Source: Rickettsiales bacterium (GTDB lineage: Bacteria > Pseudomonadota > Alphaproteobacteria > Methylaequorales > Methylaequoraceae). From it: a stretch of DNA of 47,923 nt. How positions within the stretch are numbered: position 1 is the first letter of the stretch; each line of letters starts with the position of its first letter. Where the stretch lies: positions 1-47,923 of the forward strand of contig JAOOJU010000004.1 of assembly GCA_028407765.1 (NCBI GenBank). Reading direction: 5' to 3'. Shown piece after piece: positions 1 through 47,923 of the stretch. The notes under the pieces are model-generated. The model worked only from the letters and a program-made list of their open reading frames with translations, had not been told where the DNA came from and searched no databases. The translations under genes and the position numbers were made by a program.

Positions 1-929
1 ACGCACTTATAAAACTTCCATTTCTCAGAAATCTTAAAAAAATCTTCCCAAATAGTCATATCACCTGGTTAGCAGGTAAAGGAAAATCAACTTTAAATAG
101 TCAGTTAAATATAATAGGCAAAGGGCTTATTAATAAGGTAATTGACAACGCTGATTTAGGAAGTAAGTTTTCTGATTTGTTTAAAACAATTTTTCCTGGA
201 AAAAAATTTGATATAGTTATCGATACACAGAAAAGAGTCTTGACAACCCTTGTTATTAAAAAAATTCAAACAAAGATTTTTCTTTCTTCGTGTGCAAATT
301 ATTTTTTTTCAGATATAGAATCAAAAGCACATAAAGATGTTAGTCTAGCTGAAGAATTGGTTAGAATGAGTCATCTTTTAACTTACAAAAAACAAACAAT
401 ATTAGAAAAACTATCTATTAAAGACTATAAGAAACAACAGGAAAACTTTGATAAAAAATATCCCGGAAAAAAAGTAGCAATATGTCCGGGTGCATCAGTA
501 AGTTGGAAAAAATGGTCCGTAGAAAAATTTATAGAAGTATCACAATTTTTAATTAAGAAAGAATATTTGCCTGTATTTTTTTTAGGACCTAATGAAACAG
601 ATTACTTTCCTATTCTAAAAAAAGAATTTCCATTTGCTTCTTTTCCACTTCAAACAGAGATTAAAAAAATCTCTCCTATCCATACAATCTTATTTGCTAG
701 ACTTTGTGACTTTGGAATTTCAAACGATACTGGTTGTGGACATTTATTAGCAACGGCTGATATTCCAATTATTTCTCTATTTGGAAAAACCAATGCCACA
801 AAATTTGCACCATACAATCTACAAAAAAATATAGTTATATCCTCTAAAAATTATAATTACAGTTCAGATATAAATGTGATCCCAGTTAAATCAGTAATAA
901 TTGCTATCGAAAAAATGATTAAGCATTAA
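1..929 (+). CDS. Glycosyltransferase family 9 (heptosyltransferase-type), 5'-truncated by window edge
   Basis: The reading frame is open from base 3 to the stop at 927-929, so the gene begins before the window and about 308 residues are visible. The first visible residues (ALIKLPFLRNLKKIFPNSHI) match the usual GT9 start, where a GD-x-hydrophobic motif precedes a run ending in 'fP.a.I'. The C-terminal half has 'ICPGAS..WKKW' and 'SNDTGCGHLLATADIPIISL', the nucleotide-sugar binding signature of ADP-heptose LPS heptosyltransferases. Members transfer heptose or related sugars to lipopolysaccharide core at the inner face of the inner membrane. The exact acceptor cannot be told. The internal TTG at 177 is not the true start. 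Its stop shares the palindrome TTAA (926-929) with the stop of the convergent kinase gene. Confidence 0.85.
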   Translation, partial: ALIKLPFLRNLKKIFPNSHITWLAGKGKSTLNSQLNIIGKGLINKVIDNADLGSKFSDLFKTIFPGKKFDIVIDTQKRVLTTLVIKKIQTKIFLSSCANYFFSDIESKAHKDVSLAEELVRMSHLLTYKKQTILEKLSIKDYKKQQENFDKKYPGKKVAICPGASVSWKKWSVEKFIEVSQFLIKKEYLPVFFLGPNETDYFPILKKEFPFASFPLQTEIKKISPIHTILFARLCDFGISNDTGCGHLLATADIPIISLFGKTNATKFAPYNLQKNIVISSKNYNYSSDINVIPVKSVIIAIEKMIKH

Positions 930-1912
930 ACACTAGTAAACTCTTTAAACATTTCTTTATCAGGTCTGGCTCCATATTGGGATAAAATCTTGGACGCAAC
1001 ATTACAACCAAACGTGACTGATTCTTCGAGTGATTTTCCTTGATTTAATTTAAATAAAAATCCTGCTGCAAACATATCACCAGCTCCAGTAGAGTCTAAA
1101 ATATTATCATTTGGAAAAGAACTAAAAGTTTTAAAATTATCATTATTAAAAAGTATAGCCCCCTTACTCCCACTTGTCATAACTGCTAATTTTACTAATT
1201 CAAATACATTTTCTTTCAACTCATCATTGTTATTTTGATTAAATAATGCAAAAAATTCTGATTCATTACCAATTAAAATATCTACATATTTTTTTATAAA
1301 TTCTCTGAAATCTTGTTTAAAAGCTTCGACAAGTCCTGCATCTGAAAGCGAAAAAGCAACTTTAATATTATTATTCTTTGCAAATTCTACAGTTTTTAAA
1401 ATTGCATTCCTTGCGGATTCTGAACTCCATAAATAACCCTCTATAATTAGTATAGATACATTATTAAAATACTCCTCCTTGATATCTGAAGCCTCTAAGT
1501 TTACGCTAGCCCCCAAGAAAGTTTGCATAGTTCTCTCTCCATCATCTGTAACAAAAACTAAGCATTTTGCCGTTTGTGGGCCTTCATTTGCTGGCTCACA
1601 TAAATATTCAACGCCGCTTTTTGTTATATCTTCGATAAAATCTTGGCCAATTTTATCATTCCTTACCCTGCCGCAAAACAATACGTCTTGACCCAGTATT
1701 CCTATACCAGCTATTGTGTTAGCTACAGAACCACCAGAACTTTTTTTTTTTACCTCTAAACCTAAAATTGTTTTATCTGAAGTTTTTTGATCAACTATAC
1801 TCATCTGACCTTTTGTTAAACCAAGATCTTTAATTTCATTATCATCTGAGGAGAATATTATGTCTAAAACAGCATTCCCCATTCCCAAAATTTTCTTAAT
1901 TTTTTCCATCAA
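926..1912 (-). CDS. PfkB-family carbohydrate/adenosine kinase
   Basis: A 328-residue ribokinase-fold kinase, normal length for the family. The N-terminus has GNAVLDI. A GGSVANTIAGIGILG segment follows near residue 60, the substrate-binding glycine pair region. The PfkB signature DSTGAGDMFAAGFLFKL lies near residue 275 and carries the catalytic Asp and the anion hole. Alphaproteobacterial proteins of this architecture are usually annotated adenosine kinase or fructokinase-like, and the sequence alone does not settle the substrate. Two consecutive ATG codons open the frame. An 11-T homopolymer (1741-1751 on the plus strand) encodes a lysine run after the glycine pair. It is convergent with the GT9 gene and divergent from the DUF2244 gene across 166 bp. 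Confidence 0.9.
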   Translation of the reverse strand: MMEKIKKILGMGNAVLDIIFSSDDNEIKDLGLTKGQMSIVDQKTSDKTILGLEVKKKSSGGSVANTIAGIGILGQDVLFCGRVRNDKIGQDFIEDITKSGVEYLCEPANEGPQTAKCLVFVTDDGERTMQTFLGASVNLEASDIKEEYFNNVSILIIEGYLWSSESARNAILKTVEFAKNNNIKVAFSLSDAGLVEAFKQDFREFIKKYVDILIGNESEFFALFNQNNNDELKENVFELVKLAVMTSGSKGAILFNNDNFKTFSSFPNDNILDSTGAGDMFAAGFLFKLNQGKSLEESVTFGCNVASKILSQYGARPDKEMFKEFTSV

Positions 1913-2078
1913 TTTGCGGATATTATAATTATTAACCCAAATAACTTAATACAATGCATTTTTTTGGTCTACTAAAAAGTCATTATCTAATGATTTAATT
2001 AATTTAATAATCAAAACATAATTATATCGTGTATAGTCATACTCTTTAAATATTATAAAAAATATTTATATTATTATT

Positions 2079-2552
2079 ATGCCTGAAACAACATTTCTAA
2101 ATTTAACTATCTCTCCGCATAGAAGCTTATCAAAAAAAGGATTTAAAATTCTAATGCTAATTGTAACAATATTATGCTTAACTGGTGGAATCATATTCTG
2201 GTTTCTGGGTGCTTGGCCAGTATTCGGTTTTTTTGGCCTTGATATAGTACTAATTTACATAGCATTTAAGGTTAGTTATAGAAGAGGGGAAATCTATGAA
2301 AGACTTTCAATTGTTTCAGAGAAATTTAAAATTTCCAGAGGTTTCCCGTCAGGAAAATTACAGGAATGGGAATTAAATCCATATTGGGCTAAAGTTGAAT
2401 TAATTACGCAAAATAAAAATACTCAATTACTGATTAGGTCCGGTGACAAAGTAGTTTCAATTGGGTCGTTTTTAAATCAAGTTGCTAAAGAAAAGCTAAA
2501 AGACACTATCAGTAAATCTATCCATAAATATAGAGCAACAAATAATATATAA
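2079..2552 (+). CDS. DUF2244 family membrane protein
   Basis: 157 residues matching the DUF2244 family of small alphaproteobacterial inner-membrane proteins of unknown function. Two hydrophobic segments (about residues 24-44 and 46-64) form a membrane hairpin with the family-typical 'GAWPVFGFFGLDI' connection. A soluble C-terminal half contains 'NPYWAKVEL', also typical. In other alphaproteobacteria the family often sits near cytochrome oxidase or endonuclease genes; here it is followed after 5 bp by a DMT exporter, so the two are probably co-transcribed. The first ATG is the only plausible start. Confidence 0.8.
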   Translation: MPETTFLNLTISPHRSLSKKGFKILMLIVTILCLTGGIIFWFLGAWPVFGFFGLDIVLIYIAFKVSYRRGEIYERLSIVSEKFKISRGFPSGKLQEWELNPYWAKVELITQNKNTQLLIRSGDKVVSIGSFLNQVAKEKLKDTISKSIHKYRATNNI

Positions 2553-2557
2553 TACTT

Positions 2558-3475
2558 ATGCTTTCTAAAGTAAGAGTAATTGATTACATCGGACTATTCT
2601 TATTATCAGGAATATGGGGTAGCTCTTTTTTGTTTATTAAAATTTCAGTGGAAACAATCCATCCAACTCTAGTAACTTTCTCAAGGTTATTGATAGCTTC
2701 AATTTTTTTAGTCATATATCTAAAAACCATCAAAAAACAAAAGCTACTAATCAAGGGTCAGATCAATAAGATCATAATCATCGCTATTCTTGGGAATGTG
2801 CTTCCATTTAACCTTATTAGTTGGAGTGAAACCAAGATTGACAGTGTTATTGCTGCTACTTTAATTGGAACCATGCCTCTTTTTACTTTCTTAATAGCCC
2901 ACTTTGTTGACCAACATGAAAAAATTAATAAAAAAATTTCGTTAGGGCTGTTACTTGGATTTATTGGTATGATTGTAGTTATTTTTTATAATAGAACAAC
3001 CTCAAGTAATTTTTCAGATATAAACTTCCTTTCAAGCTTTTTAATTATATTAGCTGCATTATTTTATGCTTTTTCAGCAAACTGTGTAAAAACTGTAGCT
3101 CACATGAACTCACTTCAAGTAGCAACAACATCTACAATTATAGCAACCATCATCTCTTTACCAGTATTTATTATTTCCTTTAGTTTCTCATATTCATCCA
3201 TGGAATATAATTTCCATGATATAAGTTATAAAAGCTTTCTTTCTTGTATTTTTTTAGGCATTATTTGCACGGGTTTTGCCGTAGTCATTTTCTTTTCGCT
3301 TATCAAAAAACAGAGTGCTGGATTTGCTAGTCAAAGCAATTTTTTTATTCCATGTTTTGGACTTCTTTGGTCATATTTATTTTTAAATGAAACAATCAAT
3401 ATTAGTCTAGTTCTTGGACTGGTTTTAATTGTTTTAGGTGTTTTCAGCGTACATTCTGGTAGAAAAGAAATCTAG
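2558..3475 (+). CDS. EamA/DMT-superfamily transporter
   Basis: 305 residues with about ten hydrophobic segments in two homologous halves, the EamA (drug/metabolite transporter) architecture. The first helix carries the common 'LLSGIWGSSFLFIKIS' pattern and the first half ends near 'LLLGFIGMIVVIFY', a frequent EamA motif. Members export amino acids, nucleotides or other metabolites across the inner membrane; no substrate can be inferred. The gene starts 5 bp after the DUF2244 stop and ends 6 bp before the convergent lipoprotein gene. Confidence 0.88.
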   Translation: MLSKVRVIDYIGLFLLSGIWGSSFLFIKISVETIHPTLVTFSRLLIASIFLVIYLKTIKKQKLLIKGQINKIIIIAILGNVLPFNLISWSETKIDSVIAATLIGTMPLFTFLIAHFVDQHEKINKKISLGLLLGFIGMIVVIFYNRTTSSNFSDINFLSSFLIILAALFYAFSANCVKTVAHMNSLQVATTSTIIATIISLPVFIISFSFSYSSMEYNFHDISYKSFLSCIFLGIICTGFAVVIFFSLIKKQSAGFASQSNFFIPCFGLLWSYLFLNETINISLVLGLVLIVLGVFSVHSGRKEI

Positions 3476-3481
3476 CAGATT

Positions 3482-4021
3482 TTATTCAAATACTTTCTTA
3501 GGTTTTTCTCCAACGTCATATTCTTTGTGTTCAAGTACTGGTTTTACATCTTCTTTTGGTTTATAGATGTCTTTGATTACCGTCTGAAAATTATAACGAG
3601 CTTTATCAACAGCAACTTCAGCAAAACCTACTGAGCCACCAATCCAGGCCTGATCCTCTAATGTGTTCATTGCAGAAATCATCAATTCAGACGATTCTAT
3701 TATTAATTGATGCAGATTTCTTATCTTTACATTATTAGGTATATTAAGCTGTTTTAACTCATCTGGTCTTCCTAAACTTTCTAAATGACCCTTGATTATC
3801 TCTTCTGCTTCTTTGAAATGATCTTCATCAGCTCTAAAGCTACTGAGATTATACGAGTCTAATAATCTACCCTGCATAATAAGCGCATTTCCCAAATGTC
3901 CAAGTCTGATATCCATTAATTTTTTATAGTCGCTAATATCCTCTTCGGATAACTTCTCTTCACAAGACAAAACAAAGAGAAACATAACAAAGGAAAATAG
4001 ATATTTAAAAAAACTTCTCAT
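3482..4021 (-). CDS. Putative lipoprotein of unknown function
   Basis: I do not recognise this 179-residue protein. It has a short basic N-terminus, a hydrophobic stretch and a lipobox FVLSC with the lipidation cysteine at residue 20, so it is probably anchored in the periplasm-facing leaflet of a membrane. The rest is predicted mostly helical and charged (for example DISDYKKLMDIRLGHLGNAL), with a lysine/proline-rich tail ending KPKKVFE. It lies 15 bp downstream of dapB on the same strand and is probably the last gene of the hrcA-to-dapB transcription unit. Confidence 0.7.
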   Translation of the reverse strand: MRSFFKYLFSFVMFLFVLSCEEKLSEEDISDYKKLMDIRLGHLGNALIMQGRLLDSYNLSSFRADEDHFKEAEEIIKGHLESLGRPDELKQLNIPNNVKIRNLHQLIIESSELMISAMNTLEDQAWIGGSVGFAEVAVDKARYNFQTVIKDIYKPKEDVKPVLEHKEYDVGEKPKKVFE

Positions 4022-4036
4022 TAGTCAATTACCTTT

Positions 4037-4837
4037 TTATTTTTTTTTTGAAACTAACATATCCTGAATATTATACAATCCTGGTTTTTGCTTTATTAAC
4101 CAACTCACTGACTGCAATGCTCCTCTTGAAAAAATCTCTCGTTTGCTTGCTTTATGAGTAACCTCTATTCTCTCTCCATTCATTATAAAATGAACTGTGT
4201 GCTCCCCAACAACATCACCGCCTCTGATAGATGAAAATCCGATCTCCCCATCTTCCCTTTCTTTATTAAACTCCAGACCACGATAAACAAATTTACTTTT
4301 TTCAAATAATTTTCTACCCTTTTTAACCGCTTCTCCTATACTTAAAGCTGTACCCGATGGAGCATCTTTCTTATACTTGTGATGAGTCTCGATTATTTCA
4401 ATATCAACATTCTTGCCAAGCTTTTCAGAAAAGAACTCAACTGAACTTAATAAGAGGTTTACTCCAATACTCATATTGTAAGATTGCATAATTCTCAAAC
4501 CTTTAGAAAATTCTCTAAACTCCACTAAGTTTTGTTTTGAAAATCCTGTTGTACCAGTAATCAAACATATGTCTTTTTTCTTTTTCTTTTTTAACATTCT
4601 CATCAAAGCTAATGTTGCTTTAGGAACTGAAAAATCTATAATTACCTCTGAGTCTAAGATTAAATCATTCAGATCATCAGTTAACCTTATGCCTGACATT
4701 TCTTTACCTATATCTTTATGATTTTTAAATTCACATAAGGCATTAATAATAATGGTAGGAAATAATTCTTTTTCTTTAAGTAAGCTTCTTCCCATTCTTC
4801 CAGTTGGGCCAAGAATACCTACTTTTATTTTTTTCAT
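4037..4837 (-). CDS. dapB: 4-hydroxy-tetrahydrodipicolinate reductase
   Basis: 266 residues, standard DapB length. It reduces 4-hydroxy-tetrahydrodipicolinate with NAD(P)H in the diaminopimelate/lysine pathway, feeding peptidoglycan synthesis. The nucleotide-binding motif GPTGRMGRSLL is at residues 9-19. The substrate-binding signature 'IETHHKYKKDAPSGTAL' is present around residues 147-163 and holds the catalytic His-His and Lys. A run of six lysines (LKKKKKKDICL) in the middle of the protein is unusual and comes from A-rich codons. It follows dnaJ by 15 bp, a common alphaproteobacterial arrangement. Confidence 0.96.
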   Translation of the reverse strand: MKKIKVGILGPTGRMGRSLLKEKELFPTIIINALCEFKNHKDIGKEMSGIRLTDDLNDLILDSEVIIDFSVPKATLALMRMLKKKKKKDICLITGTTGFSKQNLVEFREFSKGLRIMQSYNMSIGVNLLLSSVEFFSEKLGKNVDIEIIETHHKYKKDAPSGTALSIGEAVKKGRKLFEKSKFVYRGLEFNKEREDGEIGFSSIRGGDVVGEHTVHFIMNGERIEVTHKASKREIFSRGALQSVSWLIKQKPGLYNIQDMLVSKKK

Positions 4838-4852
4838 TTTTTATATAACTTT

Positions 4853-5971
4853 TTAATTTTTTAAATCATCCCAAAAATCTCTAACTTTTGAAAAAAAGCC
4901 ACTTCCTTCTGGATTATTATTATGACCAGATTCTTCACCAAAGTCTCTAAGAATTTCTTTTTGCCTTTCAGAGAGATTTGTCGGTGTTTCTACAATCAAT
5001 GAGATTATCATATCTCCAAATGAAGTTGATCTTAAAGCAGGCATTCCTTTTCCTGATAATCTTAATTGATCACCTGTTTGAGTCCCGTTTGGAATCTTTA
5101 CTTTTGCTCTTCCTCCTGAAACAGTAGGGACTTCCACTGCACCCCCTAAACTCGCTTCTACGATTGAAATAGGAACATTACAGAATATATTGGTTCCATC
5201 CCTTTCAAATAACGAGTGTGGCTCAATATTTACAAATAAATATAAGTCTCCAGGTTGAGAGCCATTTTGTCCTGCTGCACCTTCACCTGACAATCTAATC
5301 CTACTCCCGTCATCAACACCTGTTGGAATACTAACTTCTATTTTCCTATTCTTTCTTTTCCTTCCCTCTCCCGAACAACCATCACATGGATCGGTAATCA
5401 TCTGGCCAGATCCTCCACAACTGGGGCATGTTCTCTCAACAGTAAAAAAACCTTGTGAAGCCCTAGTCCTTCCCGTTCCTCCACATGTTCCACAATTACT
5501 TACTCCTTGTGCATTCTCCGATCCAGTACCTCGACATTGTTCACATGTTATTAGTGTCTCATAAGAAATTTCCTTTTTTACACCAAGATATGCTTCTCTC
5601 AGATCAATAGAAATCTCATATTTTAAGTCTTGCCCTCTTTCTTGCCTTGGAGATCTTCCTGAGACATCACCAAAAAAGTCCTCAAAGATATCTGAAAAGC
5701 TTCCAAAACCTTCCGATGAAAATCCTCCACCACCAGATTGGGAGGCATTGAAGGCGTCATGTCCATATTGATCATAGGCTGATTTTTTTTCTGGGTTTGA
5801 CAAAACTTCATATGCTTCAGAAACATCTTTAAACTTTTTTTCTGCAGATTTATCTCCCGGATTTCTATCTGGATGATATTTCATAGCTAATTTTCTGTAT
5901 GCGCTCTTGAGAGTTCCACTATCAACAGAGCGGTCGACTCCTAATAGTTCATAAAAATCTTGTTTAGCCAT
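4853..5971 (-). CDS. dnaJ: Chaperone DnaJ (Hsp40)
   Basis: 372 residues, a full-length type I Hsp40 that delivers unfolded substrates to DnaK and stimulates its ATPase. The J domain covers residues 1-70 with HPD at 33-35. A Gly/Phe-rich linker spans about 79-105. Four CxxCxGxG zinc-binding repeats begin at cysteines 143, 160, 182 and 196, all intact. The C-terminal substrate-binding beta domains follow. The start lies 7 bp after the dnaK stop, and no strong Shine-Dalgarno is visible next to it, suggesting coupling to dnaK translation. Confidence 0.98.
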   Translation of the reverse strand: MAKQDFYELLGVDRSVDSGTLKSAYRKLAMKYHPDRNPGDKSAEKKFKDVSEAYEVLSNPEKKSAYDQYGHDAFNASQSGGGGFSSEGFGSFSDIFEDFFGDVSGRSPRQERGQDLKYEISIDLREAYLGVKKEISYETLITCEQCRGTGSENAQGVSNCGTCGGTGRTRASQGFFTVERTCPSCGGSGQMITDPCDGCSGEGRKRKNRKIEVSIPTGVDDGSRIRLSGEGAAGQNGSQPGDLYLFVNIEPHSLFERDGTNIFCNVPISIVEASLGGAVEVPTVSGGRAKVKIPNGTQTGDQLRLSGKGMPALRSTSFGDMIISLIVETPTNLSERQKEILRDFGEESGHNNNPEGSGFFSKVRDFWDDLKN

Positions 5972-5978
5972 TTAATAT

Positions 5979-7973
5979 TTAAGCCGAGGTTCCTGTTGAT
6001 TTATCATCATCTTTCTTTTTACTTTTTGTATCAGTAACATCTTCAAAGTCTGCATCAACCACTTTTGCATCTTTATCTTTACCTTTAGCCTTGGTCTTAG
6101 ACTTTGCAGATTTACTGGACTGTGAATTATCAGAAGCATTTTTTTCTTTCTCAGCTTTTTCCTGAGCCTCTTTATAAAGAATTTCTCCAAGTTTCATGGA
6201 ACTTTGAACTAATGCATCTGTTTTTTCTTTTAGTATCTTTACATCTGCTTTCTCATCTTCTAATAGTTTTTTTAGTTCTTCCAAAGATTTTTCAATTTTT
6301 TCTTTATCTTCTTTTGGTAGCTTTTCTCCATGGTCCTTGAGATTTTTTTCTGTACTAACAACGATGGAGTCAGCATTATTTCGGGCTTCTATAGATTCAA
6401 GTTTTTGTTTATCAGCCTCTGCATTTGCTTCAGCATCCTTAACCATTTTTTCAATTTCTTCGTCAGATAATCCTCCAGATGCTTTAATCTGAATCTGATG
6501 CTCTTTACCAGTTGCTTTATCTTTTGCAGAAACTTTAACAATACCATTAGCATCAATATCAAAAGTAACTTCAACTTGCGGTGTGCCCCTTGCAGCGGGA
6601 GGTATTCCAACTAAATCAAATTGACCCAAAAGTTTATTATCAGCTGCAATTTGTCTCTCACCTTGAAATACTCTAATTGTAACAGCCGATTGATTATCTT
6701 CAGCTGTTGAAAAAATTTGGCTTTTATTAGTTGGGACCGTGGTATTTTTTTCAATAAGTTTTGTGAAAACCCCACCAAGTGTCTCTATTCCCAAAGATAA
6801 AGGGGTAACATCTAAAAGAAGTACATCTTTTACATCTCCACTTAGAACTCCACCCTGAACAGCTGCACCTAGAGCAACAACCTCATCAGGATTCACACTT
6901 CTATTTGGGTCTCGCCCAAAGAAATTTTTAACTTGCTCTATAACTTTTGGCATTCTAGTCATTCCTCCAACCAGGATAACATCATTTATCTCGCCAGCAT
7001 TTAAACCTGCATCTTTGAGTGCTTTTTTACACGGTTCTATAGTTCTATCAATTAATTTAGAAACAAGCGCCTCAAATTTTGATCTTGATAATTTAATATT
7101 TAAATGTTTCGGGCCTGAAGCATCAGCAGTTATAAATGGTAAATTTACCTCCGTCTGTGGTGCCGTTGAAAGTTCAATTTTAGCCTTTTCTGCTGCCTCT
7201 TTTAGACGTTGGAGTGCCAATTTATCCTGCTTTAAATCTATTGACTGTTCTTTCTTAAATTCTTCAGCAAAGTAATCAATAAGTGTATTATCAAAGTCTT
7301 CGCCACCTAATTGCGTATCACCATTGGTAGCTTTAACCTCAAAAACACCATCTCCTATTTCAAGAATCGAAATATCAAATGTACCACCGCCTAGATCATA
7401 AACAGCAACTGTTCCTGTTTTTTTCTTATCAAGTCCATAAGCTAATGCTGCAGCTGTTGGTTCGTTTATTATTCTTTTAACATCAAGACCAGCAATTTTA
7501 CCTGCATCTTTAGTGGCCTGTCTTTGTGCATCATTAAAGTACGCTGGAACAGTTACTACTGCTTCTTTAACCGGCTTACCAAGATATTTCTCTGCAGTTT
7601 CTTTCATCTTTTGGAGAATCATTGCACTTATCTGGCTAGGGGAAAATTTTTGGTCATCAATGCCAACCCATGCATCTTGATTATCTCCAGCAACAATTTT
7701 ATATGGAAGTACTTCAGCATCTTTTTTGACAGATGCATCATTCATTCTTCTTCCTATAAGACGCTTAATTGCAAATAGTGTCTTTTCAGGGTTTGTAACA
7801 GATTGTCTTTTTGCTGGTTGACCAACAAGTTTCTCATCTCCGTCTGCAAATGCAACCATAGACGGTGTAGTTCTTGATCCTTCAACATTTTCGATTACTT
7901 TCGGTGATTTACCATCCATGATTGCAACACATGAATTGGTTGTACCAAGGTCAATGCCTATTATAGCGCTCAT
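5979..7973 (-). CDS. dnaK: Chaperone DnaK (Hsp70)
   Basis: 664 residues. The ATP-binding actin-like domain starts with [17 protein letters not shown], and the second phosphate loop [14 protein letters not shown] lies near residue 190. The linker '[18 protein letters not shown]' precedes the beta-sandwich peptide-binding domain. The helical lid is followed by a lysine/serine/aspartate-rich tail ending [10 protein letters not shown]. It works with DnaJ and GrpE, both adjacent. A strong AAGGAG Shine-Dalgarno sits just upstream of the ATG. Its leader carries one arm of a 38-bp inverted repeat shared with grpE, and a sigma70-like promoter lies in the 131-bp gap before it, so it can probably be transcribed separately from hrcA-grpE. 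Confidence 0.99.
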
Positions 7974-7994
7974 ATTAGCTCCTTTTCTTCCTTA

Positions 7995-8032
7995 AAATAT
8001 GGACAGAATCTTCTCATTAGCCCGATTTTGGC
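7995..8032 (+). repeat. Left arm of perfect 38-bp inverted repeat (dnaK leader)
   Basis: These 38 bases are the exact reverse complement of 8617-8654; I checked all 38 positions and both flanking mismatches. The arm lies in the non-coding gap between grpE and dnaK. It starts 22 bases upstream of the dnaK ATG, just outside the AAGGAG ribosome-binding site, and falls within the leader expected from the promoter proposed at 8056-8084. A core segment reads TTCTCATTAGCCCGATTTTG. Confidence 0.97.
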
Positions 8033-8055
8033 ACTATTAAGAAGAAGTTTACTAC

Positions 8056-8084
8056 TTATAATATATAATGATTATAAAAATCAA
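8056..8084 (-). promoter_or_regulatory. Candidate sigma70-type promoter of dnaK
   Basis: On the minus strand, TTGATT (8084-8079) is followed by a 17-base spacer and TTATAA (8061-8056). This is near the TTGACA/TATAAT consensus with ideal spacing. The -35 is preceded by CCC (CCCTTGAT), which also resembles alphaproteobacterial sigma32 -35 elements, so heat-shock control is possible. Transcription would begin near 8049 and give a leader of roughly 75 bases containing one arm of the inverted repeat. Confidence 0.45.
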
Positions 8085-8104
8085 GGGATATGTTAAATTT
8101 TTAA

Positions 8105-8752
8105 TTATTTCTTTTGTTTCCCTTTTGATACAACAACCATTGCTGGTCTTAAAAGTCTATCTGCAATCTTAAAACCTTGTTGTAACTCTTCAACAATTAA
8201 TCCTTCTTTAATTTCACTATTTATCTGAGAGACTGCTTGATGAAGATCAGGATCAAATTTTTTATTTACTGAAGAAAATGCTATAATACCATTTTTTTCA
8301 AATATATCATAGAATTCCTTTTCAATAGCCTTGATACCTTCGACAAGGTTTTGTATGCTCTGATTATCTTCTGAAATATCGTTTGGAATTGATTGCATCG
8401 CTCTTTGGAAATTATCAGCAATAGTCAAGAGTGAAAAAGCAAAGTTTTTAGAGGCATATTTCCTGCTTTCTTCTAATTCCCTGTGATGCCTTTTCCTTAA
8501 GTTTTCATTTTCAGCAAGGGTTCTCAATACTCTATCCTCTGTTTCTTTTAACTTTAATTTTAATTCTTCATAGTTTTTCTTTTCAATTTCAACTTTTTCT
8601 TTCTTAATATTTAAAGGCCAAAATCGGGCTAATGAGAAGATTCTGTCCATATTTGAATTTTTTAAGATTTCATCTTCCTTACTTATTACTTGTTCTTTTT
8701 CAATCTTTTTATCCACATTAGTTTTTACCTTTTGATCTTCTTCTTTGTTCAT
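8105..8752 (-). CDS. grpE: Nucleotide exchange factor GrpE
   Basis: 215 residues, slightly long for GrpE. It is the ADP/ATP exchange factor for DnaK and a dimer. A charged, disordered N-terminus (residues 1-34) leads into an odd aromatic stretch, MDRIFSLARFWP (35-46). That stretch is encoded by the right arm of the 38-bp inverted repeat. A coiled coil follows (about 55-100, with ENENLRKRHHRELEESRKYA). The C-terminal beta domain has 'FEKNGIIAFSS' and 'FDPDLHQAVSQ', then the conserved terminal 'QQGFKIADRLLRPAMVVVS'. It follows hrcA by 11 bp. The repeat-encoded residues look inserted or substituted relative to a usual acidic GrpE tail, but the frame is intact. Confidence 0.96.
   Translation of the reverse strand: MNKEEDQKVKTNVDKKIEKEQVISKEDEILKNSNMDRIFSLARFWPLNIKKEKVEIEKKNYEELKLKLKETEDRVLRTLAENENLRKRHHRELEESRKYASKNFAFSLLTIADNFQRAMQSIPNDISEDNQSIQNLVEGIKAIEKEFYDIFEKNGIIAFSSVNKKFDPDLHQAVSQINSEIKEGLIVEELQQGFKIADRLLRPAMVVVSKGKQKK
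8617..8654 (-). repeat. Right arm of perfect 38-bp inverted repeat (inside grpE)
   Basis: Exact reverse complement of 7995-8032. It lies wholly inside grpE, covering codons 33-46, and is read in frame without a stop. The two arms are separated by 584 bp (8033-8616). Neither flank extends the match (8655 pairs against 7994, and 8616 against 8033, both mismatched). Confidence 0.97.
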
Positions 8753-8763
8753 CTTGTTCTCCT

Positions 8764-9822
8764 TTAAATATTAAAACTTTTTCCTAATAGTTTTGCCGTG
8801 TAGTCAACTACTGGGATTATTTTAGCATAATTAATTCTCATGGGTCCAACCACACCAATTGCTCCGATTATTTCTTTATCTTTATTTTTAAATGGACTGA
8901 TTATAGTAGAGCACCCTGTCATACCAAAAAGATTATTTTCCGCACCAATAAAAATTTGAAGACCTTCTGCTTCTTGAGTTTCTTCTATGATGCCCATTAA
9001 ATTCTCTTTATTCTCAAGTCTTTCTATTAATATTCTAATATTCTCAAGTTGTTCTAATGCAGTTACATCCTCTAAAAGTTTTGAAGTACCTGTAACAATT
9101 AATTTATTTTTTTGGTTAACATCTGCCCAACAAGCTATACCTTGGTCAATGAGTCTCTTAGAAACTTTATCTAAATCTTTTCGATCATTTTTTATTTCAC
9201 CTTCAATGATTCGTTGACTCTCAGATAATGTTCTACCTCTTAATTTAGAATTTAAATAATTAGTTATTTCAATTAAAACTGAATTAGGAAGGCCTTTTGG
9301 AGTTTTAATTATTCTATTTTCAATTAATCCAGTTTCAGATACCATTATTACTAATGCTTTCTCAGTTCCAACTGGAACAAACTCTATGTGTTTCATCCCT
9401 CCCTCTAACTTTGGGGCTAAAACTAATCCTGCACAATCTGATAGCCCAGATAACATATGAATTGCATCATCATATATCTGGTCAAAACTCCTAGAATTTC
9501 CCAAAAATTTTTTTTTAATTTTTAGACATTCATTGTTGGATAACTTGCCAACTTGAAGTAATCCCTCTACAAAAAATTGCATGCCTAAATCTGTTGGCAC
9601 TCTTCCAGCTGATGAATGAGTTGAAGTCAGTAATCCAGCATCCTGTAGATCTGACATAACATTTCGTACTGAAGCTGGTGATAATTTTTCTTCTAACTTA
9701 GAGGATAATTTTCTTGAACCAACTGGATCTCCAGTATTAACATAATCATCAACTATAAGACTAAAGATTTCTTTTGAACGTCTATCAAGTTCTATTATTG
9801 GTGATGATTTTTTTTTCAACAT
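8764..9822 (-). CDS. hrcA: Heat-inducible transcription repressor HrcA
   Basis: 352 residues, full length. An N-terminal winged helix ('DDYVNTGDPVGSRKLS' and 'SPASVRNVMSDLQDAGLL') is followed by the conserved 'THSSAGRVPTDLG', then a GAF-like dimerisation domain. HrcA represses chaperone genes by binding CIRCE operators with GroEL as corepressor. It heads the hrcA-grpE-dnaK-dnaJ cluster, but no CIRCE element is visible before hrcA, grpE or dnaK, so its target may be groESL elsewhere. It is divergent from rph across 81 bp. Confidence 0.97.
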   Translation of the reverse strand: MLKKKSSPIIELDRRSKEIFSLIVDDYVNTGDPVGSRKLSSKLEEKLSPASVRNVMSDLQDAGLLTSTHSSAGRVPTDLGMQFFVEGLLQVGKLSNNECLKIKKKFLGNSRSFDQIYDDAIHMLSGLSDCAGLVLAPKLEGGMKHIEFVPVGTEKALVIMVSETGLIENRIIKTPKGLPNSVLIEITNYLNSKLRGRTLSESQRIIEGEIKNDRKDLDKVSKRLIDQGIACWADVNQKNKLIVTGTSKLLEDVTALEQLENIRILIERLENKENLMGIIEETQEAEGLQIFIGAENNLFGMTGCSTIISPFKNKDKEIIGAIGVVGPMRINYAKIIPVVDYTAKLLGKSFNI

Positions 9823-9903
9823 TGCTTTCGTTTTATTGTTTTATAAGTACTATTTAAACATTCAAGATAAACTAAGATATGTATAGTATTAATATTTAAA
9901 AGT

Positions 9904-10629
9904 ATGAGAAATTTCAATAGAAAACATAATGAACTAAGAAAAGTACTTGTTGATACAAGCATTAATAAATTTGCCGATGGGGCATGTCTAATAAGTTTTG
10001 GGGATACTAAAGTTATATGCACGGCTACAATTGAAAAAAATGTCCCAAAATGGTTACAAAAAACAGGGGAAGGCTGGGTTACCGCAGAATATAATATGCT
10101 ACCAACAGCCACGAAAGAAAGAACTACAAGAGAAGTTAAACTTGGAAAACAATCTGGTAGGACCATGGAAATCCAAAGACTAATAGGAAGATCTCTTAGG
10201 TCTATCATTAACCTAAAGAAACTTTCAAATATTCAGATAACCATAGACTGTGATGTTCTTCAAGCAGATGGTGGCACTAGGACTGCGAGTATTACAGGAG
10301 CATTTATCGCGTTATGTATTGCAGTAGGAAAATTAATAAATTCAGGATTATTAAAACAAAATCCAATATTTGATAAAGTTGCCGCAGTTTCTGCGGGTCT
10401 CCTAGATGAAGGTTGTTTTTTAGACCTAGATTTTATAGAAGACTCCAATGCTATAGCCGACGCAAATTTTGTTTTCTCAGAAAAATCTGGAATTGTAGAG
10501 ATTCAAGTTTCAGGAGAAAAAAGACCAATTAGCAAAAGTGAATTTGATGATTTATATCAAATATCTCAGGATGGAATTGCCGAACTATTTAAAATACAAT
10601 CTAAGTACGCTGAAAAATGGGAAATATGA
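9904..10629 (+). CDS. rph: Ribonuclease PH
   Basis: 241 residues, typical length. It is a phosphorolytic 3'-5' exoribonuclease that trims tRNA 3' ends. Family motifs include 'GDTKVICTATIE', 'GEGWVTAEYNMLPTAT..R' with the basic RNA-binding segment, 'EIQRLIGRSLRS' and 'IDCDVLQADGGTRTASITGA', which contains the phosphate-binding Gly/Thr/Arg. Its stop codon overlaps the next start as ATGA (10626-10629), so it is translationally coupled to rdgB. The rph-rdgB pair divergent from hrcA is classic alphaproteobacterial order. Confidence 0.97.
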   Translation: MRNFNRKHNELRKVLVDTSINKFADGACLISFGDTKVICTATIEKNVPKWLQKTGEGWVTAEYNMLPTATKERTTREVKLGKQSGRTMEIQRLIGRSLRSIINLKKLSNIQITIDCDVLQADGGTRTASITGAFIALCIAVGKLINSGLLKQNPIFDKVAAVSAGLLDEGCFLDLDFIEDSNAIADANFVFSEKSGIVEIQVSGEKRPISKSEFDDLYQISQDGIAELFKIQSKYAEKWEI

Positions 10630-11237
10630 TAAAAACTGATGAGCCTTTACTTGTCGCAACACATAATCTAGGGAAAGTAAAAGAGTTTAAAAAACTTTTT
10701 TCACCTTATAAAATAAAGATTATTTTTTCTAGTGATTTAGGAATCGAAGAACCTGAAGAAACAGGAAAAACCTTCAAAGAAAACTCAATAATCAAAGCAA
10801 AAAGTGGTTTAAGCTCAGGACTGAATGTTTTAGCAGACGATTCAGGTCTTTGCGTTAAGGCTCTAAACGACGAACCAGGAATATATTCTGCAAGATGGGC
10901 AAAAAAAAATGGAGGCTGGAAGGGTGCTATGAAAAAAATATATAGTAATCTTTTAAATATCAATGCTAGAGATTTTTCTGCAAAATATTACTGTAATCTA
11001 ACTTTAGCATGGAAAAATGGTGAGATTAATTCTTATTCTGGAAAAGTTGAGGGAAAAATCTCATGGCCAATGAGAGGAAAAAAAGGATTCGGATATGACC
11101 CTATTTTTGTTCCAAAAGGTTATACAATCACTTTCGGCGAAATGAATAAAAAGGAGAAAATGCTTAATGATCATAGATTCGATGCATTTAAAAAAATTAT
11201 AAAAAATCATATGCCTGGCATCAAAGGACAACTGTGA
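10626..11237 (+). CDS. rdgB: dITP/XTP pyrophosphatase, RdgB/HAM1 family
   Basis: About 203 residues. It hydrolyses non-canonical purine triphosphates (dITP, XTP) to keep them out of DNA. The start 'LVATHNLGKVKEF' matches the family (AT.N..K..E). 'DDSGLCVKALNDEPGIYSARWA' holds the catalytic acidic residues, and 'GYDPIF' and 'DHRFDAFKK' (usual form S-H-R) are present. I chose ATG 10626 because it overlaps the rph stop as ATGA. An ATG nine bases upstream (10617, adding MGN) is also possible. The 3' end overlaps the convergent LpoA-like gene by 31 bp. Confidence 0.95.
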   Translation: MIKTDEPLLVATHNLGKVKEFKKLFSPYKIKIIFSSDLGIEEPEETGKTFKENSIIKAKSGLSSGLNVLADDSGLCVKALNDEPGIYSARWAKKNGGWKGAMKKIYSNLLNINARDFSAKYYCNLTLAWKNGEINSYSGKVEGKISWPMRGKKGFGYDPIFVPKGYTITFGEMNKKEKMLNDHRFDAFKKIIKNHMPGIKGQL

Positions 11238-12649
11238 ACTTTGTTAACTTTATTCCTATCAATTTCATTTATCTCAATATTCCTTTGAAAATAACCTAAC
11301 TTATTAATTTTGTATTTACTAAACACACCTTCATATGTTTTTGTATTAATTTTTAGTTCTTGTTTCTCATTAATATTTTTCTCTAAAAATCCTAATAAAT
11401 CAGAAACTATATAACTTAAATTATTGGGTTTTTCTGAGAACATAAGACTAAAGCTTTTATTATAAGAAGTTTTGTTGTTTACTAAACTTGTTGCATAGTA
11501 AGCTTTGTCTAAAACATTTTCTTTAAATTTCTCAACCCCTTCCCAAATACTGGTTCCAAAAAAATTAGTATTTCCAGTATCAATGTCATAAAAAGCAAAA
11601 AGAGCCAGTATTTCAATCAATTTACTTCCACTCTCACCTATCATAATCATATCATAAGGAACACTACCAAAAGTCTCCCTTTTTTTTGTTTGATCGATTA
11701 GAAAGGATTTTTCTTTTTCTTCAAGATCAAGTGAACTAATTCTATCTATTTCAGTCTCTAAATTTTTTTTTCTTTGTTCGTAATGACTAAATCTTTTTAT
11801 TTCTTCATCTAGATTTATTGACTCGTCAATCGTTAAAAAAGAAAAATCTAAATCTCCGTCAGTAAGATTGAGATTTTCTAATGTTTCCTTTAATAAATTT
11901 CCATATTTATCATCATTTAGTACGACGCCAATACTTTTCTGGCCAATAATTCTCGAATATTCTGCTAAACAATTAACCTCATCCTCTAAACTTAATCCTG
12001 TAATAATTATATTCTCAGAAATGGCATTCTTATCAGTTGAAAAACTAAAAATCAAAGCATCATTCTTCTCAGCAAACTCCTTGATGTATAACGCCTCATG
12101 AGAAAAAACAGGACCAATATATATATTTATTCCGTGTGATAGACCTTCTTTTAACGCATTCAAAGTTTCTTGTTCTGAACTTTTAGTGTCAAAAACTTTA
12201 AACTTAACTTTAGTTTCGCTCGTATTAATATAATATCTAATTGAATTTATTAAGTTATATCCAAGCTTAGCATCCTTTCCAGTCAATGGGAATAAAAGCC
12301 CTATTTCTTTTGATACTATTTTTTTTTTTTCAATTTCTTTAATTTTTTTTGTTTCTATTTTTGGTTGGACCAAAGTTATAACATTTTCATCAATTTCTTT
12401 TTTCTTCTTTACTAATTCCTTTGGTATTTTGGGTTTTTCGAAATCTAGAATTTTATCCTTTTGTTTCTTTTGTGATTTAGATTTCTTTTTATTTTTATTT
12501 TTTCCTTCCTGGTTAACGGCGATATTTTTTTCATCATTCATATTTATTGTAATATTTTCTCTAATCTTTGTGAGGGTATCATTTAATTGACAACTAACAA
12601 TCCAAAAAGAGGAAAAAAATAAAAAAGAAAATTTTAAAAATCTATACAT
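11207..12649 (-). CDS. Penicillin-binding protein activator (LpoA/YraM-like) lipoprotein
   Basis: 480 residues. An N-terminal signal with lipobox IVSC (Cys 20) is followed by a long lysine-rich, low-complexity linker (about residues 40-110). A periplasmic-binding-protein-type domain starts at 'EIGLLFPLTGKDAKLGYNL'. This is the LppC/LpoA family, outer-membrane lipoproteins that in Enterobacteria activate PBP1a. 'NIYIGPVFSHEALYIKEFA' and 'GVVLNDDKYGNLLKETL' fit the type I periplasmic fold. A 12-T homopolymer at 12319-12330 encodes part of a lysine run. It is divergent from the dual-BON lipoprotein, with only 32 bp between the starts. Confidence 0.82.
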   Translation of the reverse strand: MYRFLKFSFLFFSSFWIVSCQLNDTLTKIRENITINMNDEKNIAVNQEGKNKNKKKSKSQKKQKDKILDFEKPKIPKELVKKKKEIDENVITLVQPKIETKKIKEIEKKKIVSKEIGLLFPLTGKDAKLGYNLINSIRYYINTSETKVKFKVFDTKSSEQETLNALKEGLSHGINIYIGPVFSHEALYIKEFAEKNDALIFSFSTDKNAISENIIITGLSLEDEVNCLAEYSRIIGQKSIGVVLNDDKYGNLLKETLENLNLTDGDLDFSFLTIDESINLDEEIKRFSHYEQRKKNLETEIDRISSLDLEEKEKSFLIDQTKKRETFGSVPYDMIMIGESGSKLIEILALFAFYDIDTGNTNFFGTSIWEGVEKFKENVLDKAYYATSLVNNKTSYNKSFSLMFSEKPNNLSYIVSDLLGFLEKNINEKQELKINTKTYEGVFSKYKINKLGYFQRNIEINEIDRNKVNKVHSCPLMPGI

Positions 12650-12681
12650 AAATAATTATTAAATAATAAACTAATTTTGAA

Positions 12682-13302
12682 ATGAATATAAATATTTTTT
12701 TTTTAATAACCCTAAGTTTTTTTCTTTCATCTTGCGCCGGAAGTTCAATTGTTTCTATTGCAGGAAACGTAGCTATATCTGAAAAAGGTGTAAAATCCAG
12801 CATAGACGACGCTTTAATATATGCGAAAATAAAAACTAAACTCCTTAAACTAAAAATCTCTAATATTACTAATATAGGTATTAGTGTTTCTCAAGGGAGA
12901 GTACTTCTGGTTGGCGCAATAAAAGAAAATAATGAAAGATTGTTTATAATAAAAGAATTATGGAAAATTAAAGGAATTAAAGAAATTTTTAATGAAATAA
13001 GGATAAATGAAGTTTATGATGTAGTGAGCAAGACTAAAGATTTAATTCTTGAATCGAAAGTTAAAACCCTTCTTTTATTAAATTTTAAGATCTATAGTAA
13101 CAATTACTCCATTAAAGCTTATAAAGGAATAGTTTATGTATTAGGAATTGCAAAAGATTTAGAAGAAAGAGAAATAATTGAAAATTATATTAAAAATATC
13201 TCAGGGGTAAAAAAACTAGTTACTTTCATATATTTTTCACCAATCATAATTAAGAAAGAGGATAGAAATGCCAGTAGTCTTATTTCAAATGGATCCACTT
13301 GA
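12682..13302 (+). CDS. Dual BON-domain lipoprotein (DolP/YraP-like)
   Basis: 206 residues with a short signal and lipobox LSSC (Cys 18). Two BON domains follow: 'DALIYAKIKTKLLKLKISNITNIGISVSQGRVLLVGAI' (about 43-80) and 'LESKVKTLLLLNFKIYSNNYSIKAYKGIVYVLGIA' (about 122-160). Each ends with the expected hydrophobic-Gly pattern. In E. coli the DolP (YraP) lipoprotein helps maintain the outer membrane and lies near yraM/lpoA, as here. The gene overlaps gshB by 35 bp. Confidence 0.85.
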   Translation: MNINIFFLITLSFFLSSCAGSSIVSIAGNVAISEKGVKSSIDDALIYAKIKTKLLKLKISNITNIGISVSQGRVLLVGAIKENNERLFIIKELWKIKGIKEIFNEIRINEVYDVVSKTKDLILESKVKTLLLLNFKIYSNNYSIKAYKGIVYVLGIAKDLEEREIIENYIKNISGVKKLVTFIYFSPIIIKKEDRNASSLISNGST

Positions 13303-14212
13303 AAAAATTAATAAAGAGACCGATTCAACTTATTTACTTGCTTTAGAATCACTAAAACGAGGCTATATATCAATGTATTGTAATCCAGAAGACGTATTAA
13401 TTAATCATAATAAGCTCATAATTTATGCATCAAAACTCGAACTAAAAAATAACATGATTAAAGTTAGTAAAATAAAAAAATCGACAGATATTTCTAAATT
13501 TGATGTCGTTCTGATAAGGCAAGATCCTCCTTTTAATATGAAATACATTACAAACACTTATTTCCTAGGGACATCAAATCATAATAACGAAATAAAACCC
13601 TTTTTTATTAATAACCCGAATGGAATAAGAAATTTTAGCGAAAAGATTTATCCATTATATTTTAAAGAATTCATCCCTGATACGACAATTACATGCAAAG
13701 AAAGTATTATCTCTGCATTCATAAAAAAATATAAAAAGATTGTAGTGAAACCGCTATACGAGAAAGGTGGGGAAGGTATTTTCATGATAGATGAAAAGAA
13801 AAAAGGAAACAAAAAAAAAATAAGAAAAAGCACTGAAAATTTTACAAAACCTCTAATATTTCAAAAATATTTAAGGGGAGTTAAAAAAGGTGATAAAAGA
13901 ATACTACTAATTAATGGAAAACCTGTTGGGTGCGTTAATCGAGTTCCAATCAAAGGCTCATTTATTGCAAATCTTCATTTAGGAAGTAAGGCAGAAAAAA
14001 CTGGTTTAACAACTAAAGAAATTCAAATATGTAGAAAACTAGAACCATCTTTAAAAGAAAATGGGTTCTTCTTTGTTGGAATTGATATAATTGATCAAAA
14101 ACTAACAGAGATTAATGTGACATCCCCAACAGGAATAAAACAAATAAATGAACTTTCAGGAATAAAAATAGAAGAAAAGTTTTGGGATGAAGTCTTAAAA
14201 ACAATTTCTTAA
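13268..14212 (+). CDS. gshB: Glutathione synthetase
   Basis: 314 residues. It joins gamma-glutamylcysteine and glycine with ATP. The N-terminus 'VLFQMDPLEKINKETDSTYLL' is the GshB signature (usual form MDPLE.I....D...), which confirms the start at 13268 even though it lies 35 bp inside the BON gene. The ATP-grasp domain shows 'VVKPLYEKGGEGIFMI', 'LIFQKYLRGVKKGDKRILLINGKPVG' and the C-terminal 'FVGIDIIDQKLTEINVTSPTGI', with the metal-binding Glu-x-Asn. Usual alphaproteobacterial neighbours rsmI and yraN are absent here. Its stop shares TTAA (14209-14212) with the convergent HIT gene. Confidence 0.97.
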   Translation: MPVVLFQMDPLEKINKETDSTYLLALESLKRGYISMYCNPEDVLINHNKLIIYASKLELKNNMIKVSKIKKSTDISKFDVVLIRQDPPFNMKYITNTYFLGTSNHNNEIKPFFINNPNGIRNFSEKIYPLYFKEFIPDTTITCKESIISAFIKKYKKIVVKPLYEKGGEGIFMIDEKKKGNKKKIRKSTENFTKPLIFQKYLRGVKKGDKRILLINGKPVGCVNRVPIKGSFIANLHLGSKAEKTGLTTKEIQICRKLEPSLKENGFFFVGIDIIDQKLTEINVTSPTGIKQINELSGIKIEEKFWDEVLKTIS

Positions 14213-14574
14213 GGTAAAATTCTTCCTAAGCTTTTACCGCCCAATAAGTGAAAATGTATATGAGGGACTTCTTGTCCTCCATTTTCACCTGTGTTGCAAA
14301 TAATCCTATAACCTTCATCCAGGGACATCTTTTCTGCAATCTGACCAATACTTCTCATCAAATGAACTATTTCATCAGGAGATGCATTTTTGGAAAAATC
14401 TCTGTAACTGCAAAAATTCTTCTTAGGTATAATTACAATATGAATTGGAGCCTGTGGATTAATATCCTTAAATCCCAACACATGTTCATTTTCAAAAACC
14501 TTATTGCAAGGAAGTTCCCCTTTTAAAATTTTTGCAAATACATTTTCGGAGTTATAGTTTTTTATATCAACCAT
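14209..14574 (-). CDS. HIT-family purine nucleoside phosphoramidase-like protein
   Basis: 121 residues, HinT-type. The histidine triad motif HIHFHLLGG is near residue 106, and 'PQAPIHIVIIPKKNF' is the conserved central strand. HinT enzymes hydrolyse adenosine 5'-phosphoramidates. In alphaproteobacteria the gene usually ends the his operon directly after hisE, as here (hisE stop at 14575 abuts the start). The ATG at 14574 is well supported by the 'FAKILKGELPC..VFE' N-terminal motif. Confidence 0.93.
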   Translation of the reverse strand: MVDIKNYNSENVFAKILKGELPCNKVFENEHVLGFKDINPQAPIHIVIIPKKNFCSYRDFSKNASPDEIVHLMRSIGQIAEKMSLDEGYRIICNTGENGGQEVPHIHFHLLGGKSLGRILP

Positions 14575-14880
14575 TTAATTATTTTTTCCATCAACCATTC
14601 TTTTGGAAAGCACATCAAAAACTTCTTCCGGTGAAACATTGCTATGTTCTAATAATACATATAAATGAAAAATAAGATCAGCAGCTTCTTCTGCTATATC
14701 TTCTCTATCTTGAGATAAAAAAGCAGTAATCGTTTCAGTTGCCTCTTCACCAACCTTGTTAGCAATCTTTACTTTTCCTTTCTTAAATAATTTAGAAGTA
14801 TAGGATAAATCAGGTGATTTTGATTTATTTTTTCTTATAATTCTTATAAGACGATCTAATATTTCAGATTTACTTCTCAT
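14575..14880 (-). CDS. hisE: Phosphoribosyl-ATP diphosphatase
   Basis: 101 residues, a monofunctional HisE of the all-alpha MazG-like NTP pyrophosphohydrolase superfamily. It catalyses step 2 of histidine synthesis (PR-ATP to PR-AMP). 'SYTSKLFKKGKVKIANKVGEEATETITA' contains the family K..EE..E metal-binding motif. 'EDIAEEAADLIFHLYVLL' provides the second acidic cluster (E..D). It lies 8 bp downstream of hisF. hisI, the next enzyme, is not in the window. Confidence 0.96.
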   Translation of the reverse strand: MRSKSEILDRLIRIIRKNKSKSPDLSYTSKLFKKGKVKIANKVGEEATETITAFLSQDREDIAEEAADLIFHLYVLLEHSNVSPEEVFDVLSKRMVDGKNN

Positions 14881-14888
14881 TATAGTTC

Positions 14889-15653
14889 TTAATAATCTAA
14901 TCTTACTTGAATCCCTTTAGAAAATAAATACTTTTTGACTTCAGTAATACTAAATTCTCCAAAATGAAAAATTGATGCAGCCAAAACCGCAGATGCTCGT
15001 CCTATCAATATACCATCAACAAGATGCTGTAATGTACCAACCCCTCCTGAGGCAATAACCGGTATTGAGACGATCTCCGAAATTTTTTTTGTTAACTCCA
15101 AGTCAAATCCCTTTTTTGTTCCGTCTCTATCCATTGATGTCAACAGAATTTCTCCAGCACCCAGAGATTCGACTTTTTGTGCCCATTTTATACAGTCAAC
15201 ACCAGTATTTATTCTTCCACCATGTGTGTAAACATCCCAACAACCTTGATTATTTTTTTTTGAGTCAATTGCTACAACTATACATTGTTTTCCAAATTTT
15301 TCTGCTCCCCTAGTAATAAGATCAGGTGAAGTAATCGCGGAACTATTAATAGATATTTTATCAGCACCTGCTAGCAAAAAATTACTCATATCCTTAACAG
15401 TTCTTATTCCCCCACCAACAGTTAAAGGAACAAAGCATTGATTTGCTGTTTTTTTTATAACATCCAACATTGCTTCTCTTCCGTCTGAGGTTGCTGTTAT
15501 ATCTAAAAAAGTAATTTCATCTGCTCCTTTTTCACTGTAAATCTTTGCTTGTTCAGATGGGTCTCCTGCATCAATTAAATTATGAAAATTAATTCCTTTT
15601 ACCACTCTCCCATTATTTACATCTAGGCAAGGTATAATCCTTATTTTTAACAT
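14889..15653 (-). CDS. hisF: Imidazole glycerol phosphate synthase, cyclase subunit
   Basis: 254 residues, a (beta/alpha)8 barrel. It uses ammonia from HisH to make imidazole glycerol phosphate and AICAR. The start '[19 protein letters not shown]' carries the catalytic Asp 11. '[14 protein letters not shown]' and '[13 protein letters not shown]' are the two phosphate-binding loops, and the second catalytic Asp is in '[17 protein letters not shown]'. It overlaps the hisA stop by one base (TAATG), implying coupled translation. Confidence 0.98.
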
Positions 15654-16384
15654 TAAGTTTTTTCCATTAAGACTTTTAATGCATCCGAAACTAAAAATTT
15701 TGATTCATAAATAGCTTTTCCTGAAATAACCCCTTCTAAATTCTTAGCTTTAATCTTATTTAAATTTCTTAAATCATCAATAGATGAAACCCCACCTGAT
15801 GCAATTACATTTATTGTTGTAGCATTTAGTAAATCTTTGATCTTTTTAAAACTCATTCCTTTCAACAAACCATCTTTTTCAATATCTGTAAAAATTATTG
15901 AAGAGACACCTAGTCCTTCTAATTTTTTTGCTAATTCTATTGTTGATAAGGAGCTAGTTTTCGACCAACCTTCAGTTGCAACCATATCTTTTTTTGAATC
16001 AATTCCAACTACGATTTTATTGGGAAAATTTTTACAAGATTCTTCTACAATTGAAGGTCTTTTTGCTGCAATTGTTCCTAGAATGATTCGATCTATGGAA
16101 TTTGATAAATAAGTTTCTATGGTATCCATATCTCGAATACCCCCACCTACTTGAATTTTACAGTTTGTATTTTTTTTAATATCATAAATTACATCTTGAT
16201 TCATTGGCATGCCAGAAAAAGCTCCATCAATATCTACAACATGTATCCACTCGCATCCCATGTCCTGAAACTCGATTGCTTGAGCGACAGGATTCTCATT
16301 ATAAAACTTGATGTTTTTTAGCTTACCTTTTTCAAGTCTTATACATTTAGAGTCTTTGATATCAATTGCAGGGAAAAAAATCAT
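15653..16384 (-). CDS. hisA: Phosphoribosylformimino-5-aminoimidazole carboxamide ribotide isomerase
   Basis: 243 residues from the ATG at 16384, a barrel paralogous to HisF. It isomerises ProFAR to PRFAR. '[18 protein letters not shown]' holds the catalytic Asp, '[17 protein letters not shown]' and '[13 protein letters not shown]' are the phosphate loops, and '[14 protein letters not shown]' carries the second Asp. The frame continues upstream to a TTG (16399), but the ATG overlaps the hisH stop as ATGA and gives the canonical N-terminus, so I prefer it. Confidence 0.97.
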
Positions 16385-17052
16385 TTTACAAACTGCCAAC
16401 TAAGAAACGTTTCCAAAAAATCTAGACCAAATCTCTGGCTTTTTTCTGGATGAAATTGTGTTCCTAAAATATTTCTCTTTCCTACCATTGCAATAATTTC
16501 ATTACCATATCTAGTAGTTATTAATTTCGTATTAAATTCCTTCGTTTTAAAAGAGTAGCTATGGACAAAGTAAGCATTGACTTCTTTTTTTGGAAATTTC
16601 TTTCTATATTTTAAAAATTCTATAAAAGAATGGTTGTTCTCTAGATTTAAATTATTCCATCCTATGTGTGGTATTTTATAAGTGCTGTTTTTTACACTTA
16701 TTGGTTTAACTTCTCCTCTAATCCAACCAAAACCATCATTTTCCCCATCTTCAAATCCTTTGTCTGCAAGCATTTGCATTCCTACGCATATACCTAAAAA
16801 TGGTTTGTTTTTAACTAAAACATTTTCTGACAATGACATAAATAAGCCAGGCTTTGAGTGAAAACCATCTAAACATCCCTTAAAAGAACCAACACCAGGC
16901 AAGATAATATGTGACGACTTATTAATATCTGATGGTTTATTAGTAACAACTATTCTTTTACAAATCGTTTCCTTTGAAAGTGTTCTTAATATTGCATTAT
17001 AAACTGAAGTAACATTCCCAGAACCATAATTAATTATTGCAACAAAACTCAT
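16381..17052 (-). CDS. hisH: Imidazole glycerol phosphate synthase, glutaminase subunit
   Basis: 223 residues, a class I glutamine amidotransferase. It starts 'VAIINYGSGNVTSVYNAI'. The nucleophile Cys lies in 'KPFLGICVGMQMLAD', and the His/Glu of the triad in 'LGTQFHPEKSQRFG'. It channels ammonia to HisF. It is separated from hisB by a DUF2628 gene, a known alphaproteobacterial arrangement, and overlaps hisA by ATGA. Confidence 0.98.
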   Translation of the reverse strand: MSFVAIINYGSGNVTSVYNAILRTLSKETICKRIVVTNKPSDINKSSHIILPGVGSFKGCLDGFHSKPGLFMSLSENVLVKNKPFLGICVGMQMLADKGFEDGENDGFGWIRGEVKPISVKNSTYKIPHIGWNNLNLENNHSFIEFLKYRKKFPKKEVNAYFVHSYSFKTKEFNTKLITTRYGNEIIAMVGKRNILGTQFHPEKSQRFGLDFLETFLSWQFVK

Positions 17053-17057
17053 TTTAA

Positions 17058-17408
17058 TTATTTTTCAGAAAAATAAACTAATATTGCTCCATTCAAACTA
17101 GAAGATGGAATAATCTTTTTAGCTTTAAAACTTTTATTTTTTATTAAATCATTAATCAATATAAAGTTTCCAAAGAACCCCCAGAATAAAGATGATGTAA
17201 AACTAAAAATTATTAAAATGTTGTATTCAATTATCGAATTAATAAACGAAAAAAAAAAAATTATAGTAAACAAATACCATGGCACCGAATAGATCCAAAG
17301 ATTATGGGATAATCCCCAAAAAAAAGTCAATATAAAAGGTTTCCAAGAAAATCCAATTCTAACAATTTCTATCTCCTTATTTTTTTCTAAAAAACAAAAC
17401 GATCCCAT
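17058..17408 (-). CDS. DUF2628 small membrane protein in the his operon
   Basis: 116 residues with three or so hydrophobic segments. 'VRIGFSWKPFILTFFWGLSHNLWI' matches the DUF2628 signature (GFSW.AF...LW...H.LW). The function is unknown. It sits between hisB and hisH with spacings of 3 and 5 bp, so it is co-transcribed with histidine genes. A 12-base A-run on the plus strand (17249-17260) encodes a Phe run in the second hydrophobic segment. Confidence 0.78.
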   Translation of the reverse strand: MGSFCFLEKNKEIEIVRIGFSWKPFILTFFWGLSHNLWIYSVPWYLFTIIFFFSFINSIIEYNILIIFSFTSSLFWGFFGNFILINDLIKNKSFKAKKIIPSSSLNGAILVYFSEK

Positions 17409-17411
17409 AAT

Positions 17412-18011
17412 TTATAAAGAACCTCCAAGAGTCCCTTTAGTCGATGGAATTTGTCCAATGCGTTTAGGGTCAATCTCAATTGCTTCTTTCAACGACCTTG
17501 CTAACCCTTTAAAACAGGATTCAATAATATGATGTGAATTATCTCCATAGAGATTTTCCACATGAAGTGTTATACCTGCAGTTTGCGCAAATGCCTGAAA
17601 CCATTCTTTAAAGAGCTCTGTGTCCATCTCCCCGACCTTTGATGTAGAAAAAGCTACCTTCCAAATTAAGTATGGACGATTTGAACAATCTATTACTACT
17701 CTAGTTAGAGTTTCATCCATTGCTGATAATGCCTGACCAAAACGCCTTATACCCTTTCGATCCCCCAAAGCTTTATTGAAAGCTTCCCCAAGTGCTAATG
17801 CAGAATCTTCAGTTGTATGATGATAATCTATATGAAGGTCTCCCTTCGCCTCAACTTTCATATCAACTAAACTATGTTTTGAAAGTTGGTCAAGCATGTG
17901 GTCTAAAAAACCTATACCAGTATTAATATCTGACTTTCCTGACCCGTCTATTTTGATATCAATTTTAATTTCTGTTTCTTTTGTTTTTCTGACTATTGAG
18001 TGTGTACGCAT
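17412..18011 (-). CDS. hisB: Imidazoleglycerol-phosphate dehydratase
   Basis: 199 residues from ATG 18011, matching monofunctional bacterial HisB. It dehydrates imidazole glycerol phosphate using a di-manganese centre. '[16 protein letters not shown]' and '[17 protein letters not shown]' carry the metal-binding His and Glu residues. The second repeat has '[17 protein letters not shown]' and the C-terminus is '[10 protein letters not shown]'. The frame is open 17 codons further upstream (18062), but that extension ([11 protein letters not shown]...) is unlike HisB, so I start at [10 protein letters not shown]. It is the first gene of the his operon, divergent from hslV. Confidence 0.97.
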
Positions 18012-18137
18012 CTTGATATATTTTAATGTTAAAAAAATAAATTTTATATACATTAATATCACAAAATCATATAAAAATTCTATTCAATTGAATTTTTACA
18101 TGATTTTAATAATTAAAAAAAGGAAAATAAAGATAAT

Positions 18138-18671
18138 ATGAATTGGAGAGGAACCACAGTTGTTTCAGTAAGAAGAAAAGATGCAGTTGTTATTGCGGCA
18201 GACGGACAAGTAACTTTAGGTGATACAGTAATAAAGGCTAATGCACAAAAAGTAAGGAGTCTCTCAGATGGAAAAGTCTTAACTGGATTCGCAGGAGCAA
18301 CAGCAGATGCTTTTACTTTATTTGAAAGATTAGAATTAAAATTAGAGAAAACTTCAAATAATTTAATGCGAGCTTGTGTTGAACTAGCAAAAGATTGGAG
18401 AACTGACAGATATCTGAGAAGATTAGAAGCTATGATGCTAGTTGCCGATAAGGATATTAGTTTGATTTTGAGTGGCAACGGAGACGTATTGGAGCCTAAT
18501 GACGGATTAATGGCTATTGGTTCCGGTGGAAATTATGCACTAGCTGCAGCACAGGCTCTTATTTCCTCAAAATTAAATGCTGAAGAAATTGCAAGAAAAA
18601 GTCTTGAAATAGCAGCGGACCTTTGTATCTATACAAATAGGAATATTATTATTAAAAAGATTTCCATATAA
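18138..18671 (+). CDS. hslV: ATP-dependent protease subunit HslV
   Basis: 177 residues, the proteasome-like peptidase that forms a double hexamer capped by HslU. The catalytic N-terminal Thr after processing should be Thr 6 (sequence [10 protein letters not shown]). '[24 protein letters not shown]' is strongly conserved in the family. An A-rich leader with AAGGAAA lies about 15 bases before the ATG. It is followed 2 bp later by hslU. The 126-bp gap to the divergent hisB gene should contain promoters for both directions. Confidence 0.98.
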
Positions 18672-18673
18672 TC

Positions 18674-19984
18674 ATGACATCATTCACTCCAAGAGAAATT
18701 GTTTCTGAATTAGACAGATATATTGTTGGTCAAAAAAATGCAAAAAGATCTGTTGCAGTTGCACTCAGAAATAGGTGGAGAAGACAACAGATACATGAAT
18801 CCTTAAGGGATGAAGTTTTACCAAAAAATATTTTAATGATTGGTCCAACAGGCGTTGGTAAAACGGAGATTGCAAGGAGATTAGCAAAACTTGCTCAAGC
18901 CCCGTTTATTAAAGTCGAAGCAACAAAATTCACAGAAGTAGGTTATGTTGGTAGAGATGTTGAGCAAATTATTCGTGACTTATTAGAAATATCTATCTCA
19001 TTAAACAAAGATACTCTTAAAAATGAAATCAAAGCTAAAGCTGAAATTAATGCTGAAAATAGAGTTATCGACGTTCTAGTTGGTTCTTCTTCTACAGATC
19101 AGACACGCGAAAAATTCAAAAAAAAACTTAGATCTGGGGAGCTAGATGACAATGACATAGAAATTGAAATCGAATCAAAAGGAAATATGCCTCTCAAATC
19201 TATGGAAATTCCAGGTATGCCTGGAGGAATGATGGGAATGTTAAATCTAGGTGATGTTTTAGGTAAAGGATTTGGCCAAAAAAAAGAAAAAAAAAAACTC
19301 ACAGTAAAAGAATCTTATAATTTTTTAATTGAAGAAGAATCAGAGAAGCTTATCGATAACGATAGCTTAATTAAACGATCCATAAAAAATGTTGAAGATG
19401 ATGGAATAGTTTTTCTTGATGAGATTGATAAAATATGCGGCAAAAATAGTAGATCTTCTGGTGAGGTCAGTAGAGAGGGAGTTCAAAGAGATCTCTTACC
19501 ATTAATTGAAGGCACCTCTGTCTCCACTAAATACGGAACTGTTAAAACTGATCATGTTCTTTTTATTGCCTCTGGGGCATTTCACGTTTCAAAGCCGTCA
19601 GATTTACTTCCTGAGCTGCAAGGAAGGCTGCCAAATAGAGTTGAGCTTTCTGCTTTATCAAAAGACGATTTTATTTCAATACTTAAGGAGCCTGAAAATA
19701 ATCTGATTAAACAATATGTTGAGTTAATAGCCACAGAAGGTGTAAAATTAAACTTCTCAGAAGAAGCTATATCAGAAATTGCAAATATTGCTACCAAAGT
19801 TAATGAAGAGATAGAAAATATAGGTGCACGAAGATTACATACAATTCTTGAAAAAGTGCTTGATGAAATTAGCTTTTCTGCTTCTGATAAAAAAATTCTG
19901 GAAATTAGTATCGACGCAAAATATGTCAAAAAGCAACTTGATCAAGTTTATAAAGAAACTGATATCAGTAAATTTATTTTATAA
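18674..19984 (+). CDS. hslU: ATP-dependent protease ATPase subunit HslU
   Basis: 436 residues, an AAA+ unfoldase of the ClpX type. The N-terminal '[16 protein letters not shown]' is canonical. The Walker A GPTGVGKT is at residues 57-64, and Walker B '[13 protein letters not shown]' is near residue 245. An intermediate domain rich in charged residues lies between them, with a methionine/glycine-rich loop ([12 protein letters not shown]). The C-terminus ends ISKFIL, close to the usual DLSRFIL tail that inserts into HslV. It overlaps the convergent Smr gene by 6 bp. Confidence 0.98.
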
Positions 19985-20497
19985 TTTTTTTATATAAATT
20001 ATCAATGCACCATCGCCTCCTTGATCTTTTGGAGCATTATCAAACCATACTATATATTTAGATAAAGCTATAGAATTTAACCAATTTGGTAACATACTTT
20101 TTAGAACTCCTTTGCCTTTCCATCCCTCTTCCACCCCTAATCTTTTTCCCTTGCCAGTGATTATTAACAACAATCTATTACTTTTTTCGTAATTATATTT
20201 TATAAAATTATAAACACTTACCTTAGACTCTTTAACTTTTTTACCATGGAGGTCAAGAACTGCATTAACCTTCATTTTTCCTTTTTTTATGCTCTTTAAT
20301 AGATTTCGATCGATAATAGAATTATTAATTTTTGTTTCACTTAAAATATCAATCGAAACCAAATCATCATTATCTTCTTTCTCAATTTCAAGATGAAGTT
20401 TCTCTGTTAAGGAAGAAGAAGTTGATACCCTTGATTTTTTTAGTGGTTTAACTGTTTTAATATAGTCTTCCCAATCTTTATCACTTTTTATCGCCAT
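19979..20497 (-). CDS. Smr-domain protein
   Basis: 172 residues with a charged, probably disordered N-terminal half and a C-terminal Smr (small MutS-related) domain, a putative nuclease fold. The motifs are '[21 protein letters not shown]' (DxLHG near residue 80) and '[11 protein letters not shown]' (the TGKG loop). Some Smr proteins nick DNA or cleave mRNA; this one's role is unknown. It is 4 bp downstream of mltA on the same strand, an order seen in many alphaproteobacteria. Confidence 0.88.
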
Positions 20498-20501
20498 TAT
20501 T

Positions 20502-21509
20502 CTAATTATAAGGGACTAAAACATATAATTCCAAAAATTCTTTTAAATTTCCTGCAATTTCACCTGACTCTTCTCCTCTACCAATAAAAAGGTCTGCCCG
20601 ATTATACCCTTTAATGGCTGAACCTGTATCATGTGCAAGAACAAGTTTAATATACTCTCTTTTATTTAATTTTAGTAAAAAAGGTAAACCATATGGATAA
20701 ATTGAATTATCAATTGCTATACTAATTTTTGGGATAAGTTCAGTATTCATTGCTCCTTTAGGGTAGTTATTTAGATCATGGTTTTCTGTAAAAAAAATAA
20801 ACCTTTTATTATAATTAAAAATATTATCAACCTCATTAGGATTTTTCTCTAACCAAACTTTTATACTTTTTAAGGATATATCCTCTTTTTTTATTGCTTT
20901 TTTTTTTATCAAAACCTTACCGATTGAAGTATACATGAATCCATTATTACCTGCGTATGCAAGCTTTACTCTCTTTCCATTCGGTAAAACTCCAATCCCA
21001 GAACCTTGAACATGCAAAAAAAATAAATCAATTTTATTATCAGCCCAATATAAAACATTAACTTTAGAATATTTTTTCATTATTTCTTTTCTCTCATAAT
21101 TTAAATTATGAGACTTTTTTAGAATCGGATATTTATATTTGTTTGTTTGTTTTTCTGAAATATCTATTTCAGGTTCATAATAACCAGTTAAAATTCCTGT
21201 CTTCGTTTGTCTCGTAATAGGAAAAAAGTTTTTTTTAACGAACTCTAAATTAATCTTATTTATTGTTTTTATTTCTAAACAAATTGTTTTCCAGCTATTA
21301 ATCGTTCCAAACTGTGGATAAAATTTATTTTCTATTAATTTAAGGTAAAAATTATTAGCACAAGATTCTTTGATACCCTCAGAAAATTTGTCTAAATCTT
21401 CAATATTTATGCTTTTTGGAAAATCAATTCTATTAAAGGTAATGGTTTGTGAATTTATTGTATGGTTAAAAAAAATTAAAAAACTTGAAATTAAAATGCA
21501 ATTTTTCAA
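20502..21509 (-). CDS. mltA: Membrane-bound lytic murein transglycosylase A
   Basis: 335 residues. MltA cleaves peptidoglycan glycan strands to 1,6-anhydro ends in the periplasm. 'TGYYEPEIDISE' is the MltA-domain signature and 'FLHVQGSGIGVLPNGKRVKLAYAGNNG' the central motif. The C-terminal 3D domain 'LAHDTGSAIKGYNRADLFIGRGEESGEIAG' contains the catalytic and conserved Asp residues. A signal peptide is present, but no lipobox Cys follows it, unlike E. coli MltA, so it may be soluble in the periplasm. It is 9 bp after the Tim44-like gene. Confidence 0.94.
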   Translation of the reverse strand: MKNCILISSFLIFFNHTINSQTITFNRIDFPKSINIEDLDKFSEGIKESCANNFYLKLIENKFYPQFGTINSWKTICLEIKTINKINLEFVKKNFFPITRQTKTGILTGYYEPEIDISEKQTNKYKYPILKKSHNLNYERKEIMKKYSKVNVLYWADNKIDLFFLHVQGSGIGVLPNGKRVKLAYAGNNGFMYTSIGKVLIKKKAIKKEDISLKSIKVWLEKNPNEVDNIFNYNKRFIFFTENHDLNNYPKGAMNTELIPKISIAIDNSIYPYGLPFLLKLNKREYIKLVLAHDTGSAIKGYNRADLFIGRGEESGEIAGNLKEFLELYVLVPYN

Positions 21510-21518
21510 TTTAGATTA

Positions 21519-22196
21519 TTAAACTTCAGAAATATTTTGCAAAGACCAGTTTGGATTTCTAGACTTGAGTTTTCTTGAAAACGTCCAAATTTCTTGAATA
21601 GTCAAAATTTGATTGACATCTCCTTCAATGATTTCTCCAGAGCTATTCTTTGTCACATGAATTTGTTCACTTTGGTACTTCACAGAAATTTGTGCATCTT
21701 TGTCTTTGATCTTAGAATCGACAATTACAGGTTTTTTTACACCTATTATTGTTATTTCAAAGAATTGTTTTTTCTTAATTCTTGATGTAATATCTTTTTT
21801 GTATTCTAAAAATAATTCTTTGTCTAACAAGGTTTCAAGTGATTTCAAATTATTTTTCGAATAAGCCTTTAAAATATATTCAAATGCTTTCCTTGCTTTA
21901 TCAACAAAATCTTCAATATCAAACTTGTTTTCTAGTTTATGGATTTCATTTAAAGATAAATTAATTTTTTTATCTTCATGAAATGCAATTAAATTGTCTT
22001 TCTTATTTACTTCATCACTTTTATTTGTCTCTTTATCTGGTTTAGATTCACTATAATCTTTTTCATTAAGATGTAATTCTCGATTTCTATTTGGTTCTTC
22101 ACCAGTTTTCTTTCCAAGCACATTTTTTAGTCTATTGAGTATAAAGACTGCAATCATTGCGAGTATTAAAATGTCAAAATAAGGTATATGACCCAT
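21519..22196 (-). CDS. Tim44/TimA-family membrane-associated protein
   Basis: 225 residues. An N-terminal hydrophobic segment (about 5-22) is followed by 'RLKNVLGKKTGEEP', the hallmark of alphaproteobacterial Tim44-like proteins. A charged linker and the C-terminal Tim44 domain follow ('EDFVDKARKAFEYILKAYSKNNLKSLETLLDKELF..Y'). The mitochondrial relative tethers Hsp70 to the import channel; the bacterial role is less clear. It is divergent from secB (100 bp between starts), consistent with a protein-export theme, and precedes mltA. Confidence 0.9.
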   Translation of the reverse strand: MGHIPYFDILILAMIAVFILNRLKNVLGKKTGEEPNRNRELHLNEKDYSESKPDKETNKSDEVNKKDNLIAFHEDKKINLSLNEIHKLENKFDIEDFVDKARKAFEYILKAYSKNNLKSLETLLDKELFLEYKKDITSRIKKKQFFEITIIGVKKPVIVDSKIKDKDAQISVKYQSEQIHVTKNSSGEIIEGDVNQILTIQEIWTFSRKLKSRNPNWSLQNISEV

Positions 22197-22296
22197 TATT
22201 TTCTCCGTTCAAAGAATATACTTACTTTATATGATAAATTAGAATATAAAGAGTAAATATTATAATATATTGTTATTTTATAAATAGAAGGAATTT

Positions 22297-22764
22297 ATGG
22301 CAGAAAATAAAGCAAATGTAAACACTGAAAATAAACCTGGCTTCCAGTTTATCATTAACATGCAGTATTTAAAAGATTTATCATTTGAAAGTCCTAAGGC
22401 TCCTCATTCATTTAGAGCGTTAGATCCAAAAAAAATGGAAATAAAAATTGATGTTGATGTAAAAACACAACCACTAAAAGATCATAGCGAAGACACCTAT
22501 GAAGTTGATTTAATTATAAAAGCAGAAATGACAGTTGAAAAAGAAATAATGTTCATAATCGAGGGAAACTATTCAGGGATATTTACTCTTAAAAACGTTC
22601 CACAAGATGTTCTAGATAAAATTTTGTTAATTGAATGCCCAAAGTTTCTATTTCCTTTTTTACGGTCAATTCTTGCCACAAACACAAGAGACGGTGGTTT
22701 TCCTCCTCTTATGATTACGCCAATTGACTTTACAAATCTTTATGAAAAAAACAAAAAAAACTAG
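22297..22764 (+). CDS. secB: Protein-export chaperone SecB
   Basis: 155 residues. It binds unfolded preproteins as a tetramer and hands them to SecA. 'FIINMQYLKDLSFESPKAP' is the conserved first strand, 'DPKKMEIKIDVDVK' follows, and 'CPKFLFPFLRSILATNTRDGGFPPLMI' matches the family's ECP.LLFPFAR signature. A strong Shine-Dalgarno AGAAGGAA sits just before the ATG. Its stop shares the palindrome CTAG (22761-22764) with the stop of dnaQ. Confidence 0.97.
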   Translation: MAENKANVNTENKPGFQFIINMQYLKDLSFESPKAPHSFRALDPKKMEIKIDVDVKTQPLKDHSEDTYEVDLIIKAEMTVEKEIMFIIEGNYSGIFTLKNVPQDVLDKILLIECPKFLFPFLRSILATNTRDGGFPPLMITPIDFTNLYEKNKKN

Positions 22765-23444
22765 ACATTAATTTTACTCCAAATTGAGTTTCTTATTTTT
22801 TTTCTAATACTTTCATGATTTGTAATCTCATTTTCGCTTAAAGAAATAATAGATGTTTTTTTTAAACTATAATCTATCTCATTTTGCTTTGCTTTTTTAT
22901 TAAATGCTTCATTTCTAAAACTAAATTTATGTTGTTTTCCACCTATCAGTTCAAGATAAACTTGTGATAATAAAAAACAATCTGTTAAAGCATCATGTTT
23001 TTTTCTATTTTCTAAACTTATATCAAAACGTCTACAAAGTGCATTTAAATTGACTTTACTTCCCGGAAACATCTTTCTGGCCATTATAACCGTACACAGA
23101 GCAGAACTTATTTCTATTGGTTTCAAATTCATTCTATTAAGCGAATTATTTATCATAGCTAAATCAAATGAAGCATTGTGAATAACTAACTGAGAGCTAT
23201 CTATAAAATCAAGAACTTCCTCGACTTTATTATCAAACAATTCATAATTTTTTAGAAATTCATTAGATAATCCATGAATATTTTCTGCTTGTTCAGGAAT
23301 TATAACATCTCCGGGATTAAAATATTTATGAAACACTTTCCCAGTAGGAATTTCGTTCATCAATTCTAAACATGCAATTTCTATTATTCTATCATTTACT
23401 GGATTTAAACCTGTAGTTTCCGTATCTAATATTATTTTTCTCAT
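22761..23444 (-). CDS. dnaQ: DNA polymerase III epsilon subunit (3'-5' proofreading exonuclease)
   Basis: 227 residues, typical DnaQ length. DEDDh exonuclease motifs are all visible: ExoI 'ILDTETTGL' (Asp 7, Glu 9), ExoII 'VIHNASFDLAMIN', and ExoIII 'KKHDALTDC' with the catalytic His and Asp. The C-terminal tail is the expected region that binds the alpha subunit. It follows coaE with an ATGA-type overlap (starts at 23444, while coaE ends at 23441), so the aroE-coaE-dnaQ set is one transcription unit. Confidence 0.96.
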   Translation of the reverse strand: MRKIILDTETTGLNPVNDRIIEIACLELMNEIPTGKVFHKYFNPGDVIIPEQAENIHGLSNEFLKNYELFDNKVEEVLDFIDSSQLVIHNASFDLAMINNSLNRMNLKPIEISSALCTVIMARKMFPGSKVNLNALCRRFDISLENRKKHDALTDCFLLSQVYLELIGGKQHKFSFRNEAFNKKAKQNEIDYSLKKTSIISLSENEITNHESIRKKIRNSIWSKINV

Positions 23445-24094
23445 TTGCCAGAATTATAATAATTATATCGAATAGGCCAATTATTTTTAATTTTTTTATT
23501 TTTAACTTTCTTTAAGAAATTTATAAGTTTTTTTCTTACAAAAAATAACCCATTTCCTGTATTTATCTTTAAATCTATGTATTTTTCCATTTTAAGAGCA
23601 TTAAAACTTTGTTTACATAAAATATTATAAAACTTTAACTCATTCATCCCTTTTCTCTTCAATACTCTTTGTTTTTGGATATTCTTATTTACCAGGGTAT
23701 ATATTACGTAATCACATCTTAGAAAATTTAAATTTTCGAACAAAAGAGGAACGTCAAGAAAAACAATTTCTTCTTTTTTTAGCGAACATTCAATAGTAAA
23801 CTTTTTTTCTCCCTTTTTTATCAATGGATGAAGAATTTTTTCAAGTTTATGAAGTTCATTTTTATTTGAAAAAAGATAATCTCCAAATAAATCTTTATTT
23901 ATTTGAGATTGTTTTAAAAAAATGTCTTTTGATTTTTTAAATTTTTCTTTTATTATATTAATTACTTTTTCTGTATTCATCAAAACCCTGGAACATTCAT
24001 CGCTTTCAAATACTTTATATCCTAGTTGTTTTAATACCTTAGTTGTCGTCGTTTTTCCTGATCCAATTTTACCTGTTAGCCCAATGATAATCAA
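23441..24094 (-). CDS. coaE: Dephospho-CoA kinase
   Basis: 217 residues. It catalyses the last step of coenzyme A synthesis. The P-loop GLTGKIGSGKTTTT is at residues 5-18. 'VFESDECSRVLM' carries the substrate-binding Asp, and 'EEIVFLDVPLLFENL' is the conserved CoaE motif. It overlaps aroE upstream and dnaQ downstream by 4 bp each. The C-terminus is unusually lysine/asparagine-rich, in keeping with the base composition. Confidence 0.96.
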   Translation of the reverse strand: MIIIGLTGKIGSGKTTTTKVLKQLGYKVFESDECSRVLMNTEKVINIIKEKFKKSKDIFLKQSQINKDLFGDYLFSNKNELHKLEKILHPLIKKGEKKFTIECSLKKEEIVFLDVPLLFENLNFLRCDYVIYTLVNKNIQKQRVLKRKGMNELKFYNILCKQSFNALKMEKYIDLKINTGNGLFFVRKKLINFLKKVKNKKIKNNWPIRYNYYNSGK

Positions 24095-24930
24095 ATCTTA
24101 TCCTCAAAGGATTTTATCATTTTTATGATCTCCTTTTCTGTTATTTTTTTTCCAAACCATTTATAAAAAGAAAGTGCAGCTTGTCTAATTAACATACCCA
24201 TTCCATTTTGAGTCTTAAATCCTTTGCTTTTTGCAATTTTTAAAAAATAAGTTTCTATTGGTGAATAAATGATATCATAAGCTAACAAATTTTCTTTACA
24301 TTTAGAAAAATCAAAGTCAAGTTTTTCATTTTTTTTCATCCCAAAAGATGAAGTGTTTACCACTAGGTCAACATCACCTGGAATAACTTTTTCTTTCCAA
24401 TCTTGCTCTACTAAATTTTTAAAATTAATCTTTAATTTTATATTATTTATCAATTCTTTTTTTTTTAATAAAGTTCTATTAGTTATATAGATTTTATTAA
24501 CATTTTTATTTATTAAAGAAAAAATAATGCCTCTTGCAGCACCACCAGCTCCTATTATAAAAATATTTGAATTTTTATTAATTAAAAAACGTGCATCCTT
24601 TTTAACAGAATTTAAAAAACCATCCCCATCTGTATTTGTACCAATTATATTAGATTTTTTTTTATATATAGTATTAACCGCTCCGGAATTAATAGAATTA
24701 TTATCTAGGAGGTCAAGATAAGTTATTATGTCTTTTTTATAAGGCACAGTTACATTAATGCCTATTAATGTTTCTGATCTAACCCTATTGACCAAATTTT
24801 TTAATTCTTTTTTATTAACTTTTAATTTATCATAGTATACCTTGATATTCCTTTCTTTTAACCATGTATTATGTATGTCAGGTGATTTTGAATGTTTTAT
24901 CGGATTTCCTATAACTAATATTTTCTTCAT
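24091..24930 (-). CDS. aroE: Shikimate dehydrogenase
   Basis: 279 residues. It reduces 3-dehydroshikimate with NADPH in aromatic amino acid synthesis. The start 'VIGNPIKHSKSPDIHN' is the substrate-binding loop. 'GINVTVPYKKDIITYLD' contains the catalytic Lys, 'NTDGDGF' the Asp partner, and 'IFIIGAGGAARGIIFSL' the NADPH P-loop, followed by 'YITNRT'. It overlaps coaE by 4 bp and starts 1 bp after the maf stop. Confidence 0.97.
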   Translation of the reverse strand: MKKILVIGNPIKHSKSPDIHNTWLKERNIKVYYDKLKVNKKELKNLVNRVRSETLIGINVTVPYKKDIITYLDLLDNNSINSGAVNTIYKKKSNIIGTNTDGDGFLNSVKKDARFLINKNSNIFIIGAGGAARGIIFSLINKNVNKIYITNRTLLKKKELINNIKLKINFKNLVEQDWKEKVIPGDVDLVVNTSSFGMKKNEKLDFDFSKCKENLLAYDIIYSPIETYFLKIAKSKGFKTQNGMGMLIRQAALSFYKWFGKKITEKEIIKMIKSFEDKI

Positions 24931-24931
24931 T

Positions 24932-25513
24932 TTATTTTTTTAATTTTTCTACTAATTTTTTTACTGGAAATCCCTGTAATGTTTCTTTATTTCCTGCTAA
25001 AATTTTTATACATTTTAATTTATCATCTTCTATTTTGTAACCACCTAAAATAGATAGGACTGTTTTTTTGTTTTCGTCAATATAATTTTTAATAAGTTTT
25101 TTTTTTATGTTTTTCATGAAAAGAGATGCTTTTTTGGTTGTTTTCCAATAAAATTTTCCTTTCTTTAGAACGTAAATTGAACTTATTAAAGTATAATGTT
25201 GTTTTCTTAGTTCTAAAAAATTATTAAAGGCTTCTTTTTTTGTTTTAGCCTTTGAAAAAATTTTATTATTGCAAATTAAAATTTGATCTGATCCAATTAT
25301 TGTTGCTTTAGGAAATTTTTTTTTTATAGATTCTGCTTTTTTCTTAGCAAGTAACTTTACAGATTTAACAGGGTTTTTTTCATCTATGTATTTTTTTTCA
25401 TTTATTAAATGTTTGCATGTTGTAAATTTTATTCCATGTTGTTTTAGAAGTTTTTTTCTAGTTTGACTATCTGATGCTAAAATAACTTCTACATTTTTTG
25501 TTAATAAATTCAT
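24932..25513 (-). CDS. maf: Maf-family nucleotide pyrophosphatase
   Basis: 193 residues. Maf proteins hydrolyse modified or canonical nucleoside triphosphates. 'ILASDSQTRKKLLKQHGI' is the N-terminal Maf motif (LAS.S..R..LL). 'TIIGSDQILICNNKIFSKA' is the active-site strand with the GSDQ variant common in alphaproteobacterial copies, as opposed to GADT. Lys/Arg-rich substitutions are widespread. It is the first minus-strand gene left of the putative origin, transcribed away from it, matching the order next to hemE in Caulobacter and relatives. Confidence 0.9.
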   Translation of the reverse strand: MNLLTKNVEVILASDSQTRKKLLKQHGIKFTTCKHLINEKKYIDEKNPVKSVKLLAKKKAESIKKKFPKATIIGSDQILICNNKIFSKAKTKKEAFNNFLELRKQHYTLISSIYVLKKGKFYWKTTKKASLFMKNIKKKLIKNYIDENKKTVLSILGGYKIEDDKLKCIKILAGNKETLQGFPVKKLVEKLKK

Positions 25514-25683
25514 TTATTTATTCTTTCTTAAAACTTATACTATTTATTATTTTTTTATCACTACTTTATTAACATGATGAACTAAGTGTATACGACTTAT
25601 AATATTCTGTAGATAAAATTGTTAATAACTTATCCTTTTTTTTTTTTATTGTATTTATTAATTTTTTTTTGGTTATTCTATTT

Positions 25684-25692
25684 TTTTCCACA
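25684..25692 (+). promoter_or_regulatory. DnaA box candidate TTTTCCACA
   Basis: TTTTCCACA differs from the consensus TTATCCACA at one position (third base). It lies in the middle of the maf-hemE gap next to long T-tracts. Confidence 0.5.
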
Positions 25693-25749
25693 TTTTATTA
25701 TTGTATAAAATGTTTAATATTTGTTAGAAATTTTTTATTTGCTTTTTTC

Positions 25750-25758
25750 ATATGCACA
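25750..25758 (+). promoter_or_regulatory. DnaA box candidate ATATGCACA
   Basis: ATATGCACA differs from TTATNCACA only at the first base. It has the same orientation as the box at 25684, 66 bases further towards hemE. Confidence 0.45.
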
Positions 25759-25798
25759 ACAACAACTACAACATATATAAATAAAGAATGATTTAGTA

Positions 25799-26830
25799 AT
25801 GTTAATAAAATCTCTACTACTTACCAAAAAAAAACAAAATAATAAAATTCCTATTTGGTTTATGCGACAAGCTGGAAGGTATTTACCAGAATATAGAAAA
25901 ATTCGATTAAAAAAAAAAAATTTTCTTGACCTATGTTTTTCTCCAAAACTTGCTGCTACAATTTCCCTACAACCGATTGAACGGTTTGATCTTGATGCTA
26001 TTATATTATTTTCTGATATTTTAGTTGTGCCTTATGCATTAGGGCAAAAAGTTTCTTTTAAGGAAAAGATAGGCCCAATATTGCAACCTGTAAAAAATGT
26101 TAAAGATTTAAAATTTCAAGATAACGAAGAATGGAACAATTATCTTACACCTGTGTATGAAACTATAGATATATTAAAGTTAAAAAAAAAAAATAAAACG
26201 CTAATTGGTTTTTGTGGTTCTCCTTTTACCGTTTTTACTTATATGATTGAAGGAGGAACTTCTACAGATCATAAGAAAACTAAATTATTTTTAAAAACAG
26301 AGCCACAAAAAGCACAAGAAATTATAGACTTATTAGTTAATATTTCAATTCATTACTTATCAAAACAGATTGATGCTGGTGTCGATGTAATTCAATTATT
26401 TGAGTCTTGGAGTAGTTTACTTCAAAAAAAGCAATACGATGATTTTATAATAAGTCCCAATAAAAAAATCATTGATGCTTTAAAAAAAAAATATCCTAAT
26501 AATCCGATAATAGTATTTCCACGGAATTCAGAAAAAAACACAGAAAAATTACTAAATAGTATCAAATGTGATGGACTATCCATAGATTTAAAAACACCAA
26601 AGAAAATAATTAAAATTTGTGAGAAAAAAAAAATTATTATCCAAGGAAGATTAGATCCAATTAGATTGTTAAGAGGCGGGAAACAATTAGAAGAAAAAAT
26701 ACATGAAGATCTTGAAATATTTAAAACGAAAAATTATATCTTTAATTTGTCCCACGGAATTCTACCAGAAACACCTATCTCTAATGTAGAAAAAATGATA
26801 AAAATAGTAAGAAATTATGAAATTACCTAA
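25799..26830 (+). CDS. hemE: Uroporphyrinogen decarboxylase
   Basis: 343 residues. It decarboxylates uroporphyrinogen III to coproporphyrinogen III in heme synthesis. The start region 'PIWFMRQAGRYLPEYRK' is the family signature, with the conserved Arg pair. 'ILFSDILVVPYALG' holds the catalytic Asp, 'LIGFCGSPFTVFTYMIEG' and 'DVIQLFESWSS' are typical, and 'IIQGRLDPIRLL' ends the barrel. Two 12-base A-runs (25909-25920 and 26182-26193) encode lysine runs and are potential slippage sites, yet the frame is intact. It is adjacent to the putative origin. Its end overlaps hemH by 14 bp. Confidence 0.97.
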   Translation: MLIKSLLLTKKKQNNKIPIWFMRQAGRYLPEYRKIRLKKKNFLDLCFSPKLAATISLQPIERFDLDAIILFSDILVVPYALGQKVSFKEKIGPILQPVKNVKDLKFQDNEEWNNYLTPVYETIDILKLKKKNKTLIGFCGSPFTVFTYMIEGGTSTDHKKTKLFLKTEPQKAQEIIDLLVNISIHYLSKQIDAGVDVIQLFESWSSLLQKKQYDDFIISPNKKIIDALKKKYPNNPIIVFPRNSEKNTEKLLNSIKCDGLSIDLKTPKKIIKICEKKKIIIQGRLDPIRLLRGGKQLEEKIHEDLEIFKTKNYIFNLSHGILPETPISNVEKMIKIVRNYEIT

Positions 26831-27830
26831 AGAACATCCAGAAATACCAAAACCAAAGATAGGAATTTTATTAATAAATCTAGGAACACCAGATCAAACA
26901 GACTACTTTTCAATGAGAAGGTATCTAAATGAATTTTTATCAGATAAGAGAGTTATAGAAATTCCAGCCTTTATTTGGCAACCAATTTTGAAATTAATTA
27001 TTTTAACAGTAAGACCAAATAAATCAGGAAAGTTATATAAAAAAATATGGAATCATGAAAAAGAGGAATCTCCTTTGCGAACATATACAAGAGAACAATC
27101 AACTAATTTAGCAAAAAAATTTCAAAAAAATATTATAGTTGAATGGGCAATGAGGTATGGAAATCCATCAATTAATAATAAGATAAAGAGCTTATTAAAA
27201 AAGGGGTGTACAAAAATTTTATTTTTTCCTTTGTATCCACAATATTCTGCAACAACCACAGCGTCAGTGATGGATAAAGTGTATGAATGTTTAAAAAAAA
27301 TTAGATGGCAGCCATCTGTAAGAGTAGTTCCACCTTTTTATGATGATAAAAATTATATCAATGCTATTGCGAATAGTGTAAAAAACCATGTTAGAAAGTT
27401 AAAATGGAAGCCAGATGTTCTGTTATGCTCATTTCATGGAATACCAAAAAAATATTTTATGTTAGGTGACCCTTATCATTGTCATTGTGCAAAAACAAAA
27501 AGACTTATTGAAGAAAAAGTAAAAGGTATAATACCGAGTGTAGAGTTATCATTTCAATCAAGATTTGGTCCACAAGAATGGCTGAAACCGTATATGAATG
27601 AAAAATTTGAAGAGTTAATAAAAAAAGGAAAAAAAAAAATATGCGTTATAGCACCAGGATTTATTTCTGATTGCTTAGAAACTTTAGAAGAAATAAGAAT
27701 GGAAGGAAAGGAAGATTTTATAAATTTAGGTGGAACTAATTTTTCATATATTCCTTGTTTAAATAGTCAACAAAATTCAATAAAAATGTTTAATACATTA
27801 GTACAAAAAGAATTAAGCGGGTGGATATAG
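26817..27830 (+). CDS. hemH: Ferrochelatase
   Basis: 337 residues. It inserts ferrous iron into protoporphyrin IX. 'GILLINLGTPDQTDYFSMRRYLNEFLSDKRVIEIP' is the standard N-terminal motif. The catalytic His is in 'LLCSFHGIPKKYF', followed by 'GDPYHCHCAKTKRL', and 'LSFQSRFGPQEWLKPY' plus 'FISDCLETLEEI' with the conserved acidic residues. The ATG at 26817 lies 14 bp inside hemE. The last codons overlap hemJ by 10 bp. Confidence 0.97.
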   Translation: MKLPKEHPEIPKPKIGILLINLGTPDQTDYFSMRRYLNEFLSDKRVIEIPAFIWQPILKLIILTVRPNKSGKLYKKIWNHEKEESPLRTYTREQSTNLAKKFQKNIIVEWAMRYGNPSINNKIKSLLKKGCTKILFFPLYPQYSATTTASVMDKVYECLKKIRWQPSVRVVPPFYDDKNYINAIANSVKNHVRKLKWKPDVLLCSFHGIPKKYFMLGDPYHCHCAKTKRLIEEKVKGIIPSVELSFQSRFGPQEWLKPYMNEKFEELIKKGKKKICVIAPGFISDCLETLEEIRMEGKEDFINLGGTNFSYIPCLNSQQNSIKMFNTLVQKELSGWI

Positions 27831-28258
27831 AATTTTATTACAAGTTTGCAAAGACTTTACACATAATTTTTTTTACAACATGGATGTCCGGTATCTTTTA
27901 TCTTCCAAGGATATTTGTGTATCACAGTGAATGTAAAATAAAGTCTGAACAAGATAGTACTTTTAAGATAATGGAAAAAAAATTATACGCCTACATCATG
28001 AATCCTTCTTTATTGGGTACATGGGTATTTGGAATTATTTTAGTTATAATAACAGAAGAAGTAGAAAAATGGCTATTGTTGAAATTTTTTTTAGTTGTTG
28101 GAATAACTTTTTTTCATTTTTATTGTAGCAAAATAATAAAAATGTTTCAAAAAGGTGAAAATAAGAGAAACCATAAATTTTATAGAATTATCAATGAAAT
28201 ACCTACAGTATTATTTATCTTTGTAGTGATATTGGTAATTTTTAAACCATTTATTTGA
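27821..28258 (+). CDS. hemJ: HemJ-type protoporphyrinogen IX oxidase
   Basis: 145 residues with four hydrophobic segments. 'KTLHIIFFTTWMSGIFYLPRIFVYHSE' is the HemJ signature with the conserved histidine. HemJ oxidises protoporphyrinogen to protoporphyrin in the inner membrane, the step just before hemH. The start is GTG (27821), overlapping the end of hemH. The frame offers no better start, and the family motif begins only a few residues in. A lysine conserved in the family lies in the last third. Taken together hemE-hemH-hemJ form a heme operon. Confidence 0.93.
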   Translation: MDIEFYYKFAKTLHIIFFTTWMSGIFYLPRIFVYHSECKIKSEQDSTFKIMEKKLYAYIMNPSLLGTWVFGIILVIITEEVEKWLLLKFFLVVGITFFHFYCSKIIKMFQKGENKRNHKFYRIINEIPTVLFIFVVILVIFKPFI

Positions 28259-28334
28259 CATAAGTGTCGACTTAGCATAAATATAGATATCATTCATCTT
28301 GAATTTCTCGAGATTTTACTAACAGGAAAATATA

Positions 28335-29591
28335 ATGCATTTAAAAGATTTAAAAAAGAAGAATCCTTCGGAACTTCTTAAAATAGCAGAAGATTTAGAA
28401 ATAGAAAATGCAAGTACACTTAGAAAACAGGACATGATTTTTGCTATATTAAAACAAATGGCAAGAAATCAAACAGCAATTTTTGGTGAAGGTGTACTAG
28501 AAATTTTACAAGATGGCTTTGGTTTTTTAAGGTCTCCGGAAGCTAATTATTTACCTGGTCCAGATGATATTTATTTGTCTCCATCTCAAATAAAACTTCA
28601 TAGTTTAAGAACAGGGGACACAGTTGAAGGTGAAATGAGAGCTCCAAGGGAATCAGAGCGATATTTCGCAATAACAAAAATAGATAAAATAAATTTTGAT
28701 TCAATAGAAAAAGCAAAACAAAGGATTAATTTTGATAATTTAACTCCTCTATATCCAGATGAAAAAATAAAAATGGAAATTGAGGACCCTAACAAGAAAG
28801 ATATAACAAACAGAGTGATGGACTTAATAGCTCCTTTAGGAAAAGGCCAACGAGCTCTTATTGTTGCTCCTCCAAGAACAGGTAAGACAGTAATGCTTCA
28901 AAACATTGCACATTCAATAACAACAAATCATCCAGAAGCTTATTTGATCGTCTTATTAATTGATGAACGACCCGAAGAAGTAACAGACATGATAAGGTCA
29001 GTAAAAGGTGAAGTTGTGTCTTCAACTTTTGATGAACCTGCCGTGAGACATGTAGCAGTCGCGGAAATGGTTATTTCAAAAGCTAAAAGATTAGTAGAAC
29101 ACAAAAGAGATGTTATAATTTTGCTTGATTCAATTACTAGACTTGCAAGAGCATACAATACCCAAGTTCCAAGTTCTGGAAAAGTATTAACAGGAGGAGT
29201 TGATGCAAATGCTTTGCAAAGACCAAAAAGATTTTTTGGGGCAGCAAGAAATATTGAAGAAGGAGGATCTTTAACTATAATTGGTACCGCTTTAGTTGAT
29301 ACTGGTTCAAGAATGGATGAGGTTATTTTTGAAGAGTTTAAAGGTACGGGAAATTCAGAGATTATTTTAGATAGAAAGCTTTCTGATAAAAGAGTTTTTC
29401 CTTCAATAGATGTAACAAAATCAGGAACAAGAAAAGAAGAACTATTAGTAGAAAAAGATTATCTATCTAAGATGTGGGTATTGAGGAAGATTCTTTTGCC
29501 AATGGGTGTTACAGATTCTATGGAGTTTTTGATAGAAAAGATAAAAAGTTCGAAGACAAATTCAGACTTCTTTGATTCAATGAATTCATAG
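28335..29591 (+). CDS. rho: Transcription termination factor Rho
   Basis: 418 residues, standard length. It has an N-terminal helical domain ('[19 protein letters not shown]'), an RNA-binding cold-shock-like domain ('[16 protein letters not shown]...[10 protein letters not shown]') and a RecA-type ATPase with Walker A 'APPRTGKT'. The secondary RNA-binding Q/R-loop region is also present ('[28 protein letters not shown]'). The leader is 76 bp with AGGAAA before the ATG. A short palindrome TCTCGAGA sits at 28306-28313 in the leader. Given how little space is left for intrinsic terminators here, Rho may do much of the termination. Confidence 0.98.
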
Positions 29592-29687
29592 TATCCAGTA
29601 GTTTAATTATTATTGGTGTATTGTTCATCAGATAAACGACATGACAGCAGCAAGCAATTTTTTATTTTTTGATATATTAAATTGAAA

Positions 29688-31079
29688 ATGAGCAATTTTG
29701 ACAAGACAATTTTTGCATTATCTTCGGCTTGGGGTAGAGCCGGAGTGTCTGTTTTTAGAGTTTCTGGAAACAAGAGTCAGAATGTTTTAAAAAAATTGTG
29801 TAAAATAAATTCACCAAAGCCAAGACATTCATATTATAAAAAGATATTTGATAAAAAAAACAATGTAATTGATCAAGGTATTATAACTTTTTTTAAATCA
29901 CCATTATCGTATACCGGGGAAGATACCCTTGAAATTTCTATTCATGGAAGCGTAGCTGTAGTAAAAAAACTTTTGCATACATTAAAAGATATTAAATATT
30001 TAAGGCCAGCGGAACCAGGTGAGTTTAGTAAGAGAGCATTTATTAATAAAAAGGTAAATCTTCTCAAAATAGAGGGAATAGGTAATTTAATTAATTCAGA
30101 GACTGAGGAACAAAGAAAAATAAGTATATCACAAATGTCCGGTGATTCAGAAAATATATGTAATGTCTGGAAGAAGCAGCTATTAGAGATTGCAGCTTTA
30201 ATAGATGCACAAATAGAGTTTTCAGAAGAAGACGAGAGCATAGTAAGATCAAATATTAAAAAAAAGATTGAGATTCTTTATAAAGAAATGAAGAAAGAAC
30301 TAAAAAACTCATTGAGAACACAACAAATTGTCAATGGTCTTGAAATACTTATTTTTGGACCTCCAAATGCAGGAAAATCAAGTTTTTTTAATTTAATTAA
30401 TAAGGAAATAAAGTCTATAACTTCAGAGCAACCTGGTACTACAAGAGATCAAGTAAATTCCAGCATAGATTTTATGGGCTATAAAGTTGATTTGGTTGAT
30501 TCCGCGGGTATTAGAGTTACTAATAATATGATAGAAAATATGGGAGTTGAAAAAACTAAGGAGAAAATGACTAAAACTAATCATTTAATTTTAGTTGTTT
30601 CCCCGGATTCGCTTAATAATTCTAATATTAAAATGATTTCAAGAATCCTTAATGATTTGGATAAAAAAAAGATTATTGTTTTTTATAATAAATTAGACCT
30701 TCCAAAAGCTAATTTACAAAAAAAGCTATGGGAAAAAAAAGTTAAAAAAATTAAACAATATCCTTCTGCTACTATATCTTGTGAAGATATTAGTAATAAA
30801 CACAACAGTTATGAAAAAGCAGTTAAATTAATTTCTAAGCATTTGATTGAAGCAAAAAATCAAAACTTCAATCATTCAGTTTTTAGTGAACTTAGACAGA
30901 TTGAACATTTAAAGAAAGCCTTGAGATTTTTACAAACAGCATATAATGTTTCATCAGAAATTGATATTTTATCAGAAGAAATAAGACTTAGTATTAAGGA
31001 AATTGAGAATATAACAGGAAATATTGATTATGAGGATAAACTAGGGATAATTTTTTCAAATTTTTGTGTAGGTAAATAA
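29688..31079 (+). CDS. mnmE: tRNA modification GTPase MnmE (TrmE)
   Basis: 463 residues from ATG 29688; an in-frame TTG at 29682 adds only two residues and is less likely. With MnmG it installs the carboxymethylaminomethyl group on U34 of tRNAs. 'TIFALSSAWGRAGVSVFRVSG' is the N-terminal tetrahydrofolate-binding domain. The G domain has 'FGPPNAGKSSFFN', 'TSEQPGTTRD' and 'DLVDSAGIR', and the protein ends with the catalytic C-terminal motif CVGK. It is followed after 1 bp by mnmG. Confidence 0.97.
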   Translation: MSNFDKTIFALSSAWGRAGVSVFRVSGNKSQNVLKKLCKINSPKPRHSYYKKIFDKKNNVIDQGIITFFKSPLSYTGEDTLEISIHGSVAVVKKLLHTLKDIKYLRPAEPGEFSKRAFINKKVNLLKIEGIGNLINSETEEQRKISISQMSGDSENICNVWKKQLLEIAALIDAQIEFSEEDESIVRSNIKKKIEILYKEMKKELKNSLRTQQIVNGLEILIFGPPNAGKSSFFNLINKEIKSITSEQPGTTRDQVNSSIDFMGYKVDLVDSAGIRVTNNMIENMGVEKTKEKMTKTNHLILVVSPDSLNNSNIKMISRILNDLDKKKIIVFYNKLDLPKANLQKKLWEKKVKKIKQYPSATISCEDISNKHNSYEKAVKLISKHLIEAKNQNFNHSVFSELRQIEHLKKALRFLQTAYNVSSEIDILSEEIRLSIKEIENITGNIDYEDKLGIIFSNFCVGK

Positions 31080-31080
31080 A

Positions 31081-32955
31081 ATGTTTCATGTGAAACAAAA
31101 GAACTATGACGTAATTGTTGTTGGCGCAGGACATGCAGGGACAGAAGCTGCTTTTGCTTCTTCGAGAATGGGTGCAAAAACAGCTATGATTACATTTAGT
31201 ATGAAAGATATAGGCCAGATGTCTTGTAACCCAGCAATGGGAGGGCTGGGAAAAGGTCATTTGATTAGAGAGATAGACGCTTTAGGTGGTCTTATGGGTA
31301 TGGCATCGGATAATTCAGGAATACAGTTTAGAATGCTTAACGCCACCAAAGGTGAAGCAGTTAGAGGTCCAAGAGCTCAAATAGATAGAGACTTGTATAA
31401 GAAAAATGTTAGAAAGATTATTTTTGATGAAGATATTGATATTATTGAGGACGAAGTGGTAGACATAATATTATGTAAAAAAAAACAAACGGTAGGTTCA
31501 ATATCTCTTGCAAGAACAGGAAAGATAAATTGCAAGACTATAATAGTTACCACGGGCACCTTTTTAAATGGATTAATTCATCGCGGATCAAAGAATTGGA
31601 AGGCTGGAAGGTTAGGTGCAAAGCCATCTCTTCAATTATCAAATTTCTTTGAGAGGCAGAATTTTGGAATTAAAAGACTTAAAACGGGCACTCCTCCCAG
31701 ACTGTTATCAAAAAGTATAGATTTTAAAAAATGTATGGTTCAAGAAGGAGACAAAAACCCTGTTCCTTTTTCATATTTAACTCAAAAAATACGTGCTCCC
31801 CAAATACCTTGTTATATAACAAGAACAAATTTGTTTGTACATGAGGTTATTAGACAGCATATAAATTTTTCGCCGATGTATAATGGAAAGATCAAAAGCA
31901 AAGGACCAAGATACTGCCCCTCTATTGAAGACAAGGTAAAGCGTTTTCAGGACAGAGAAAGTCACCAAATTTTTCTAGAACCAGAAACACTCTCTAATGA
32001 AATAATTTATCCAAATGGAATTTCAACGGCATTACCTTCCAAGGTCCAGGATGAATTTTTAAGGTTAATTCCAGGTTTAGAAAGAGTGAAAGTTAGTAAA
32101 TATGGATATGCTATAGAATATAATTGTATTGAAAGCTCAGAAATAAAAGAAACGTATGAAACTAAAAAGATTAAGGGTCTTTTTTTAGCTGGTCAGATTA
32201 ATGGATCAACTGGCTATGAAGAGGCAGCAGCTCAAGGATTGATGGCCGGGATAAATGCGGCCAATAAGGTGTCAGGAAAGAGAAAATTTAACCTTGAAAG
32301 AACAGAATCTTATATAGGTGTTTTGACTGATGATTTAATAAAGGGAGGTTTAGAAGAGCCGTATAGGATGTTTACGTCTAGAGCAGAGTATAGACTTTTA
32401 TTAAGAGCTGATAATGCGGATGAGCGGTTAACAGATAAATCTATAAATCTTGGATTAGCTTGCAAAAAGCGAATGAATCTCTGGAATAAGAAAAAGAAAT
32501 TGTTAACAAATAAAGAGAAGGAATTGAAAAGTTTGAAAGCTTCTCCAAAACATATTTTAGATTGCGGAGTTAAGATTAATCAAGATGGGAAAAAAAGAAC
32601 AGCATTTGAAATTCTAGGTTATTCAAAAGTCACTTGGAATATGGTTGAAAAAATCTGGCCAGAGCTATCTGTTAGTAATGAATTAACAAAAAATGACAAG
32701 GAACAGATAAGAATTAAAGCATCTTACGAAAAATACATTTTAAGACAGAAATCAGAAATTGATTCTCTAAGAAAAGATTCAGGTCTCAAATTGGCAAAAA
32801 ATATTAATCTAAATAAGTGTTTAGGAATTTCAAATGAAATAAAAGATGTTCTAAAAAAAAATAAACCCAGAAGCATTGGTGAAGCTTCTCGTTTACCTGG
32901 AATGACACCCGCTGCAGCAACTTTATTATTAAGGTTTGTAAAAAAGTCTTCGTGA
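31081..32955 (+). CDS. mnmG: tRNA uridine-5-carboxymethylaminomethyl modification enzyme MnmG (GidA)
   Basis: 624 residues, full length. The FAD-binding motif 'VIVVGAGHAGTEAAFASSRMG' starts at residue 11. 'GQMSCNPAMGGLGKGHL', 'TGTFLNGLIHRG' and 'GQINGSTGYEEAAAQGLMAGINAA' are family signatures. The first six codons (MFHVKQ) are written by a parS-like site, as in many bacteria where mnmG starts with MFHVK. It partners with the adjacent mnmE product and overlaps the rsmG start by GTGA. Confidence 0.98.
   Translation: MFHVKQKNYDVIVVGAGHAGTEAAFASSRMGAKTAMITFSMKDIGQMSCNPAMGGLGKGHLIREIDALGGLMGMASDNSGIQFRMLNATKGEAVRGPRAQIDRDLYKKNVRKIIFDEDIDIIEDEVVDIILCKKKQTVGSISLARTGKINCKTIIVTTGTFLNGLIHRGSKNWKAGRLGAKPSLQLSNFFERQNFGIKRLKTGTPPRLLSKSIDFKKCMVQEGDKNPVPFSYLTQKIRAPQIPCYITRTNLFVHEVIRQHINFSPMYNGKIKSKGPRYCPSIEDKVKRFQDRESHQIFLEPETLSNEIIYPNGISTALPSKVQDEFLRLIPGLERVKVSKYGYAIEYNCIESSEIKETYETKKIKGLFLAGQINGSTGYEEAAAQGLMAGINAANKVSGKRKFNLERTESYIGVLTDDLIKGGLEEPYRMFTSRAEYRLLLRADNADERLTDKSINLGLACKKRMNLWNKKKKLLTNKEKELKSLKASPKHILDCGVKINQDGKKRTAFEILGYSKVTWNMVEKIWPELSVSNELTKNDKEQIRIKASYEKYILRQKSEIDSLRKDSGLKLAKNINLNKCLGISNEIKDVLKKNKPRSIGEASRLPGMTPAAATLLLRFVKKSS
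31082..31097 (+). promoter_or_regulatory. parS-like centromere site 1 (mnmG start)
   Basis: TGTTTCATGTGAAACA matches the near-universal parS TGTTTCACGTGAAACA at 15 of 16 positions. It includes bases 2-17 of the mnmG coding region. ParB, encoded 3.4 kb downstream, is the expected binder. Confidence 0.85.
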
Positions 32956-33635
32956 AGAGCATTGGTGAACAAAGGAATCTGTTTAAAAGAAAAGCCAATG
33001 TTTCATGTGAAACAATGAAAATGTTTGATCAGTATCATGATTTTTTGCAAGAAGAACAAAAAAATATAAATTTAATAGGCCCAGGTACTTTAGATAAGAT
33101 TTGGGTACGACATTTCTTGGACTCTGCATTTTTAGTGAATATTTTAGTAAATTTAAACTTCAGAGACTTATCTAAAAAAAAATGTATCTCTTTACTTGAT
33201 GTAGGTTCAGGAGCTGGATTTCCAGGAATAGTTCTAGCTATATTGTTTAATCAAAAAAAGGTTGCAATCAATGTTTTCCTGGCTGAATCCAATCAGAAAA
33301 AGGCTTCTTTTTTGAAAAGACTAGTTTCACTTCTTAGATTAAAAGTAACTATAATACCGAATCGAGTTGAATTGTTGAGAGGAAAGAAATTTGATTTTAT
33401 AGTATCGCGAGCTGTTGCCCCTTTAGACAAATTATTTAGCATAGTTTTCCCAATAAACTCTATAAAAAGTTCTATGATCTTCTATAAAGGAAAAAATTGG
33501 AGAGAGGAATATGAAATAATAAAAAAAAAGTGGAAGTTAAAGAGTTTAATTGTTAAAAAGAATGAATATGATGAAGAGTCAGATGGAGTTGTTTTAATAA
33601 TTAAAGGACTAAGTCTTCAGAGAAATAAAACATAA
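32952..33635 (+). CDS. rsmG: 16S rRNA (guanine527-N7) methyltransferase RsmG (GidB)
   Basis: 227 residues, starting with GTG at 32952 in a GTGA overlap with mnmG. The SAM-binding motif is 'SLLDVGSGAGFPGIVLAIL', followed by 'FLAESNQKKASFLKRLV' and 'FDFIVSRAVAPLDKLF'. The N-terminal 'NVSCETMKMFDQYHDFL' corresponds to the usual alphaproteobacterial NVSRET..., which is the translation of an embedded parS site; here Arg is Cys because of the parS variant. It is followed by parA in a TAATG overlap. Confidence 0.97.
   Translation: MKSIGEQRNLFKRKANVSCETMKMFDQYHDFLQEEQKNINLIGPGTLDKIWVRHFLDSAFLVNILVNLNFRDLSKKKCISLLDVGSGAGFPGIVLAILFNQKKVAINVFLAESNQKKASFLKRLVSLLRLKVTIIPNRVELLRGKKFDFIVSRAVAPLDKLFSIVFPINSIKSSMIFYKGKNWREEYEIIKKKWKLKSLIVKKNEYDEESDGVVLIIKGLSLQRNKT
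32999..33014 (+). promoter_or_regulatory. parS-like centromere site 2 (inside rsmG)
   Basis: TGTTTCATGTGAAACA, identical to site 1 including the single C-to-T change from consensus, and in the same orientation 1.9 kb away. It lies in frame in rsmG and encodes part of NVSCET. Confidence 0.85.
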
Positions 33636-34429
33636 TGAGAACAGTATTTTCAATAGTTAATCAAAAAGGTGGTGTAGGCAAAACTACAACGGCCGTGAAT
33701 TTAGCAACAGCGTTATCAATTAGTGGTAAGTCTTGTCTTGTAATAGATTTAGATCCTCAAGGTAATGCAAGCACTGGGTTTGCTGTAACATCTGAACAGA
33801 GAACACCTGGATCTTATGAAGTTCTCATTCAAAAGTCTGAGATTCTTGATGCAATCAGGCCAACTGAAGTTTCGGGGCTTGGAATAGTTCCTTCAAGGGT
33901 AGAATTATCAAATGTTGAAAGTGAACTTTTTGAATTTGAAAACAAAGAACGTTTATTAAGAAATGCAATTGTAAGTCTTCCTGAAAGATACGACTCCATA
34001 ATTATAGACTGTCCCCCAGGACTTGGAATTTTGACAACTAATGCACTTGTTGCTTCAGATCGTGTATTGGTACCATTGCAATGTGAATTTTACGCTTTGG
34101 AAGGATTGAGCCAAATTCTTAGGGTAATAAAGAAAGTAAAATTAGAACATAATTCAGAATTAAATCTTGATGGTATATTATTAACTATGTACGATCCAAG
34201 AAATAAATTAAGTTTTCAAGTCGAAGAAGATGTTAGGGAAGTGATGGGTTCGATAGTATATAAAACGATTATCCCAAGAAATATTAAGATTTCTGAATCG
34301 CCATCTCATGGAAAACCAGTTCTACTGTATGATCATAAATGTATTGGTTCTGAAGCATATGTAAATCTGGCAGCAGAGGTATTGAAAAGAGGCGGATTTG
34401 GCGGAATAAATAAAAAGTTAGTTTCTTGA
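33635..34429 (+). CDS. parA: Chromosome-partitioning ATPase ParA
   Basis: 264 residues. The deviant Walker A 'VNQKGGVGKTTTAVNLATAL' is at residues 8-27, the Walker A' region 'SCLVIDLDPQGNAS' follows, and Walker B is 'YDSIIIDCPPGLG'. 'LVPLQCEFYALEGLSQIL' and 'IPRNIKISESPSHGKPV' are typical of chromosomal Soj/ParA. It moves ParB-parS complexes to segregate the origin region. The start overlaps the rsmG stop (TAATG). parB follows after 24 bp. Confidence 0.98.
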   Translation: MRTVFSIVNQKGGVGKTTTAVNLATALSISGKSCLVIDLDPQGNASTGFAVTSEQRTPGSYEVLIQKSEILDAIRPTEVSGLGIVPSRVELSNVESELFEFENKERLLRNAIVSLPERYDSIIIDCPPGLGILTTNALVASDRVLVPLQCEFYALEGLSQILRVIKKVKLEHNSELNLDGILLTMYDPRNKLSFQVEEDVREVMGSIVYKTIIPRNIKISESPSHGKPVLLYDHKCIGSEAYVNLAAEVLKRGGFGGINKKLVS

Positions 34430-34453
34430 ATTTGATATATAGGTAGTTTTAAT

Positions 34454-35431
34454 TTGGTAGCAAAAAAAATAAAACAGAAAAAAAAATTGGGAACAGGTCT
34501 CTCGTCTTTGCTTGTAAAAGATGAAGAACTTTCAATGATCGTGAAGAAGCCATTAGGCAGACCATCAAAAAAGACAAAGCCAGGAGAATATAAGAGAAAT
34601 TTGAAGCCATATTCACTAAAATCAAATGATTCTAATTCTTTAATCGAAATTGCGACGCACCTTTTGGTACCCGGAAAATTTCAACCTAGAAAAGATTTCA
34701 ATATACAGGAAATTGAAGAGCTTGCAGAATCCATAAGGCAAAATGGAATATTACAACCTATATTAGTAAGACCTTTGAACAGCCGAGGAAAAAGTTATGA
34801 AATAATAGCAGGAGAGAGAAGATGGCGAGCCGCTCAATTAGCGAAATTACATCAAGTACCAGTAATCATAAGAAAATTTGACGATGAAACTTCGTTAGGA
34901 GTTGCGTTAGTTGAAAATCTTCAAAGAAGTGATTTAAATTTACTTGAAGAAGCTCAGGGTTATCGGCTTTTAATGAATAAGTTCGAATATACACAAGAAA
35001 AATTATCACATCATTTGGGAAAAAGTAGAAGTCATATTGCTAATTTATTAAGATTATTGTCTTTACCACAAAACATAAAATCTTCACTTGTCATAGGAGA
35101 TTTAACATATGGTCATGTCAGGGCAGTTCTTACTCTAAAAGAAGACGATGCAAATGAAATAGTTTCTCAAATTATTGATAAAGGTTTGAGTGTCAGAGAA
35201 ACAGAGAAAATTGTCAAAAAATTTAAGTCTCCTAAAAGCTCTATAAATATTATTGGACATAATGAAGTTGACCCCAATATCTCTTTTCTTGAAAAAGAGT
35301 TAACATTAGTTTTGGGATTAAAAGTAACTGTAACAAGTAATTCAAAGAATAAAGGATATTTATCTATTCATTACAATTCAGTTGATCAATTGGACCCAAT
35401 TATAGATAAATTGAGATGGCAACCTAAGTAA
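34454..35431 (+). CDS. parB: Chromosome-partitioning protein ParB
   Basis: 325 residues from a TTG start; no ATG or GTG lies before the conserved region. The N-terminal 'KKKLGTGLSSLL' is the ParA-interacting motif (LG.GL..LL). The CTPase domain has 'GILQPILVRP' and the arginine patch 'IIAGERRWRAAQLA', then 'ENLQRSDLNLLEEAQGY'. The helix-turn-helix 'YTQEKLSHHLGKSRSHIANLLRLL' binds parS, and a C-terminal dimerisation domain is present. A weak AGGT lies 11 bases upstream. It overlaps the convergent holA by 8 bp. Confidence 0.97.
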   Translation: MVAKKIKQKKKLGTGLSSLLVKDEELSMIVKKPLGRPSKKTKPGEYKRNLKPYSLKSNDSNSLIEIATHLLVPGKFQPRKDFNIQEIEELAESIRQNGILQPILVRPLNSRGKSYEIIAGERRWRAAQLAKLHQVPVIIRKFDDETSLGVALVENLQRSDLNLLEEAQGYRLLMNKFEYTQEKLSHHLGKSRSHIANLLRLLSLPQNIKSSLVIGDLTYGHVRAVLTLKEDDANEIVSQIIDKGLSVRETEKIVKKFKSPKSSINIIGHNEVDPNISFLEKELTLVLGLKVTVTSNSKNKGYLSIHYNSVDQLDPIIDKLRWQPK

Positions 35432-36446
35432 CTCTTGTATCAAAAGATCTAGAAATTTTAATTATTGAAAGTAGTACAAATCTTAACAGAGACTCAGACT
35501 TGTGTTTTCCATCTTTTAGTTTAATGTGGATATCTAAAAGTTTTCCAAGCAAACTTTCTATTTTTGATTTCGGCCATTTTTTTGTTTGATATATGAATTC
35601 TTCCTCTAATTTAAAAAAAATAGGAGGAAAAATTGATTTTACTGATCTTATATAGGATTTAGTTTTTAAAAAATATTCTTTTGCATACAAGATTTTATAA
35701 AAATGTCTAGTTAAGGCATTTAGAATTGTTATTTCATTTAGTCCGTTTTTCTTGGCTCTATTGAGTAAAGACTCAAATTCGAGCACTTTACCCGATACCA
35801 CTGCGTATATAAGTGACTCTAATTCGAGTTTTGTATCAGTATTAATTAATTTTCTAAGACTTTGATCAGATATTGTATTATTTTGCTTTAAGTATAAAAT
35901 GATCTTTTCAATTTCACAGTTTATCAAAAACCTATTTCCAAAAAGTGATTTCGATAAGAATACTATCTGTTCATTTTGAAGACTCAAACCTTCTTTGAGA
36001 AGTTTTTTTTCAATTAGATTTTTGCACTCCAAAACAGTATCATCATAACAAGGAATTGAAACAAGATTTTTATTTTTTTCAAAGATAATTCTTAATTTAC
36101 TTCTTGTACTTAATTCACCCGCTTTAATAATTAACTTGCAATTATCAAGGATTTGATCATCATTGAATTCAACAGTTTTTAGTATGGTATCTGAGCAATG
36201 GGCGTTAAATATAATTAGTTTTGAATCGGCAAAAATATCAAAGGATCTCATATAATTTGTAAGGTAATCAGGGTCTTTTTTTAGAATATCATTGTCTAAC
36301 ATTAGATTACTGGTACAATTTAATTTAGTTTGCAGATACGACGCGAAATCATTTATTTTTCCCGTATTAGGACCATAGAATAAAAAGTATTTATATTTAA
36401 GATAACTAGATATACTCTTGAGAAAGTTTGAGTCTTTAATTTTCAA
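35424..36446 (-). CDS. holA: DNA polymerase III delta subunit
   Basis: 340 residues, the clamp-loader delta subunit that opens the sliding clamp. 'KYFLFYGPNTGKINDFASYL' is the N-terminal HolA motif, followed by 'RSFDIFADSKLIIFNAH', the clamp-contacting region, and a C-terminal helical domain ('ILNALTRHFYKILYAKEYF'). It follows lptE with a 4-bp overlap, the common leuS-lptE-holA order. The sequence is diverged but the family assignment rests on motif plus context. Confidence 0.93.
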   Translation of the reverse strand: MKIKDSNFLKSISSYLKYKYFLFYGPNTGKINDFASYLQTKLNCTSNLMLDNDILKKDPDYLTNYMRSFDIFADSKLIIFNAHCSDTILKTVEFNDDQILDNCKLIIKAGELSTRSKLRIIFEKNKNLVSIPCYDDTVLECKNLIEKKLLKEGLSLQNEQIVFLSKSLFGNRFLINCEIEKIILYLKQNNTISDQSLRKLINTDTKLELESLIYAVVSGKVLEFESLLNRAKKNGLNEITILNALTRHFYKILYAKEYFLKTKSYIRSVKSIFPPIFFKLEEEFIYQTKKWPKSKIESLLGKLLDIHIKLKDGKHKSESLLRFVLLSIIKISRSFDTRVT

Positions 36447-36946
36447 GGATAAATCTTTCTATTTTTTGGTAATATTATCGCTAATGCAGAAATTTCATTA
36501 GCGAGGGTTTTAAGTAAGTTTTTATTTGTTGTTTCTTCGGCAACCATATTAGCAAATGAGCTTTCTCCAAAATCAAAACTTGAAGATTGCTCAATACTTC
36601 CTTTATTAATAATACCTTTTTTATCATAAAAGACGAATGATGCATTATATGCTACAGCATGTTTTGTTGTTGAAAGATCTTTTGATAAACCTAAACCATA
36701 ACTACTTCTACTTAAACCAATAACTAATTTTAAAGCCGACGATTTTGCATTCTGTTTATACAACCTCTTTTCTAGAAAGTTTTTAAGATTTAAAATATCG
36801 GTACTTGAGTACTTTTCAGTGGGATCATTTTTTATAACTATTTTAATATTATAACTCAATATAGCTTCATTTTTTGAATAAAGCGCTTTAAACCCACAAT
36901 TTGTATTAATAAAAAGAAGACTAATTAAAATAAGTATTTTTCTCAT
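36443..36946 (-). CDS. lptE: LPS-assembly lipoprotein LptE
   Basis: 167 residues with a signal peptide and a cysteine at residue 17 followed by GFKALYSK, matching the GCGF.PLY start of alphaproteobacterial LptE. LptE plugs LptD in the outer membrane to insert lipopolysaccharide. The body 'LNLKNFLEKRLYKQNAKSSALKLVIGL' is consistent. It lies between leuS (7 bp) and holA (overlap), the standard location for lptE, and that position is the strongest support. Confidence 0.9.
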   Translation of the reverse strand: MRKILILISLLFINTNCGFKALYSKNEAILSYNIKIVIKNDPTEKYSSTDILNLKNFLEKRLYKQNAKSSALKLVIGLSRSSYGLGLSKDLSTTKHAVAYNASFVFYDKKGIINKGSIEQSSSFDFGESSFANMVAEETTNKNLLKTLANEISALAIILPKNRKIYP

Positions 36947-36953
36947 ACATGTA

Positions 36954-39503
36954 TTATACTACATAGTTGATGATTTTATTTTTAACAAAAATTATTTTCT
37001 TAATATCTAATTTATATAAAAAATTATGTGTTTTACTGTTTTTTATAATATCCACAACAAAGTCTTGATTAGAATTAATAGGAACCTCAAGTATACCTTT
37101 TTTTTTGCCGTTAAGCTGTACAACTAATTTATTAGTACTTATATCCAGGTGTGATTGATCAGCTTTCGGCCATCTTAAATTACATAGTGTTCCTTTAAAA
37201 CCACCACGGTTGGCTAGCTCTTCTGAAAAATGAGGTGTGATTAAGTAAATAAGTCTTAAAAATATAGACCAAGAATAGTTTTTACATTCTGAACTTATTT
37301 TTTTATTTGAGAATAAAGTATTTGATAATTCTCGCAGTTTTGCAATAGCAGAATTAAAACGATAGCCCTTAATATCATTCGTATAATTTGAGATAGTAAC
37401 ATTTACTGATCTTAGAGTAGTGATATCAAACTTATTATTACTTTTTAAATTATCATTCTCTGTGAAAGAAAAATTTTTGTTAAGATATATAAAGATTTTA
37501 TTTAGATATTTGTATGTGGCCCTAATTCCTTCCTCAGACCATTCTAAATCTCTTTCTGGTGGAGAATCTGAAACCATAAAAAGTCTTGCTGTATCAGCAC
37601 CATATTTACTGATTATTGTATTTGGATCGATAATATTTTTTTTGGATTTACTCATTTTTTCAGACCTACCTTTAACTAACTCATTTCCCTCTACATCATA
37701 GTATTTTCCTTTTATCTTTTGTATGTTTTCTGGTTCGACCCATTTATTATTTTCTGTCTTATAGGTTTCATGACAAACCATTCCTTGAGTTAAAAGATTC
37801 TTAAAAGGTTCTCTGGGAACATCATAACCACTTTTAATTAAGGCTCGCATAAAGAACCTAGAATATAATAAATGTAGAATAGCGTGTTCAATTCCACCAA
37901 TATATTGATCTACCGGCATCCAATTTTTACTATTCTCAATATTTAAGTTATTATTTTCATCAGTTGTAGAGCAGAACCTTAAGAAATACCAAGATGAATC
38001 TACAAATGTATCAAGAGTATCAGTTTCTCTGATTGCTTTAAGTCCTGTTTTCTTACATTTTGTATATTTCCATGTTGGATGATTATCTAATGGATTTCCT
38101 TTACAATTAAAATCAATATCTTTTGGAAGTTTTATAGGAAGGTCTTCTTTGTCAACAGGTAAAATTTTTCCATCTTCGCGATATATTATCGGGATAGGAC
38201 AGCCCCAATATCTTTGCCTGGAAACTCCCCAATCTCTTAGTCTATAGGTTTTTTTCCGATTTCCTTTTAAAGTTTCTTCGAGCACTGAAATAATTTTTTG
38301 TCTTGCCTGAATAACTTTCATCCCATCTAGAAAAAAGGAATTACAAAGTATAGTTTTATTAGATTTATTGATGGCGTCTTTTGCAGTATTAGAATTATTA
38401 TTTTCTTGAGAGTCTTTAATTTCTAAAATTTGTTTTATTGGTAGCTTATATTGCTTAGCAAATTCATAATCTCTGTCGTCATGGGCTGGACATCCAAAAA
38501 TTGAACCAGTTCCATAGTCCATTAAAACAAAATTAGCAAAATATATTGGTAATTCAATATTATTTAAAAATGGATGCTTTACTTTTAGTTTAGAATCAAA
38601 TCCTATTTTATTAGTATTAGAAATTGTAGGATCACTAATCAAATCTTTTTTACATATTTCTCTAAATTTTTCGAAAAGATCATCATTTTTAAATCTACTT
38701 GATAACGGATGATCAATAGCAACAGCTATAAAAGTAGCACCAAATATTGTTTCTGGTCTTGTTGAATAAACATTTATTATTTCTTCATTAATTGTTGTTT
38801 TAAATTTTATTGTTGCTCCCTCTGATTTACCTATCCAATTTTTTTGCATAAATCTTACTTTTTCTGGCCAACCATTGAGACTTTCAAGATCTTTTGTAAG
38901 CTCTTCTGAAAATTCTGAAATTTTAAAGAACCATTGGGATAGTTTTTTATTGATTACTTTAGCGCCTGATCTCCATCCCCTGCCATCAATTACTTGTTCA
39001 TTAGCGAGTACTGTTTCATCAACCGGATCCCAATTGATATAACTATCTTTCTTGTAGGCTAAACCATTATTGTAAAAATCTATGAAAAATTCTTGCTGAT
39101 GCTTGTAGTATTTAGACATGCATGTCGACAATTCTTTATCCCAATCAATTGCAAAACCCATTTGATTAAGTTGTTGTTTCATATTTTTAATATTTTCTTT
39201 AGTCCATTTTTCTGGGTTGCTTTTATTTTCTTTTGCAGCATTTTCTGCTGGCATTCCAAAGCTGTCCCACCCCATAGGGTGCAAAACATTAAAGTTGTTT
39301 GATTTATAAAATCGTGCAATCACGTCGCCCAAAGTATAATTACGAACGTGTCCCATATGAATTTTTCCAGATGGATATGGAAACATTTCAAGAACATAAA
39401 ACTTTTTTTTTAAAGAATCAGTTAAGGAGGTTTTATTAATACCAGAATTATCCCAGTATTTTTGCCATTTTTTTTCTATTTTTTTCGGTAAGTAATTTCC
39501 CAT
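36954..39503 (-). CDS. leuS: Leucyl-tRNA synthetase
   Basis: 849 residues, class Ia. The HIGH-like motif is in '[20 protein letters not shown]' near residue 50, the CP1 editing domain includes '[17 protein letters not shown]' and '[13 protein letters not shown]', and the KMSKS loop is in '[16 protein letters not shown]'. The anticodon-binding domain and terminal ubiquitin-like domain follow ('[18 protein letters not shown]'). It charges tRNA-Leu and removes misactivated amino acids. It lies directly after the ThiE-like gene (1 bp gap). Confidence 0.99.
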
Positions 39504-39504
39504 T

Positions 39505-40089
39505 TCAAAGTTTTGTAGTCTTATTTTTAAAATATGTTATAGCACCAAAACCATTTAAATGTTTATTTTTTAGGCGTTGAAAGTTTTTTTTATTAATACC
39601 ACCTAGCGCAAAGACCTGAGCATTAGAAAATTTACATAAATTGATGAATTTTATAGCGTTATGAGGTGCCATTTCTTTGTGACTCATTGTGGTGAAGGCT
39701 GGTGAAATAAAGACTATATTATACTTTAATTTATTAGAAATTAGGATTTCTTTATAATTATGAACAGATGTTGCAATTACAAAGTCTGGTGGTGTATTTA
39801 TTAAGGAAAGTTTATTCTTTGAATCTTTCCGATACTTGGAAAGTGGAAGATATACCCCACATGCTTTAAATTTTAGTGCGTTAGTTATTGAACAAGGAAA
39901 TAGAAAAGAAATATTGTTTTTTCTACAAAAATTAATTAATTTCTCAGTTTTTTTTAACAAATGGTAATTGTCATTGTATTGATTATTAAAAAAAATCACT
40001 CCATCTTTATTTGTTATATGATAAAGTATAGAAATAGATTCTTTTTTGTTCGAATCCAAAAAAAACCATTTGTTGGGTAAATTATTCAT
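39505..40089 (-). CDS. Thiamine-phosphate synthase/TenI-like protein (diverged)
   Basis: 194 residues, likely a TIM barrel of the ThiE/TenI family. The supports are '[30 protein letters not shown]' (usual N D..D.A...ADGVHLP pattern), '[23 protein letters not shown]' (the phosphate-loop 'SPVF.T.SH' type motif) and '[18 protein letters not shown]' (usual ALGGI). The pyrimidine-binding Q-x-R-x-K near the N-terminus is not recognisable, so true ThiE activity is doubtful. Alphaproteobacteria often carry such a protein beside leuS and yggS. It is divergent from YggS with just 8 bp between starts. Confidence 0.72.
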
Positions 40090-40097
40090 AATTATAC

Positions 40098-40766
40098 ATG
40101 ATAGAAATAATTACAAATTATAATAAAATTATCAACCAGATAAGTGTTTCAGAGAAAAAACATAAAGATTTTCAATATAATGCAAAGCTCATAGCTGTTT
40201 CTAAGACCTTTGAATCTAGCAAAATAATTCCTCTATTGGATTTTGGTCATAGAATTTTTGGAGAAAACAGGGTTCAAGAGGCTTATCAAAAGTGGATTCC
40301 TCTAAAAAATAAATATTCAGATGTGGAGTTACATTTGATTGGCCCCTTACAGTCAAATAAAATCAATCAAGCATTAGAAGTATTTGATTGTATTCAAACA
40401 TTAGACAGAAAAAAAATAGCAAAGAAAATCCATGAACAGTTATTAACAAAAAAATTTAGAAATAAGAAATTTATGATTCAAATTAATACTGGTTCTGAAA
40501 AACAAAAATCTGGAATTGAAGCTAATGCTACTAGAGACTTCTTATTATGGTGTAAAGAAAATACTTGTTTAGAAATAATAGGATTGATGTGTATTCCTCC
40601 ATACAAAGATTTACCAGAACCTCATTTTACTATTTTGAATAACTTAGCAGATAAATGTTCACTCGAGCACAGGAGTATGGGAATGAGCGGAGATTATAAA
40701 AAAGCTATAGAACATAAAGCTACATATTTAAGATTAGGGACAGCGATTTTTGGAAATAGAAAATAA
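40098..40766 (+). CDS. YggS-family pyridoxal-phosphate homeostasis protein
   Basis: 222 residues, single-domain alanine-racemase-like barrel without racemase activity (YggS/PLPBP family). 'AKLIAVSKTFESSKI' holds the PLP-binding Lys, 'RIFGENRVQEAYQKW' and 'ELHLIGPLQSNKINQAL' are signatures, and the C-terminus has 'SMGMSGDYKKAIEHKATYLRLGTAIFGNR'. It buffers intracellular PLP. It is convergent with the L,D-transpeptidase gene (1 bp between stops). Confidence 0.95.
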   Translation: MIEIITNYNKIINQISVSEKKHKDFQYNAKLIAVSKTFESSKIIPLLDFGHRIFGENRVQEAYQKWIPLKNKYSDVELHLIGPLQSNKINQALEVFDCIQTLDRKKIAKKIHEQLLTKKFRNKKFMIQINTGSEKQKSGIEANATRDFLLWCKENTCLEIIGLMCIPPYKDLPEPHFTILNNLADKCSLEHRSMGMSGDYKKAIEHKATYLRLGTAIFGNRK

Positions 40767-40767
40767 G

Positions 40768-41280
40768 TTATTTAATCAATAATCTACTTGAGAGAGTTAT
40801 AATTTTTATTAATTCTACCATATGTACTTTTTCTATAGCAATGCACCCTTCGGTATAAGCTTTATTTTTCTCGATACAATGAAGGAAGATAGCACTACCT
40901 TTTTGCTTCTTGGGATTTGGATAATTATAATTAAGTGCTAGAATTAAATCATAAGAACTATCCTTTCTGTATAAGTTTTCATGAATAAATCTATATGGTT
41001 TGATTATAAGATTATTATAATTTGAGTCAGTAGAGTCAGTTGACCAACCTGAGCATTGGAGAATCTTTTTACTTTTTATGTTTGCTTTTAATGAAGTTAT
41101 TCTATCCGGCCTGTAAAAGATATTTTGAAAACTATACATGCCTTTTGGGGTTACTCTATCACCTTCTCTGAGTTTTATACCTATTCCTGAAAAGCCAAAT
41201 ACGCATTTTATTTTTTTTTCATTATATTGTAAGATTCCTTCATGTTTGTTTTTCTTTTTGCAAATAATTTTTAGTGGCAT
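40768..41280 (-). CDS. L,D-transpeptidase (YkuD) family protein
   Basis: 170 residues. The catalytic motif is 'IFLHCIEKNKAYTEGCIAI', with the YkuD His and the Cys of the usual S-x-G-C-[IV]. 'REGDRVTPKGMYSF' is the family's 'GDG.TP.G.F' segment. Such enzymes make 3-3 crosslinks in peptidoglycan or attach lipoproteins. No signal peptide is visible, which is odd for a periplasmic enzyme but common in this small alphaproteobacterial subfamily. The start codon is 4 bp from the start of the divergent regulator gene. Confidence 0.82.
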   Translation of the reverse strand: MPLKIICKKKNKHEGILQYNEKKIKCVFGFSGIGIKLREGDRVTPKGMYSFQNIFYRPDRITSLKANIKSKKILQCSGWSTDSTDSNYNNLIIKPYRFIHENLYRKDSSYDLILALNYNYPNPKKQKGSAIFLHCIEKNKAYTEGCIAIEKVHMVELIKIITLSSRLLIK

Positions 41281-41284
41281 AGGA

Positions 41285-41935
41285 ATGGTAAATAAATATT
41301 TAAATATTCATATAATAGCAGAAAAAAAATCTGAGTATTTAGATTTACAAAAAATTTTAGAACTAGAATTTAAAAGCAAAGTTAGAATTTCTTTAAAATT
41401 TAATAAAAATTTACCTAATAGTAATAGTATAAACTTATTTATTGTTGATTTAAGAAATAACAAATATTTTGAAAGTATGGTTAGTAAAGATGATTGTTTC
41501 TATATAGGTCTATCTAAAGAGCCTTTAAGATATAAAGGAGAAATAGAAAATGTTAAAATAGTTGTCTTGCCTTTAAAGTTGTATGATTTAATCTTTTATA
41601 TTTATAATTTAATTCAGGTTAAAATTCATGACCTGGAAAAAAAAGCAATTAAAAATTATTCTTATTCTTATAAAGAGGCAATATTTGTCTGTAAAAAAAA
41701 TGGAAGAAAAATAAAGTTAACAGATATGGAAAATAAATTTATTAATTATTTATATATGTGTAGAAGAGCTGTATCGAAAAAAGAAATCCTTTCTAATGTC
41801 TGGGGATATAAATCTGATTTAGATACTCATACTTTAGAGTCATTAGTTTATAGAATTAGAAAAAAAATTGAAGAAGATCCAAGAAATCCAAAAATAATAG
41901 AATCAATAGGAAGAAAGTATAAAATAGGTTTTTAA
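41285..41935 (+). CDS. OmpR-type winged-helix regulator with pseudo-receiver domain
   Basis: 216 residues from ATG 41285. The frame is open back to 41138, but the added 49 residues run antisense through the L,D-transpeptidase gene and look unlike protein, so I reject them. The C-terminal half is a clear OmpR/PhoB DNA-binding domain: 'LTDMENKFINYLYMCRRAVSKKEILSNVWGY', 'LDTHTLESLVYRIRKKIEEDPRNPKIIESIGRKYKIGF'. The N-terminal half has the length of a receiver domain, but the acidic pair at the start is missing (HIIAEKKSEY) and only Asp 55 in 'FIVDLRNN' could match the phospho-site. It probably acts without phosphorylation. No histidine kinase is nearby. Confidence 0.85.
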   Translation: MVNKYLNIHIIAEKKSEYLDLQKILELEFKSKVRISLKFNKNLPNSNSINLFIVDLRNNKYFESMVSKDDCFYIGLSKEPLRYKGEIENVKIVVLPLKLYDLIFYIYNLIQVKIHDLEKKAIKNYSYSYKEAIFVCKKNGRKIKLTDMENKFINYLYMCRRAVSKKEILSNVWGYKSDLDTHTLESLVYRIRKKIEEDPRNPKIIESIGRKYKIGF

Positions 41936-41938
41936 AGG

Positions 41939-42727
41939 CTATTGTTTAATTTCTATCATTATGGGAACATGATCTGAAGGTTTCTCCCATTCTCTTGATT
42001 CATTATAAATAAGAACTTTTTTTATACTTTTATCTATGTTATCAGAAACCCAAATGTGATCGAGCCTTCTACCTCTATTATTTTTTTTGAAGTCTGGAGA
42101 CCTGTAACTCCACCAAGTAAATAGGTTCTCCCCTTGTTTAAGATGCTTTCTTACTATGTCACACCATTTTCCAGATTTTTGGAATTCTTGGAGCTTCTTT
42201 CTTTCTAATAATGTGTGACTAATGACATTCTTCAGTTGATTGTGAGACCAAACATCATCCTTCAACGGAGCAATATTAAAATCTCCGCACAAGATTGATG
42301 ATTTATTTTTTTTATTGTCAGACCAAGAGTTTAGCTCATTTAGAAAGTTTATTTTATGCTTAAATTTCTCATTTTTTTCTAAGTCAGGAATTTCTCCGCC
42401 TGCTGGAATGTAAAGTGAATGAATTTCTAATCCACTTATATTTGCTCTTATATGTCTCCCGTCTGATTTATTGCACCAATTAATTGAATCTACCTTTTTC
42501 GCCTCTATTTTTGATAGAATACACACACCATTATAAGATTTAATACCATTGAGGTAAATATGACTATATCCAATATCTTTTATAATTTTTTTTGGAAATT
42601 GTTCGTTAGTTACTTTTGTTTCCTGTAAACAGATAATATCGGGTGCTAAAAGTTCAGAGATCTTCTCTAAATGTTTAATTCTTGCTCGAATAGAGTTAAC
42701 ATTCCAAGATAAGATTTTTAAACCCAT
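41939..42727 (-). CDS. xth: Exodeoxyribonuclease III (AP endonuclease)
   Basis: 262 residues from ATG 42727; a TTG at 42745 would add six residues and overlap lolA, so I chose the ATG. It repairs abasic sites and 3' blocks. 'KILSWNVNSIRARI' begins the fold, 'DIICLQETKV' has the metal-binding Glu, 'SSILCGDFNIAPLKDDVW' the catalytic Asp/Asn, and 'NRGRRLDHIWVS' with 'KPSDHVPIMIEI' the terminal Asp-His pair. It starts 1 bp after the lolA stop and is convergent with the regulator (3 bp between stops). Confidence 0.97.
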   Translation of the reverse strand: MGLKILSWNVNSIRARIKHLEKISELLAPDIICLQETKVTNEQFPKKIIKDIGYSHIYLNGIKSYNGVCILSKIEAKKVDSINWCNKSDGRHIRANISGLEIHSLYIPAGGEIPDLEKNEKFKHKINFLNELNSWSDNKKNKSSILCGDFNIAPLKDDVWSHNQLKNVISHTLLERKKLQEFQKSGKWCDIVRKHLKQGENLFTWWSYRSPDFKKNNRGRRLDHIWVSDNIDKSIKKVLIYNESREWEKPSDHVPIMIEIKQ

Positions 42728-42728
42728 G

Positions 42729-43337
42729 TCATTCTTTACGACCAAATGGAATTTTCCTTGGATCTGTAATTGTAAATTCTCTTTTACTAATTTCTTCGTT
42801 GAATATTATATTATTTAAATACATTACTGTCTCTGAGCCGTTAACTTCTTTAATAATCCATTTTTTTAATTGCAGAGGCTTTTTCTCAAAAAAGAATACA
42901 ACATTTCTTTGATTTTTTAAATCATTTAATGATAATTCAATTTCTATTATATTCTCTTTATCAAAATAGTTTACTATATTTTCTTTATTCATAAAGGAAT
43001 TGTTATTCAAGAATAAATCTAATGGTAATTCATCCTTTTTATAGATACTAATACTTTCAAGTTTTTTATTAATGACGGCCAACTTTAAGCCATCAGATAT
43101 TAATAAAATATTAGAGGGACTTAGATATTCTATTTTTGCTTTATTTGGTTTCTTTATTTTTAGTATACCTGTTTTTTTTTCACCATCAGAGCTAAGTTGT
43201 ATAAAATCCGCAGATATTGTATTAAAACTATTAAAAAAGTCTGATATTTTTTTTAAATCATTTTCATTATATTTAAAACTGCTTATTAAAAAAAAAAAAA
43301 TAGATATTGATAAGATTTTACGAATTTCTTCCAACAA
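42729..43337 (-). CDS. lolA: Outer-membrane lipoprotein carrier protein LolA
   Basis: 202 residues or one fewer. Signal-like N-terminus 'ILSISIFFFLISSF', then the LolA fold: 'FNSFNTISADFIQLSSDGEKKTGILKIKKPNKAKIEYLSP', the pattern of periplasmic carriers that move lipoproteins to the outer membrane. Consecutive TTG codons (43337 and 43334) are the only plausible starts. GAGAGG (43346-43341) lies 3 and 6 bases upstream of them, so the second TTG has the better spacing. The gene overlaps ftsK by about 20 bp. A 13-A run on the plus strand (43288-43300) encodes the Phe run of the signal peptide. Confidence 0.88.
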   Translation of the reverse strand: MLEEIRKILSISIFFFLISSFKYNENDLKKISDFFNSFNTISADFIQLSSDGEKKTGILKIKKPNKAKIEYLSPSNILLISDGLKLAVINKKLESISIYKKDELPLDLFLNNNSFMNKENIVNYFDKENIIEIELSLNDLKNQRNVVFFFEKKPLQLKKWIIKEVNGSETVMYLNNIIFNEEISKREFTITDPRKIPFGRKE

Positions 43338-45501
43338 GCACCTCTCTTCTCCCTACATGGTTAGCAGCACTTACGATTCCTTCTGTTTCCATTTTTTCTA
43401 TAATCCTAGCAGCTCTGTTATATCCTATTTGCAAGTGTCTTTGAATGAAACTTGTTGATGCCTTCTTTTCTCTGCAAACAATTGCAACAGCTTGATTATA
43501 CAATTCATCACCTTTGTCTAGATTGAGACCAACAAAACTGTCACTTTCTTCTTCGTGTGTAATTGATTCAAGGTATTCAGGTTCACCTTGAGATTTTAGA
43601 TGATTTACAACAGACTCAACTTCATGAGTTTTAACAAATGGTCCGTGAACTCTCAACAATCGTTTCCCTACCATGGTAATTAACAAGTCTCCTTTTCCGA
43701 GGAGTTTTTCACCTCCTTGTTCTCCCAATATTGTCCTACTATCAATTTTTGTGGTAACTTGATAGCTTATTCTTGAAGGAAAGTTAGACTTTATTGTACC
43801 CGTGATCACATCAACTGAAGGACGTTGAGTTGCTACGATTAAATGGATTCCAGCTGCTCTTGCCATTTGTGATAGTCTTTGAATAGCTGCTTCTATTTCT
43901 TTTCCAGCGGTAATCATCAAGTCAGCTAATTCATCAACAACAACTACAATTTTGGGAAATAAACGAAGTTCAATTGGTTTTTTTTCATTTATAGGTTTTC
44001 CAGTTTCTGGATCAAATCCTACTTGTACCTCTTTTTGTAGGATCTCACCTTTATCAAGTATTTTTTTCACTTTGTCATTGTAAGCTTCAATTTCTCTAAC
44101 GCCAATTTGTGACATTAAATGATAACGAGCCTCCATTTCTTTTACTGTCCATTTTAGCGCTGTTACTGCTTTTTTAGGATCTGTTACAACTTCTGTTAAT
44201 AAGTGAGGAATATCCTGATAAACCGAAAGTTCAAGCATTTTTGGATCTATTAAAATTAAACGACAATCCTCTGGAGTTAAATTATAAAGCAATGATAAGA
44301 TCATTGCATTTATACCTACAGATTTACCAGATCCAGTAGTTCCAGCTACTAAAAGGTGTGGCATATTCGATAGATCAACAATAATAGGATTTCCTAAAAT
44401 ATCTTTACCTAAGACTAGTGGCAAAGAATGAGATGTACTATTAAAAATATTATTATCGATTAGTTCTCTCAGAAAAACTGTTTCTCTTTGTTTATTAGGT
44501 ATCTCAATTCCAATAGCATCTCTTCCTGGAATAGCTGAAATTCTTGTAGATAATGCACTCATGGATCGGGCAATATCATCAGCTAGACCTATAACTGTAG
44601 ATGTTTTGGTCCCTGGAGCCGGAGTTAATTCATAAAGGGTCACTATTGGACCCTGTTTGACTGATGTAATTTGTCCGTTAATATTAAAATCATTGAGAAC
44701 ATTTGCTAACATCACGGTATTTTTCTGGGTATTTCTGGTATTTTCTGTTTCAAAGCTATTCTGATTTACGGGCTTTTCAAGATAATCAAGTATAGGAAAG
44801 GAATAATTTTCGTTAACACTTTTTTTCCTTAGTATGGGTCTAATTTTTTTTGATGAGATTACCCTATTTCTTTTGTTTGTTAGTTGGTCTAATTTCGGAA
44901 ATCGAAATCTCTTGTTTATTCTTAAAATAAAAAAGATGATACTTTTTAAGAATAGACTAATAACAGAAAGAACTAATTTCCATGATCTTAGACTTAGACT
45001 CGAAGTAATTAATAATAAAATCACACTAATAAAACTTAAAAAAACTTTAATGTATACGACTGGGAATTCATTGAAATGAAAAGAATACATTTGCTTTAGT
45101 CCATTTCCAACAAAACCATAACTACCAAAAGGCAATATCTGAATTTCAGGTTTTAGCCAGAAGGTTGAAAAGAAAGAGGCAAAGATTAAGAAAATTGGAA
45201 ATAAACTAACTGAAACCCAATGAATATAATCTTTTTGAATAAAAACTTTTAAAGTCCATAAAATAAATATGAATGGAATTAAGTAAGCATTGATTCCTAG
45301 TGCCCTAAACAAAAGGTCAGAACTGTAAGAACCGAATGAGCCTAGAAAGTTATTATTTATTTTTATTGAAGAATCATTTTGAAAAAAAGAATTATCATTT
45401 ATATCAAATGAAATTAACCCAACCAAAGTCAAGAAGCTTAGGGTAAATAGAAATAAGAAAGTAAGGATTCTTAAAGATTTTGATTTCTTATATTTACTCA
45501 T
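43318..45501 (-). CDS. ftsK: DNA translocase FtsK
   Basis: 727 residues. About four to five membrane segments occupy residues 10-195, and the linker to the motor is short (about 60 residues). The motor has Walker A 'LLVAGTTGSGKSVGINAMI', Walker B 'RLFPKIVVVVDELADLMI' and 'GIHLIVATQRPSVDVITG'. The C-terminal gamma winged helix ('LYNQAVAIVCREKKASTSFIQRHLQIGYNRAARIIEKME') should read KOPS sequences. It pumps chromosome ends through the division septum. It is divergent from the ubiH-type gene across 60 bp, and ftsK-lolA-xth form one unit, the usual alphaproteobacterial order. Confidence 0.98.
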   Translation of the reverse strand: MSKYKKSKSLRILTFLFLFTLSFLTLVGLISFDINDNSFFQNDSSIKINNNFLGSFGSYSSDLLFRALGINAYLIPFIFILWTLKVFIQKDYIHWVSVSLFPIFLIFASFFSTFWLKPEIQILPFGSYGFVGNGLKQMYSFHFNEFPVVYIKVFLSFISVILLLITSSLSLRSWKLVLSVISLFLKSIIFFILRINKRFRFPKLDQLTNKRNRVISSKKIRPILRKKSVNENYSFPILDYLEKPVNQNSFETENTRNTQKNTVMLANVLNDFNINGQITSVKQGPIVTLYELTPAPGTKTSTVIGLADDIARSMSALSTRISAIPGRDAIGIEIPNKQRETVFLRELIDNNIFNSTSHSLPLVLGKDILGNPIIVDLSNMPHLLVAGTTGSGKSVGINAMILSLLYNLTPEDCRLILIDPKMLELSVYQDIPHLLTEVVTDPKKAVTALKWTVKEMEARYHLMSQIGVREIEAYNDKVKKILDKGEILQKEVQVGFDPETGKPINEKKPIELRLFPKIVVVVDELADLMITAGKEIEAAIQRLSQMARAAGIHLIVATQRPSVDVITGTIKSNFPSRISYQVTTKIDSRTILGEQGGEKLLGKGDLLITMVGKRLLRVHGPFVKTHEVESVVNHLKSQGEPEYLESITHEEESDSFVGLNLDKGDELYNQAVAIVCREKKASTSFIQRHLQIGYNRAARIIEKMETEGIVSAANHVGRREVLVGRNS

Positions 45502-45561
45502 TGGTCCAAAACATTATATAAGTCTAGTATATACTTTTTATATTAAAAAATTATCAAATCT

Positions 45562-46777
45562 ATGAAAAAAAAAAATGAACATTACGATATTATTATAATT
45601 GGAGCAGGTCTCGTAGGGCTTATTATGTCACTTTTTTTAGCAAAGAATAAAATTAAGGTAAGTTTAATAGAAAAAAAATCAATTAAAAGAAAATAACGTC
45701 AAATTACAAGATGCAAGAACTACTGCAATTTCTCAAGGAACAAAGAGAATTTTAATAAAATTTAATCTATGGAAATTCATTGAAAAATACGTTCAACCAA
45801 TAGAAAAGATTAACGTGATTGACAGCTCTATGTATAAAAACCTTAATTTTGATTCAAAGGTGTTAAATGAAGGTGATCTTGGATTTATTATTGAGAATAA
45901 TTTATTTAAAAATTTTTTGATAAGTGAAGTAACGAGAAATAAATTTATAACTGTTTTTGATAAAACTGACGTTAAAGATATAAAAATAGATAATTTAGAT
46001 TTATCTAATAAAGCAAAAGTAATTATCAAAAAGAAAACAATTACCAGTAATCTAATAATTTCAGCTGATGGAAGGTTTTCTAGGTCTAGATATTATTTAA
46101 ACATTAAGAACTACTGTTATTTTTATGAACAGAACGCATATGTTTTTATTATTCAACATGAAAATGATCACAAAGGAATAGCTTTAGAGAAATTCTTTCC
46201 AGAGGGACCTTTAGCAATACTGCCTATGAGAAAAAAAAATAAAAATTATTTTCAATCATCTGTTGTTTGGACTCTTGATGAAAATTTAGGTGATTTCTCA
46301 AAACTTTCAGAAAAAGAGTTTAAAAGTGAATTTTTAATGAGATACAATAACTATCTTGGTAAAGTTTTTACTATAACTAAACCTAAAATTTATCCTTTAA
46401 GTTTAACTTATACTTATGAAGCATATAAAAATAGAATTGTCTTTATTGGGGAATCATCTCAAGGAATACATCCAATTGCAGGTCAGGGTTTTAATTTGGG
46501 AGTAAGAGACTGTAGCATTTTAATGGAATCTCTAATTTCAGGTATTAAATCTGGAATTGACATTGGAAGTCCAGAAATATTATCAACCTATGCCTCAATG
46601 AGGAAAGTAGATAAAGGGATATTTATAACATCTACTCATTTATTAAACAAACTTTTCTCTAATCGTAACTCAATACTAAGTTTTTTGAGAAGTAATGGCT
46701 TACGTGCAGTTGACAATCTCCCATTCTTAAAAAAAAGTTTTATGAAATTGGCAATGGGTCTTAAGAGTTTGAGTTAA
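45562..46777 (+). pseudogene. UbiH/UbiF-type FAD monooxygenase, frameshifted
   Basis: The ATG at 45562 opens a 43-codon frame with the FAD-binding motif 'IIIIGAGLVGLIMSLFLAK' that ends at a TAA (45694-45696). The remaining ~365 codons continue in the next frame: from about 45692, 'NNVKLQDARTTAIS', then the long body with 'SADGRFSRSRYYLN' and 'FIGESSQGIHPIAGQGFNLGVRDCSIL', the second FAD motif. Dropping one A near 45685-45688, or in the A8 at 45671-45678, restores a single protein of about 404 residues. The family hydroxylates ubiquinone precursors. The break may be a true mutation, a sequencing error, or be rescued by slippage. It overlaps the convergent DUF971 gene by 17 bp. Confidence 0.85.
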
Positions 46778-47054
46778 AACGATTGATTTCTAAAATGTAT
46801 TCCCAACTAAATATACCCGTATTATGGCCATCGTCAAAAAAAAACCTTAAAGCATAATTCCCAACCGCTTCAACTTTATTTATATTTACTAAACTAAATT
46901 TTTTAATATCAGGATTTTTAATATTTTTTTTATTTTCGGCCGATGGACTGAACGCTCTCAGAACTGAGCATTCAAGTATTAAACATTTATTATTTTCATA
47001 GTAAAATAATACTTTCTTTTCTTTTCTTAATACTTTTATAGAATTTGGTATCAT
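46761..47054 (-). CDS. DUF971 domain protein
   Basis: 97 residues. 'PNSIKVLRKEKKVLFYYENNKCLILECSVLRAFSPSAE' and 'VGNYALRFFFDDGHNTGIFSWEYI' match DUF971, the domain also found at the N-terminus of gamma-butyrobetaine hydroxylases. A stand-alone DUF971 protein has been linked to iron-sulfur cluster biology in some bacteria. It lies 11 bp downstream of the LON-domain gene and is probably co-transcribed with it. Confidence 0.86.
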   Translation of the reverse strand: MIPNSIKVLRKEKKVLFYYENNKCLILECSVLRAFSPSAENKKNIKNPDIKKFSLVNINKVEAVGNYALRFFFDDGHNTGIFSWEYILEINRFNSNS

Positions 47055-47065
47055 CCAAACTTAAT

Positions 47066-47779
47066 CTAAGATAAAGATTGAGATTTAAAGGATTCATTGT
47101 CATTAATACTCATGTCAATTAATGAGTTTAATACATCAATTCTATGATCTAAACTTTTAGCTTCTAGAAGTGCTTGTTTTTCTATATCAGTGAAAGGGCA
47201 ACCCATAGAAATTGAATTAACAAGATCTTCATCATTTGATGCTTCAATGGCTTGCCAATCAGCATTTATTGACATTTTTTTAAAATAAAGCCTTAGTCTA
47301 TCTTCAAAGTCATTTCTTTTCGATGGTTCAGATACAGCGCTTTTATTTATATCAGATTTAAAAGATTTCCACGAAACATTAAATAAACGGAAACCATCAA
47401 GAGTAGGTTTTTCATTTAGGATTTGGTATCGAGAAAGCCCTTTGAGAACAATTTCATATCTATTATCATTAGTTTGTGTAAATGCCACAATAAGACCTGC
47501 ACAACCAACTGAATATACTTTAGGAGATTTATGTCTATTTGAACTATCTGTTGGCTGAACCATCCCAATAATTCTATTTGTTTTTAATGCATAATCAAAC
47601 ATATGAAGATATCTACTTTCAAACAAATTAAGCGGCAACGTACATTTAGGAAGTAATAGTGCATTACTGAGAGGAAAAATTGGTAAAGTATCAGGTAATT
47701 TTTCTATATTTTTTTCAAAACTATAAGTATTCAAATCCTTCTCCAACGATATTATATTGTATATGCTATATTTTTTCAC
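47066..47779 (-). CDS. LON N-terminal substrate-binding domain protein
   Basis: 237 residues. 'LPIFPLSNALLLPKCTLPLNLFESRYLHMFDYAL' is the beginning of the Lon N-terminal (PUA-like) domain. 'IGMVQP' and 'GCAGLIVAFTQTNDNRYEIVLKGLSRYQIL' complete it. No ATPase or protease domain follows, so this is the stand-alone family seen across alphaproteobacteria, not Lon itself. A helical C-terminal region (about residues 150-225) is present. Its function is unknown; protein quality control is a reasonable guess only. Confidence 0.9.
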   Translation of the reverse strand: MKKYSIYNIISLEKDLNTYSFEKNIEKLPDTLPIFPLSNALLLPKCTLPLNLFESRYLHMFDYALKTNRIIGMVQPTDSSNRHKSPKVYSVGCAGLIVAFTQTNDNRYEIVLKGLSRYQILNEKPTLDGFRLFNVSWKSFKSDINKSAVSEPSKRNDFEDRLRLYFKKMSINADWQAIEASNDEDLVNSISMGCPFTDIEKQALLEAKSLDHRIDVLNSLIDMSINDNESFKSQSLS

Positions 47780-47822
47780 TAATTAAAGCTTTTTATAAAA
47801 AATTTAAGTTAATGACTTATCA

Positions 47823-47850
47823 TTGTAAATTTAGAATTTTAAGTTATAGT
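47823..47850 (+). promoter_or_regulatory. Candidate promoter of tRNA-Gly
   Basis: TTGTAA (47823-47828), a 16-base spacer and TATAGT (47845-47850) lie just upstream of the tRNA. Initiation near 47857 would give a leader of under ten bases, normal for tRNA genes. The elements deviate from consensus, so this is tentative. Confidence 0.35.
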
Positions 47851-47864
47851 TGATTTTAATGTTT

Positions 47865-47923
47865 GCGGGAATAGCTCAGTGGTAGAGCATCACGTTGCCA
47901 ACGTGAGGGTCGCGAGTTCGAAT
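47865..47923 (+). tRNA. tRNA-Gly (anticodon GCC), 3'-truncated by window edge
   Basis: The first 59 bases of a tRNA. The acceptor 5' strand GCGGGAA is followed by a D-arm (GCTC...GAGC) and an anticodon stem TCACG/CGTGA enclosing TTGCCAA with the GCC anticodon at 47897-47899. The variable loop and the T-arm 5' half GCGAGTTCGAAT come next. The 3' end of the T-stem and acceptor strand lie beyond the window. It reads glycine codons GGC and GGU. Confidence 0.96.

Follow-up and report, generated by a model that had tools for sequence, protein, structure and literature searches.

The perfect 38-bp inverted repeat that joins the leader of dnaK to the coding region of grpE in this genome is probably a mutational scar, composed of a native, conserved dnaK leader RNA and a derived, template-switched copy of part of it within grpE. 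By comparison of the sequences, the two arms are of different age: the dnaK-side arm is native and ancestral, while the grpE-side arm is derived. A recent template-switch scar had been named in the preliminary description of this DNA as a fallback to a regulatory antisense pairing; it has become the best-supported reading, since the source of the copy is conserved in the order and the copy itself is missing from relatives.

The window (the whole stretch of 47,923 nucleotides that was analysed) carries hrcA (8764-9822, gene call), grpE (8105-8752; Pfam PF01025, 160 bits), dnaK (5979-7973; open reading frame with an Hsp70 N-terminus) and dnaJ (4853-5971, gene call) on its minus strand in that order, in agreement with the earlier gene calls, which had placed dnaK and grpE leftwards. 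The repeat was likewise confirmed: the bases at 7995-8032 match those at 8617-8654 exactly in reverse complement, with a spacer of 584 nt between the arms. Read on the minus strand, the dnaK-side arm (7995-8032) starts at the bulged G in hairpin I of the leader and takes in the entire UUCUGUCC strand of hairpin II, and the grpE-side arm (8617-8654), the derived inverted copy, codes for about NMDRIFSLARFWP of GrpE. Allowing one mismatch extends the repeat to 41 nt (7992-8032 / 8617-8657, 98%), and BLAST with a small gap lengthens it to 7992-8043 / 8601-8657 at 88% identity. The number of such perfect repeats that chance alone would produce in the window is about 5e-12. No third copy of either arm was detected by BLAST in the entire 1.13-Mb assembly; a mobile or multi-copy repeat is ruled out, as the genome carries just two copies. 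Search of the arm against viral contigs yielded no match. Furthermore, in 392 kb sampled from this genome and 400 kb from its relatives, no other local exact inverted repeat exceeded 17 bp; two short contigs in this survey, C3 and C4, came out as N and were uninformative. At the right-hand end of the window (47865-47923), the contig breaks off within a tRNA gene.

The source of the copy is a conserved, ROSE-like leader RNA of two hairpins (7971-8047, minus strand), which the covariance model R1 detects in the window with 59.3 bits (E 1.4e-12). Comparison of every family relative where dnaK was located beside grpE made the leader visible in each of them, arranged as a promoter-like CTTGAT...TATAATATAA, [U/C]GCC-loop-GGG, UUCUGUCCA, AGGAAGAAAAGGAGC and the dnaK start. 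The window has the corresponding promoter-like sequence, CTTGATT ... TATATTAT (8058-8085, minus strand), upstream of the leader, which on the basis of its conservation is a candidate RpoH- or sigma-70-like promoter; an rpoH gene is present in the genome. At the level of the order, R1 detects the leader in 26 of 32 genomes (E <= 8.1e-10), exactly those in which grpE was found, and it stands directly upstream of dnaK; a further copy, cut by a contig end, was detected in the genome G012. Outside the order, R1 detected no leader upstream of dnaK among 385 genomes sampled from the class (a few of which belong to the same order), and two weak matches were obtained, one preceding an Hsp20 gene (L061) and the other without a clear gene start (L060). 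No known Rfam family matched at the dnaK leader, and no match to the HrcA/CIRCE operator TTAGCACTC-N9-GAGTGCTAA with up to three mismatches was found within the window.

Hairpin I (8009-8045, minus strand) consists of a stem and a U-(bulged G)-CC / loop / GGG apex, as supported by covariation across the order and by the fold of the window sequence. Hairpin II (7985-8008, minus strand) pairs UUCU-[G]-UCC (8001-8008) with GGA-AGAA (7985-7991) over 7 bp with one bulged G, and the AAGGAG Shine-Dalgarno sequence of dnaK (7979-7984, minus strand), assigned by sequence, lies directly 3' of it. The consensus fold of 25 leaders contains 17 pairs. Hairpin I covaries strongly across the order, with 95.3% of cells paired overall and 72 cells with two-sided changes vs 27.6 in shuffles; the covariation score is 0.461 vs 0.155 for shuffled and at most 0.119 for slid alignments (0/500 shuffles). 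The window's own leader folds into the same two hairpins. As the stems change freely and yet stay paired, the conserved entity would be an RNA rather than a fixed DNA operator. The inner six pairs of hairpin II are invariant in the 25 sequences, so that covariation is silent on the pairing of this hairpin.

ROSE thermometers, best known from small heat-shock genes, comprise two to four hairpins, the 3' one of which pairs the Shine-Dalgarno sequence. The clearest second-rank matches of R1 sit directly before Hsp20 genes, and 18 of the Hsp20 leaders retrieved across the order, including the one of this genome (L095), bear UUGCU followed by AAGGAG, i.e., the ROSE motif. Built from dnaK leaders alone, with no hsp20 leader included, R1 matches 14 of these 18 leaders at the correct place and strand (E <= 0.004 in 58 kb). 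Hairpin I covaries in the hsp20 leaders also, in an alignment (A3) that was fitted to R1 and hence leans towards the R1 structure; a MAFFT alignment of the same leaders (A2) was left out of modelling, its GGG being out of register. Both types of leader have a common layout of hairpin II, namely 4 bp, a bulged G and 3 bp (UCUU-[G]-CUU with AAGGAGA in hsp20, UUCU-[G]-UCC with GGAAGAA in dnaK), and it is hairpin I, bulged G included, that is best conserved between them. The Rfam ROSE_2 model weakly matches two hsp20 leaders (25.2 and 23.1 vs a cut-off of 65 bits), and the Rfam ROSE models do not match at the dnaK leaders. The order's hsp20 leaders contain UUGCU or UCGCU; the U(U/C)GCU motif is not present in the dnaK leaders, which have UCUGUCC instead.

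The hsp20 leaders themselves deserve description. The ROSE-motif leader of this genome (L095:1308-1374, on G000:C7) combines UUGCU/AAGGAG with a [U/C]GCC-GGG hairpin, and the same kind of leader is found in L072-L079, L081-L085, L087, L089, L098 and L100, before one type of Hsp20 that mostly begins with MQN... In L072-L084 (L076 and L081, for instance), the MQN-type hsp20 genes have a TGACAT...ATGTCA dyad that coincides in part with their promoter-like sequence and is a possible operator, distinct from CIRCE. A second type of Hsp20 (MSRMSVFN... / MTRLSLFN...) follows the leaders L086, L088, L090-L094, L096, L097 and L099, which mostly display UCGCU near GAGGA along with a UGCUU...AAGG hairpin; these are probably a second ROSE-like form, which R1 barely detects (16 bits at best).

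Since a model of dnaK leaders alone retrieves 14 of the 18 ROSE-motif hsp20 leaders, the dnaK leader is probably a ROSE-like thermosensor, and its location in the 5' UTR of a heat-shock gene agrees with this class. It is not a canonical ROSE member, as it is without U(U/C)GCU and its paired strand lies just upstream of AAGGAG: of its two hairpins, hairpin II pairs the GGAAGAA beside the Shine-Dalgarno sequence, not AAGGAG itself. The leader would damp translation of dnaK when the cell is cool or unstressed and relax upon heating, a mode of action that we hold to be somewhat favoured. In computed folds, the GGAAGA of the dnaK leaders has an accessibility of 0.12 at 10 C, rising to 0.30 at 50 C, which resembles that of the hsp20 Shine-Dalgarno sequence (0.10 to 0.36). 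For the AAGGAG of dnaK, the value stays near one half at every temperature (0.42 at 10 C, 0.58 at 50 C), so its predicted gating is weaker than in the hsp20 leaders; such a leaky thermosensor would fit a chaperone that is required at all temperatures. The merely partial sequestration of the Shine-Dalgarno sequence in the computed folds counts in favour of the chief rival to a thermosensor, namely that the hairpins serve as a protein-binding or mRNA-stabilising element, for example as the site of an IbpA-type small heat-shock protein. This role gains from hairpin I and its bulged G being the most conserved part in common with the hsp20 leaders, and from IbpA of E. coli, which binds the ibpA 5' UTR (PMC10474464) and represses its own message through it. 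IbpA binding has, however, been demonstrated for gammaproteobacteria, and the invariant hairpin II, whose bulged G faces a purine strand, is built like the hairpin that senses temperature in ROSE elements; we treat protein binding or stabilisation as possible but tentative. This rival bears on the leader alone, and the repeat can be read as a scar in either case. The preliminary description's guess of a temperature dependence may prove correct by a route that it did not foresee, the dnaK arm being situated within a conserved two-hairpin leader related to the ROSE-type leaders of small heat-shock genes.

The grpE-side arm belongs to an in-frame insertion of 42 bp (14 codons; 8613-8654, minus strand) with ATATTT direct repeats at 8607-8612 and 8649-8654. 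GrpE of the window accordingly carries an extra DRIFSLARFWPLN-like segment, at which all aligned GrpE relatives have a gap (11-14 residues); the relatives compared include none of the same genus, and the sequence of grpE before the insertion is deduced from these more distant genomes. The insertion sits in the charged and variable N-terminal tail, just before the Pfam GrpE match that begins at residue 50, and forms the sole hydrophobic stretch of that tail (9-mer hydropathy of +0.88 vs at most -0.18 in relatives). The inserted RIFSLARFWPL (GrpE residues about 33-49), hydrophobic with arginines, is taken by us to resemble a DnaK-binding peptide, and by this analogy it might act as a pseudo-substrate in the tail of GrpE.

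The junctions of the insertion point to the manner in which it may have arisen. Its length is a multiple of three (14 x 3), it has ATATTT at either end, and TTCTTAATA (8601-8609, plus strand), a possible template-switch microhomology, adjoins the target as well as the source arm in the dnaK leader. One junction is thus marked by ATATTT and the other by TTCTTAATA followed by a few mismatched bases. The target has the plus-strand sequence TTCTTAATA-TTTAAAG-GCCAAAATCGGGCTAATGAGAAGATTCTGTCCATATTT-GAA; in the source, the sense strand of the leader has TTCTTAATA-GT-GCCAAAATCGGGCTAATGAGAAGATTCTGTCCATATTT-TAA. From these sequences, TTCTTAATA and the far-end ATATTT are plausible as switch points; at the left junction, with TTTAAAG in the target vs GT in the source, a single clean switch leaves bases unaccounted for. 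In the proposed course of events, a nascent strand in grpE would have moved over during replication to the complementary strand, some 0.6 kb distant, where 38 nt of the dnaK leader served as its template before it returned to grpE, leaving the 14 codons in the N-terminal tail of GrpE. The event would be placed in the lineage of this genome, and the antisense relation between grpE and dnaK would be a by-product, any regulatory effect of which would be incidental and lineage-specific. The distance between source and target exceeds that of most described short-range template switches. Local reverse-complement copies generated by template switching are an established class of mutation (PMC8794818), and a nearby source that is older and unchanged is available here, as the leader is conserved in the order and the copy does not occur in relatives.

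The main alternative for the origin of the copy is an assembly or amplification artefact, in which a chimeric product, as formed in multiple displacement amplification, was built into the contig. Chimeras of this amplification are mostly inverted, lie within 10 kb and are primed at short complementary stretches (PMC1855051), and at least one relative has an isolate name of the single-cell style (AG-896-A16). A chimera, however, yields one junction, and two would be needed here, the second leading back into grpE with the frame kept and no stop introduced; nor is there another such repeat across 392 kb of the assembly. We regard an artefact as unlikely and retain a template switch during replication as the preferred origin.

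The preliminary description had read the repeat as a regulatory antisense pair of grpE and dnaK, acting in cis within one transcript or in trans between two. The 38-bp RNA duplex would indeed be very stable, with a computed energy of -66.5 kcal/mol and a net gain of about 50 kcal/mol over the segments folded apart, and it would span the 3' half of hairpin I and the whole UUCUGUCC (anti-Shine-Dalgarno) strand, which makes an effect on dnaK physically possible. Pairing of the grpE RNA with these 38 nt of the leader could free the Shine-Dalgarno sequence or invite cleavage by RNase III, and the case for it includes the exact coverage of the closing strand of hairpin II by the arm and the perfect state of both arms. 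The relatives speak against it: none has the grpE arm, an outcome that the preliminary description had itself named as removing the regulatory reading, and the longest antisense matches between dnaK leader and grpE in 24 relatives measure 7-12 nt, which is chance length. A duplex in cis is not conserved either, for in 11 of the 24 relatives an unrelated, oppositely oriented gene of about 200 aa stands between grpE and dnaK; furthermore, dnaK has its own conserved promoter-like sequence, and ribosomes translating the grpE segment would hinder pairing. As the antisense relation is not conserved in relatives, selection for it is not shown, and conserved antisense regulation of grpE and dnaK is not supported by the sequences compared; a functional coupling of this kind appears highly improbable. 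About as improbable is a lineage-specific version, in which the insertion would have made the grpE message a perfect 38-nt antisense of the dnaK leader across its anti-Shine-Dalgarno strand, holding the thermosensor open or marking it for RNase III; if true, one mutational step would couple a chaperone and its exchange factor. The intervening gene of the relatives, AlkB-like by eye (HQD motif), is found in L009, L012, L013, L014, L016, L017, L023, L024 and L028-L030, and it is not located between grpE and dnaK in the window.

With the repeat read as a scar, its two halves are of separate interest. One local replication error can yield a long sense-antisense pair together with a new segment of 14 residues in a chaperone cofactor, and the length and perfection of an inverted repeat do not by themselves make it a conserved regulatory device. 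A ROSE-related leader conserved on dnaK throughout the order would mean that Hsp70, the central chaperone, can also be set by RNA structure, besides a sigma factor or a repressor, in a setting of small-genome, AT-rich alphaproteobacteria with few regulators. Full-text searches of open-licence literature brought up no thermometer on dnaK and no comparable dnaK leader, and a survey of Pelagibacter RNAs does not mention dnaK; the element is best filed as a ROSE-related leader on dnaK, new to the literature searched, with a function that is read from its sequence.

Among known systems, the leader stands closest in form to ROSE (Rfam ROSE_2, RF01832; the ROSE-like element of Pseudomonas ibpA, PMC3669281), with which it has in common the 5' UTR of a heat-shock gene, two hairpins and, after hairpin I, a weak 3' hairpin having a bulged G and a purine-rich partner strand at the ribosome site. 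It differs in serving dnaK instead of a small heat-shock gene, in having UCUGUCC in place of the U(U/C)GCU that lies opposite the Shine-Dalgarno sequence in the ROSE motif (PMC3669281), in pairing the GGAAGAA directly upstream of the Shine-Dalgarno sequence and not that sequence itself, and in matching no Rfam family. ROSE-G (PMC12857270) is a further ROSE variant with an altered anti-Shine-Dalgarno motif and a bulged G, but its motif is CUGCU, its bulged Gs oppose each other and it belongs to ABC transporter genes, whereas the leader described here has a single bulged G and UCUGUCC and belongs to dnaK. The enterobacterial PBC-38-1, proposed to bind protein (PMC11109978), is likewise a conserved structured motif upstream of dnaK; as compared by description only, it differs in being described only in Enterobacteriaceae, in lying in the dnaK-satP intergenic region and in overlapping the promoter. 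As for the copy in grpE, it resembles short-range template switches (PMC8794818) and the quasipalindrome mutations of E. coli (PMC7202029) in being a local reverse-complement copy with possible microhomology at its bounds, and it departs from short-range template switches in that its source lies about 0.6 kb off, that it forms an in-frame insertion in a coding sequence and that it copies part of a regulatory RNA.
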